Source: Chloroflexota bacterium (lineage in GTDB: Bacteria > Chloroflexota > Dehalococcoidia > Lucifugimonadales > UBA2985). Taken from it: a stretch of 47,270 nucleotides of DNA. Below the pieces are notes generated by a model. It made no database searches. It saw only the letters and a program-made list of their open reading frames with translations, and was not told the DNA's origin. Shown one piece after another: positions 1-47,270 of this stretch (positions within the stretch are counted from its first letter, which is position 1; each line of letters begins with the position of its first letter). The DNA is taken from contig JAPPHY010000021.1 of the NCBI GenBank assembly GCA_028877205.1, positions 35,213-82,482 on the forward strand. The letters run 5' to 3'. The position numbers and the translations under genes are program-made.

Positions 1-53
1 GCTGGCGTAACGGGGGGTGGTGTAGCGGGGTGTTATTTTTCACAACCGGCGCG

Positions 54-85
54 GCGGCGCCGTCCATCCGGGGCGGCGCCGCTTT
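54..85. terminator. GC-rich hairpin, possible terminator of an upstream gene
   Basis: GCGGCGCCG at 54-62 pairs perfectly with CGGCGCCGC at 74-82 across an 11-base loop and is followed by a short TTT. It lies before the prs promoter, so it could end a gene left of the window. The T-run is weak, so this may only be a structured GC-rich spacer. Confidence 0.35.
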
Positions 86-121
86 CGCGTCGTCGGCTTG
101 GGGGCGCGGGCAGTGATGCTA

Positions 122-130
122 TGATATAAT
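122..130 (+). promoter_or_regulatory. extended -10 promoter of prs
   Basis: TGATATAAT is a perfect TATAAT preceded by the TGn of an extended -10 element. No good -35 lies 16-18 bases upstream, which fits extended -10 promoters. Transcription would start near 137, leaving a leader of about 70 bases with a small GGGAC/GTCCC hairpin at 152-164. Confidence 0.5.
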
Positions 131-205
131 TCTACGGGTGAGGTTGGAGGGGGGACTTCGTCCCGTGCGGGGCCACTTCAGCAATACGTGGGGTGAGAAT
201 AGACG

Positions 206-1156
206 ATGCAGCTCCGAAATGATGATCTGAAGGTCTTTGCTGGCACGGCCCACGAGCAGCTGGCCCGCGACGTCTGCAGCTACCTGAACATCTCGGTCGG
301 AGAGTCCAACGTCTTCAAGTTCAGCAACGACAACACCTTCGTACAGATTAGCGAGAACGTGCGCCAGCGGGACGTCTTCCTCATCCAGCCGTTCGCCTAT
401 CCCGTCAACGACAACATCATGGAGCTGCTGATAATGCTGGACGCCGCCAAGCGCGCCTCCGCAGGCCGCATCACGGCGGTGATCCCCTATTACGCCTACG
501 GCCGCACCGACAAGAAGGACCAGCCACGCGTGCCCATCACGGCGCGGCTGGTGGCGGACCTGCTGAGCGTGGCCGGAGCCGACCGCGTCCTCACAGTCGA
601 CCTTCACGCCGGCCAGATCCAGGGCTTTTTCAACATTCCGGTGGACGAGCTCACCGGCCTGCCCCTTCTCTCGCGCTACTTTGCGGACAAGGCGCTGGAT
701 AACGTAGTGGTGGTGGCCGTCGACATAGGCATCAGCAAGCGCGCGAGGGACATGGCGGCCAAGCTCGGGGCGCCACTGGCCATCATCGAAAAGCGCAGGA
801 TGGGCAATGCCGACAGCAGTGAGAGCCTCAACATCATCGGCGACGTGGCGGGCAAGACCGCCATCACCTTCGACGACGAGATTGACACGGCAGGCTCGCT
901 GATGAACGCCGTGGACGCCCTGAAGGAGGCCGGCGTGGGAGACGTCTACTCCTGTTGCACCCACGGCGTGCTCTCCGGCCCCGGCGCAAGCCGCGTGGAG
1001 CAGAGCTCCATAAAGGAGCTGGTGATGACCGATACGCTGCCGCTATCGACTGAGAAGCGCGACGGGAAGATCACCGTGCTCTCGGTCGCGCCTCTGCTTG
1101 GCGAGGCCATTCGCAGGATCCACGAGGGGCTCTCCGTGGGAGCAATGTTCGAGTAG
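206..1156 (+). CDS. prs: ribose-phosphate pyrophosphokinase (PRPP synthetase)
   Basis: This cytosolic enzyme makes 5-phosphoribosyl-1-pyrophosphate from ribose 5-phosphate and ATP for nucleotide, His and Trp synthesis. The 316-residue length is normal for the family. Visible hallmarks are the DLHAGQIQGFF segment, an RTDKKDQPRVPITARL stretch in place of the usual RQDRK loop, and the PRPP-binding FDDEIDTAG near the C-terminus. The loop usually reading SPDxGG is VDIGIS here, a mild divergence. The ATG start follows a GGTGAG ribosome-binding region. secA begins 15 bases after the stop, so the two are probably cotranscribed. The family call is safe; activity is inferred. Confidence 0.93.
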   Translation: MQLRNDDLKVFAGTAHEQLARDVCSYLNISVGESNVFKFSNDNTFVQISENVRQRDVFLIQPFAYPVNDNIMELLIMLDAAKRASAGRITAVIPYYAYGRTDKKDQPRVPITARLVADLLSVAGADRVLTVDLHAGQIQGFFNIPVDELTGLPLLSRYFADKALDNVVVVAVDIGISKRARDMAAKLGAPLAIIEKRRMGNADSSESLNIIGDVAGKTAITFDDEIDTAGSLMNAVDALKEAGVGDVYSCCTHGVLSGPGASRVEQSSIKELVMTDTLPLSTEKRDGKITVLSVAPLLGEAIRRIHEGLSVGAMFE

Positions 1157-1171
1157 GGAGGACCCAGGCAG

Positions 1172-3769
<2,598 letters not shown>

Positions 3770-3845
3770 GTGGACGCGGGGCTGGAGCGTCGCGAGTGCG
3801 GCGGACCCGGCGAAGGCGGACAGGACGTCGGAGGGCACGGCAGGT

Positions 3846-5573
3846 ATGAATAACAACGAGATAGCCGGGGTCTTTGAGAAGATCGCGGGACTGCTCTCGC
3901 TGAAGGCGGAGTCAACCTTCACTATCCGTGCCTACCAGCGCGCCGCCCGAACCATCGAGCACCTGCCCACGGAGCTGTCCCTGCTTGTGAGGGAGGAGAG
4001 CGACCTCAGGCAGATTCCCGGAATCGGAGAGGCCATCTCCGCCAAGATCACGGAGCTCGTGAACACGGGGCGCCTGGAGTACATGGAGGAGCTGAGGTCG
4101 GAGTTCCCGGACGGCATCCTCGCCCTCATGGACGTTCCCGGCATCGGGCCCAAGACGGCGCTGCGCATCACCACGGAGATGGGTGTCTCCAGCGTGGAGG
4201 AGCTTGAGCAGGCGATCGTGGAGGGGCGCATGTCGGCCATGCCGCGCCTCGGCGAGAAGACGGCGGAGAACATCCTGCGCCACATCCGGTCGGAGCGCAC
4301 CAAGGACCGCCGCATTCCCATCGGACGCGCCATGAGCGCCGCCGACCAGGTCATCGCGGCGCTGCGCGAGGCGTGCTCGGGCCTGCATCGAATCGACGCA
4401 GCAGGCAGCCTGCGCCGGTGGCGCGAGACCATTGGCGACGTGGACATCATGGGTACCGCGGATGACCCCGCAGCCGTCATCGACGCCTTCGTGGAGCTGC
4501 CGTTGGTCGATGAGGTGCTGGCGCACGGTCCCACCAAGGGCAGCGTGGTGCTGCACGGCGGCCTGCAGGTGGACGTGCGGATGGTGGAGGCGGACAGCTA
4601 CGGCGCTCTGATCCAGTACTTCTCCGGCAGCCAGCAGCACAACATACGACTCAGGGAGCTGGCGAACCGGATGGGCCTTTCCCTGAATGAGTACGGCATG
4701 ACCGACATTAGTACGGGCTATGTGGAGAAGTTCACGGACGAGGCGGACTTCTACGCACGCCTCGGTCTCCAGTACATACCGCCGGAGCTTCGAGAGGGGC
4801 TGTGGGAGGTGGAGGCGGCGGCCCGCGGCGCACTGCCCAAGCTCGTTGAGCTCGGTGACGTGCGCGGCGACCTTCACTGCCACACCAACGAGAGCGACGG
4901 ACGTGACACGCTGCGGGTCATGGTGGAGGCGGCTCGCAGCCGCGGGTATGAGTACGTGGCCATCACCGACCACTCGGTGGGCCGCGGCATCGCCAACGGC
5001 CTGAACGAGGAGCGGCTGGCCCGCCACGTGGCAAACGTGCGAGCGCTGGACGCGCAGCTCCCGGACTTTCGCGTCCTGACCGGATCGGAGGTCGACATAC
5101 GCGCGGACGGCTCGCTGGACTATCCCGACGAGATTCTGGAGATGCTGGAAGTAGTGGTGGCGTCCGTACACTCGGCGATGGGGCAGGACAGCGAGACCAT
5201 GACGGCGCGCATCATTCGGGCGATGCACAATCCCCACGTGAACGTCATCGGCCATCTCACCACCAGACTGCTTGGCGAGCGTGAGCCTATCGACGTAGAC
5301 GTGGAGGCCGTCCTGCGGGCAGCGGCGGAAACGGGGACTGCGTTGGAGATCAACGCATCGCCGGAGCGGCTGGACCTGAAGGACACGCACGTGTTCCGCG
5401 CGCGAGAGCTTGGCGCTCCGCTGGTCATAAGCTCGGACTCGCACGCCGTAGAGCACATGGCCAACATGCGCTTCGGCGTGGCTGTGGCGCGCCGCGGCTG
5501 GTGCCGGGCGGAGGACATCGTGAACACGAGGCCGGCGGCCGGATTCCTGGCGTTCTTGCGGGGCGAGGGCTGA
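3846..5573 (+). CDS. polX: family X DNA polymerase with PHP domain (PolX)
   Basis: PolX enzymes fill short gaps in base-excision repair, and the PHP domain gives 3'-5' exonuclease or AP-processing activity. In this 575-residue protein the N-terminal 8-kDa-like region and two helix-hairpin-helix motifs (QIPGIGEAISAKI near 57-69, DVPGIGPKTALRI near 96-108) precede the polymerase palm, with GDVDIMG (Asp198, Asp200) and a third Asp in LQVDVRM. The PHP domain starts near residue 343 and shows HCH, ITDHS, a Glu in SEVDIRAD, HSAMG, IGHLT and SSDSHA, so its metal-ligand set looks complete. An open extension to 3609 overlaps secA; this ATG after GGAGGGCACGGCAGGT is the likely start. Confidence 0.93.
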   Translation: MNNNEIAGVFEKIAGLLSLKAESTFTIRAYQRAARTIEHLPTELSLLVREESDLRQIPGIGEAISAKITELVNTGRLEYMEELRSEFPDGILALMDVPGIGPKTALRITTEMGVSSVEELEQAIVEGRMSAMPRLGEKTAENILRHIRSERTKDRRIPIGRAMSAADQVIAALREACSGLHRIDAAGSLRRWRETIGDVDIMGTADDPAAVIDAFVELPLVDEVLAHGPTKGSVVLHGGLQVDVRMVEADSYGALIQYFSGSQQHNIRLRELANRMGLSLNEYGMTDISTGYVEKFTDEADFYARLGLQYIPPELREGLWEVEAAARGALPKLVELGDVRGDLHCHTNESDGRDTLRVMVEAARSRGYEYVAITDHSVGRGIANGLNEERLARHVANVRALDAQLPDFRVLTGSEVDIRADGSLDYPDEILEMLEVVVASVHSAMGQDSETMTARIIRAMHNPHVNVIGHLTTRLLGEREPIDVDVEAVLRAAAETGTALEINASPERLDLKDTHVFRARELGAPLVISSDSHAVEHMANMRFGVAVARRGWCRAEDIVNTRPAAGFLAFLRGEG

Positions 5574-6269
5574 GTGGTGGTCGACATGAACGGGAACACG
5601 CCGGAGCGGGAAGGACTCAGCAACCCGGAGGCGATTCAGCACCTCAGGAGCGCTCTCGAACAGGGGAGGGACTGGGTGCCCGCGCTCCTGGAGTCCATGT
5701 CCATGTGGACGATAGCGGAAGAGGTCCACGACGACAGGCACAATCGTTACCTGCTGGACGGGGAGGCGTTCGACTGGCTCGTGCTGGCGGAGCGGCTGCT
5801 GGCCGAGGTGGACGGGCTGGTGCCGGAGGCGGAGAAGTCGGCGTTGCTCTCATCAAGCGAGTTCCCGCGCTCGTTCAGCGAGGATGAGCTGAGAAGCCTG
5901 CTGGGGCCGGACAAGTACAGCGCATATCTGAACTACTGGTATGGCGTTGTGGTGGAGCAGGCGGTCATGCGCAGCGCGGAGGAGGAAGAGCAGAAGCGCC
6001 TGCCGATTCGCGGCGCGCGGGCAAGGCGGGAGGCGGCGGAGAGGGCATTCCGTCGGGTGTACGGCGAGGGCAGGGAGGAGCTGCACCGCAGGTTTCGCGG
6101 TGAGCGCGGGTACGAGGACTCGACCACGGTGACGGCGTCCGAAGCCAAGGAGTTCACGTACTGGCTGTTCAAGCACAGGCTGATCACGGGCGAGGGCGAG
6201 CGGGTGGCGAGCGACACCCGGAAGGGCCTGCTGTTTCTGCATAGGAAGCGCGAGCGGGACAGGGCGTAA
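5574..6269 (+). CDS. uncharacterised helical protein, 231 residues
   Basis: I do not recognise this protein. It is charged, rich in Glu and Arg, with no signal peptide or membrane segment and apparently almost all helical. The middle (RLPIRGARARREAAERAFRRVYGEGREELHRRF) is strongly basic and could contact nucleic acid, but that is a guess. The GTG start abuts the polX stop and lies just after GAGG, so translation is probably coupled to polX; an in-frame ATG at 5586 is the alternative. The position suggests a link to DNA repair. It is followed by a hairpin terminator at 6274-6303. Confidence 0.75.
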   Translation: MVVDMNGNTPEREGLSNPEAIQHLRSALEQGRDWVPALLESMSMWTIAEEVHDDRHNRYLLDGEAFDWLVLAERLLAEVDGLVPEAEKSALLSSSEFPRSFSEDELRSLLGPDKYSAYLNYWYGVVVEQAVMRSAEEEEQKRLPIRGARARREAAERAFRRVYGEGREELHRRFRGERGYEDSTTVTASEAKEFTYWLFKHRLITGEGERVASDTRKGLLFLHRKRERDRA

Positions 6270-6273
6270 ACTC

Positions 6274-6303
6274 GCTAGGGTAGTCTCCCAGGAATGCCCT
6301 AGC
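6274..6303. terminator. hairpin terminator between convergent genes
   Basis: GCTAGGG (6274-6280) pairs perfectly with CCCTAGC (6297-6303), followed by TAATTT on the + strand. It lies between the stops of two convergent transcription units, the usual place for a bidirectional terminator. Confidence 0.5.
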
Positions 6304-6344
6304 TAATTTCCCGTACTATCTGAACTTGAGTCGCCTCTCGGGGG

Positions 6345-6908
6345 CTAGTTGGAGGCCGAGCGCCACTCCTCTTCCAGGATGGCGTAGTAATGAACGTCCC
6401 GCCAGCTCTGGTGAAATGGCGACCAGAAACTTTGCCGGAGCGTTCCCTCTCTCGTCATTCCGAGCTTTTCCAACACCCCAATGCTACCGGCATTTTCCGT
6501 GTCTACGGTTGCAAACACTCTGTGGGCATTCAACATCTCGAATCCAATGCGAAGCACTACTCTAGCGCCTTCTGTTGCGTACCCGTTACCCCACGATTCC
6601 CTTCGCAGTACGTAGCCCATAGAAGCCTCTTTGTTTCCTGGCGACACCATCCTGATCCCTGAACCACCGATGAGCTCTCCGGTTGAGGCCAACGTCATTG
6701 CAAGTTCATACCTTGTACGAGGCTCCTCAAGCTGGTAGGAAATGAACTCGTCTACTACTTCCCGAGAGCGCTCCTCGGTGTTTGGAAGCAGAAGTAGGCC
6801 TGACATGACCTCCGGGTCTGATCCATATAGATGGAGGGCGCGCCAATCGTTCTCTTGGAACTCGCGAATTATCAGGCGCTCAGATTCAATGGGGCTGATG
6901 GCGGTCAT
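6345..6908 (-). CDS. GNAT family N-acetyltransferase (RimJ/RimL type)
   Basis: This 187-residue protein has the plan of RimJ/RimL-like GNAT enzymes, which transfer acetyl from acetyl-CoA to protein or small-molecule amines. It starts with SERLIIREF, has the acetyl-CoA-binding region around GYVLRRESWGNGYATEGARVV, and ends with the family block HRVFATVDTENAGSIGVLEKLGMTREG. The substrate cannot be read from sequence. It lies 28 bases downstream of the valS stop on the same strand and is probably the last gene of that unit. It converges on the gene at 5574. Confidence 0.85.
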   Translation of the reverse strand: MTAISPIESERLIIREFQENDWRALHLYGSDPEVMSGLLLLPNTEERSREVVDEFISYQLEEPRTRYELAMTLASTGELIGGSGIRMVSPGNKEASMGYVLRRESWGNGYATEGARVVLRIGFEMLNAHRVFATVDTENAGSIGVLEKLGMTREGTLRQSFWSPFHQSWRDVHYYAILEEEWRSASN

Positions 6909-6936
6909 GCGAGTAGATTGGTCCTGGCCGCCGCCG

Positions 6937-9774
6937 CTATCCCAGCTGGGCGAGCAGTTCCTGCACGCGATCGCGGCGCTCGCCGAGGCGCTCCAGCCGC
7001 TCCCGCTCTCGCTCCACCACGTCCGCCGGCGCCTTGGTCGTGAAGTCGGCGTTGCCCAGTCTCTGCGAGAGCCTCTGCATGTTGTCCAGGCACTCCTTCA
7101 GCTCGCCCTCCAGCCGCGTGCGCTCTGCCGACGTGTCCACCAGGCTCTCCAGCGGTATCAGGACCGTCGCACCTGGCAGCACGGCGGACACGGTGGTGGA
7201 AGCTGCGGGTCTTGGGTCGCCCTCCTCCGGAAACTCCAGAGGCTCCGTCCGCGCCAGGCTCTCGATGACCGAAGCCTCGTCCCGGAGGGCCGCGCCGGAC
7301 TCAGAGTGCTCCACCAGGCAGGTGAGCGCGCGGTTCGGCGGTATCTTGAACTCGGCCCTGACGTTTCGGATAGCTCTCACCACGCCCATCAGAATCTCCA
7401 TCTCACGCTCCGCCTGAGCGTCCGCCGTCGACGGGTCAGCTATGGGGTAGTCGGCAATCACGATGGACTCTGCCATGCCATCCGTTTGGGGCAGGCTTTC
7501 CTTTAGGCTCTGCCAGATCTCCTCAGTCACGAAAGGCAGGAACGGGTGCATCAGGCGCATGGACTTCTCTAGCACGTGAACCAGGACGGGCAGGGGAGAC
7601 GGATCGGAGCCGGACCTTAGCCTCAGCTTGGCCATCTCGATGTACCAGTCGCAGAACTCGTTCCAGAAGAAGTCGTGGACCTCCCGCTGCGCCTCTCCGA
7701 ACAGGAAGTCCTCCATGAAGCGGTCGACCTGACCGGCCACCTGGTTGAGGCGGCCCACTATCCAGCGGTCGTGGCGGTGCAGGAGCGCAGGGTTGCGCCA
7801 CTCCGGCGCACTTTGCGTTTCGCTCAGGTTTGTCAGCACGTACCGGGCCGCGTTCCACACCTTGTTCACGAAGTTGCGGCTGGCGGCCAGCTTCCCGTCG
7901 CTGATGCGCAGGTCGTTGCCGGGCGCGTTGCCCGTGGTGAGTGTGAAGCGAAGGGCGTCGGTGCCGTAGGCCTCGATCGCCTCCAGCGGGTCGGTGACGT
8001 TGCCCCTGGTCTTGCTCATCTTGGCGCCGTGTTCGTCCCGTATGAGGCCGGACAGGTAGACCCACTTGAAGGGGACCTCGCCCGCGTTCTCTAGGCCCAT
8101 CATCACCATGCGCGCGACCCAGAAGAACAGGATGTCATAGCCCGTCTCCATGACGGTGGTTGGGTAGAAGTAGCGCATGTCGTCGGTGTCGGTGGGCCAA
8201 CCCAGGGTTGAGTGAGGCCAGAGCGCCGACGAGAACCATGTGTCGAGCACGTCCGGGTCCTGGTACAGCGCCGAGCCGCCGCACGAGGGGCAGCTTTCGG
8301 GCGGCTCCAGCGAGACGATGGGCTGGGCCGTCAGGTCGGTGAAGACGTGCAGCGCCCTGGCCTCCAGCTCGCTCCAGGCGAGGCCCTGCTCGCGGAGCGT
8401 GCGGTAGCTGCCGTCCTGCAGGTCGTCCTCCGGCGGGAATACCATCTGTATCGCGTCTTGGGAGCAGTCCAGGCAGTACCAGGCCGGTATGCGGTGGCCC
8501 CACCACAGCTGGCGGCTGATGCACCAGTCGCGTATGTTCTCCATCCAGTTGAGGTAGACCCTGGAGTAGCGGTCCGGTACGATCCTGATGCGGCCGTCCC
8601 TGACCACCTCCATTGCCGGCCTCGCAAGGTCCTCCATGCTGACGAACCACTGCCTGCTGGCCAGCGGCTCCACGACCACGCCGCACCTGCCGCAGTGGCC
8701 CACGGAGTGGGTGTACGGGTCTTGGCGGTCGAGCAGGCCGGCAGAGTCAAGGTCACGGAGTATGACCTCCCGGCAGTGGACGCGGTCCATACCCTCGTAC
8801 GGGCCGGCCTCGCGGCTCATGGAGCCGTCCAGGTTGATGGCTGTGACGATGGGCAATCCGTGACGCTGGCCCACCTCGAAGTCGACGGGATCGTGGCCGG
8901 GCGTGATCTTGAGTGCGCCCGTGCCAAACTCCGGGTCGACGGCGTCGTCGCCCACGATGGGCAGCGGCCTGTTGAGCACGGGCAGCAGGACGCGGCGGCC
9001 TACGAGGTGGCGGTAGCGGTCGTCGTCCGGGTTGACGGCCACGCCCGTGTCGCCGAGGAGGGTCTCCGGACGGGTGGTTGCCACCGTCAGGAAGCCGTCG
9101 CCGTCCTCCAGAGGATAGCGTATGTGGTAGAGGAACGACTGCTCCTCCTCGTGGTCAACCTCCAGGTCCGATAGAGCCGTTGAGCACCTTGGGCACCAGT
9201 TGATGATGCGCTCACCGCGATAGATGAGGCCCTTCTCGTAGAGGTTGGCGAACGTGGTGCGCACGGCCAGGCTGGGGCCTTCGTCCAGCGTGAAGCGGCG
9301 ACGCGTCCAGTCGCACGATGCGCCCAGGCGCTTGTGCTGCTCGTCGATTGTGTGGCCGTAACGGCGGACCCAGTCCCACACCCTCTCAAGGAATCGCTCC
9401 CGGCCAAGCTGCTGACGCGTGAGGCTGGTCTCATCCTCGGGACGTTCCGAGGCCTCCTGCGCCAGGCTGCGCTCCACCATCACCTGCGTGGCTATGCCGG
9501 CGTGGTCGGCGCCTGGCAGCCAGAGAGTGGGCTCGCCCCTCATGCGGTGCCACCTGACCATGATGTCTGCGAGCGTAGCCTGGAGTGCGTGGCCGAGGTG
9601 AAGCTCCCCCGTCACGTTCGGCGGAGGCATGATGATAACGAACGGCTCCTTGTCGGGATCGATGGTGGGCGTGAAGTAGCCGCCTTCCAACCAGGAGCCG
9701 TAGAGGCGCCGCTCGACTGCGCCCGGGTCGTAGGCCTTGGGTATGTCTCGTGCAGCCTGGTCCAACTGGGTCAT
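6937..9774 (-). CDS. valS: valyl-tRNA synthetase
   Basis: The enzyme charges tRNA-Val with valine and edits misactivated threonine. This 945-residue class Ia synthetase has PPPNVTGELHLGHAL carrying the HIGH-type signature (HLGH, residues 59-62), the AGIATQVMVER block, a CP1 editing insertion, a KMSKTRGNV signature in the C-terminal third, the anticodon-binding domain, and a C-terminal coiled coil beginning near LVDTSAERTRLEGEL, as usual for bacterial ValS. The ATG lies downstream of a strong promoter at 9827-9854. No T-box leader is seen; the leader is only about 45 bases. Confidence 0.97.
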   Translation of the reverse strand: MTQLDQAARDIPKAYDPGAVERRLYGSWLEGGYFTPTIDPDKEPFVIIMPPPNVTGELHLGHALQATLADIMVRWHRMRGEPTLWLPGADHAGIATQVMVERSLAQEASERPEDETSLTRQQLGRERFLERVWDWVRRYGHTIDEQHKRLGASCDWTRRRFTLDEGPSLAVRTTFANLYEKGLIYRGERIINWCPRCSTALSDLEVDHEEEQSFLYHIRYPLEDGDGFLTVATTRPETLLGDTGVAVNPDDDRYRHLVGRRVLLPVLNRPLPIVGDDAVDPEFGTGALKITPGHDPVDFEVGQRHGLPIVTAINLDGSMSREAGPYEGMDRVHCREVILRDLDSAGLLDRQDPYTHSVGHCGRCGVVVEPLASRQWFVSMEDLARPAMEVVRDGRIRIVPDRYSRVYLNWMENIRDWCISRQLWWGHRIPAWYCLDCSQDAIQMVFPPEDDLQDGSYRTLREQGLAWSELEARALHVFTDLTAQPIVSLEPPESCPSCGGSALYQDPDVLDTWFSSALWPHSTLGWPTDTDDMRYFYPTTVMETGYDILFFWVARMVMMGLENAGEVPFKWVYLSGLIRDEHGAKMSKTRGNVTDPLEAIEAYGTDALRFTLTTGNAPGNDLRISDGKLAASRNFVNKVWNAARYVLTNLSETQSAPEWRNPALLHRHDRWIVGRLNQVAGQVDRFMEDFLFGEAQREVHDFFWNEFCDWYIEMAKLRLRSGSDPSPLPVLVHVLEKSMRLMHPFLPFVTEEIWQSLKESLPQTDGMAESIVIADYPIADPSTADAQAEREMEILMGVVRAIRNVRAEFKIPPNRALTCLVEHSESGAALRDEASVIESLARTEPLEFPEEGDPRPAASTTVSAVLPGATVLIPLESLVDTSAERTRLEGELKECLDNMQRLSQRLGNADFTTKAPADVVERERERLERLGERRDRVQELLAQLG

Positions 9775-9826
9775 TTCGGGTCGTCTTCCAGAAGTGCTTG
9801 TGGGTTGCGAAAATCCTCAATGCCTC

Positions 9827-9854
9827 ATTCTATCACCACGGGAACCACAGTCAA
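9827..9854 (-). promoter_or_regulatory. sigma70-type promoter of valS
   Basis: On the minus strand TTGACT (9854-9849) and TAGAAT (9832-9827) are 16 bases apart, close to the housekeeping consensus. Transcription would start near 9820, about 45 bases before the valS ATG. It lies in the 158-base gap between the HEAT-repeat gene and valS, so valS need not depend on read-through. Confidence 0.6.
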
Positions 9855-9932
9855 CGCATGGCGGGCTGTGTTGGAGACCTCTTACGGCTGGGGTGGACAG
9901 GGCGGGAGAGAGGTATTCCAGGAGCCCTGTTT

Positions 9933-10742
9933 CTATGCGAGGGCTTCCGGCGCCTGCTCCTGCGCAGCGCCTGTGCGGACGGCGCCGTGCAGCCTCCTGC
10001 GAGCGTTCTCCGCAAAGAGCCTCACTCCCTGGTCTTCGTCCCCTGTCATGGACGCAACGAGGTTTAGCGCCTCTCCCATGGCCAGAAGCGACCACGCTGC
10101 GTTTCGGCGCACCCACGCCTTGGAGTCGGTGAGGGCCAGCGAGAGAGCGGACACGCTCTCGACGTCGCCCAGCGCGCCGAGTGCGTATGCGGCCGCGCCG
10201 CGGATGTTCTCATTGTTGTCGCGGAGGAACATGCGGACCGGCGCGGCGGCCGCGGCCTGTCCCAGGCGATATAGCGTGCGGATCGCGCTCAGCCGCACGG
10301 GGCGGCTCTCGTCCTCCAGAATGGGCACGACGTCCATGGCCGTGTCGGGGTGGCCGCGTCCGGCGATGGCGTGAAGCGTCCAGGATCTCGCCGTGGGGTC
10401 GCGTTGCTTGAGCGACTGGAGCAGAGCGGCGTCGGCGAGCCGGCTCTCGAACCTGACTATGGCGTCGGCGGCCTGCTGTCGCACCCACACGTCCTCGTCG
10501 CCGAGGGCGCGGCAGAGGTTGGGGAGCGCATTCGGCTCCTGGATGCGTCCGAGCGCAAAGGCCGACCAGCCTCGCACCCACGCGGACTCGTCCGAGAGTG
10601 CTGTGAGCAACTGCTTCTGCGCACGCTTCACGCGGGCCTGGCCAAGCGCCAGCGCTGCGCAGCCGCGGGTGTACTCCGACGGGTCGCCGGTCAGAAGGCT
10701 GATGAGCGTCCTGGGCGAGTCACTGACTGACGGCTCCTGCAC
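9933..10742 (-). CDS. HEAT-repeat (PBS-lyase-like) protein
   Basis: This 269-residue protein is made almost entirely of about eight HEAT / PBS-lyase-type helical repeats. They are visible as recurring blocks such as AWVRGWSAFALGRIQE, VWVRQQAADAIVRFES and AWVRRNAAWSLLAMGEA. Such solenoids are protein-protein scaffolds; no catalytic residues are apparent and the partner is unknown. An in-frame ATG exists at 10790, but the GTG at 10742 sits 6 bases after AAAGAGG, so I prefer it. There is no signal peptide. It lies upstream of valS on the same strand. Confidence 0.8.
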   Translation of the reverse strand: MQEPSVSDSPRTLISLLTGDPSEYTRGCAALALGQARVKRAQKQLLTALSDESAWVRGWSAFALGRIQEPNALPNLCRALGDEDVWVRQQAADAIVRFESRLADAALLQSLKQRDPTARSWTLHAIAGRGHPDTAMDVVPILEDESRPVRLSAIRTLYRLGQAAAAAPVRMFLRDNNENIRGAAAYALGALGDVESVSALSLALTDSKAWVRRNAAWSLLAMGEALNLVASMTGDEDQGVRLFAENARRRLHGAVRTGAAQEQAPEALA

Positions 10743-10823
10743 TTGTGTCCTCTTTCGCAGTTGTGATGACGCTCGCCGCCCGCGCTCCATACGGGGCGCA
10801 TGATTGGAACGGCAACGAAGGTG

Positions 10824-10832
10824 ATTCTAGCA
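10824..10832 (-). promoter_or_regulatory. extended -10 promoter of the HEAT-repeat gene
   Basis: The minus strand reads TGCTAGAAT, an extended -10 element (TGn plus TAGAAT), about 80 bases before the preferred GTG. There is no convincing -35. The motif is short, so confidence is moderate. Confidence 0.35.
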
Positions 10833-10931
10833 CAGGTTCGGCTGCCTCGCGACGGGGGCGAAACCACATACTCCTGCCTGCCGGCGTGCGCAGGCCACCA
10901 CGAATGCTCTGCATTTCGTCTCAAAAACCAC

Positions 10932-10960
10932 TTGCCAGATTTCAGGCTGCGTGGTAGAGT
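10932..10960 (+). promoter_or_regulatory. candidate promoter of the cytochrome oxidase operon
   Basis: TTGCCA (10932-10937) and TAGAGT (10955-10960) are 17 bases apart. A start near 10967 would leave a leader of about 100 bases before coxB. The rest of the 10743-11069 gap holds the divergent HEAT-gene promoter and a small CCTGC/GCAGG hairpin (10873-10894), with no gene. Confidence 0.4.
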
Positions 10961-11069
10961 TGTGACGCTTGGAACAATCCACAGCGTCGGGGAGCGGAGA
11001 ATCGTGCCGTCCGAGGCTGCTGGATCGGAATAATCAATGCTCGGCAGGATCGAATAACAGACCCCGGCA

Positions 11070-12110
11070 ATGATGAAGCGCAGTCTCTTCAAATCTCCCG
11101 CCATTGCGATACTCGGCCTTCTTCTTGCGGGCGGGTGCAATCCGGATAATCCCCAGTCTATTCTTGTGGCCAGCGGGCCGGTTGCGCAACGGCAGCTTGA
11201 TCTGTTCAATTTGCTATTGTGGGCCGTAACCATCATCTTCGTGCTTGTGTGCGGATGGTTGGTCTACACGGTCATCCGCTACCGGAGGAAGCCCGGCCAG
11301 GGCATCCCTGAGCAGGTGCACGGAAACACCAAGCTGGAGATCACCTGGACGGTCATTCCTGCACTCTTGCTCGCAGCCGTCGCTGTGCCCACGGTGGCCG
11401 CGCAGTTCTACATCACGGAACCGCCGGCGGGCTCCGACCAGATGCGAATCGAGGTCACGGGTCACCAGTGGTGGTGGTCCGTGGTGTACCCGGACTCCGG
11501 CGTCGTCACCGCCAATGAGATTCGTGTCCCGGTCGGCAAGGCGGTTGTGGTCGACTTGACGGCAGAGGACGTAATCCACAGCTTCTGGATTCCCAAGCTG
11601 GCCGGCAAGATCGACGTCGTGCCCGGCAAGACCACCAGCATGTGGTTCCAGGCGGACGAGCCGGGCGAGTACCTGGGGCAGTGCGCCGAGTTCTGCGGCG
11701 AATCCCACGCGTGGATGAAGTTCCGGGTCATCGCTCAATCGCCGGAGGAGTACGAGGCCTGGACACAGGCGCAGCTGGCCGACGCTCCACAGCCGGCGAC
11801 CGAGGCGGAGACCACGGGCGCGCAGCTCTTCATTACCAAGGCCTGCATCGCCTGCCACAAGATCGAGGGTGTGCCGGCCGCGGCGGGCGTCATCGGCCCG
11901 AACCTGACCCACGTGGCCAGCCGGACCGCAATCGCCGCAGGCGTACTGGACAATACCGAGGAGAACGTGAGGGCGTGGATCAAGGACCCGTCCGAGTTCA
12001 AGCCCGGAAACATCATGAACAGGGACGGACTGGCCTACACGAATCCACAGTTCGCCCTAAACGAAGATGACCTCAATAACCTTACTGCATACATCTTGAG
12101 TCTGAAGTAG
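11070..12110 (+). CDS. coxB: cytochrome c oxidase subunit II with fused cytochrome c (caa3 type)
   Basis: Subunit II receives electrons and passes them through the CuA centre to subunit I. The 346-residue protein has a lipoprotein signal (LLLAGGC, Cys23), two membrane helices (about 47-69 and 95-112), and a cupredoxin domain with GHQWWWSVVYP. The CuA ligands His170, Cys205, Cys209, His213 and Met216 are all present. A C-terminal cytochrome c domain carries CIACH (259-263), which defines the caa3/A2-like arrangement and makes the complex able to take electrons from a small carrier. The ATG pair at 11070/11073 has a weak ribosome-binding site. It leads the oxidase operon. Confidence 0.95.
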   Translation: MMKRSLFKSPAIAILGLLLAGGCNPDNPQSILVASGPVAQRQLDLFNLLLWAVTIIFVLVCGWLVYTVIRYRRKPGQGIPEQVHGNTKLEITWTVIPALLLAAVAVPTVAAQFYITEPPAGSDQMRIEVTGHQWWWSVVYPDSGVVTANEIRVPVGKAVVVDLTAEDVIHSFWIPKLAGKIDVVPGKTTSMWFQADEPGEYLGQCAEFCGESHAWMKFRVIAQSPEEYEAWTQAQLADAPQPATEAETTGAQLFITKACIACHKIEGVPAAAGVIGPNLTHVASRTAIAAGVLDNTEENVRAWIKDPSEFKPGNIMNRDGLAYTNPQFALNEDDLNNLTAYILSLK

Positions 12111-12209
12111 AATGAGAGCTGTAACGGGACACGGACTCAGGCAGAGTCTCTCGCATCTCACCCCGCTTGTCGGAAGCGCCGACAGGGCGGAGAGCAGCGG
12201 AGGGGACAC

Positions 12210-14051
12210 ATGGCTACCATAGCAGGGGTGTTCAGCAGACCAACGAGGCCCACCGGCATCTGGGCCTGGATCTCGACGGTGGACCACAAGAAGATCGGGG
12301 CGCTCTACGGCGTCACCGCCTTCGTCTTCTTCCTGGTGGGCGGCCTGGAGGCGCTCATCATGCGGCTCCAACTGGCCAGGGCGGAGCACGGTATCGTAAG
12401 CGCGGAGGTGTTCAGCCAGCTCTTCACCATGCACGCGCTCACCATGATATTCCTTGCCATCATGCCCCTGAGCGCCGCCTTCTTCAACCTGGTGGTGCCG
12501 CTGATGATAGGCGCCCGAGACGTGGCGTTCCCGCGCCTCAATGCTTTCAGCTACTGGGTCTTCCTGCTCGGCGCGTTCATTCTGCAGACCGGCTGGATAG
12601 TCGGTAGCTCCCCCAACACGGGTTGGTTTGCGTATGCGCCGCTGACTGCGGAGAGCTTCAACCCCAGCAAGGGCATGGACTTCTACGTGGTCGGCCTGGG
12701 CGTGCTGGGAGTTTCCTCGGTGGCCGCGGCCCTCAACTTCATCATCACCATCATCAACATGCGGGCGCCGGGCATGACCCTCATGCGCCTGCCCGTGTTC
12801 ATCTGGATGACGCTGGTTACCTCATTCCTGCTCGTGACGGCGATGCCGGTCATCACCGTCGGCCTGATCGAGCTGTACATGGACCGCACGTTCGGTATGA
12901 ACTTCTTCAACGTTGACGCAGGCGCGGACGTGATTCTGTGGCAGCACCTGTTCTGGGTCTTCGGGCATCCTGAGGTGTACATCCTGATTCTGCCCGCAAT
13001 GGGCATCATCTCGGAGGTGCTGCCGACGTTCTCGCGGAAGCCGCTCTACGGCTATCCCGTGGTGGTGCTTTCGGGAATCACCATCGGCTTCATGGGCTGG
13101 GCTGTGTGGAGCCACCACATGTTCACGGTGGGTCTCGGGCCCATCGCCAACTCCGTGTTCGCCATCACGACGATGTTCATCGCCGTGCCCACGGGCATCA
13201 AGATATTCAACTGGATAGGCACCCTTTGGGGCGGCTCGGTAGACCTGAAGACGGCGCCGCTCTTCGCGATCGGTTTCATATTCCTGTTCATAGTCGGCGG
13301 TCTGAGCGGCGTCATGCACGCCATATCTCCCTCCGACGCACAGCAGCAGGACACCTACTTCATCGTGGCGCACATTCACTACGTCCTGTTCGGCGGCAGC
13401 ATCATGGCCGTGTTCGCGGGCATCTACTACTGGTTCCCCAAGGCCACCGGACGCCTGCTCAGCGAGAGGGTGGGGAAGTGGCACTTCTGGCTCACCATGT
13501 TGGGCATGAACCTCGCATTCTACCCCATGCACTTCCTTGGACTGGATGGCATGGTTCGAAGGAACTACACGTACCCCGAAGGCATGGGCTGGGACTTCTG
13601 GAACATGGTGTCGACCATCGGCGCATTCATCCTGGGCTTTGCGACGCTGATATTCGTCCACAACTTCTTCCGGAGCCTGCGCAAGGGCGAGATATCCGGC
13701 GACGACCCCTGGGACGGGCGCACGCTGGAGTGGTCGATACCCTCGCCTCCACCGGAGTACAACTTCGCGGTCATTCCCACGGTGCACGGCCGCGACGCGT
13801 TCTGGGAGCAGAAGCACGGCAGCGGACACGGTGTGCATGCGCCGGCCGGAGGGGCATATGACCATGACGAGGGACACGGCATTCACATGCCAAGCCCGTC
13901 CATACTGCCGTTGATCACGTCCCTGGGACTCGGCATCGCCGGTTACGGGCTGGTATACAGCTTCCCTGTCGCCATTCTGGGCGCCGCCATAACCATGTTC
14001 GGGACATACGCCTGGTCAATGGAGCCGGCAACAGCACCGGACGAACACTGA
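12210..14051 (+). CDS. coxA: cytochrome c oxidase subunit I
   Basis: This is the catalytic subunit of the aa3-type heme-copper oxidase, reducing O2 and pumping protons in the cytoplasmic membrane. The 613-residue protein has about 12 helices plus a His/Gly-rich cytosolic loop and a C-terminal helix pair. The CuB/Tyr motif GHPEVYILILP includes the D-channel Glu, so it is an A1-type enzyme. WSHHMFTVG supplies two CuB His ligands, VPTGIKIFNW the K-channel Lys, GARDVAFPRLN the D-channel Asp and Asn, and HIHYVLFGG the heme ligands. The ATG follows GGAGGGGACAC. All proton-path residues I checked are present. Confidence 0.97.
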   Translation: MATIAGVFSRPTRPTGIWAWISTVDHKKIGALYGVTAFVFFLVGGLEALIMRLQLARAEHGIVSAEVFSQLFTMHALTMIFLAIMPLSAAFFNLVVPLMIGARDVAFPRLNAFSYWVFLLGAFILQTGWIVGSSPNTGWFAYAPLTAESFNPSKGMDFYVVGLGVLGVSSVAAALNFIITIINMRAPGMTLMRLPVFIWMTLVTSFLLVTAMPVITVGLIELYMDRTFGMNFFNVDAGADVILWQHLFWVFGHPEVYILILPAMGIISEVLPTFSRKPLYGYPVVVLSGITIGFMGWAVWSHHMFTVGLGPIANSVFAITTMFIAVPTGIKIFNWIGTLWGGSVDLKTAPLFAIGFIFLFIVGGLSGVMHAISPSDAQQQDTYFIVAHIHYVLFGGSIMAVFAGIYYWFPKATGRLLSERVGKWHFWLTMLGMNLAFYPMHFLGLDGMVRRNYTYPEGMGWDFWNMVSTIGAFILGFATLIFVHNFFRSLRKGEISGDDPWDGRTLEWSIPSPPPEYNFAVIPTVHGRDAFWEQKHGSGHGVHAPAGGAYDHDEGHGIHMPSPSILPLITSLGLGIAGYGLVYSFPVAILGAAITMFGTYAWSMEPATAPDEH

Positions 14052-14075
14052 CACTAGCCACAGAGAGAGTGCAAG

Positions 14076-14789
14076 TTGGAACACACTGAGGCGGCACCGC
14101 ACGCCGAACACGCCACCACCACCGGCATCGACCACCGGAAGATGCTGATCTGGGCCTTCCTGGGCTCGGAGTGCATGTTCTTCGGCTCGCTGATCGCCAC
14201 ATACCTGGTCTACTACGGGCAGAGCATCAGCGGCCCCGGGCCGGCAGACGTCCTGGACATAAACACCACGACGGTCAGCACCTTCGTGCTGCTGATGAGC
14301 AGCCTTATGATGGTGCTGTCCTACTCCGCCATCAGCAAGGGCGACGTCAAGCGTTTCAGGGTCTGGATTCTGTGCACGGCCATTCTCGGTTCCACGTTCC
14401 TGGGCTTCCAGTTCTTCGAGTTCACTGAGTTCGCACACCACCACCAGGAGTTCGAGTGCCCGCCCGCGCTTGACAGGCCGGCGCAGTACCCGGACACGGC
14501 GTGCATGGACGGCGCCACCCACTACGAGGCCAACTACGGGCTGACGCCGCGCACCAACCTGTTCGGCAGCACCTTCTTCACGCTGACGGGCTTCCACGGG
14601 GCGCACGTGACGGTCGGCGTAATCTGGCTGCTGTCGCTGTTCGGCTACTCCTTCCGTCGACGCGGGGAGGACCTCATCCGGGACGGCGGTCTGAACGTGG
14701 ACCTGGCCGCGCTCTACTGGCACTTCGTGGACATCGTTTGGATCGTAATATTCACGGTGGTCTACCTGATAGGCGTGACGGTCGCGTAG
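14076..14789 (+). CDS. coxC: cytochrome c oxidase subunit III
   Basis: Subunit III stabilises the oxidase and supports proton uptake. This 237-residue membrane protein shows the family blocks MLIWAFLGSECMFFGSLIATYL, TNLFGSTFFTLTGFHGAHV and the final AALYWHFVDIVWIVIFTVVY. A hydrophilic insertion with two Cys (about residues 128-145, between helices) is longer than in many homologues. The likely start is TTG after AGAGAGAG, since no ATG is suitably placed. It sits 24 bases after coxA and before coxD. Confidence 0.94.
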   Translation: MEHTEAAPHAEHATTTGIDHRKMLIWAFLGSECMFFGSLIATYLVYYGQSISGPGPADVLDINTTTVSTFVLLMSSLMMVLSYSAISKGDVKRFRVWILCTAILGSTFLGFQFFEFTEFAHHHQEFECPPALDRPAQYPDTACMDGATHYEANYGLTPRTNLFGSTFFTLTGFHGAHVTVGVIWLLSLFGYSFRRRGEDLIRDGGLNVDLAALYWHFVDIVWIVIFTVVYLIGVTVA

Positions 14790-14812
14790 GCAAAGGACAA
14801 GTGGAGGAGACG

Positions 14813-15109
14813 ATGGAACACGGGCGACACCCCGCTCACCCAACGCCGATGACCTACCTGAAGGTGGCCGCGATCCTGGCGATCGTCACCTTCATCGAGT
14901 GGGCGATATTCTTCGCTCCTGAATCGATGGACAGCATAAAGCTGACCGTGTTCTCGGTCCTCTCCGTGATGAAGTTCGCCCTGGTGGTCATGTTCTACAT
15001 GCACCTGAAGTTCGACGAGAGGTTGTTCTCGATGTTCTTCGTGGGCGGGCTTACGCTGGCCTCCGGAGTCATCATAGCGTTGCTGGTGCTGTTCCAGGCG
15101 CTGTTGTAG
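14813..15109 (+). CDS. coxD: cytochrome c oxidase subunit IV-like small membrane protein
   Basis: This 98-residue protein has three membrane helices and matches the short prokaryotic COX4 type: TPMTYLKVAAILAIVTFIEW, then VMKFALVVMFYMHLKFDERLF, then a third hydrophobic helix. It is an accessory subunit that aids oxidase assembly. The ATG follows GGAGGAGACG. The open frame extends back to 14501 inside coxC, but that part is a shadow. Its place directly after coxC is the normal one. Confidence 0.9.
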   Translation: MEHGRHPAHPTPMTYLKVAAILAIVTFIEWAIFFAPESMDSIKLTVFSVLSVMKFALVVMFYMHLKFDERLFSMFFVGGLTLASGVIIALLVLFQALL

Positions 15110-15253
15110 TCGCCGACCTGCCCACCCGCCCAGCGGCTCCAGTCGGCGCCGCGCCGGTCCGGGAGAGGCGACGAACCGGTTTCATGACGCTCCGGCACAA
15201 GGACCCTTTCGCAGCAGGACGCACGAGCCGTTAGCTCGCCGGAGTCATTCGAG

Positions 15254-16120
15254 TTGTGGAGCACAGCACTTCCCGCCATTCTCACGCAGGACTCCGTCGC
15301 CCGCGTGGACGTTCAATGGTGGGTCTGGCACTGGCACCCTGACCTCTACTCCGGGCTGTTTCTGCTGGCCGGGTTGTATCTCCTGTTCACGGGGCCTCTG
15401 CGCAGCCGCATCACGGGACCGGCCTCACAAGGCCCGAGTGGCTGGCAGGTGGCGTCCTTCCTCACCGGCGTTCTGATCATGCTGTTTGCCCTGGCCGGCC
15501 CCATCCACGAGCTGAGCGACAGCTACCTGTTCAGCGCACACATGGCCCAGCACATGCTCATTACGCTCGTGGTGCCTCCGATGCTGCTGTTCGGCACACC
15601 GGGCTGGCTGATCGAGCCGCTGGTGCGCTCAGGTACGGCGTTGAGGCTTGGTAGGCTGCTCACGTTCCCGCCGCTGGCGTTCCTCCTGTTCACAGGCGTG
15701 TTCGCAGTGTGGCACTTTCCCATCTTCTACGACGGGGCGCTGAACACTCATGTCTTCCACATACTTGAGCATCTGCTGTTTCTTTCGACCGCGGTCATTG
15801 CGTGGTGGCCCATCCTCAGCCCTCTGCCCTCGCTTCCGCCGTTGTCTTATCCGGGGCAGCTGCTGTACCTAGTGCTGATGTCCATATCGCAAACGCCGCT
15901 CTTTGCCGTCATCACCTTCTCGAACCATACTCTCTATCCCTTCTACGAGGCGGCGCCGAGGGTGATTGACCTGTCGCCCCTGGCAGACCAGCAGCTCGGT
16001 GGCATCATCATGAAAGTGTCGTGGCTGATCGTCTTCGTCCCCGCGATCTGCATTGTGTTCCTGCGCTGGTTCCACAGGGAGGAGGCGGAGGGCCTACCGG
16101 AGTTTCAGCCTGCGCGCTAG
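15254..16120 (+). CDS. ctaG: cytochrome c oxidase assembly factor CtaG (caa3 type)
   Basis: CtaG of the caa3 type is a multi-helix membrane protein needed to assemble the oxidase. The 288-residue protein begins WWVWHWHPDLYSGLFLLAGLYLL and contains the family blocks HMAQHMLITLVVPPMLLFGTPGW and VWHFPIFYDGALNTHVFHILEHLLFL. Its conserved His residues suggest copper handling. The start is probably TTG, 9 bases after GGAG. The 144-base gap before it shows no promoter I trust. It is unrelated to the copper-chaperone CtaG/Cox11 family despite the shared name. Confidence 0.88.
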   Translation: MWSTALPAILTQDSVARVDVQWWVWHWHPDLYSGLFLLAGLYLLFTGPLRSRITGPASQGPSGWQVASFLTGVLIMLFALAGPIHELSDSYLFSAHMAQHMLITLVVPPMLLFGTPGWLIEPLVRSGTALRLGRLLTFPPLAFLLFTGVFAVWHFPIFYDGALNTHVFHILEHLLFLSTAVIAWWPILSPLPSLPPLSYPGQLLYLVLMSISQTPLFAVITFSNHTLYPFYEAAPRVIDLSPLADQQLGGIIMKVSWLIVFVPAICIVFLRWFHREEAEGLPEFQPAR

Positions 16121-16132
16121 TTGGAGAATTAC

Positions 16133-17143
16133 GTGGACGTACCCACCGAACAGATTGGGCGCAGGGCAGGCCCAGGCGCTACACAGCGACCGACAGGTCG
16201 ACTGTCGAGCGTCATGGCTGGGTCGGCCCTGTTCAGCGCGCTTCTGGCCGTTGCGCTGGGAGGAGTGGTGCGAGTCACCGGCTCAGGCCTCGGCTGCCCG
16301 GACTGGCCCCTGTGCTACGGGAGTGTCATCCCACCCTGGGAGCTGGCGGCGTGGCTGGAGTATATTCACCGTCTCTCCGCGGCCGTATCCGGCGTGTTCA
16401 CGTTCCTGATGGTGGCAGCCATCTTCATGCGCTATGGACTGCGCAGCAGGATGTTCCTGGCGGCGTCGCTGGCCGGTACGCTGTTGCTGATTCAGGCTGC
16501 TCTGGGCGCGTTCACCGTCCTGTCCGAGATCGAGCCGGGATGGGCGCTGTTCCACACGGGCGTCGCTACCGGCCTGGTGGGAGTGCTGTCGCTCATCGCG
16601 GCATGGGAGATACGGCCGCAATGGCTGTACCAGGGAGTCTCGACAAGCCATCAACTAGATGGTCTCCGCGGCCCAATGGTGGCCCTGGGGGCCGCCTCCT
16701 TTGTTCTAATTCTGTCCGGCGCCTACGTCACGAGGAGCGTAGGTGCACCTCTGGCGTGCACCGTGATTCCTCTATGCAACGTGATGCCGTGGGACATGAC
16801 GTGGCCGCAGTGGATACACATGACGCATCGCCTCCTGGCACTCCTGGTGGTCGTTCTGATGGTTGCGGCACTTCTGCGGTCCGCGGCTGTGCCGCATGGC
16901 GGGACGCGAGCGGCGGTGAGCTTCATGTCGGCGCTCCTGCTGCTCCAGATTGTGCTTGGCATGAGCAACGTGTGGTTTCGCCTGCCGCCGGACGTGAGAG
17001 CGGCGCATCTGGTAGCTGCCATCCTTTTCTTTGCGACGGCCATGCTATTCCTGGGCAGATTATGGGACTGGGCAGGGGAGGAACGAAGATCGGAAGCAAC
17101 ATCCGGCGACGGAGGTAGAACACACATCGGAGTGTCCCCGTGA
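16133..17143 (+). CDS. ctaA: heme A synthase (CtaA)
   Basis: CtaA oxidises the C8 methyl of heme O to make heme A for the oxidase. The protein has eight predicted helices with GGVVRVTGSGLGCPDWPLCYG, WLEYIHRLSAAVSGV, GWALFHTGVATGLVG and HMTHRLLALLVVV; the His residues of the second, third and fourth blocks are expected heme ligands. A Cys pair (CTVIPLC) matches the disulfide loop of Bacillus-type CtaA. The GTG at 16133 lies 6 bases after GGAG; a TTG at 16121, abutting the ctaG stop, is the alternative. Its stop overlaps the ctaB start by four bases, implying coupled translation. Confidence 0.92.
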   Translation: MDVPTEQIGRRAGPGATQRPTGRLSSVMAGSALFSALLAVALGGVVRVTGSGLGCPDWPLCYGSVIPPWELAAWLEYIHRLSAAVSGVFTFLMVAAIFMRYGLRSRMFLAASLAGTLLLIQAALGAFTVLSEIEPGWALFHTGVATGLVGVLSLIAAWEIRPQWLYQGVSTSHQLDGLRGPMVALGAASFVLILSGAYVTRSVGAPLACTVIPLCNVMPWDMTWPQWIHMTHRLLALLVVVLMVAALLRSAAVPHGGTRAAVSFMSALLLLQIVLGMSNVWFRLPPDVRAAHLVAAILFFATAMLFLGRLWDWAGEERRSEATSGDGGRTHIGVSP

Positions 17144-18054
17144 GCAGCCAGTCGCAGCAGGCTAGTCCCGTCCCGGGTCTACACGCGCGCTTGTCTTCCA
17201 AGGCAGTGGTGTACTTCAGGCTGACCAAGCCCAGGATAGCCCTGCTGCTTCTCATCAGCACGGCCGCTGGGATGCTGGCGGCCGGCGGCGGGACAGTATC
17301 ATGGGGGTTGGCGTCGGCGCTGCTGGCCGGAGGTTTCCTGTGTGCCGGTGGCGCCGGAGCCATGAACTGCTACCTGGATCGCGAGCTGGACGTGGCCATG
17401 GAGCGGACTCGCCGTCGACCTCTACCAATGGGTCAGGTCTCTCCCAGGAGCGGACTGGCGTTTAGTATTGCGATCAGCCTGCTCTCGATTCCGGTGCTTC
17501 TTCTGGTCAGCCCCCTGGTCGCTCTCTTGTCGGCTGCGGCGTGGCTGTACTACGTGCTGGTCTACAGCGTTTACCTGAAGCGGCGCACTCACCAGAACGT
17601 CGTGGTGGGAGGCGCCGCCGGCGCATTCCCGCCGCTGATCGGCTGGGCAGCCGTGACGGGCGGGGTAGACCTGTCCGCAGTCTTTCTGTTCCTCATCGTC
17701 TTCTTCTGGACGCCGCCTCACGCTTACGCCCTGATGCTGGTAGTCAAGGAAGACTACCGGAGAGTCAGCGTCCCGATGCTTCCTGTTGTCCTTGGCGACA
17801 AGGGGACCGGGCGTCACATTCTTCTCTACTCGGTGCTTCTGCTGGTGCTGACGGCTGTGCCCGCTGCGCTTGGCCTGTTCGGCATGGTGTACATGGCCAC
17901 AGCCGTCCTGCTGGGTATTTTGTTCGTGCTGTTCGCAGCTATTCTGTACCGCACCCTGGAGAGGGTGTGGGCCATCAGGCTGTTCCGCTACTCCAACCTC
18001 TACCTGGCTGCCCTGTTCCTGGGCCTCGTCCTGGACCGCGCCCTTGCCTCCTGA
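17140..18054 (+). CDS. ctaB: protoheme IX farnesyltransferase (heme O synthase)
   Basis: CtaB adds a farnesyl group to heme B, giving heme O, the substrate of CtaA. The 304-residue UbiA-family membrane protein has the first Asp-rich motif NCYLDRELDVAMERTRRRPL and the second-loop segment DYRRVSVPMLPVVLGDKGT. The sequence TKPRIALLLLISTAAGM at the start of the first helix is family-typical. The GTG start overlaps the ctaA stop (GTGA). Having ctaA and ctaB next to the structural genes means the operon encodes its own heme A supply. Confidence 0.95.
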   Translation: MSSQSQQASPVPGLHARLSSKAVVYFRLTKPRIALLLLISTAAGMLAAGGGTVSWGLASALLAGGFLCAGGAGAMNCYLDRELDVAMERTRRRPLPMGQVSPRSGLAFSIAISLLSIPVLLLVSPLVALLSAAAWLYYVLVYSVYLKRRTHQNVVVGGAAGAFPPLIGWAAVTGGVDLSAVFLFLIVFFWTPPHAYALMLVVKEDYRRVSVPMLPVVLGDKGTGRHILLYSVLLLVLTAVPAALGLFGMVYMATAVLLGILFVLFAAILYRTLERVWAIRLFRYSNLYLAALFLGLVLDRALAS

Positions 18055-18073
18055 GAGAAGCCCCCTGAGGGCG

Positions 18074-18709
18074 ATGATGCGGCTCCGGCAGACATTGGTA
18101 ACTCTCGCAGTTCTGGCGACCGGCCTGCTCGCGGCTTCCTGCAGTTCGGAGGAGGCAGCCGAGTTGCCGGAGTACTTCGAGGTGCCTGCCTTCACGCTGA
18201 CGGATCAGCTGGGCCGCGACTTCCCCAGCTCGTCGCTGGATGGCAAAGTTATGCTGGCGAACTTCGTGTTCACGAACTGCACGCTCCTCTGTCCCGTGCT
18301 CACGCCGCGCATGGCGGAGGTGCAGTCGCGGCTTGGAGCCGACGGTCTGCTGGGGAGCCGCGTCGTGCTGCTGTCGATCTCGGTGGACCCGGAGCAGGAC
18401 ACGCCGGAGGCTCTGCGCAGATACGCGGAGGGTTACGGCGCCGACCACGAGTCGTGGCGCTTCCTGACCGGCAGCCCGGAGGACGTTCGAGCGGTCATAA
18501 CGGACGGCCTCAAGCTGGGTTACAATCGCGTCGACGAGTCCATTCAGCACGTTCACGCCGACGGCACGGTCCACATTCACGAGTACAATGTGCTGCACTC
18601 GACGCGCATGTTGCTGGCCGACCGCGCAGGCACGGTTCGGGCTCTGTACGACACGGCGGAATGGGACGCGGAGCGCGTGTTGTCGGACATCGAGAGCCTG
18701 CTGGAGTAG
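18074..18709 (+). CDS. SCO1/SenC family copper-delivery lipoprotein
   Basis: SCO proteins are membrane-anchored thioredoxin-fold copper chaperones that load the CuA site of oxidase subunit II. This 211-residue protein has a lipoprotein signal ending LLAASC (Cys23), the copper-binding TNCTLLCP (Cys69, Cys73) and the third ligand His175 in VLHSTRM. The thioredoxin-like core carries SISVDPEQDTPE. It starts 19 bases after ctaB. The open frame extends back into ctaB, but only this ATG gives a sensible signal peptide. It completes the oxidase biogenesis set. Confidence 0.92.
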   Translation: MMRLRQTLVTLAVLATGLLAASCSSEEAAELPEYFEVPAFTLTDQLGRDFPSSSLDGKVMLANFVFTNCTLLCPVLTPRMAEVQSRLGADGLLGSRVVLLSISVDPEQDTPEALRRYAEGYGADHESWRFLTGSPEDVRAVITDGLKLGYNRVDESIQHVHADGTVHIHEYNVLHSTRMLLADRAGTVRALYDTAEWDAERVLSDIESLLE

Positions 18710-18721
18710 GGCACGTTTCTG

Positions 18722-18750
18722 TTGACGGTGATTCGGGGCCGCCCTATACT
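18722..18750 (+). promoter_or_regulatory. sigma70-type promoter of dnaN
   Basis: TTGACG (18722-18727) and TATACT (18745-18750) are separated by exactly 17 bases, a near-consensus promoter just after the SCO stop. Transcription would begin near 18757, about 24 bases before dnaN. Confidence 0.7.
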
Positions 18751-18780
18751 ACGGTGCAATACTCTCCCAAGGAAGTGCCA

Positions 18781-19914
18781 ATGCGGTTCACGTGTCTTCA
18801 GGAAAACCTCAGCCGGGGTCTGGCCCTCGTAGGGCGGGCGGTAGCGACCCGCACCACTCTGCCCATCACCCAGAACGTGCTCATCGAGACGGACCAGGGC
18901 AGGCTGAAGCTCTCGGCAACCAACCTGGAATTGGCGGTAACCACGTGGGTTGGCGGCGAGGTGCAAGAGGAAGGCTCGGTGACGATCCCCGCAAGGCTGC
19001 TGACCGACTTTGTGAACTCGCTTCCTGCTGACCGCGTGGAGATGGAAACGACCGGCAGGCCGCTTGGCGTACGCTTCAAGTGCGGCCGGTTCCAGGCCAA
19101 CATCAATGGCACGGCTGCGGAGGAGTTCCCGCCGATTCCGACGGTGGAGGAGGGCATGACCGCCCGTGTGGAGCCGCACGTGCTGCGGACGGCCATCGGG
19201 AGGGTGGCGTTTGCGGCCGCGACGGAGGAGGCGCGGCCCGTGCTAACGGGCGTGAAGGTCGAGATCGCGGGGCAGCAGTTCACGCTTGCGGGCGCGGACG
19301 GATTCAGGCTGGCAGTGTTCAAGGGATCGCTGCTGGAGCCGGCGCCGGAGGACACGGAGGCGATCGTGCCGGCGCGAACGCTGCTGGAGATGCAGCGCCT
19401 GCTGGCCGACCAGGACGAGCCGGTTGAGATCGTCATTACGCCTTCCAGGAGCCAGCTGCTGGTTCACATCAAGAATATCGAAGTCGTGTCGCAGCTGGTG
19501 CAGGGCACCTTCCCCAACTACGCACAGCTGATACCGCAGAGCGCCAACACCACTGCAGTGATGAACCTGAACGAATTCACGCGCGCCGCGCGGGCGGCCT
19601 CGATATTCGCCCGCGATGGCGGGGGCATCATCCGCCTGCAGATGGTGCCCGGCTCCGACGGGATGAGAGGTAAGATGGTCGTCACCTCCAGCGCGGAGGA
19701 GACTGGAGACAACACCGGCGAGATTGACGCCAACGTCGAAGGGGCAGAGGCGAAGATCGCGTTCAGCAGCCGGTATCTGACCGAGGTGCTCGGCAACCTG
19801 GACGGGGAGAGCATTGCGCTGGAGACGACTACGCCCTCCAGCCCTGGAGTGGTGAAGCCGCTCGGCGGCGAGGACTACGTGCACGTGGTCATGCCCATGT
19901 TCGTGCAGTGGTGA
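18781..19914 (+). CDS. dnaN: DNA polymerase III sliding clamp (beta subunit)
   Basis: The beta clamp is a ring dimer that tethers the replicative polymerase to DNA. The 377-residue protein has the expected three repeated clamp domains, begins MRFTCLQENLSRGLALVGRA, and ends with the near-invariant LGGEDYVHVVMPMFVQW, close to the usual MPMRL tail. ARPVLTGVKVEI and GADGFRLAVFKG are family blocks of the middle domain. The open frame continues back to 18454, but the ATG after AAGGAAGTGCCA and its own promoter fix the start. It is not beside dnaA here; finding it after an oxidase operon is unusual. Confidence 0.95.
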   Translation: MRFTCLQENLSRGLALVGRAVATRTTLPITQNVLIETDQGRLKLSATNLELAVTTWVGGEVQEEGSVTIPARLLTDFVNSLPADRVEMETTGRPLGVRFKCGRFQANINGTAAEEFPPIPTVEEGMTARVEPHVLRTAIGRVAFAAATEEARPVLTGVKVEIAGQQFTLAGADGFRLAVFKGSLLEPAPEDTEAIVPARTLLEMQRLLADQDEPVEIVITPSRSQLLVHIKNIEVVSQLVQGTFPNYAQLIPQSANTTAVMNLNEFTRAARAASIFARDGGGIIRLQMVPGSDGMRGKMVVTSSAEETGDNTGEIDANVEGAEAKIAFSSRYLTEVLGNLDGESIALETTTPSSPGVVKPLGGEDYVHVVMPMFVQW

Positions 19915-19992
19915 CGTAGAAAGCCATGGCGCCGCTGGCCTTGGCGCTACTCAACTAGCCAATCCAAGCGCTGAGACCAGGAGGAACAGCCC

Positions 19993-20421
19993 ATGGCAGG
20001 ACTGAAGAAGCTGGGCGCCGTCTATCTGATAGGCGTGGCAATCGCGGTGGCGGGGTTCTTCGTAGTCAACTCCTTCCTCGCCGATTCCATCGACGTGCTG
20101 GACGTCTGGTACGTGCTGGACGTCCTGATGTTCATTGCGCTTGCCATTGCGCTGCCTTACAACTTCGCTCGCAAGCGAAGCGAGTGCAACGGCGACCCGA
20201 CCGCTGCCGTCACCCGCCGATACCTGGATGTCAACGCCGCCTACTACCTCACGGTGGGCATAGCGATCCTGTTTCTGCACAACTGGTTCTCGCTGTTGGC
20301 TAACGGGCCGGAAAGCCTGGACAACAACGATGCGGCCTGGGTCATCTGGGCGGCGGTGGACGTATTGGTGCCCATAGTCGCGGCCGTCACCGGCCGCAGG
20401 CTGTGGCTGGAGGCTGAGTAG
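19993..20421 (+). CDS. small four-helix membrane protein, unknown function
   Basis: I do not recognise this 142-residue protein. It has four hydrophobic segments at about 7-29, 38-56, 83-103 and 114-134, with charged loops (ARKRSECNGDPTAAVTRR between helices 2 and 3). There is no signal peptide cleavage site and there are no catalytic motifs. The ATG has a strong AGGAGG-type ribosome-binding site, so it is very probably expressed. It may be cotranscribed with dnaN, 78 bases upstream. It ends before a hairpin repeat at 20447-20477. Confidence 0.8.
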   Translation: MAGLKKLGAVYLIGVAIAVAGFFVVNSFLADSIDVLDVWYVLDVLMFIALAIALPYNFARKRSECNGDPTAAVTRRYLDVNAAYYLTVGIAILFLHNWFSLLANGPESLDNNDAAWVIWAAVDVLVPIVAAVTGRRLWLEAE

Positions 20422-20446
20422 ACCGCGACCAGGCGCGTCAGGTTCG

Positions 20447-20477
20447 CGCTCGTACTTCGACAGGCTCAGCACGAGCG
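20447..20477. repeat. dispersed hairpin repeat, copy 1
   Basis: CGCTCGT (20447-20453) and ACGAGCG (20471-20477) flank a core reading ACTTCGACAGGCTCAGC. The same core (TTCGAC-GCTCAG) recurs at 23063-23109, 26551-26577, 26596-26630 and, decayed, at 23137-23156 and 43648-43690. This copy separates two convergent genes and could double as a terminator. Confidence 0.6.
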
Positions 20478-20495
20478 GATCGGACTAGCTCCCGC

Positions 20496-21689
20496 CTAGA
20501 CCACCCGCACAGGGTGGGGCAGAGGTTGGTTGAACAGGTAGCCCTTCTCGTTAAATGGAACGTGATCGGGCTGCGAGTTTCCGGCGGAATCCGTGGCCCG
20601 GGTCGTGATGGTGAACTCACCGGGCGCCGCATCCCATTCGAACTCGAACCGCGCCCACGAGTAGTCCGGCTGGCCGCCCGACAGCTCCGCGGCGCTCCAC
20701 GTCAGCCCTGAGTCGGCGCTCCACTCCACTCGCGAGATCGGCCCCGCGGGCGAGTGCGCGTAGCCGTGGATGCGGCGGGGCCCGGCCGCAAGCTCCGCGG
20801 GCCAGGGCAGGGCCAGCGCGCTCTTGATGACCTGCTCCGTGACCGGCTTACCCATAGACTCGCCTTCTGGCGCGTAGGCGTCGCCGATGAGTGTGTAGGA
20901 CGTCGTGTTGTTGCGCGTCCACAGCTGTTCGCTGGAGACGACGATCCGGCCCAGCCACTTGATGTGGGAGCTGCCAACCCAGCCGGGGACCACCGCCCTC
21001 AGCGGGAAGCCGTGGTCCTTCGGCAGCGTCTCGCCGTTGAGGGCGTAGGCCAGCAGCGTATCCGAGTGCAGCGCCTTCTCCGCCGGCAGGACATACCGAA
21101 AGCCCTCCTCCGGCGACTCGGTGTCCAACCCCACGAGCAGCACGCTCTTTGCGTCGTCACCGATGCCGGCGAGGGTCAGGACGTCTCGCAGTGTCACTCC
21201 CAGCCACTCGCCGTTTGAGATTGCGCCCCTCGTCCACTGCGTGCCGGAGGTCTCGCGGCCGTTCAGGAGGTTGAACATGGCGCGGTGGTTGCCGGCACAC
21301 TCCAGGTAGGAGATCAGGGTGCGGCTGGGCAGGCTGCGGACGTCGTCGTAGGTCAGCTCCAGCGGCTCGGACACGGCGTCTCCCTCCACGGAGAGCCGCC
21401 AGTCCTCAGCTTCCAGCCCGATGCTGGTCGAGTTGTTGCGGACGAAGAAATAGCGATTGGGCGTGATGAGGCCCTGGAGGTTCTCCAAGCGGGTCTCCAG
21501 CCCCTTGCCGTCGCGCTCGATGAAGGGCGCAGTGTCCTTGAAGTAGGGGCCGGCCGCGCCCTCCGCGGGTGTCGTTGGCGTCGCGGTGTGTGGAGGCGTC
21601 GCCGTGGGTGACTCGGTTCCGAGGCATGCGGCGAGAACGGCTGCGGAGCCGCCGGCCATCATCAGGAGCAGGAACCGCCGCCGGTCCAT
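20496..21689 (-). CDS. Tat-exported molybdopterin oxidoreductase, sulfite-oxidase fold
   Basis: Proteins of this fold carry a molybdenum cofactor and oxidise or reduce small substrates such as sulfite outside the cytoplasm; the substrate here is unknown. The N-terminus MDRRRFLLLMMAGGSAAVLAAC is a twin-arginine signal with a possible lipidation Cys (residue 22). A Thr/Pro-rich stalk follows, then the Mo domain with the cofactor-ligating Cys131 in YLECAGNH, and the block HGFPLRAVVPGWVGSSHIKW. A C-terminal Ig-like dimerisation domain (ISRVEWSADSGLTW) ends the 397-residue protein. A TTG start at 21770, preceded by GGGAG, would add 27 residues; I prefer the ATG that puts RRRF at the N-terminus. 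There is no heme domain and no adjacent cytochrome partner. Confidence 0.88.
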   Translation of the reverse strand: MDRRRFLLLMMAGGSAAVLAACLGTESPTATPPHTATPTTPAEGAAGPYFKDTAPFIERDGKGLETRLENLQGLITPNRYFFVRNNSTSIGLEAEDWRLSVEGDAVSEPLELTYDDVRSLPSRTLISYLECAGNHRAMFNLLNGRETSGTQWTRGAISNGEWLGVTLRDVLTLAGIGDDAKSVLLVGLDTESPEEGFRYVLPAEKALHSDTLLAYALNGETLPKDHGFPLRAVVPGWVGSSHIKWLGRIVVSSEQLWTRNNTTSYTLIGDAYAPEGESMGKPVTEQVIKSALALPWPAELAAGPRRIHGYAHSPAGPISRVEWSADSGLTWSAAELSGGQPDYSWARFEFEWDAAPGEFTITTRATDSAGNSQPDHVPFNEKGYLFNQPLPHPVRVV

Positions 21690-21807
21690 GCCACGTACGC
21701 TGGCGAAGCGCCAGAGGGAATCGGCGGCGGAATCCAAGCGGGTGGGTGGTAACCCAGAACCGTCTGTCAACGTGTGCTACTCCCACTGCTCCAAGAGGGT
21801 GTCCTCT

Positions 21808-21836
21808 ATTGTATCAGCCGGAGCATTGTGATTGAA
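21808..21836 (-). promoter_or_regulatory. candidate promoter of the molybdopterin protein gene
   Basis: On the minus strand TTCAAT (21836-21831) and TACAAT (21813-21808) are 17 bases apart. The -10 is good and the -35 poor. It lies in the 174-base gap between two divergent genes and is upstream of both possible starts. Confidence 0.35.
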
Positions 21837-21863
21837 TTACAGAAGCCTCATTTGGATTGTGAC

Positions 21864-22973
21864 ATGAGAGATAAGATAAGTTCAGGCGCAGATCGAGTCA
21901 GGGATGCAGGCAAGAAAGCGGCTGACAAATCCCTTTCCGCCGCTGCCAAGGCAGCTTCAGACACCAAGCAGAAGGTCTCAGACTCGGCGCCCGCGGTCGC
22001 GAGAGTGGCTCAGGACGGCTCCAGGATTGCGGCCGACAAGTCAGTTGAAGTTGCCCGGCTGGTACGCTCAAGCTCGAAGCGGGTATCGGATGCTACGTCC
22101 TCAGTTGCGGGCGCGCTGCTGGAGACTACGCAGGGGGTTCTTGCCAGCCACCTGGCACAAGACCTCAACAATGTCTTACAGAATATGGTGGAAGGCGGCT
22201 CAACCATCTATGACAAGGCAATGGATGCCAGATACATCACCGAGCACATTGGCGGTGGTAATCACCGCCTCTTTGATGGAGGGCACACTATTGGAGGTGC
22301 CTGGAACGCCGTTTCGGACGCATCGCAGGATGATAACATAGCGCAGGAAGCCTGGGGATTCATCCAAGGAATGTTTCGGGACGGTACCACGTCCAAGGGG
22401 CTTCCCTTCGCGAATTGGGACAAGGCCACGTATGACAACGTGGCCAGCTCACTCAATGACACTTTCAACATCCCCAAGGACTGGTTCTACGACCTGAATT
22501 CGTATGACGCTGGTGAGTTGCTCGGAGGAGCTATTGGCGTTGTGGCCCTGGCCCTCAACTGGAATCGCGCCGACACTGAGCAGTTTTCGCGGTTCGTCGG
22601 AAGCATGGGACTGAGCGCGGTGATCAGTGCCAACCCACTGCTAATGGTTGTAACCGTTGTTTCCCTTGCCAAAGCCTTTCACAAGGCTCAACAAACGGGA
22701 GATTACGCTGAACTAGTAGACGGTCAGTTCAGAGGGGCCATGGGCACAGGAGCAACGCTGGCCGCGATATCGCTTATCGGAGCAGCCAGCGGGCCGGTGG
22801 GCACTCCACTTCTGGCAGGTCTCGTTGCCGGTGTACTGGTCAACAAGGCCACCAAACACGTAAGCGTTACGCAGATCGGGCAGTTCCTGGCCCAGCAGGC
22901 CACTGCTGCCGCAGTTGAGATTAGGACCAACTTGGGCCAATCGGAGTCGGGGCCTGTCATCGCCGCGCTCTAG
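21864..22973 (+). CDS. uncharacterised protein with helical N-terminus and glycine-rich hydrophobic core, 369 residues
   Basis: I cannot assign a family. Residues 1-100 are Ala/Ser/Lys/Asp-rich (KKAADKSLSAAAKAASD), like an amphipathic LEA- or apolipoprotein-type helix. Residues 131-142 hold GGNHRLFDGGHT, a His/Asp/Gly cluster that looks conserved by design. There follow DWFYDLNSYDAGELLGG (207-223) and hydrophobic stretches at about 220-232, 247-270 and 291-326 that could insert in or lie on a membrane. The start at MRDKIS is preferred because the upstream extension is low-quality sequence, but no clear ribosome-binding site precedes it. Base use is less GC-rich than neighbouring genes, which suggests transfer. 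Confidence 0.7.
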   Translation: MRDKISSGADRVRDAGKKAADKSLSAAAKAASDTKQKVSDSAPAVARVAQDGSRIAADKSVEVARLVRSSSKRVSDATSSVAGALLETTQGVLASHLAQDLNNVLQNMVEGGSTIYDKAMDARYITEHIGGGNHRLFDGGHTIGGAWNAVSDASQDDNIAQEAWGFIQGMFRDGTTSKGLPFANWDKATYDNVASSLNDTFNIPKDWFYDLNSYDAGELLGGAIGVVALALNWNRADTEQFSRFVGSMGLSAVISANPLLMVVTVVSLAKAFHKAQQTGDYAELVDGQFRGAMGTGATLAAISLIGAASGPVGTPLLAGLVAGVLVNKATKHVSVTQIGQFLAQQATAAAVEIRTNLGQSESGPVIAAL

Positions 22974-23062
22974 GGTGTAGGTCATGCCTAGCACGGAATG
23001 AGGTAAGGCAATTAGGTACAGCCTTGTGACGCCGCTACAGGGTGGATGGTTATGGGGGAATG

Positions 23063-23109
23063 CTGACCCCGCTCATGTCCTTCGACTGGCTCAGGATGAG
23101 CGGGGTCAG
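23063..23109. repeat. dispersed hairpin repeat, copy 2
   Basis: Positions 23063-23076 and 23096-23109 form a perfect 14-bp inverted repeat (arms CTGACCCCGCTCAT and ATGAGCGGGGTCAG) around the core CCTTCGACTGGCTCAGG. It lies between convergent genes and is the best-preserved copy of the family. Confidence 0.7.
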
Positions 23110-23136
23110 GTTCTCTAGTGGTCTTGTCTCTCGGAT

Positions 23137-23156
23137 CGTTCGACTAGCTTAGAACG
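23137..23156. repeat. dispersed hairpin repeat, decayed copy
   Basis: CGTTC (23137-23141) and GAACG (23152-23156) flank GACTAGCTTA, a degenerate form of the same core, 28 bases after copy 2. The rest of the 22974-23189 gap shows no gene. Confidence 0.45.
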
Positions 23157-23189
23157 AGCCGCAACATACTTCAATCTGGTATTCGCCTC

Positions 23190-24518
23190 TTACCCCGGTG
23201 TGGAGCTCCACACGGTGAAGTTGCCGCCCGTGGTGGTCGGGCCGCCGGACACGCCGATCTCCGCGGGCCGCCGAATCTGCCTCGCGCCCGCTCGCCCCTG
23301 CACCTGCTGGATGCTGTCCGTGTGCATCCACGTGCGAGTCCGACCGCTGCCGGCGTTGCCGCCGCTAGGCGATACCGGGTTGGGCCCCTCGATGCTGATG
23401 TCCGTGGCGTACAGGTCCAGGGCCTCGCCGCGCTGGATTCCGGCAAACCGCAGCCCCTCGATGTGGAACTGGTGGAACAGCGTGTAGCCGTCGTACATGT
23501 TCTCGAAGGAGAGGTCGCTGGCGCTGATGCCGGCGCCCTCGTAGAGCTTGCGCCCCACGCTGTCAGTGGCGGCCTCGCACTCGTCGAGCGTCTGGATGCT
23601 GCTCTTCACGCGCGTCCTGTCGGATGCGTGGTTGAGGATGTAGGCGGGCTTCTGCTTCATGTCCTTCGCCCGTTCGGCGGTGGTGAACACGTACGCGCAG
23701 ACCACCTGGATGGGCAGGTCGCAATCGAAGAGGTTCGCGGGCTTGGCGACCCAGCGTGCTGACAGGTAGTCTTCGATCGACAGAGGCTCCGGTCGGTGCT
23801 GTGCCCAGAACCCCTCCGGGAAGAGGAGGCCGTTGCGCTTTTCGTTGACAACGAACGGGGCCATCATGTCGTGGTTCTTGCCGTACTTGCGGCAGTACTG
23901 GTCGAAGAGGTATGCGAACGTGCTGGCCGCGGCGCCGAAGCCCCACGGGTTGGTCCACTGCGATGCTCCGGGAGCGATGTCTAGGGCGTTGTTGCCGGCC
24001 TCGTGGCCGTAGCGGCCTGCGAGGTTGTTCCATGCCTTCAGGACAAGGCACGTGTTGGTGAGGCCGTCGCCTACGGCCTGCGCCGCCACCACGACCGCGT
24101 CGGACATGCAGGTCGGTGCGTGCATCGCGAACTGCACGTTGGTCAGCTCCGGCATGTTCTTGAGGATCCAATCCACGCTCATGGAGCTGAGGCCGTCGTT
24201 CAGGTTGTCGGTGAGCTCGAAAGTGTTTGCGAAGTCCTCCGGCACGGGATGCGTAGGATACCAGCGATCGCCGGTGGTGGCCGCGGGCACCACGACCATG
24301 CCGTCGACCTGGTCGGGCGTGATGCCGGCGTCCTCCATGGCGTTGCGGAGCGCCATGACTGTCCACGTGCCTATGCTGGACTCCACGAGCCCGTCCCAGC
24401 GCCTGGCAGTGGGGGAGTGGCCGATGCCTACGGCGGCCACCTTGCCCTTGTGCTCCCACACGCCTAGCCCCTCTCGCGAGCGGTACATCGAAGCGGGCGG
24501 AGTTTGAACTGTTACCAT
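23190..24518 (-). CDS. thiolase-like protein (SCP2/lipid-transfer type acetyl-CoA acetyltransferase homologue)
   Basis: Thiolase-fold proteins of this class make or break C-C bonds in acyl-CoA chains; steroid side-chain thiolases and aldolases work together with a DUF35 partner. In this 442-residue protein the N-half has AVGIGHSPTARRWDG and Cys137 in APTCMSDAVVVAAQAVGDG at the nucleophile region. The C-half ends with NPVSPSGGNAGSGR, the NPSGG-like active-site loop, and a long tail beyond it. YDGYTLFHQFHIEGL is the usual SCP-x region. The ATG has a strong AAGGAGGG site. It lies 45 bases after the DUF35 gene, so the two probably form one enzyme. The substrate is unknown. Confidence 0.85.
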   Translation of the reverse strand: MVTVQTPPASMYRSREGLGVWEHKGKVAAVGIGHSPTARRWDGLVESSIGTWTVMALRNAMEDAGITPDQVDGMVVVPAATTGDRWYPTHPVPEDFANTFELTDNLNDGLSSMSVDWILKNMPELTNVQFAMHAPTCMSDAVVVAAQAVGDGLTNTCLVLKAWNNLAGRYGHEAGNNALDIAPGASQWTNPWGFGAAASTFAYLFDQYCRKYGKNHDMMAPFVVNEKRNGLLFPEGFWAQHRPEPLSIEDYLSARWVAKPANLFDCDLPIQVVCAYVFTTAERAKDMKQKPAYILNHASDRTRVKSSIQTLDECEAATDSVGRKLYEGAGISASDLSFENMYDGYTLFHQFHIEGLRFAGIQRGEALDLYATDISIEGPNPVSPSGGNAGSGRTRTWMHTDSIQQVQGRAGARQIRRPAEIGVSGGPTTTGGNFTVWSSTPG

Positions 24519-24563
24519 CGTGCGTCCCTCCTTACAATGTCGCGGCCCTGACCGGGCTGCGAC

Positions 24564-24983
24564 TCAGCCTTCCACTACCCGCCACTCGGGGATCTTCTGG
24601 GTATCGCTGACGCTTATGAACTCCACCTCGACTTTTGAACCCACGGGAACTTCGTCCGGGGCCGTGCCGGGCAGGTTGGAGAAGAAGTTGATGGTGGGGT
24701 CCTCCTCCAGCTCAACTACGGCCACGTTGTACGGCTGGACCGGCACCCACACCCGTAGGCGCGAGTCGTGTATCACGATATAGCCGTTGATTGTGCCCCG
24801 GCCGCTCACCTCGCGCCAGCTCAGATTGTCTGCCGAGTCGCACTCCGTGCAAGTCTTGGCGGGCGGATACTGCAGCCATTCGCACGGGTCGCAGCTCTGG
24901 ACGATGAGGCGGCCTTCGTTGCAGGCGTCCCAAAAGGGCGCGCTGACCTCGTCAGGTACGGGAACGGGTCTTTCCAAGTCCAA
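24564..24983 (-). CDS. DUF35 zinc-ribbon/OB-fold partner of the thiolase-like protein
   Basis: DUF35 proteins bind acyl-CoA through an OB fold and form heteromeric complexes with thiolase-like proteins. The 139-residue protein begins VPVPDEVSAPFWDACNEGRL and has a rubredoxin-like zinc ribbon, CDPCEW...CTECDS. The OB-fold strands follow (SGRGTINGYIVIHD, QPYNVAVVELEE) and end with VPVGSKVEVEF. The start is TTG, directly after a strong AGGAGGTG. It sits upstream of the thiolase gene in the same unit, the classic pair order. Confidence 0.9.
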   Translation of the reverse strand: MDLERPVPVPDEVSAPFWDACNEGRLIVQSCDPCEWLQYPPAKTCTECDSADNLSWREVSGRGTINGYIVIHDSRLRVWVPVQPYNVAVVELEEDPTINFFSNLPGTAPDEVPVGSKVEVEFISVSDTQKIPEWRVVEG

Positions 24984-25112
24984 GTCACACCTCCTGCGTT
25001 GCCCTTTGGGTATCAGGCGGGGGACTGGCCCCCAATCCGGCCTTCCGCCTGGAAGTCGGGGAAGGTAATTCGGCGCGTGACAACCGCATAATATGCCCGC
25101 GCAGTCGACAGG

Positions 25113-26387
25113 TCAAGCGGCGATGCGGGAAGGCGGCTTGGGCTGCCGTGCGAAGAGTACGAGAATCGCTCCTACGACAATGGCCGCAATGAAGGTCAGG
25201 AACGCCGCATCGTAGCTGCGGGTAGTGTCGAAGATCCACCCCGCGTACACGGGGCCGATTATGGTGCCAATCGCAACGACCGACTGCTGGACGCCTGCAA
25301 TTGTGGCGAAGTAGCGCCTGCCGAAGTAGTCGCCGCGCAGCGCCACAAGCACGGTCGGCGCGCCCCAACCCAGGCCGAACACGACCGTGAACAGGTACAG
25401 GTGCTCCAGTCGCGTGGCGTTCAACAGCACGACAAGCCCCACGCCCTGCATGAGATAGGCGACGCAGACCAGCACCCGCTTGTCGAAGAAGTCGCCCAGG
25501 TAGCCGAAGAGGAGCCTGCCTGGGACGCTCATGCCGCTCATGAGGGCCAGCACGCCCGCGGCGGCGACCTCGGAAAAGCCGCGGTCGGTCAGGAGCGGTA
25601 TCTGGTGGATTACAGTCGCCGAGATGGCCAGCGTCCGGAAGCCGAAGGCCAGGGACAGGATCCAGAACGCGGAGGTCCTGAGCGCCTCCCAGATGGTGAA
25701 GTCAACCTCGTCGACGACTGATACCGACGGCGCGTTCGCGCGGTCGCCGGCGGCGCGGACAGGGGCTGGAGGCTCGACGCGGCCGTCCGGCAGGTAGCCG
25801 TACTGCTCCGGCTTGTGGCGGACAAGCACCGCCATCGGGAGGCCGATTATCGCCATGCCGATGCCAAGAGAGAAGGCCGCGCTCCTCCAACCATACTCCG
25901 ACACAAGCCAGGCGATGATCGGCACCATCACTGCGCCGCCGAAGCCGAACGCGGTGGTCAGGAGCCCCAGGGCAAACGAGCGGCGCCGAATGAACCAGTT
26001 GCCCACGGCAGCCTGCGCGGCGATGAAGAATCCGGTGTTGAACCCGACGGCCAGCAGCAGCACGTACACCACGTAGAAGGCGAGCAGCCCGTCTATGAGG
26101 CTGAGCGCCACGAAGCCGATGGACACCATGATGATGCCTATCAGCATGAGCTTCCGCGGTCCGTACTTGTCCACGAGCGGGCCGATGATTGGGCCTTCGA
26201 TGAAGCCCTCCGCTTGCGAGAGAGCGAACGCGCCGGATGTGACGGCGCGAGACCAGCCGAACTCGGTCACGATGGGTTGGAAGAAGACGCTGAAGCCGTA
26301 GAAGAAGATGCCGGAGCCGTAGAGGGTGATGGTCCAACAAGCTATGACTATCCACCAGCCATAGAAGAGTCCTTTGCGTGTTGCCAC
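25113..26387 (-). CDS. MFS transporter, monocarboxylate/oxalate-antiporter-like
   Basis: This 12-helix major facilitator protein probably moves a carboxylate across the inner membrane. It begins GLFYGWWIVIACWTITLYG, the usual opening of the OFA/MCT-like group, and has the loop LVDKYGPRKLMLIG between helices 2 and 3. A cytosolic middle loop follows RHKPEQYGYLPDG. The start is uncertain: GTG at 26387 gives the natural N-terminus but lacks a near ribosome-binding site, while GGGAGG lies about 24 bases upstream. The longer frame to 26585 would translate a dispersed repeat, so I reject it. It is upstream of the DUF35/thiolase pair and probably imports their substrate. Confidence 0.85.
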   Translation of the reverse strand: MATRKGLFYGWWIVIACWTITLYGSGIFFYGFSVFFQPIVTEFGWSRAVTSGAFALSQAEGFIEGPIIGPLVDKYGPRKLMLIGIIMVSIGFVALSLIDGLLAFYVVYVLLLAVGFNTGFFIAAQAAVGNWFIRRRSFALGLLTTAFGFGGAVMVPIIAWLVSEYGWRSAAFSLGIGMAIIGLPMAVLVRHKPEQYGYLPDGRVEPPAPVRAAGDRANAPSVSVVDEVDFTIWEALRTSAFWILSLAFGFRTLAISATVIHQIPLLTDRGFSEVAAAGVLALMSGMSVPGRLLFGYLGDFFDKRVLVCVAYLMQGVGLVVLLNATRLEHLYLFTVVFGLGWGAPTVLVALRGDYFGRRYFATIAGVQQSVVAIGTIIGPVYAGWIFDTTRSYDAAFLTFIAAIVVGAILVLFARQPKPPSRIAA

Positions 26388-26550
26388 CGAGCCGAGCTGA
26401 CTGATATCGCGCCTCCCTAGTGCGGTAGGTGTGTGGTGGTCGTTCCATAGCGCGGGCGGCGCGGGGCAAGGGAGCGCGGCCTGCGGGGAGTACCATAGCA
26501 CAAGACGGCGCTCTGCGTAACTCGCGAGGCGAGATAGTGAGGTTGCGCGT

Positions 26551-26577
26551 CCGTTCGTGCTGAGCTTGTCGAAGCAC
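26551..26577. repeat. dispersed hairpin repeat, copy 3
   Basis: CCGTTCGTGCTGAGCTTGTC followed by GAAGCAC is the reverse-strand form of the core seen at 20447-20477. It lies in the 26388-26831 gap, which contains several repeats and no convincing gene. Confidence 0.55.
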
Positions 26578-26595
26578 AGGCGCACTCGCCAATCC

Positions 26596-26630
26596 TCCGT
26601 TCGCCCTGAGCTTGTCGAAGGGTGAACGGA
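26596..26630. repeat. dispersed hairpin repeat, copy 4
   Basis: TCCGTTC (26596-26602) pairs with GAACGGA (26624-26630); the arms extend with CCCT/AGGG around the core GAGCTTGTCGA. It sits 19 bases from copy 3 in the same orientation. Confidence 0.6.
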
Positions 26631-26670
26631 TTGAGTGGAAGCCGCCCAGCCACGCCCTGGGCCGGGCGCT

Positions 26671-26694
26671 GAATGCCCGCCTTCGCAGGCAATG
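26671..26694. repeat. second dispersed repeat type (GAATGCCCGCC...GGCAATG)
   Basis: GAATGCCCGCCTTCGCAGGC followed by AATG resembles the short dispersed repeat seen in many environmental genomes whose reverse translation reads MPAKAGIQ. Only one clear copy is in this window. Confidence 0.4.
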
Positions 26695-26722
26695 CTGTGG
26701 CGGTAGTCGTTGAGTGCGAAAC

Positions 26723-26743
26723 GGGGCGCGAACTATGCGCCCC
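26723..26743. repeat. GGGGCGC hairpin
   Basis: GGGGCGC (26723-26729) pairs with GCGCCCC (26737-26743) over a 7-base loop. It sits about 90 bases before the DM13 gene; it could be another dispersed element or end transcription from the left. Confidence 0.45.
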
Positions 26744-26831
26744 TGTAGTAAAATTGAATCAAGGCAAAATCTGGTGGTCCGGTCACCGCGGCCACAGCGA
26801 AGCGGTAGGGCCGCCGATGGGGAGGAGAGAG

Positions 26832-27743
26832 ATGGGAATCGTGGGTGAAATCGAAGAAGCACTGGGCAATCTGTACGAGTACCGGTTCGTCATTGGCGCG
26901 CTGTCCATTCTGGCCGGCGCGGTGTTCGTGTACGTAGCCTACAAGCTGCGCTGGTACGTGGTCCTGCAGAGGTATCCGGTTGCGTCTGCCGTGATTGGCG
27001 TGCCGGCGGTCGTCGTCGGGCTGGCGGTGGGGTGGTGGATGGCGTCGCCGCTGTTCACTAATGTGACGGTGGAGGAGGAGTTCCCGTTCGCGTACACGGC
27101 CGTGGTGCCGGAGGGAATGGAGCGCGAGGACGTCGAGATGGTCATGGCGGGCATGGCGATGGTTGACGACGCAACGCTTGCGGAGTCCATGCCGGGGTCA
27201 TCGGACATCGACGCGGGCGCGATGATGGCAGCCGGTGAGTCCATCACGGCTATGAAGGTCGATGAAGTCGCCGCTCTGAGCGGAGCCCTCGCGGCTGCCA
27301 TGAGCGGCGAGTCTCCGGAGCCGGAGCAGATGCAGAAGGTCGCAGGCATGATGGAGCCGGTCATGATGGCGATGGCCGACCCCCAGGGTGGAGTGAGCGC
27401 CGTGAAGCAGGGGCAGTTCCGGGACGCCGACAGCTTCCACCGTGGGAGCGGCGATGCCACCATCTTCGCGACGCCGGGAGGCAACCACCTGCTGAGGCTT
27501 GAGGACCTGAACGTGACGAACGGCCCGGCGCTGCACGTCCTGCTCGCGACCCACCCGGACCCGGCTGACTCCGGCGACGTCAAGAGCGATGGCTACGTGG
27601 ACTTGGGGCCGCTGAAGGGCAACCGCGGCAACCAGAACTACCCGATACCCGCGGACGTGGACGTCTCAGCCGCAAACAGCGTGATCATCTACTGCAAGCC
27701 GTTCTCCGTGGTATTCAGCGTGGCGCCGCTGGCGGCGAGCTGA
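26832..27743 (+). CDS. membrane protein with Met-rich linker and C-terminal DM13 domain
   Basis: DM13 is a beta-rich domain with a conserved Cys proposed to act in electron transfer. This 303-residue protein has two membrane helices (about 19-37 and 52-72) and then a linker of about 90 residues holding roughly 16 Met. The DM13 domain starts at GQFRDADSFHRGSGDATIF, with LRLEDLNVTNGPALHVLLAT and the Cys in NSVIIYCKPFSVVFSVAPL. The two helices would place linker and DM13 on the same side, probably extracytoplasmic. The start follows GGGGAGGAGAG; the frame extends further upstream into repeats. Confidence 0.82.
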   Translation: MGIVGEIEEALGNLYEYRFVIGALSILAGAVFVYVAYKLRWYVVLQRYPVASAVIGVPAVVVGLAVGWWMASPLFTNVTVEEEFPFAYTAVVPEGMEREDVEMVMAGMAMVDDATLAESMPGSSDIDAGAMMAAGESITAMKVDEVAALSGALAAAMSGESPEPEQMQKVAGMMEPVMMAMADPQGGVSAVKQGQFRDADSFHRGSGDATIFATPGGNHLLRLEDLNVTNGPALHVLLATHPDPADSGDVKSDGYVDLGPLKGNRGNQNYPIPADVDVSAANSVIIYCKPFSVVFSVAPLAAS

Positions 27744-27757
27744 GCATGCTCTGATGC

Positions 27758-27785
27758 TTGACAGCATCAATCGGTAGTGTAATAT
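27758..27785 (+). promoter_or_regulatory. near-consensus promoter of the DUF3800 leader and gene
   Basis: TTGACA (27758-27763) is a perfect -35 and TAATAT (27780-27785) lies 16 bases on. Transcription would start near 27792, exactly where a long hairpin begins. Confidence 0.7.
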
Positions 27786-27792
27786 AAGGATA

Positions 27793-27859
27793 GCGTCTAG
27801 GAGGAGTCGCCAAGCGTCTCTGATCGGGGCAGATGCCCGGAGCCTAGTCGCTTTTCTTT
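27793..27859 (+). ncRNA. structured 5' leader of the DUF3800 gene, candidate cis-regulatory or small RNA
   Basis: The outer helix pairs 27793-27801 with 27843-27851 (eight pairs, one T-T mismatch). The inner helix pairs GCGTCT (27814-27819) with AGATGC (27831-27836), with CC/GG (27810-27811, 27839-27840) between. The helix is followed by TTTTCTTTT (27852-27860), so the element also looks like an intrinsic terminator. A promoter is placed to start transcription at its first base. Several candidate RNA motifs named DUF3800-I and onward have been reported upstream of DUF3800 genes by comparative genomics; whether this is one of them is not shown. Confidence 0.5.
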
Positions 27860-27873
27860 TGTGAGGATTTCCC

Positions 27874-28767
27874 ATGTACCTTTGCTGTATTGATGAATCA
27901 GGCACTTCAAGCGTTCCTGGGAATACATCCCACTACGTCCTGGCTGGGCTTTCCATCCCTGACCGACACTGGAAACAGGCCCATGAGCAGTTGGAGAGCA
28001 TTAAAGCTCGATATGGCCTGGAGAATGCTGAAATCCACGTCGCCTGGATGATGAGGAAGTACATTGAGCAGCAGTCGATTCCCGGGTTCTCATCCATGCC
28101 TGCCGAGAGGCGACGTACGGAAGTCCTAAGGAGACGAAATGCAGAACTGCTGCGATTGCAGAAAACCAATCGTCAGCAATACAAGCAAACTCGAAAGAAC
28201 TACCAAAAGACTGAAGCCTACGTCCACCTAACGTGGGAAGAACGGCGTCAAGCTGTAACGGACATTGCGGAGCGCATATCGGGATGGGGTGACATCCGGC
28301 TCTTCGCAGAATGCATAGACAAGCTCCACTTTGACCCCGTTTTGGCCGGAAGGACGGTTCACGAGCAGGCATTCGAACAGGTTGTCACGCGTTTTGAGCA
28401 TTTCCTGAGAAACCGTCAGTCTGACTACGGGCTTCTCATCCATGACAACAATCCGACAGTGGCCGAGAGACATACTGAACTGATGAAGACTTTTCTGCGG
28501 GGCGGCACGCTGTGGACACAAATAAACCACGTCATAGAAACCCCGATGTTCGTGGACAGTCAATTGACGGGCATGGTCCAGATGGCGGACCTGTGTGCCT
28601 ATGCGATTCGGCGATACCTTGAGAACTCGGAGGCAAGGCTCTTTGAACTGATCTTTCAAAGGGCTGACAGGGTTGGAGGACTTGCAGTAGGAGTAAGGCA
28701 CTTTACAAGGCAAAGCTGCCCCTGCATGATTTGTGCCTCCCACACTGCTCCCGGCCAGATAAACTAG
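27874..28767 (+). CDS. DUF3800 domain protein
   Basis: DUF3800 proteins are RNase H-like-fold proteins of unknown activity, often found on mobile or defence-associated DNA. The 297-residue protein begins MYLCCIDESG, with the acidic pair of the DESG motif at residues 7-8. It has a basic helical middle (RRRNAELLRLQKTNRQQYKQTRKNY) and the C-terminal block FVDSQLTGMVQMADLCAYAI with the last acidic residue. Asp7, Asp in FVDS and Asp in MADLC could form a metal site; this is inference. The ATG follows GTGAGG. Base composition is lower in GC than neighbours, which points to transfer. Confidence 0.85.
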   Translation: MYLCCIDESGTSSVPGNTSHYVLAGLSIPDRHWKQAHEQLESIKARYGLENAEIHVAWMMRKYIEQQSIPGFSSMPAERRRTEVLRRRNAELLRLQKTNRQQYKQTRKNYQKTEAYVHLTWEERRQAVTDIAERISGWGDIRLFAECIDKLHFDPVLAGRTVHEQAFEQVVTRFEHFLRNRQSDYGLLIHDNNPTVAERHTELMKTFLRGGTLWTQINHVIETPMFVDSQLTGMVQMADLCAYAIRRYLENSEARLFELIFQRADRVGGLAVGVRHFTRQSCPCMICASHTAPGQIN

Positions 28768-28913
28768 AATTTGCGGAGGCGTTTCTTGCCTACCTCTCTG
28801 AAGCCCTCCATTCCGCGAGGCATTAGAAGTTGGCGCACGGCCTTGTCACGCTTGAGCTCTTCCAAAGCTCCATGCGGAGGCCTCGGAGTCTGATGTATCC
28901 CGAACGAGTACAC
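28764..28913 (-). pseudogene. possible gene remnant, 49 codons ending convergently with the DUF3800 gene
   Basis: On the minus strand a 49-codon frame opens with GTG at 28913, right after an in-frame TAA, and ends at 28764 in a TAG that overlaps the DUF3800 stop (shared CTAG). The product tail, VRQLLMPRGMEGFREVGKKR, is basic and looks like the C-terminus of a real protein. There is no ribosome-binding site or upstream gene body, so it could be the 3' end of a deleted gene. It may also be chance. Confidence 0.25.
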
Positions 28914-28917
28914 TTAC

Positions 28918-28946
28918 TCGACTAACCGCAAGATATGGAGTAGAAT
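28918..28946 (+). promoter_or_regulatory. candidate promoter of the phosphoesterase-fold / CaiB unit
   Basis: TCGACT (28918-28923) and TAGAAT (28941-28946) are 17 bases apart, placing a start near 28953, about 34 bases before the ATG at 28987. It would drive the genes up to at least 33328. Confidence 0.5.
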
Positions 28947-28986
28947 CGGGCTCAACCCCAACCGTCACCGCGGGATCGGAGCACCG

Positions 28987-29574
28987 ATGAGGATAGGCCT
29001 TATCTCGGACACCCGGGTCCCAGGGGGAGCCAAAGAGGTCCCGCCGGAGGTCGCGAGTGCCTTCGAGGGCGTAGAACTGATCCTCCACGCCGGCGGCATT
29101 CACGTTCCCAGTGTGCTCGACTGGCTGGAGCAAATCGCGCCCGTGATGGCCGTCGGCCGTATACACGGCGGGCAGGCGGAGCGGCCCACCCCCTTGGCGC
29201 TCGAGAGTTTTAGCGATGCGCGAGTTTCCGAGCTCCTGGTGCTGCCCGTCGAGGGCCACACCATTGGCATGGTGAACAACCTGGAACTGGACGGCTTCAG
29301 CGACGACATCCTGCCGGGTACGCTGGGGTCGCACACGTTCGCCGACGACGCATTGCCGCGTATGGTCGAGGAGTTCTTCGGCGCGCCGGCGGATGTCGTG
29401 GTCTTCGGGCGCACTCTCTACGCGCTGGTCGAGGAGCACCAGGGCGTCCTCTTCGTGAATCCGGGAAGCCCAACGCTGCCCAGGAACCTGATGAAGCTGG
29501 GGAACGTTGCGCTCCTCGAACTCTCGCCCGGCGAGTGCCGGGCCACCATCATCGACCTGGCTGACTACCGGTAG
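28987..29574 (+). CDS. metallophosphoesterase-fold protein lacking metal ligands (YfcE-like)
   Basis: The 195-residue chain has the YfcE/MJ0936 phosphodiesterase plan: MRIGLISDTR, LILHAGGI, VVFGRTLYAL and LFVNPGSPTLPRN. The metal-binding residues are mostly replaced. The usual SDTH is SDTR (residue 10), HAGD is HAGG (residue 37), GNCD is GRIH (57-60), and GHTH is GRTL. Only Asp8 of the first motif remains. It is therefore probably not a phosphoesterase and may bind a ligand or a partner. The ATG follows GGAG. It is 67 bases upstream of the first CaiB-type gene and probably cotranscribed with it. Confidence 0.78.
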   Translation: MRIGLISDTRVPGGAKEVPPEVASAFEGVELILHAGGIHVPSVLDWLEQIAPVMAVGRIHGGQAERPTPLALESFSDARVSELLVLPVEGHTIGMVNNLELDGFSDDILPGTLGSHTFADDALPRMVEEFFGAPADVVVFGRTLYALVEEHQGVLFVNPGSPTLPRNLMKLGNVALLELSPGECRATIIDLADYR

Positions 29575-29641
29575 CCTCTCAACGCGCGAATTGCGGCCGT
29601 TCAGTTGACCCATCAAAGCGGCTGCGGGATGGAGGTGAGCA

Positions 29642-32308
29642 ATGGTGCAGACGGTGGCAAGGGCAACGGAGACGGCCGGCGCGCTGAACGGCGTGCGTGT
29701 CGTTGACTTCACGTGGGTCCGCGCAGGGCCGTGGGGCGCGAGATGGCTGGGCACGCTGGGCGCGGAGGTCATCAAGGTGGAGTGGCCGCTCAACGAGCGG
29801 GGCAGAGGAGGCGCCTTCACGACCCCCCAGGGCATGGAGGTCAACCTCAACACCAACGGCAACTTCAACGACACCAACTGCAACAAGCTGAGCCTAACGG
29901 TCAACATCCGTTCTCCGCAAGGCCTGGACATCGTCAAGCAGCTGATCTCCGAGTCAGACGTGGTGCTAGAGAACTTCAGCTCTCGTGTCCTGGACAGCTG
30001 GGGGCTTGGCTACGAGGAGCTCTGCAAGCTCAAGCCTGACATCGTGTACGTGTCGCAGGCCGGGTTCGGCCACACGGGCCGCTACCACCACTATCAGACC
30101 AACGGCCCTTCGGCGCAGGCGTTCTCCGGCATGACGTACCTCTCCGGCCTGCCGGGAGAGCCGCCCGCAGGCTGGGGCTGGTCCTACCTGGACGACACGG
30201 GCGGGATGTACATTGCGCTCTCCACGCTGACCGCCCTGTACCGGCGCAACGTGACCGGCAAGGGGCAGCACGTCGACCTGTCGCAGATGATCGTCGGCTG
30301 CACGCTCAACGGGCCCGTGTACCTGGACATGTCGGTGAACGGCAGGTCGTCGATACGCGAGGGGTTCCCGCCGGGCAATCGCACGCACTGGCCGGGCACG
30401 CCGCTGGTGCACAACTATCGCGGCCCCACCGTGGCGCCGCACAACGCCTACCGGACGGCGCCAGGCGGTTACAACGACTGGTGCGCCATCGTCTGCCTCT
30501 CAGACGATGAGTGGAGGCGGCTGGTCGAGGTGATGGGGCGGCCCGCATGGGCAGTCGACCCGCGCTTCGACTCGGCCTTGGGGAGGCTGACTAACCAGGA
30601 GGAGCTGGACGCCGGAGTCGAGTCGTGGACGCGGACGCTGGAGAAGTACGAGCTGATGGAGAAGTGCCAGGCCGCGGGCGTTCGCGCCATGCCGGTGCAG
30701 AGCAACCAGGACAGGGTGGACAACGACCCGCAGCTTGATCACCGCGGGATGTACATACCGCTGGAGCACCCCGTGCTGGGATCGTACAAGCTGCAGAACG
30801 CGCCGTTCAAGATGTCGGAGAGCCCGCCGGGGAACCGCATACCCAGCCCGCTCATGGGTGAGCACAACCAGGAGATCCTGGAGGGAATCCTGGGCAGGAG
30901 CCACGATGAGCTGGTGACCGGCTACGAGGATGGCATCCTGTGGCCAACCTCCATGAACCGCTTCCCGTACATGGACGAGATGATGGCCGCGGGCCAGTTG
31001 GAGCATCAGGGCGATCGCAAGGTTGCTCCCGTCCACGACGCCGACCGTCGTGAGGACACGCCCGACGGCGCCGGGCCGCTGCACGGCTTGCGCGTGCTGG
31101 AGCTGGCCGACGAGAAGGGCCAGTGGTGCGGCAAGCTGATGGCCGACCTGGGCGCGGACGTCGTGAAGATCGAGCCGCCCGGCGGTGAGGTCACCCGCCA
31201 GGTCGGGCCGTACATGGATGATGTGCCGAACCGCGAGCGGAGTGTGTACTTCTGGCACTACAACACGTCCAAGCGCGGCGTCACCCTGAACCTCGAGACG
31301 GAGGACGGACGCGCCATATTCCGCCGCCTGGCTGCGACCGCGGACGTGGTGCTTGAGACCATGCCTCCGGGGTACCTGCCCTCGCTTGGCCTGGGCTATG
31401 ACGACCTGCGGGCCGAGAACCCGCGACTCGTCATGTGCTCGTTGACGCCCTTCGGCCAGACAGGGCCGTGGCGGGACTACGCCACCAGCGAGATGGTGCA
31501 GCTGGCGGCCGGGGGCCAGATGGGCTGCTGCGGCTACGAGGACAGCGTGGTGCCGAATGCGCCGCCCATCGCCGGCGGTGGCGGGCAGGCTTGGCACATG
31601 GGCAGCCACTACGCCTACATCGCGATCATGTCGGCCTTGGTGTTTCGCTCAACGACCGGCAGGGGTCAGTACATAGACGCATCCATCCACGAGGCTTGCG
31701 CGCTCACCACGGAGCCGGCCGTGCCGATCTACATCTATCGGGGAGAGGTGGTGCTCAGGCAGACGGGGCGGCATGCGTTCCCCACCATAAGGCCCAAGAC
31801 GCAGTTCAGGTGCAAGGACGGCAAGCTGGTCAACCTCATGATCGGCTTCGGCATAGCGCCGCGTGAGCTTCGCACGCTGGCGGAGTGGATGGACGGCTAC
31901 GGCGCGGCCGAGGACCTGCTGGACGAGAAGTACGGAGACGCCGCGGTGATCGGCGAGAACACCGACCACATCTTCGAGGTGCTGGAGCGGTTCGTGCTGG
32001 GCTTGACGCAGGAGGAGGCCTACCACGGCGCGCAGGAGCGAGGCATCAACTGGGGTGCCATCCGCACGCCGAACGACCTGGTGGACGACGGCCACCTGCA
32101 CGACCGCGGCTTCTGGGTGAGCGTGGAGCACCCCGAGCTGGGCAAGAGCTTCACCTACCCGGGTCCGGCGGGAGTCTGGAACGACTCGCCGTGGCGCATC
32201 TACCGGCGAGCGCCGCTCGTGGGCGAGCACAACGAGGAGGTGCTGTGCGGCGAGCTGGGCCTCACGAGGGCCGACCTTGCTGTCCTGGCCGAGGGAGGCG
32301 CGGTATAG
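29642..32308 (+). CDS. fused double CaiB/BaiF CoA-transferase (paralogue A)
   Basis: Family III CoA-transferases move CoA between carboxylic acids through an Asp-linked acyl intermediate. This 888-residue protein holds two full family domains, about 13-440 (LNGVRVVDFTWVRAGPW) and 479-888 (LHGLRVLELADEKGQWCG), joined by a polar linker. In the first, Asp184 of LDDTGGM aligns without gaps with catalytic Asp169 of formyl-CoA transferase. In the second, the same column is Trp651 in AWHMGSH. The ATG follows GGAGGTGAGCA. It resembles the gene at 40953 and the gene pair at 35624/37004. The acid substrate is unknown; succinate, malate or an aromatic acid are possibilities by analogy with SmtAB and BbsEF. 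Confidence 0.9.
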   Translation: MVQTVARATETAGALNGVRVVDFTWVRAGPWGARWLGTLGAEVIKVEWPLNERGRGGAFTTPQGMEVNLNTNGNFNDTNCNKLSLTVNIRSPQGLDIVKQLISESDVVLENFSSRVLDSWGLGYEELCKLKPDIVYVSQAGFGHTGRYHHYQTNGPSAQAFSGMTYLSGLPGEPPAGWGWSYLDDTGGMYIALSTLTALYRRNVTGKGQHVDLSQMIVGCTLNGPVYLDMSVNGRSSIREGFPPGNRTHWPGTPLVHNYRGPTVAPHNAYRTAPGGYNDWCAIVCLSDDEWRRLVEVMGRPAWAVDPRFDSALGRLTNQEELDAGVESWTRTLEKYELMEKCQAAGVRAMPVQSNQDRVDNDPQLDHRGMYIPLEHPVLGSYKLQNAPFKMSESPPGNRIPSPLMGEHNQEILEGILGRSHDELVTGYEDGILWPTSMNRFPYMDEMMAAGQLEHQGDRKVAPVHDADRREDTPDGAGPLHGLRVLELADEKGQWCGKLMADLGADVVKIEPPGGEVTRQVGPYMDDVPNRERSVYFWHYNTSKRGVTLNLETEDGRAIFRRLAATADVVLETMPPGYLPSLGLGYDDLRAENPRLVMCSLTPFGQTGPWRDYATSEMVQLAAGGQMGCCGYEDSVVPNAPPIAGGGGQAWHMGSHYAYIAIMSALVFRSTTGRGQYIDASIHEACALTTEPAVPIYIYRGEVVLRQTGRHAFPTIRPKTQFRCKDGKLVNLMIGFGIAPRELRTLAEWMDGYGAAEDLLDEKYGDAAVIGENTDHIFEVLERFVLGLTQEEAYHGAQERGINWGAIRTPNDLVDDGHLHDRGFWVSVEHPELGKSFTYPGPAGVWNDSPWRIYRRAPLVGEHNEEVLCGELGLTRADLAVLAEGGAV

Positions 32309-32346
32309 CTCCGAGGCGGAGTTCGACTTGAATCGGGAGGTACAGA

Positions 32347-32871
32347 TTGACCACTGAGCAGCAGCCCATTGACCTGGCGAAGACCGCCATTCTCATCATG
32401 GACTTCCAGAACGACATCGTGAACAACGTGGCGGAGGATCCGGCGGCCGTGGTCGCCAACGCCGCTCGCGTGTTGGGTGGAGCGCGGAGCAGGGGGGTGC
32501 CCGTTATCCACGTGATGCACCGGGGAGGCAGGTTCGCGGAGCATTCGCCCGGTGTCGAGATTTGCGCCGGGGTCCAGCCTGCTGCGGGAGAGCCCGTAGT
32601 CTCCAAGACGAAGGCCGGGCCGTTCTCCACCACAGGTCTGGACGTTTCGCTGCGGGAGATGGGAGTCGATACCCTGGCGCTCATGGGTGTTGCGACCAGC
32701 GGCTGCGTGCTGTCGGCCAGTCGGTGGGCGGCAGACCTGGGCTATCGCGTGGTCGTGATCACGGACGCCTGCGCCGACCGCGACCCGGAGGTGCACAGGG
32801 TGCTGACCGAGAAGATATACGTGCGGCAGGGCGTGATGACCACGGACGAGATACTGGTGGCCATGTCCTGA
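32347..32871 (+). CDS. isochorismatase-family cysteine hydrolase
   Basis: This fold includes nicotinamidases, N-carbamoyl amide hydrolases and isochorismatases. In the 174-residue protein the likely triad is Asp19 (LIMDFQND), Lys87 (VVSKTKAGPF) and the nucleophile Cys120 (MGVATSGCVLSASRWAADLG), followed by VITDACADRDPEVHRVLTEK. It is compact and cytosolic. The substrate is unknown, though the amidohydrolase branch is likelier than true isochorismatase. The start is TTG after GGGAGGT. It follows the fused CaiB gene by 38 bases, implying a shared pathway in which an amide or carbamate may be cleaved. Confidence 0.87.
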   Translation: MTTEQQPIDLAKTAILIMDFQNDIVNNVAEDPAAVVANAARVLGGARSRGVPVIHVMHRGGRFAEHSPGVEICAGVQPAAGEPVVSKTKAGPFSTTGLDVSLREMGVDTLALMGVATSGCVLSASRWAADLGYRVVVITDACADRDPEVHRVLTEKIYVRQGVMTTDEILVAMS

Positions 32872-32899
32872 GGCATGGCGCCAAAGGCGGAGTAAACCG

Positions 32900-33328
32900 A
32901 TGACGACGTCTGAGAATCGACCGCGAGGCTGGGTTGATGACCACATCCGCCGCTACCTGGAGTCGAACGGCGAGGACGGCCACATCTGGAACGGCGTTCC
33001 GACGCTGCTGCTGACAACCACAGGGCGCAAGAGCGGCAGGTCCTACACCACGCCCCTCATATATGGCAGATTCGGAGACAGCTACGTCATCGTTGCGTCC
33101 AAGGGCGGAGCACCCAAGCATCCGGACTGGTACATGAACCTGAGCGAGAACCCGGAGGTCGGAGTGCAGGTGGCGGCGGACAAGTTCACTGCCCGTGCGC
33201 GCACGGCCGGCCCTGACGAGAAGCCGGAGGTGTGGGCCACCATGGCCGAAATCTGGCCCGAATACGATCTGTACCAGACCAGGACGTCGCGGGTGATCCC
33301 CGTGGTGATCCTGGAACGGCTTTCGTAG
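32900..33328 (+). CDS. deazaflavin (F420)-dependent nitroreductase-like protein (DDN family)
   Basis: DDN-type proteins are small split-barrel oxidoreductases that use F420H2, with some members binding flavin, heme or fatty acid. The 142-residue protein has the family core LLLTTTGRKSGRSYTTPLIY, then YVIVASKGGAPKHPDWYMNL and a final FTARARTAGPDE-type strand. The ATG follows GGCGGAG. It lies 28 bases after the cysteine hydrolase. No F420 synthesis gene is in this window, so the cofactor is assumed. It may reduce an intermediate of the same pathway. Confidence 0.85.
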   Translation: MTTSENRPRGWVDDHIRRYLESNGEDGHIWNGVPTLLLTTTGRKSGRSYTTPLIYGRFGDSYVIVASKGGAPKHPDWYMNLSENPEVGVQVAADKFTARARTAGPDEKPEVWATMAEIWPEYDLYQTRTSRVIPVVILERLS

Positions 33329-33398
33329 CCGGGGATAGGCTGCGGCTGCCGTATCCGTTGGGGAAGGGGATGTTGGAGGGCTGTGCTGTGACGACTTT

Positions 33399-33439
33399 CA
33401 CAATTCAAAGCGCCCATTTGCATTGACTTTCGAATTGTG
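33399..33439. promoter_or_regulatory. inverted repeat at the solute-binding protein promoter, candidate operator
   Basis: CACAATTC (33399-33406) and GAATTGTG (33432-33439) form a perfect 8-bp inverted repeat spaced by 25 bases that brackets the -35 element. It could bind a dimeric regulator or form a hairpin. No regulator gene is adjacent. Confidence 0.4.
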
Positions 33440-33451
33440 CTCTGCTAGGAT
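33423..33451 (+). promoter_or_regulatory. sigma70-type promoter of the solute-binding protein gene
   Basis: TTGACT (33423-33428) and TAGGAT (33446-33451) are 17 bases apart, with a start expected near 33458. It gives the binding-protein gene its own control inside the cluster. Confidence 0.6.
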
Positions 33452-33477
33452 TTGCGCATCTACGTTGGAGGTGTGGC

Positions 33478-35487
33478 ATGATGTTGCGGAACGTGAGTAG
33501 AGCAAAGTCCCGGTGGGGGGTTTTACTGGCTGCCACTACCCTGGTTGTGGCGATTGCCTGCGGAGGGGAGGAACCAACGGCGACAAGCCCGCCGCCGACG
33601 GCGACCAGCGTACCCACGGCCACGTCTCCCGCACCGACGCCCACAACCTCCGTGACGGAGGCGACGACTGAGCCCGGGCAGCCAACCGCAACGGCGGCTA
33701 CGATGATAGAGCCGACGGCGACGGCGGTGCCGGAGGTGGTAATAGATGAAGCGGATTGGGTCGCCTTCCTGAAGAATCATCGGGGCTACAAGCCCGAGTG
33801 GGGTGAGCCTCAGTACGGCGGGACGATCAAGATGTCCGGCCCGCGTCCGGTCTCACGTTGGCTGGGCGGTTACATGGGGTGGGGCGCCTTTGCGAGCGGT
33901 TTCGGGGGCTTCCAGGCCCAGAACAGCCTGCTGATGATGGACCCCTGGGGCTCCATCAGGGATGTGCCTATCTGTGACCTGTGCGAGAGCTTCGAGGCGT
34001 CCGCGGACGGGTTGACCTACACCTTCCAGCTACGCAAGGGTGTGATGTTCCACTCCGAGGGTTGGGGCCAGGACAACGGAGCGCCGGCCGAGAGCTATGG
34101 CACGGAGCTGACCTGCGAGGACGTGAAGACGAGCATGGAGTGGCTCACTAGCCCGCCTGCGGAGGAGCGCGCCTCCTTCGTCAACAGGTACAGGACGTAC
34201 TGGGCGCACTTTGACGAGGCGACCTGCCCGGATGGGCCTGATGGGCACACCGTGGTCCTGAAGTTCGCATACTACAGGAACGCCACCATTGGGTGGCTGG
34301 CTGCGGGTATGCAAGTGTGGAACAAAGAGTACCGGGAGTGGATGGACGCCGAGTATCCCGGGGTCCAGTCCACAGCCAACCCTGAGGGGTACTTGATGAA
34401 CCACGGGACGGGCCCCTTCATACCCACATTCGGCGACTCTCAGACCGTGATCAAGTCGAAGAGGAACCCCACCTACTTCAGAGAGGGCGCTCCCTTTGCG
34501 GACGGTTGGGAGAACTACTTCATCCAGGACTACAACACCAAGTTTGCAGCCCTGGTGACCGGAAAGACCCACCACGCGGGTCACGGGAGTAGCGGAGTGA
34601 CCAAGGCTCAGGTGGCCCAGATCCAGTCCACCTACAAGGACATCATCGAGCTGCACATCGTTAGGTACAACCACATCCAGGTCTTCATGCTGAACCCCTT
34701 GAGGCCACCCTTCGACGACTGGAAAGTGCGGTGGGCGGTAAACCTCTTCCTGGACCGGCAGAACTGGGACAAGTTCATGACGGTAGGTGACGTCAAGATG
34801 GCGACTATAGCCTACTTCTTCCACCCGGACGTGGGTTGGAGCATCCCGCCGGAAGAGTTCCTGACCTTCCCCGGGTTCAATCCTGCCACCAAGGATGCCG
34901 ACATAGCGGAGGCCAACCGGCTGCTGGATGAGGTCTTCGGAGATGGGAATCGCCCCAGAAGTGACCAGTACGTCATACAGCTGCTGAGCCGCAGGGAACC
35001 CAGTCTCTGGGGAATAGACCAGTTCAAAAAGCACCTGGGGTGGGAGTTCGACGTGAAGTACGTCGATACGTACGGCAACATCAGCACCGAATGTCTCTAC
35101 ACCATAAGGACCGAAGCCTCTACAGTGATGGAGAACACGTTGACGGCTGACCCCGGCGACGCGCTCAACGGGCTGCACTCCGAAAGAACCGGCAAGCCGG
35201 ACTGTTACATTCAGGGCTACAAGGGCGTAGGGGTGCCGCCGGAGGAAGAGATAGCCAGAGTAGACGCTATCCTGGAGGAAGCGGACTCCACATTGGATGA
35301 CGCCAGGCGTTCAGAGCTTCTCCGGGAAATTGAGCTGTACATGGTGAATGAGCGGCTGACCAGCGCTACCCTGGGATCCATGAATGTTGCCTGGCCCGTT
35401 CGGCGGGAGTTGAAGGGAGTCCGCTTCTACAACCTCGGGACCCCCTCGCAGCAGCGTCTCCCGGAACGAATGTGGCTGCTGGAGTAG
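33478..35487 (+). CDS. ABC transporter solute-binding lipoprotein, family 5 (orphan)
   Basis: Family 5 binding proteins capture oligopeptides, nickel, opines or other organic solutes outside the membrane. This 669-residue protein has a lipoprotein signal ending VVAIAC. A Thr/Pro/Ala-rich spacer of about 65 residues, typical of Chloroflexota lipoproteins, precedes the SBP_bac_5 domain. That domain begins with PQYGGTIKMSG and holds LTYTFQLRKGVMFHSEGWGQ, NHGTGPFIPT and the C-terminal VNERLTSATLGSMNVAWPV. The ATG follows GGAGGTGTGGC. No permease or ATPase gene is nearby, so the rest of the transporter lies elsewhere. It may supply the substrate for the CaiB paralogues. Confidence 0.88.
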   Translation: MMLRNVSRAKSRWGVLLAATTLVVAIACGGEEPTATSPPPTATSVPTATSPAPTPTTSVTEATTEPGQPTATAATMIEPTATAVPEVVIDEADWVAFLKNHRGYKPEWGEPQYGGTIKMSGPRPVSRWLGGYMGWGAFASGFGGFQAQNSLLMMDPWGSIRDVPICDLCESFEASADGLTYTFQLRKGVMFHSEGWGQDNGAPAESYGTELTCEDVKTSMEWLTSPPAEERASFVNRYRTYWAHFDEATCPDGPDGHTVVLKFAYYRNATIGWLAAGMQVWNKEYREWMDAEYPGVQSTANPEGYLMNHGTGPFIPTFGDSQTVIKSKRNPTYFREGAPFADGWENYFIQDYNTKFAALVTGKTHHAGHGSSGVTKAQVAQIQSTYKDIIELHIVRYNHIQVFMLNPLRPPFDDWKVRWAVNLFLDRQNWDKFMTVGDVKMATIAYFFHPDVGWSIPPEEFLTFPGFNPATKDADIAEANRLLDEVFGDGNRPRSDQYVIQLLSRREPSLWGIDQFKKHLGWEFDVKYVDTYGNISTECLYTIRTEASTVMENTLTADPGDALNGLHSERTGKPDCYIQGYKGVGVPPEEEIARVDAILEEADSTLDDARRSELLREIELYMVNERLTSATLGSMNVAWPVRRELKGVRFYNLGTPSQQRLPERMWLLE

Positions 35488-35530
35488 AGAGAATGGGAAG
35501 GACCGTCCTATCCCAGTCCTAGTCGGCGGT

Positions 35531-35577
35531 GGGAGTGGCTGTCAACAGTGGCCTTACGGCTACAGGTGGCCACTCCC
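35531..35577. terminator. hairpin after the solute-binding protein gene
   Basis: GGGAGTGGC (35531-35539) pairs with GCCACTCCC (35569-35577). It lies 43 bases after the stop and 47 before the next start. The T-run is short, so it may terminate, attenuate or stabilise mRNA. Confidence 0.4.
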
Positions 35578-35623
35578 GCTTCTACACGCGGGAATGCCTA
35601 GTAGAACAATGGAGGCATAAGCA

Positions 35624-36991
35624 ATGGCAGATCGAAGACCGTTGGAGGGCATACGAATTCTGGACTTTACGTGGGTGCGCTCCGGGCCGTGGGCCACGCG
35701 GTGGCTCGCGATCCTGGGCGCCGACATAGTCAAGGTTGAGTGGCCTGAGCCTGCGCTGGGCATGTTCACCGGACGGCTCGTGTCGGGCAACGAGCGCACG
35801 ACGCCGGCGGGAATCACGCCGGGCATCAACAGCGGTGGCGACTACAGCGACACCAATCCCATGAAGCGTAGCGTTACCATCAGCGCCCGCACCGAGAAGG
35901 GTCTGGGACTGCTGAAGCGGCTGGTCGGCATGTCGGACGTCGTCATCGAGAACTTCAGCACCGGCGTGCTGGACAGCTGGGGTCTCGGCTACGACGAAAT
36001 GACCCGCATCAAGCCGGACATCGTATACGTGAGCATGGCCGGACTGGGTCAGACGGGACGCAACAAGCACTACAACACAATGGGGCCAATCGTACAGGCG
36101 CTGAGCGGTCTCACCTTTACGTCCGGGCTGCCGGACGCGCCGCCGGCGGGCTGGGGCTGGTCGTACATGGACAACACCGGCGGGATGTACGCCGTCATGT
36201 GCGTGCTGACTGCGCTGCACCATCGCAACGCCACCGGGGAAGGGCAGTGGGTGGACATGTCCCAGGTGGCCGCCGGCATAACACTCACCGGGCCTTCGAT
36301 TCTGGACAAGACCGTCAACGGGCGCAACTCACGACGGGAGTACTTCCCGCCGGGCAACCGCGCCGTGTGGCCGGGAGGCCCAATGCTCAACTCGTACAGG
36401 GGCCCGTCCGCCGCACCGCACAACTCCTATCGCACGAAGGGCGGCGGCTACAACGACTGGTGCGTCATCACCTGCCTCACCGAAGCCGAGTGGCGCGCGC
36501 TGGTCGAGGTCATGGGGTCGCCGGCGTGGGCGAACGAGGACCGGTTCGCCACCGTCACGGACCGCATCCGGAACCAGGACGAGCTGGACGGCAACATAGA
36601 GCAGTGGACGCTCACGCTGGAGAAGTACGAGCTGGCCGCCGTGTGCCAGTCGTCCGGTGTCCCAGCGGCGCCGGTGCAGAGCAACGAGGACCGCGTGGAG
36701 CATGATCCGCAGCTGCGGGAGCAGGGCATGTACACTACGGTCCACCACCCTGTGATAGGCGAGCACCTGACCCAGAACACGCCCTTCTTCTTCTCCGAGT
36801 CGCCCACGAGCGTCGAGAAGTCCGGGCCTCTGTGCGGCGAGAACAACATGGAGGTGCTGGTGGACATGCTCGGCCTCACGCCGCAGGAGATTCGGGAGGG
36901 CTACGAGAACGGCACGTTCTGGCCCAAGAGCATACCGCTGGAGCCGTATCTGATCGACGCACTTGAGGCCAAGGAGGCCGCCACCGCATAG
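35624..36991 (+). CDS. CaiB/BaiF CoA-transferase, first member of a split pair (paralogue B1)
   Basis: This 455-residue protein matches the first half of the fused paralogues at 29642 and 40953 throughout: LEGIRILDFTWVRSGPW, DILDSWGLGYDE-type region, GWGWSYMDNTGGM and YNDWCVITC. Asp183 in MDNTGGM is in the catalytic column, so it is probably the active subunit. The C-terminal residues ALEAKEAATA end in TAG, and the next gene starts 12 bases on in the same reading frame. The ATG follows GGAGGCATAAGCA. It should form a heterodimer with the following protein. Confidence 0.9.
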   Translation: MADRRPLEGIRILDFTWVRSGPWATRWLAILGADIVKVEWPEPALGMFTGRLVSGNERTTPAGITPGINSGGDYSDTNPMKRSVTISARTEKGLGLLKRLVGMSDVVIENFSTGVLDSWGLGYDEMTRIKPDIVYVSMAGLGQTGRNKHYNTMGPIVQALSGLTFTSGLPDAPPAGWGWSYMDNTGGMYAVMCVLTALHHRNATGEGQWVDMSQVAAGITLTGPSILDKTVNGRNSRREYFPPGNRAVWPGGPMLNSYRGPSAAPHNSYRTKGGGYNDWCVITCLTEAEWRALVEVMGSPAWANEDRFATVTDRIRNQDELDGNIEQWTLTLEKYELAAVCQSSGVPAAPVQSNEDRVEHDPQLREQGMYTTVHHPVIGEHLTQNTPFFFSESPTSVEKSGPLCGENNMEVLVDMLGLTPQEIREGYENGTFWPKSIPLEPYLIDALEAKEAATA

Positions 36992-37003
36992 AGGAGGGAA
37001 GCC

Positions 37004-38260
37004 ATGGAGAACACGAGATACTCGTCCGGCCCCCTTGGGAACCTGCGCGTCCTGGAGCTTTCCGACGTGATAGGAGAGTGGTGCGGCAAGCTGATGGGTG
37101 ACCTGGGCGCCGACGTGGTCAAGGTGGAGCCGCCCGGCGGAGCCGGGGAGCGGCGGATAGGCCCGTTCTACCAGGACGCGCCTCACCCCGACCGCAGCCT
37201 TCACTTCTGGCACTACAACACCTCCAAGCGGGGCTTGACGCTGAACCTCGAATCGGAGGAAGGGCGCCGCATACTTCGCGACCTGGCGGCGACCGCGGAC
37301 GTGCTGCTGGAGACCTACGCGCCGGGTTACCTGCCTTCACTGGGCCTGGGGTACCAGGACCTGAGGAGGTTGAACCCGGGTCTGGTCATGTGCTCGCTGA
37401 CGCCCTTCGGGCAGACGGGGCCGTGGAGCCAGTATCGCGGCACCGACCTGGTTCACATGGCCGCGGGCGGGCAGATGGCGTCGTCCGGTTATAACGAGGA
37501 GGACGTCCCCGACCCGCCGCCGATCGCGCCGGGCGGAGGCAATGCATGGCACATGGGCAGCCACTACGCCTACATCGCGATCATGGCCGCGGTGTGCATG
37601 CGCGACGTGACCGGCGAGGGCCAGTACATCGACGCCTCGGTTCACAGCTCATGCGCGCTCACCACGGAGGGCGCGATCCCCATCTACCTGTTCACGAAGC
37701 AGGTGGTGCGACGCAACACCGGCCGCCACCACTCGGTCGGGCCGAGCCCGCGCTCGCAATTCCTCTGCAGCGATGGCCGATACATCAACTTCGGCGCATT
37801 GCGCCTGACAGCCGACAGGCTGAAGGTCTGGGCCGACTGGATGGACATGCACGACGTGGAGCACGACCTGGACGACCCCAAGTACCAGGAGCCGGGCGCC
37901 GTTCAGGAGTACCAGCCGCACATCATGGAGCTGGTCGAGCGATTCTTCGGCAGCGTGCCGGCAGAGGTGGCCTACCACGAGGGCCAGGAGCGAGGCTTCC
38001 TGCTAGGCGCCGTGCGTTCACCTGAGGACACCGTGGAGGACCCGCACTGGCACGACAGGGACATGTTCGTCGAAGTGGAGCACCCGGAGCTAGGGGAGAG
38101 CTTCACCTATCCGGGCGGGTCGTCCATATATCCCAAGTCGCCTTGGGTCATCTCCCGCCGAGCACCCCTCGTCGGGGAGCACAACGAGGAGGTCCTGTGC
38201 GGTGAGCTAGGGCTCAGCAGGGAGGACCTGGTCGTGCTTGCGGAAGCGGGGGTGGTGTAG
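37004..38260 (+). CDS. CaiB/BaiF CoA-transferase, second member of a split pair (paralogue B2)
   Basis: This 418-residue protein corresponds to the second half of the fused paralogues: LGNLRVLELSDVIGEWCG, RSLHFWHYNTSKRGLTL and VMCSLTPFGQTGPW. The catalytic column is Trp182 in AWHMGSH, so it probably lacks its own nucleophile. The start is fixed by GAGGAGGGAAGCC overlapping the stop of the first member. Only a TAG and four sense codons separate the two in the same frame. It ends 20 bases before the convergent stop of the DUF5343 gene. Confidence 0.9.
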   Translation: MENTRYSSGPLGNLRVLELSDVIGEWCGKLMGDLGADVVKVEPPGGAGERRIGPFYQDAPHPDRSLHFWHYNTSKRGLTLNLESEEGRRILRDLAATADVLLETYAPGYLPSLGLGYQDLRRLNPGLVMCSLTPFGQTGPWSQYRGTDLVHMAAGGQMASSGYNEEDVPDPPPIAPGGGNAWHMGSHYAYIAIMAAVCMRDVTGEGQYIDASVHSSCALTTEGAIPIYLFTKQVVRRNTGRHHSVGPSPRSQFLCSDGRYINFGALRLTADRLKVWADWMDMHDVEHDLDDPKYQEPGAVQEYQPHIMELVERFFGSVPAEVAYHEGQERGFLLGAVRSPEDTVEDPHWHDRDMFVEVEHPELGESFTYPGGSSIYPKSPWVISRRAPLVGEHNEEVLCGELGLSREDLVVLAEAGVV

Positions 38261-38280
38261 GGCAGGGCGCAGGTTACCTG

Positions 38281-39033
38281 CTACGCGCCGTCCGAGTCCT
38301 TCGCCGGTGATGATTCGTCGTTCTGTATCGGTGAGGGGTATGCGCGCTGAGCCCGCCTGAGGAAGAGGATGCCCAGGGAGTTCCAGATCTCCCAGAAGTC
38401 TTCCTCCGGCATGTGGGACGCGTCCAGCAGGGTGATGCCAAGCATCGGGCCTTCGAGCAGCTGCGAGTCCGCAGGCGGCAGCAGCATGCCTGGCGTCCCG
38501 GAGGGAATCCGAATCGCCTGTGACCCGCGAGGCTGAGCCGAACGGCCCGCGGAGCTCGCGGCCGAAGGCCTGCCGATCATGCCGCGGCGCCTCGGAACGT
38601 CCAGCGTGGGTATCCACGCCTCACGGCATAGCCCCAGAAAGAGCATGACCTGGCGGTTGTGCTGCGACCGGGGAGTGTACCTCTGAAAGGCGTTCATCAC
38701 GCGCTCCTGGGTGTCCACGCTGGGGTCTATTCTCTCGAACTCCTCAGCGTACGCCCTGCGTATGGTTTTCTCGAGCAGCTGACGGTACTCGTCTTCCGTG
38801 CTGCCTGCCAGGCCGCGGAGCACGTCTGTAGGCTCGGAGCTGTCCGTAATGAGGTCCAGGAATCGCAGGGTTGCGAAGACCCTGGGGACGATGTTCTCCG
38901 AAATTCCGATTGACTTGAGCAGGTCGCGGGTGATGACTGAGGGCATGTTCATGCGTCTCAGCCTGTGCAGGCAGGCGAGCACATTGGCGGGTGGGGCGTA
39001 GGGCCGGAATAACGATTCGTTTGTCTGAACCAT
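38281..39033 (-). CDS. DUF5343-like protein, probable winged-helix N-terminus
   Basis: This 250-residue protein resembles DUF5343. The first 120 residues (LACLHRLRRMNMPSVITRDLL, IVPRVFATLRFLDLITDSSEPT, IRRAYAEEFERIDP) look like a winged-helix DNA-binding fold. The rest holds SGTPGMLLPPADSQLLEGPM, and its function is unclear. There is no signal peptide or transmembrane segment. It is transcribed away from ftsZ across a 406-base gap with palindromes, so it could regulate itself or ftsZ; that is inference. The family call is tentative. Confidence 0.65.
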   Translation of the reverse strand: MVQTNESLFRPYAPPANVLACLHRLRRMNMPSVITRDLLKSIGISENIVPRVFATLRFLDLITDSSEPTDVLRGLAGSTEDEYRQLLEKTIRRAYAEEFERIDPSVDTQERVMNAFQRYTPRSQHNRQVMLFLGLCREAWIPTLDVPRRRGMIGRPSAASSAGRSAQPRGSQAIRIPSGTPGMLLPPADSQLLEGPMLGITLLDASHMPEEDFWEIWNSLGILFLRRAQRAYPSPIQNDESSPAKDSDGA

Positions 39034-39113
39034 AAGAATCGTATCCTGTGGTTGTAAGGGTTATGCGGCGAACCGCGTTGTTGGTGCAGGTTGCTTCTCC
39101 GGTGTGTCTGGAT

Positions 39114-39132
39114 ATGGTACGTAAGATACCAT
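39114..39132. promoter_or_regulatory. palindrome ATGGTA-N7-TACCAT, candidate operator
   Basis: ATGGTA (39114-39119) and TACCAT (39127-39132) form a perfect inverted repeat that touches the -35 of a + strand promoter. Related GTATC/GATAC words recur at 39036-39052, 39194-39200 and 39246-39262, so a regulator may bind several sites between the DUF5343 gene and ftsZ. Confidence 0.4.
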
Positions 39133-39160
39133 TGACTTGCTTCAAAGCGTGTCCTAGCAT
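39132..39160 (+). promoter_or_regulatory. candidate promoter facing ftsZ
   Basis: TTGACT (39132-39137) and TAGCAT (39155-39160) are 17 bases apart, with a start near 39167. It would give ftsZ a leader of about 270 bases. In the 39034-39439 gap I see no gene longer than a 13-codon frame at 39226 (ATGAATCACGG). Confidence 0.4.
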
Positions 39161-39439
39161 ACCACCATTCAAATCGAACCGCAAGATGTCCGCAATCGTA
39201 TCACCGAAGCGGCATGTACCACAAGGATGAATCACGGAGCTTTTGGGTTGGATACACGATACCACTGAGCTGATGGTTTCCGGTTCCCTCGCTCGGGTGA
39301 CTTTTGTCGGCCTGCGCGGTGGAAAGGAGGGTTTGATCAAGGCGGAGAAGTATGTCCGGCTGTGCGGCCGCAGGTCGCCGGTCGGCCTTGATTGGCTCTG
39401 TCCCAATGGACTGAGCGCGATATGACATGGAGGAACACA

Positions 39440-40486
39440 ATGGTAGAAGCAATCGAAACTCGCTCTATAGTAGGCCAGACCTATGAGGCCTCACCCCATT
39501 CATGGGAAAGGGCGCCCGCGCGCATTAAGGTCGTGGGCATAGGCGGTGGCGGATGCAACTGCGTGCGGCGGATGTTGCAGAACAGGATTCCCGGCGTCCG
39601 GTTCGTGATGGTCAATACGGACATCAAGTCGCTGGAGTCCACCGTCAATGGGGCAGACCTGGTCCAGATAGGGCCCAAGCTGACCCACGGCTGGGGCGCC
39701 GGCGGCGACTCCAGGGTCGGCGAGCGCGCTGCGGAGGAGTCGGAGAAGGAGATAAGGGACTCCATCAAGAACGCGGAGCTGGTGTTTGTCACCACCGGCA
39801 TGGGAGGCGGAACGGGCACCGGTGCCGCTCCATACGTAGCGTCGGTGGCCAAGGACATGGGCGCGCTGGTGGTCGGGGTTGTGACCACGCCCTTCAGCTT
39901 TGAGGGGAACCGCAGGATTGGCCAGGCGATGGCCGGCGTGGAGAGGCTCAGGCCCTTCCTGGACAACCTCATCGTCATCCACAACGACCGGCTCCTGAAG
40001 TACGTGAGCCACGACGCGGAGATGATGGACGCCTTCAGGACCGCAGACGAGGTGGTGACGCAGGGCATCCTCAGCGTGTCCGAGCTGATAAACGTTCCCG
40101 GCGAGATCAATGTGGACTTCGCGGACGTGCGCACCGTCATGGGGATCCCCGGGTCGGCCCTGATGGCCATAGGCAGAGGCAACGGGAAGCTGGGCGTCGT
40201 GGATGCGGCACGCCAGGCCATGGCCAACCCGCTGCTCAATATGTCCATCAAGGGAGCTCACGGCGTGCTCTTCTCCGTCAAGGGTGGGTCAAACCTCAGC
40301 CTTGGCGGGGTGAACGCCGCGGGCGAGCTGATCTCCAGCACAGTCCGCAAGAACGCGGCGGTCTTCTTCGGCATGTCCATCGACGACGAGTTGGAGGACA
40401 GCGTGAAGCTGACGCTCATTGCGACCGGCTTGAAGGACAGCAAGCCGCAGGGCGGCCGGGGCTTCGGCTTCATGCGCAGAGGGTAG
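39440..40486 (+). CDS. ftsZ: cell division GTPase FtsZ, short C-terminus
   Basis: FtsZ is the tubulin-like GTPase that builds the division ring. The 348-residue protein has VVGIGGGGCNCVRRM (residues 31-45), MVNTD, the signature GMGGGTGTGAAP (120-131) and the T7 catalytic loop NVDFADV (224-230). After the core, only about 18 residues follow (LKDSKPQGGRGFGFMRRG). The long linker and the IPxFLR-type peptide that binds FtsA/ZipA/SepF are missing, unless GFGFMRRG serves. The ATG follows GGAGGAACACA; an extension to 39392 is open but unsupported. It is outside a division (dcw) cluster. Confidence 0.93.
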   Translation: MVEAIETRSIVGQTYEASPHSWERAPARIKVVGIGGGGCNCVRRMLQNRIPGVRFVMVNTDIKSLESTVNGADLVQIGPKLTHGWGAGGDSRVGERAAEESEKEIRDSIKNAELVFVTTGMGGGTGTGAAPYVASVAKDMGALVVGVVTTPFSFEGNRRIGQAMAGVERLRPFLDNLIVIHNDRLLKYVSHDAEMMDAFRTADEVVTQGILSVSELINVPGEINVDFADVRTVMGIPGSALMAIGRGNGKLGVVDAARQAMANPLLNMSIKGAHGVLFSVKGGSNLSLGGVNAAGELISSTVRKNAAVFFGMSIDDELEDSVKLTLIATGLKDSKPQGGRGFGFMRRG

Positions 40487-40538
40487 CTCCGGGCAACGCT
40501 GCCTCTGGGTGGCCGGCATTCCGCCGGAAACCCGAAGC

Positions 40539-40576
40539 GAACGGGCGTCTCCACAGCAAGGCGGGGGCGCCCGTTC
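40539..40576 (+). terminator. hairpin after ftsZ
   Basis: GAACGGGCG (40539-40547) pairs perfectly with CGCCCGTTC (40568-40576). CCCCCTTTTGCCCTTTC follows about 10 bases later. It is 53 bases after the ftsZ stop. The rest of 40487-40952 holds the promoter and leader listed separately and no gene. Confidence 0.5.
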
Positions 40577-40722
40577 CGCGTTCAGCCCCCTTTTGCCCTT
40601 TCTTGCGACTTGCTCTGAGCACTTGCACTGGCACAAGCTGGTCTACGCATTGCGACAAGCACTGAGAATCAGATGGCGAAAAACGCACCAAGGGCGATGG
40701 CAGAGCCCCGCAAGCGCAAGGG

Positions 40723-40751
40723 TTGAAGGCGGACAGTGGCTGATGTATACT
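40723..40751 (+). promoter_or_regulatory. sigma70-type promoter of CaiB paralogue C
   Basis: TTGAAG (40723-40728) and TATACT (40746-40751) are 17 bases apart. A start near 40758 gives a leader of about 195 bases before the ATG at 40953. Confidence 0.6.
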
Positions 40752-40850
40752 TTCGCATATCCGGCCCGCCCTGAGCCAGGAGTGTTCTGTATCCGTTCAG
40801 CCACGACAAGGGCTTGTGCGTCACTCTCTCTGGCTGAGTGCAGGCAACGT

Positions 40851-40910
40851 GGAGCGATTCCACTCTCGGGCCGGTGTGACCGGCTCGCCGTGAGTACCAC
40901 GGGGCGCTCC
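40851..40910 (+). ncRNA. possible three-helix leader element of CaiB paralogue C
   Basis: Three helices can form together: GGAGCG/CGCTCC (40851-40856 with 40905-40910), GCCGG/CCGGC (40870-40874 with 40880-40884) and CCGTG/CACGG (40888-40892 with 40898-40902). This gives a compact three-way junction within the leader, 42 bases before the start codon. GC-rich DNA yields such folds by chance, and I do not recognise a known riboswitch class. Confidence 0.3.
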
Positions 40911-40952
40911 TGGTACGCAGCTTCGCAGTCATTCATCCAGGGGAGGAAAGCA

Positions 40953-43637
40953 ATGATTCAGCCCGAAGCGTTAGCCCTGACCGGTCCCAGACCCCTTGAC
41001 GGCATACGAGTCCTTGACTTCACGTGGGTGCGCGCCGGCCCGTGGTGCACCCGATGGCTCGGAGCACTGGGCGCGGAGGTCGTCAAGGTGGAGTGGCCCC
41101 AGAACCCGAGCACCCGCGGCGCAGGCGGTGGAGGCTCGACTCCCGCGGGCCTGCCCACCAACCTCAACACCGACGGCCACTTCAGCGACACCAACGCGAA
41201 CAAGCTGAGCGTCACGCTCAACACGCGCACCCCTCGCGGCCAGGACCTGGTGAGGCGGCTTGTTGCCGTCTCGGACGTCGTCATCGAAAACTTCGCGTAC
41301 GGCGTGCTCGAGCGGTGGGGCCTGAGCTATGAGGAGATGAAGAAACTGCGTGAGGACATCATCTACATCTCCATGTCCGGCTTCGGACATACGGGTCGCG
41401 ACCGCGACTATCAAACGATGGGGCCGATAGCGCAGGCGCTTTCTGGCATGACCTACCTCTCCGGCCTGCCGGGTGAGCAGCCGGCGGGATGGGGCTGGTC
41501 GTACATGGACGACACCGGAGGCATGTACGGCGTCATTACCACCCTCAGCGCGATCTATCATCGCCAGATGACCGGACGCGGCCAGCACGTCGACAAATCG
41601 CAGTGGATAACGGGCGTGCAGCTAAACGGCGCGGCCTTCCTGGACATTCAGGCCAACGGCCGCTCCACCATGCGCGAGGGCTACCCGGCGGGCAACAGGG
41701 CCCACTGGCCCGGCACGCCGCTGGTGAACAACTACCGCGGGCCCACCGTTGCGCCCCACAATGCCTATCGCACCCGGCCGTGGGGCTACAACGACTGGGT
41801 CACCATCGCCTGCTTCTCGGACGACGAGTGGCGCCGCCTGGTGGGCGTAATGGACTCACCGGCATGGGCCACCGACTCCAAGTTCGCCACGCTCGAGGGA
41901 CGGCTCACGCACCAGGAGGAGATGGACGAGGGCATACAGGCGTGGGCGAACTCGCTCGGCAAGTACGAGATCATGCACCGATGCCAGATGGCAGGCATCC
42001 ACTCGATGCCGGTGCAGGATGCCAAAGACCGCGTGGACAACGACCTGCAGATGAGGCACCGCCGGATGTACCGCGAGATCGAGCACCCGGTGCTTGGCAA
42101 GTGGTCGCTCCAGAATGCCCCGTTCCACCTGTCGGAGACGCCGGCGTACAACCACAGGCCCGGGCCGATGATCGGCCAGCACAACCGCGAGATCTACGAA
42201 GGACTGCTTGGCATAAACCATGAGGAGCTGGTCAACGGTTTCCAGGACGGAACCTTCTGGCCACGCGACCTGAGCATGGACGACTACCCGTACCTGCGCG
42301 AGATGATCGAGGACGCCTCGCCGGTGCAGTGGTGCGGGATGGCCAACGGGGCCGACTCGAAGCCCGCGCCGACCCAGGCGGAGCGCGAGGCGGGCACCGG
42401 CGGGCCCTTCGAGGGTCTGCGCATCCTGGAGCTGGCCAACGAGAAGGGCCAGTGGTGCGGCAAGCTGATGGCGGACCTGGGCGCGGACGTAGTCAAGATC
42501 GAGCCGCCGGGCGGTCAGTCAACGCGCACTGTGGGCCCATTCTACGAGGACGTGCCCAACAGGGAACGGAGCCTCTACTTCTGGCACTACAACACATCCA
42601 AGCGCGGCATCACGCTGGACATTGAGACGGAGGACGGGCGCGCGCTGTTCCGGCGCATGGCCGCGGACGCGGACGTGGTCCTGGAGAGCTACAAGCCCGG
42701 CTACCTGCGGTCGCTCGGCCTCGGGTACGAAGACCTGAAGCAGGACAACCCCGGCCTGGTGATGTGCTCACTCACGGACTTCGGGCAGACGGGGCCGTGG
42801 AAGGACTACGAGTGCAGCGACCTGAACCACCTGGCGGCCGGCGGCCAGATGGCCAAGTGCGGCTACGATGACGACGACGTGCCGGGCGCGCCCCCGATTG
42901 CGCCGGGCGGCGGGCAGGCGTGGCACATGGGCAGCCACTTCGCGACCATCGCGCTCATGGCGGCCCTGAACCACCGAGCGTCGACCGGCGTGGGCCAGTA
43001 CATCGATTCATCGGTGCACGACGCCTGCGCGCTCACCACTGAGGGTCACATCAACTTCTACGTATACACCGGCCGCGTTGCGAATCGCACCACGGGCAGG
43101 GGCGGGGGCATCAACTGGTCGCCCAAGGCGCAGCACCGCTGCAGCGACGGCAAGTACATCAACGCCGGCATCCTCAACCGGATCAGCCCGCAGCAGCTCC
43201 AGGTGCTGGCGAAGTGGATGGACGAGCACGGCATGGCGGGCGACCTCCTGGACGAGAAGTACAGCGACGCGGCGGTCATAAACGAGAACAAGGACCACCT
43301 CAACGACATGCTGATCGCATTCTTCGGTAGCATCACTCGCGACGAGGCATACCACGGCGGACAGCGCCGCGGCTTCAACATGGGCGCGGTGCGCGCGCCG
43401 GACGAGGTGTTGGAAGACCCGCACCTGGAGGACAGGGACTTCTGGGAGGAGGTCTCCTATCCGGAGATAGGGAAGACGTTCCGCCATCCCGGGCCTGCCG
43501 GTATCTGGAAGGACTCGCCGTGGCGAATCTCCCATCGTGCGCCGATGGTGGGCGAGCACAACGAGGATGTGCTGTGCGGCGAGCTCGGGCTGTCGAAGGC
43601 CGAGCTCGCGGTGCTGGCCGAGAGCGGCGTAGTGTAG
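40953..43637 (+). CDS. fused double CaiB/BaiF CoA-transferase (paralogue C)
   Basis: This 894-residue protein has the same architecture as the gene at 29642. The first family III domain (LDGIRVLDFTWVRAGPW, about 14-440) has Asp186 of MDDTGGM in the catalytic column. The second (FEGLRILELANEKGQWCG, from 485) has Trp657 in AWHMGSH there instead. Sequence identity to paralogue A looks high over the whole length, so this is a duplication and not independent fusion. The ATG after GGGGAGGAAAGCA is the real start; the open frame back to 40509 crosses the leader. It has its own promoter, so it may answer to a different substrate. Confidence 0.9.
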   Translation: MIQPEALALTGPRPLDGIRVLDFTWVRAGPWCTRWLGALGAEVVKVEWPQNPSTRGAGGGGSTPAGLPTNLNTDGHFSDTNANKLSVTLNTRTPRGQDLVRRLVAVSDVVIENFAYGVLERWGLSYEEMKKLREDIIYISMSGFGHTGRDRDYQTMGPIAQALSGMTYLSGLPGEQPAGWGWSYMDDTGGMYGVITTLSAIYHRQMTGRGQHVDKSQWITGVQLNGAAFLDIQANGRSTMREGYPAGNRAHWPGTPLVNNYRGPTVAPHNAYRTRPWGYNDWVTIACFSDDEWRRLVGVMDSPAWATDSKFATLEGRLTHQEEMDEGIQAWANSLGKYEIMHRCQMAGIHSMPVQDAKDRVDNDLQMRHRRMYREIEHPVLGKWSLQNAPFHLSETPAYNHRPGPMIGQHNREIYEGLLGINHEELVNGFQDGTFWPRDLSMDDYPYLREMIEDASPVQWCGMANGADSKPAPTQAEREAGTGGPFEGLRILELANEKGQWCGKLMADLGADVVKIEPPGGQSTRTVGPFYEDVPNRERSLYFWHYNTSKRGITLDIETEDGRALFRRMAADADVVLESYKPGYLRSLGLGYEDLKQDNPGLVMCSLTDFGQTGPWKDYECSDLNHLAAGGQMAKCGYDDDDVPGAPPIAPGGGQAWHMGSHFATIALMAALNHRASTGVGQYIDSSVHDACALTTEGHINFYVYTGRVANRTTGRGGGINWSPKAQHRCSDGKYINAGILNRISPQQLQVLAKWMDEHGMAGDLLDEKYSDAAVINENKDHLNDMLIAFFGSITRDEAYHGGQRRGFNMGAVRAPDEVLEDPHLEDRDFWEEVSYPEIGKTFRHPGPAGIWKDSPWRISHRAPMVGEHNEDVLCGELGLSKAELAVLAESGVV

Positions 43638-43647
43638 AGTTTCCCCT

Positions 43648-43690
43648 TGGCCCGCTCGTGGTGAGCTAGTCGAACCATTTGAGCGGGCCA
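43648..43690. repeat. dispersed hairpin repeat, variant copy
   Basis: TGGCCCGCTC (43648-43657) pairs with GAGCGGGCCA (43681-43690) around a core reading GTGGTGAGCTAGTCGAACC, a diverged reverse-strand form of the family core. It follows the CaiB stop by 10 bases and may act as terminator. Confidence 0.5.
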
Positions 43691-43832
43691 GGGCGCGGTC
43701 CCCGCGGGCGTGACAGCCCAGCCCGAATGTGGTATGGTGTCCACTATCCGGCCACTCCGCAGCTGCGGAAACGCCATTACGACGCTCCCCTGACATCTTC
43801 CAGGGGACTGTATCAGGAGAGTACAGAGACCT

Positions 43833-45161
43833 TTGGACTCGGACCCTCCAAGTAAAAGCATCCAGACCGGAATACAGGGCACTACAGAAGCAGACAGACC
43901 CCGGTCGCGCCTCCGCGTCTTCTACGGTTGGTGGATCGTCGCGGCGGCGACCACTGCCAGCGCCATTCAATCGGCTGTGTACAACGTGGGCGCGCAGGCC
44001 CTCGTGTTGCCGTTGGAGCGCGACCTCAACACGACTCGCACCGCCATCACCTTCGCCTTCTCACTCAGCAGGCTCGAAGGCGGCGTAACGGGTCCCATCG
44101 AAGGCTATCTGATCCACTGGATAGGCCCCCGCCGCTACATGATGGTGGGGTGGCTGTTCTTTGGGGCAGGTTTCCTGCTCCTGAGCATGTCCACAAGCCT
44201 CTACCAGTTCTACGGCGCCTTCCTGATGATCACGCTCGGGCAGAGCGTAGCCGGCTTCCTGCCAATAATCACGGTGCTGATCAACTGGTTCTTCCGCTGG
44301 CGCGGCAGAGTCATCGCGATCTACCAGCTGGGAGGGAGCATCGGTGCGATACTCGTCCCCGTCTGGGCGTGGTCAATTCAGGACTATGGATGGCGCAGCG
44401 CGTGCTTCATCGTTGGTATCCTCACGGTGATCGTTGGCGTGCCTCTGGCCGCCATGATGAGGAACAGCCCGGAGGAGCACGGCTACCTGCCCGATGGCGA
44501 CCGGCCCGGCGAAGGCGGCGCTTCATACGTCGCCACCTCCGACGCCGGCGATGCCCGAACAGTGTCTGATGTACCGGTCGAGGAGACCGTGACAGTCGCT
44601 CAGGCCCTGCGAGGCGGCAACTTCTGGTTTCTGGCGCTGGCCCACACGGCCGGAATTACGGCGTGGGGCGCGCTGCGGGTCCACCAGATACCGGCAATAG
44701 TCGACATAGGCATCAGCGAGATCACGGCGGCGGGTCTGGTCTCCTTTACGCTGATCATGGCCGCGCCCGGCCGGCTGATAGGCGGTTTCCTCGGTGACAA
44801 GATGGGACTGCGCAGGGTGGCGGCATCCGCCTTCATACTTCAGAGCATCGCCGTACTGATCCTCACGTTCTCGACCACATTCGTACAGGTGGTCATTTTC
44901 GCTATCGTGTTCGGACTTTCTTTCGGTATGCGCGGCACGCTGATGACCGTGCTGCGCGCCGAGGTGTTTGGCCGGGAGAACTTCTCCAGGCTGGCAGGCT
45001 TCATGGATCCCATCAGCAGCGTAACCGTGGTGCTTGCGCCGCTGTTCGCTGCCTTCATGTACGATACGACGCAGTCGTACCAGTTCGCTTTCGTAGTGCT
45101 CGCGGTGCTGAACTGCTCCGGTGCACTGCTCCTGATAGGACTGAAGCTGCGCCCGCGGTAG
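43833..45161 (+). CDS. MFS transporter, monocarboxylate-like
   Basis: This 442-residue, 12-helix transporter is of the same subgroup as the one at 25113. Both begin with FYGWWIV and share a central PEE/PEQ-xGYLPDG loop. It has WIGPRRYMMVGW after helix 2 and LIGGFLGDKMGLRRV in the second half. The start is probably TTG at 43833, after an AGGAGA-type region. Following the third CaiB gene, it is a likely importer or exporter of the carboxylate handled by the CoA-transferases, but the substrate is not visible. It converges on the PIG-L gene. Confidence 0.87.
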   Translation: MDSDPPSKSIQTGIQGTTEADRPRSRLRVFYGWWIVAAATTASAIQSAVYNVGAQALVLPLERDLNTTRTAITFAFSLSRLEGGVTGPIEGYLIHWIGPRRYMMVGWLFFGAGFLLLSMSTSLYQFYGAFLMITLGQSVAGFLPIITVLINWFFRWRGRVIAIYQLGGSIGAILVPVWAWSIQDYGWRSACFIVGILTVIVGVPLAAMMRNSPEEHGYLPDGDRPGEGGASYVATSDAGDARTVSDVPVEETVTVAQALRGGNFWFLALAHTAGITAWGALRVHQIPAIVDIGISEITAAGLVSFTLIMAAPGRLIGGFLGDKMGLRRVAASAFILQSIAVLILTFSTTFVQVVIFAIVFGLSFGMRGTLMTVLRAEVFGRENFSRLAGFMDPISSVTVVLAPLFAAFMYDTTQSYQFAFVVLAVLNCSGALLLIGLKLRPR

Positions 45162-45203
45162 GGCACGCTAGAGTACGGGTTCGCCAGGCGGAGCGCGGAC
45201 TGC

Positions 45204-45932
45204 TCAGCGCAGGTGTATGTACCGGAAGCCCTCGGCGTAGGCGAGCGCGTGCGGCGCGCCCAGCTCGGCGGCCCGCTCCTTGATCCGCGACTCCAGGGTC
45301 GCCAGCCTCGCCGGGTCCGTGCCAACCTGCGATGCGTGCTCCCGCAGCGCGGCCACCTTTACATCGATCGTGTCCGAGATGTCCACCCATACTGTGGAGT
45401 TGGAGGCTGAGCCGCCCAGGTAGACCTCCAGGGTCTTGTGGGGCATCAGGCCCTCCTCGATGAGGTCCGGGTAGGCGTGGTAGTCTCGGGCCGACGGGTA
45501 GACTGCGTCCAGCGCGGCGTCGCCGGCCGCGCGGTGATCGGGGTGGTTGACGTAACCGTCGCTGAAGCGGTTGGTTGGGTCCTGGCACAGGAGGACGTCC
45601 GGCCGGAAGCGTCGTATCTCGCGCACCAGGTCGCGGCGCAGCTCCAGGGTGTTCTGGAGAGCCCCGTCCGGGTAGCGCAGGAACGCCACGTCCCGGGCTC
45701 CCACGACTGCCGCGGCCGCTCGCTGCTCCCGCTCTCGTGTGGCGGCGAGCTCAGCGGGTATGACCTCCGGGTCGGACGATCCCTTGTCCCCGCTGGTGCA
45801 GAGCACGTAGGAAACCTCGCAGCCCTGGCGCGCCCACATGGCCAGGGTTCCTGCGGCCATGAAGTCCGCGTCATCGGGGTGGGCCACCACGATCATCACC
45901 CGCTTAGGGTGGCCGTTGGGGGAGTCTACCAT
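45204..45932 (-). CDS. PIG-L / LmbE family deacetylase-like hydrolase
   Basis: PIG-L proteins are zinc enzymes that remove acetyl from N-acetylglucosamine conjugates, as in mycothiol or bacillithiol synthesis, or cleave related amides. In this 242-residue protein the metal-binding AHPDDADF (His18, Asp21) and the second motif NHPDHRAAG (around His130-His133) are present. ATREREQRAAAAVVGARDVAFLRYPDG is the usual connector. The ATG at 45932 lies 6 bases after AAGGAG; a GTG 18 bases upstream is possible. It precedes no other hydrolase gene on its strand, so its substrate is open. Confidence 0.88.
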   Translation of the reverse strand: MVDSPNGHPKRVMIVVAHPDDADFMAAGTLAMWARQGCEVSYVLCTSGDKGSSDPEVIPAELAATREREQRAAAAVVGARDVAFLRYPDGALQNTLELRRDLVREIRRFRPDVLLCQDPTNRFSDGYVNHPDHRAAGDAALDAVYPSARDYHAYPDLIEEGLMPHKTLEVYLGGSASNSTVWVDISDTIDVKVAALREHASQVGTDPARLATLESRIKERAAELGAPHALAYAEGFRYIHLR

Positions 45933-45981
45933 CACATTCTCCTTCCGCACCCTTGCCGCAGAGAAGCCGCCGCGGGCGAAA

Positions 45982-47190
45982 TCACGATGTCATCGCCTCG
46001 ATGTCGGCGCGGTAAGCGTTGGACCCGTTTCTCGCTATCCTTCCGTCCTGGTAGACGAACACGTCGCCCGAGTCGGCAAGCAGCTCCAGATGGCTGACGA
46101 CCTCCGACACGGCGGAGAAGAAACCGCCGCCCGTGAGCTTCCTGGGTGGGAACATCTCGGAGGCCAGCTTCTCCGGGGTGTCCGCGCCCTCGTCCAGTGA
46201 CTCCATCAGCCTGTCAAGGCGTCGGACGTGGTGGCGCACAATCTCCTGGGCGCGCCGCAGGTTTCGCACGTTGAACCGGCCGTGGTTGTAGAGCCTGTGG
46301 GCGGGCAGCACCGTGGCGCTCCGCTCCAACTGTAGGGTCCTTCCGAGCGAGCGGATGTAGCTCTCCAGGCCGTAATGCTTGCCGGCGTCACTGTGCTCAG
46401 GCGGAAGCGAGTTCTGGATGGGCTCGGGGTGCGTTCGCTTGATGGTGGGATGCGGCGTTATCTGGGGCAGGATGTGGTCGCCGCTGAAGACTACGCCGTC
46501 CAGCGTCACGCATATCTCGTCGACCGCGTGTCCGGGCGTGTAGAGGAACCGAATGCCGTCCAGCTCCTCTCCGTCTCGTATGGGATGGATGGGCAGCCGC
46601 TCCTCGAGGATGGCGCGATGTCCCATGATGTAGCCGCGGTAGTGGTCGCGCCAACGCCAGTCGCCGGGTGAGCTGTGGCGGGTCCTGAACTGGGCCTCCT
46701 CGCGGCGCGCTACCTCGAAGATCGCGCGGTGCAGGGGAGAGGACCTGTCCAGTCCCATGCGCGCGTACTCGTAGGGCAGGAAGTGGAAGTAGAGCTCGTG
46801 GGCCCATAGCTCGGCGCCGCTCGTCCTGACCAGGTCATAAGCATTCCCGTCGTGGTCCTGGTGGCCGTGGGTGATGACGACGCGCTCCAGGTCGGTGGGT
46901 CGCCTGCCGAGAGCCTGGAGGCCCTTCTCCAGAGCGGGCATCGCGCCCAGCGGCCCCGCGTCGATGAGCGTCCAGCCGTGGGCTTCGACCAGGTAGGCCC
47001 ACGTGGGGCCGGTCCTGTTCGGCATCTGATGGGGCAGCGAAACGGCGCCCACCTCCCGTCCGCCCGGCAGGTAGAAGCGGAGCGCCATGCCGTATCCGCT
47101 GGTGTCGCCCTCTGTGATGACCTCGACGCCCCCGAGGTGCGGGTTGCTCGTCCGGTTCCAGGGCGTCGAAGCTGACTCCATTGGCGGCAA
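45982..47190 (-). CDS. MBL-fold metallohydrolase
   Basis: This 402-residue member of the metallo-beta-lactamase fold has the complete dinuclear site: HGHQDHDG (His108, His110, Asp112, His113), a His in YTPGHAVDEI, the bridging Asp in VVFSGDHI and the last His in VLPAHRLYNHG. A C-terminal helical extension of about 100 residues (VRNLRRAQEIVRHHVRRLDRLME, then TPEKLASEMF) resembles the DNA-binding-like tail of LACTB2-type hydrolases. It is probably a cytosolic hydrolase of thioesters or phosphoesters. The start is TTG after GAGG; an ATG nine bases inside is possible. It lies 31 bases upstream of the PIG-L unit on the same strand. Confidence 0.87.
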   Translation of the reverse strand: MPPMESASTPWNRTSNPHLGGVEVITEGDTSGYGMALRFYLPGGREVGAVSLPHQMPNRTGPTWAYLVEAHGWTLIDAGPLGAMPALEKGLQALGRRPTDLERVVITHGHQDHDGNAYDLVRTSGAELWAHELYFHFLPYEYARMGLDRSSPLHRAIFEVARREEAQFRTRHSSPGDWRWRDHYRGYIMGHRAILEERLPIHPIRDGEELDGIRFLYTPGHAVDEICVTLDGVVFSGDHILPQITPHPTIKRTHPEPIQNSLPPEHSDAGKHYGLESYIRSLGRTLQLERSATVLPAHRLYNHGRFNVRNLRRAQEIVRHHVRRLDRLMESLDEGADTPEKLASEMFPPRKLTGGGFFSAVSEVVSHLELLADSGDVFVYQDGRIARNGSNAYRADIEAMTS

Positions 47191-47215
47191 TTGTTCCTCG
47201 CTTGTGTTTCGGGTT

Positions 47216-47270
47216 TGGGGTGAGCGGAGGGATTTGAACCCTCGATCTCCAGGGCCACAACCTGGCGCCT
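47216..47270 (-). tRNA. tRNA-His (GTG), 5' part cut by the window edge
   Basis: On the minus strand the anticodon arm CCAGG-TTGTGGC-CCTGG (47265-47249) gives anticodon GTG. The T arm is GAGGG-TTCAAAT-CCCTC (47243-47227), followed by the acceptor half CGCTCAC (47226-47220). Base 47219 is the C73 expected of tRNA-His, and CCA is encoded (47218-47216). The D arm and 5' acceptor lie beyond the window. Confidence 0.9.

Follow-up and report, generated by a model that had tools for sequence, protein, structure and literature searches.

Several orphan RNA motifs, their function unexplained since their discovery, accompany DUF3800 genes, which are also linked to rare CRISPR loci. The gene of this family considered here, found in the genome of a Chloroflexota bacterium behind a promoter and a structured leader, raises the question of whether such a leader is merely a part of the mRNA or gives rise to an RNA that acts on the encoded protein. 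The locus lies in a stretch of 47,270 nucleotides (contig JAPPHY010000021.1, positions 35,213 to 82,482), called the window below. A sequence-only reading of the window had placed there a TTGACA-N16-TAATAT promoter, an RNA, a T-tract and the gene, and its coordinates for these parts hold to the base. The features of the locus, in window coordinates, are the following.

27758..27763, + strand: -35 box TTGACA, found by sequence scan; its place relative to the RNA is kept in homologous leaders
27780..27785, + strand: -10 box TAATAT, with an N16 spacer from the -35 box and 7 nt to the first RNA base
27793..27851, + strand: conserved three-way-junction RNA of 59 nt (covariance model and alignment of 30 loci)
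27793..27801, + strand: 5' strand of P1, GCGUCUAGG, pairing with 27843-27851, with a U.U mismatch at the fourth position
27804..27820, + strand: P2 hairpin, GAGUCGC-CAA-GCGUCUC (fold and alignment)
27825..27840, + strand: P3 hairpin, variable in sequence, with one G.G mispair in the window copy
27843..27851, + strand: 3' strand of P1, CCUAGUCGC (fold and alignment)
27852..27860, + strand: T-tract TTTTCTTTT, directly 3' of P1, resembling an intrinsic terminator
27863..27867, + strand: likely ribosome binding site GAGGA, read from the sequence, past the T-tract and ahead of the start codon
27874..28767, + strand: intact DUF3800 gene of 297 aa, ATG at 27874 (open reading frame and PF12686 match)

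The 7-nt gap between the end of the -10 box and the RNA leads us to expect the transcription start at 27793 or adjoining it. Between positions 24000 and 32000 there are four promoter-like sites (1.1 expected from shuffles), and only the one at 27758 has an exact -35 box. A small RNA ending at the T-tract is expected to be about 68 nt long. The T-tract at 27852-27860 was not listed by the program's terminator scan, because that scan permits loops of 3-8 only. The -35 box is also the centre of a perfect 7-bp dyad, TGATGCT-TGAC-AGCATCA (27752-27769), a possible operator, which, judged by eye, the homologous promoters do not as a rule share.

The predicted folding energy of the RNA at 27793-27851 is -32.1 kcal/mol, with a single-sequence z-score of -1.7, which is unremarkable, so that folding energy alone is unconvincing and comparison is needed to decide. 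We built a covariance model, R1, on 12 leaders and applied it to 30 loci, all of which have the same layout. Instead of the one long hairpin proposed earlier, the comparison indicates a three-way junction of the stems P1, P2 and P3. In the alignment of the 30 loci, which was fitted to the model and is thereby biased towards it, 96.2% of cells are paired and two-sided changes occur at 11 of the 20 pairs, in 53 cells as compared to 11.3 in shuffles. The covariation score is 0.303 vs. 0.131 in shuffled alignments, none of 500 shuffles reached it, and the signal collapses as soon as the partner column is shifted by one to three positions. The effect was already visible in the initial MAFFT alignment made before the model (18 cells vs. 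5.7). Covariation among homologous leaders, the check that had been set beforehand for a structured leader of the DUF3800-associated kind, was thus found. The window RNA shares with the described DUF3800-associated RNA motifs a conserved, covarying structure upstream of a DUF3800 gene.

The family consensus, GCGUCURGG-NN-GAGUCGC-NNN-GCGUCUC-P3-CCYAGUCGC, begins about 6 nt past the -10 box, and T residues come after it. P1 and P2 hardly vary, and the fourth base pair of each is a conserved mismatch, in most cases U.U, while the sequence of P3 is free to vary with compensatory changes, covariation being seen at all six of its pairs. The T-tract is present in 24 of the 30 leaders and absent from the Leptospira and Brevundimonas copies and from two phage copies; this agrees with the earlier proposal of a terminator-like end giving an RNA of about 68 nt with some read-through. 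The RNA is also pseudo-symmetric: the loop end of P2 has the sequence GCGUCU/AGUCGC of the P1 outer end, together with the U.U mismatch. At one locus (L037), both mismatches are A.A, and at another (L025), both end triplets GCG/CGC are replaced by GAG/CUC. The P1 and P2 ends of the same RNA agree with each other better than shuffled ends do (p=0.0015; 0.023 without L025; 0.22 without both L025 and L037). A concerted change of P1 and P2, the signal of which is carried by these two loci, is therefore suggestive only, as is the idea that the pseudo-symmetry would fit a protein dimer.

A search with the Rfam DUF3800 models had been named as a check on this RNA. The covariance search of the window against Rfam 15 gave no family for it at the gathering threshold, a search with 181 bases containing it gave none at E<=10, and 13 related loci did not match any Rfam family, including RF02915 (DUF3800-VI). 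As a positive control, RF02915 matched the loci L005, L006 (twice), L007 and L021, in related Chloroflexota and with other DUF3800 subfamilies. With model R1, DUF3800-VI copies scored weakly, at 18.0 and 14.3 bits (E 0.005 and 0.05 in 23 kb searched with filters off), which points to a distant likeness. Both RNAs share a promoter, a three-way junction whose P2 and P3 are short, and a pyrimidine tract (CCTTTT in DUF3800-VI) ahead of the ATG of a DUF3800 gene. The window RNA differs from DUF3800-VI in its consensus, in the U.U mismatches of P1 and P2, in a longer P1 and in the protein subfamily that it accompanies. The lack of an Rfam match together with this weak likeness makes it a variant of its own among the DUF3800-associated RNAs, set apart from the Rfam families.

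Other DUF3800 genes provided several side observations. At L006 (2259-2395), two tandem DUF3800-VI RNAs precede one DUF3800 gene, which resembles the antitoxin repeats of type III systems. The leaders of three other DUF3800 genes (L008, L009, and L022) have a same-looking layout of promoter and three-way junction with different sequences and no Rfam match at the gathering threshold; possibly, they are further unlisted variants. Past the 3' ends of three distant DUF3800 genes (L011, L012, and L013), the opposite strand carries a promoter-like sequence and a conserved stretch with TAGGGAATTGGTGYGTTGCYTRATTCGCAAC, which has no Rfam match at the gathering threshold and looks like another structured RNA.

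The window protein belongs to the DUF3800 family (PF12686, E=1.1e-18, 68.8 bits vs. the curated cut-off of 21). It retains the residues that are invariant in its subfamily, namely, D7 E8 S9, E164, D191 N192 N193, D228, Q236, and D239, as well as R275 H276, C282, C284, and C287 in the C-terminal part. DUF3800 proteins are predicted to be nucleases of the RNase H fold in which the active site is rearranged (PMC10910872). The window protein has a weak match to the PADLOC candidate defence family PDC-M04 (E=8e-4). The sole, weak match in the PDB profile search, 8cqn (E=0.002), was judged spurious because the active-site motifs fail to align. A second DUF3800 gene in the same genome (L137, C15:110149-110772) represents an unrelated subfamily, and a leader of the window kind was looked for at that gene and not found.

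The nearest homologues of the window protein (42-76% identity) are encoded by Caldilineaceae, other Chloroflexota, Acidiferrobacterales, Acetobacteraceae, Brevundimonas, Spirochaetes, Bacteroidetes, Verrucomicrobia, and Bipolaricaulota, the taxonomy being that of record titles, several of which denote metagenome-assembled genomes with short contigs. The RNA precedes homologous genes in six phyla, and nearly all intact or recognisable copies of the gene carry the consensus leader. The pseudogene at L036, the 5' end of which is cut off, is without a leader, and the leader of L025 is strongly diverged, yet foldable in a similar way. A single frameshift in each of L028 and L032 may be an assembly error.

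Several genomes have retained the RNA and not an intact gene. In G329, a genome of 96% completeness, the promoter (TTGACA...TAATAT), the RNA and the T-tract are followed by a gene encoding a CxxCxxCC domain, and a search directed at close relatives of the window protein, rather than at all DUF3800 proteins, found no homologue at E<=10. At five loci (L035, L041, L043, L056, and L060) the gene has been lost, truncated or inactivated and the RNA remains. The remnants range from the codons for residues 257-290 immediately after the RNA (G460) to a gene recognisable over about its first 77 residues only (G203) or over about the first 30 (L041 and L043, on virus-classed contigs), and to a copy with stops, a frameshift and substitutions at invariant positions (L035, genome G043). 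In G965 (L132), the gene behind the RNA also encodes a DUF3800 protein (PF12686, E=7e-17), though one of another subfamily, with no useful similarity to that of the window; this is possibly a gene swap or a chance neighbour of a gene-less RNA. The RNAs of gene-less loci score as well as those of intact ones (67.3 vs. 68.2 bits), and among the loci that we read there was no intact gene of the window subfamily without the RNA. A search based on the RNA favours finds of gene-less RNAs, while the search based on the protein failed to find the opposite case. In addition, some of the gene losses may be recent, in which case the intact RNA at those loci is not necessarily under selection. The search bias and recent deletion weaken this asymmetry and do not abolish it.

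Phage contigs also carry the RNA, in complete or reduced form. A 25-kb contig (L053) has the RNA alone, without the gene and the T-tract, together with a terminase-like gene (matching in parts only) and an RlaP-like RNA-repair gene. The same contig contains, at 8942-9008, a borderline match to the type II hammerhead ribozyme (38.0 bits vs. the cut-off of 37). In a 62-kb contig with genes of the large and small terminase subunits (L049), the RNA consists of P1 and P2 without P3, and its U.U mismatches are retained (fold z -3.9). A 20.7-kb contig (L138), which encodes a portal protein, a maturation protease/head protein and a major tail protein, has a tandem of two P2 hairpins (fold z -5.2) in its tail-gene operon; they lie, in the same sense, in the gap that separates the major tail protein gene from the one after it. 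Reversed-pattern controls in the same collection gave 1 vs. 15 and 0 vs. 1 matches. L048/L051 is also counted as gene-less RNA; the proteins scanned there gave no phage match, which leaves it a putative phage copy. L045 and L139 were judged to be chance matches, the latter by its repetitive coding context, and the weak match L062 was omitted. A blastn search of phage, plasmid and E. coli collections for a similar RNA found none.

The association of the RNA with the gene across distant phyla, and its presence in phages and in a bacterial genome that lack the gene, suggest that the RNA probably holds the DUF3800 protein in check. The gene-less and phage copies argue for action of the RNA in trans and make it considerably more likely. 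Direct binding of the RNA to the protein, be it as an inhibitor or as a cofactor, can be regarded as quite likely. Our best model, to which we give an even chance, is that the RNA is a type III-like antitoxin or inhibitor of the DUF3800 protein that acts in trans. According to this model, one promoter would yield mostly the three-way-junction RNA of about 68 nt, ending at its own terminator, and occasional read-through would provide the mRNA of the RNase H-fold nuclease. The RNA would bind the protein in trans and keep the nuclease inactive until the supply of RNA fails, e.g., when a phage shuts down transcription, as in type III and AbiF-RCd22 systems. Phages with the RNA, or with the P2 hairpin alone, would use it as a decoy. 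What the comparisons show is the RNA with its structure, its linkage to the gene, and the copies without the gene and in phages, from which we infer the start and end of transcription, the binding, the inhibition, the toxicity and the role in defence that the model assigns to this locus.

In type III toxin-antitoxin loci, a promoter, an RNA, a Rho-independent terminator and an effector gene follow one another (PMC5086642). The window locus has the same order of parts as these systems (ToxIN, CptIN, and TenpIN; PMC5086642), the T-tract of the 24 leaders taking the place of the terminator. The tandem antitoxin repeats typical of type III are replaced by a single junction in each bacterial locus, and tandem copies occur only in the DUF3800-VI cousin at L006 and in phage contig L138. 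The protein is also a DUF3800 protein and not an endoribonuclease of the ToxN fold, with no ToxN-like match in Pfam or PADLOC. Phage RNA mimics of ToxI (pseudo-ToxI) are known to defeat ToxIN (PMC3475682), and the RNA copies in phages described here, one of them in tandem, resemble them. The RNA of AbiF-RCd22 (abiF RNA, RF03085) also began as an orphan Rfam motif and later proved to neutralise its effector in cis and in trans (PMC12373285). Like the window RNA, it is a structured RNA with a promoter and a terminator just upstream of the effector gene; it differs in its unrelated protein (Abi_2/AbiF) and RNA fold and in having two motifs per RNA instead of one junction. AvcID (PMC10511110) likewise has an RNA inhibitor upstream of an effector gene and no classical ToxN toxin, while its effector is a deaminase and its RNA is longer (minimum about 171 bases) and without a predicted terminator. 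The inhibitor model is supported by the match of the layout to type III systems and AbiF-RCd22, by the covariation, by the parallel divergence of RNA and protein, and by the gene-less and phage copies; it is weakened by the single RNA copy in place of a tandem array and by the missing T-tract in some copies.

Inhibition in trans is favoured over two other readings. The RNA could be a purely cis-acting leader, i.e., an attenuator or an autoregulatory site where the DUF3800 protein itself, or a ligand, would bind the leader as it is transcribed and thereby set termination or translation of the gene's own mRNA, with no function off the mRNA. Its location in the 5' leader in nearly all bacterial copies, with the T-tract at P1, agrees with this, and so does the listing of its cousin DUF3800-VI in Rfam as Cis-reg. 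We find it unlikely, however, given the gene-less copy of G329 with its promoter and T-tract, the gene-less copies on phage contigs, including the P2 tandem in the tail operon, and the copies that lack a T-tract. No better placed is the view that the DUF3800 nuclease functions solely as a ribonucleoprotein, which the RNA activates or aims, and that the phage copies are its competitors, in the manner of RNA anti-CRISPRs. The tight pairing and conservation of RNA and protein, as well as the pseudo-symmetry of the RNA, which suggests a defined ribonucleoprotein, are in line with such a cofactor, and some CRISPR loci of types V-A2 and VI-F are accompanied by DUF3800 proteins (PMC10910872, PMC12669027). 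What makes it improbable is that the RNA has no variable guide-like segment, its variation being confined to P3, which one phage copy lacks altogether, and to the joining bases; moreover, this view accounts less easily for a bacterial genome in which the RNA has a promoter and no gene.

The RNA and the gene appear to travel together. The earlier suggestion of mobility, made from the lower GC content, is borne out by the GC of the gene (0.51-0.53 vs. 0.61-0.68 in most flanking 500-bp windows) and by the homologues in six phyla, on a Leptospira weilii plasmid (found via its protein) and on prophage or phage contigs; the contig of the Brevundimonas homologue is also classed as viral in IMG/VR. 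Matches are infrequent, occurring in 8 of 400 Chloroflexota genomes, in 2 of 398 genomes of the phylum of the Acidiferrobacterales match and in 4 of 296 of that of the Spirochaetes match, a known carrier being counted each time. There is usually one copy per genome; G546 has two RNA-gene pairs, the second of which is diverged in RNA and protein alike. RNA and protein distances are correlated (Mantel rho 0.70, p 4e-4), and shared sequence was found in the leader in 53 of 105 pairs, and upstream of the promoter or downstream of the stop codon in 0 of 105 each. The patchy spread, this correlation and the lack of shared sequence outside the region from promoter to stop indicate that the RNA and the gene form a mobile unit. 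A comparison with empty sites in relatives found the flanking genes only in distant genomes and, in the genomes read, never side by side. That the hairpins are a DNA element, such as a transposon end or a recombination site, with DUF3800 as its enzyme, as the mobile gene, the RNase H-like fold, the hairpins with conserved mismatches and the truncated copies that keep the 5' end might suggest, is highly improbable and largely refuted by the absence of conserved flanks, the fixed distance to the -10 box, the T-tract behind and the usual single copy per genome.

A more specific form of the inhibitor model, which we put forward tentatively and hold to have somewhat less than an even chance, is that the locus is an RNA-neutralised defence module in which the pseudo-symmetric RNA holds the RNase H-fold DUF3800 effector as a dimer, and that phages answer with stripped-down RNA decoys, made up of P1 and P2 only or of tandem P2 hairpins. 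The likely recognition element, to judge from the genomes that retain the RNA without the gene and from the stripped-down phage RNAs, is P2 with its U.U mismatch. The variant supplies natural experiments, in the form of genomes with the RNA minus the gene and phages with reduced forms of the RNA. If the model is true, all DUF3800-associated RNAs would be RNA antitoxins.
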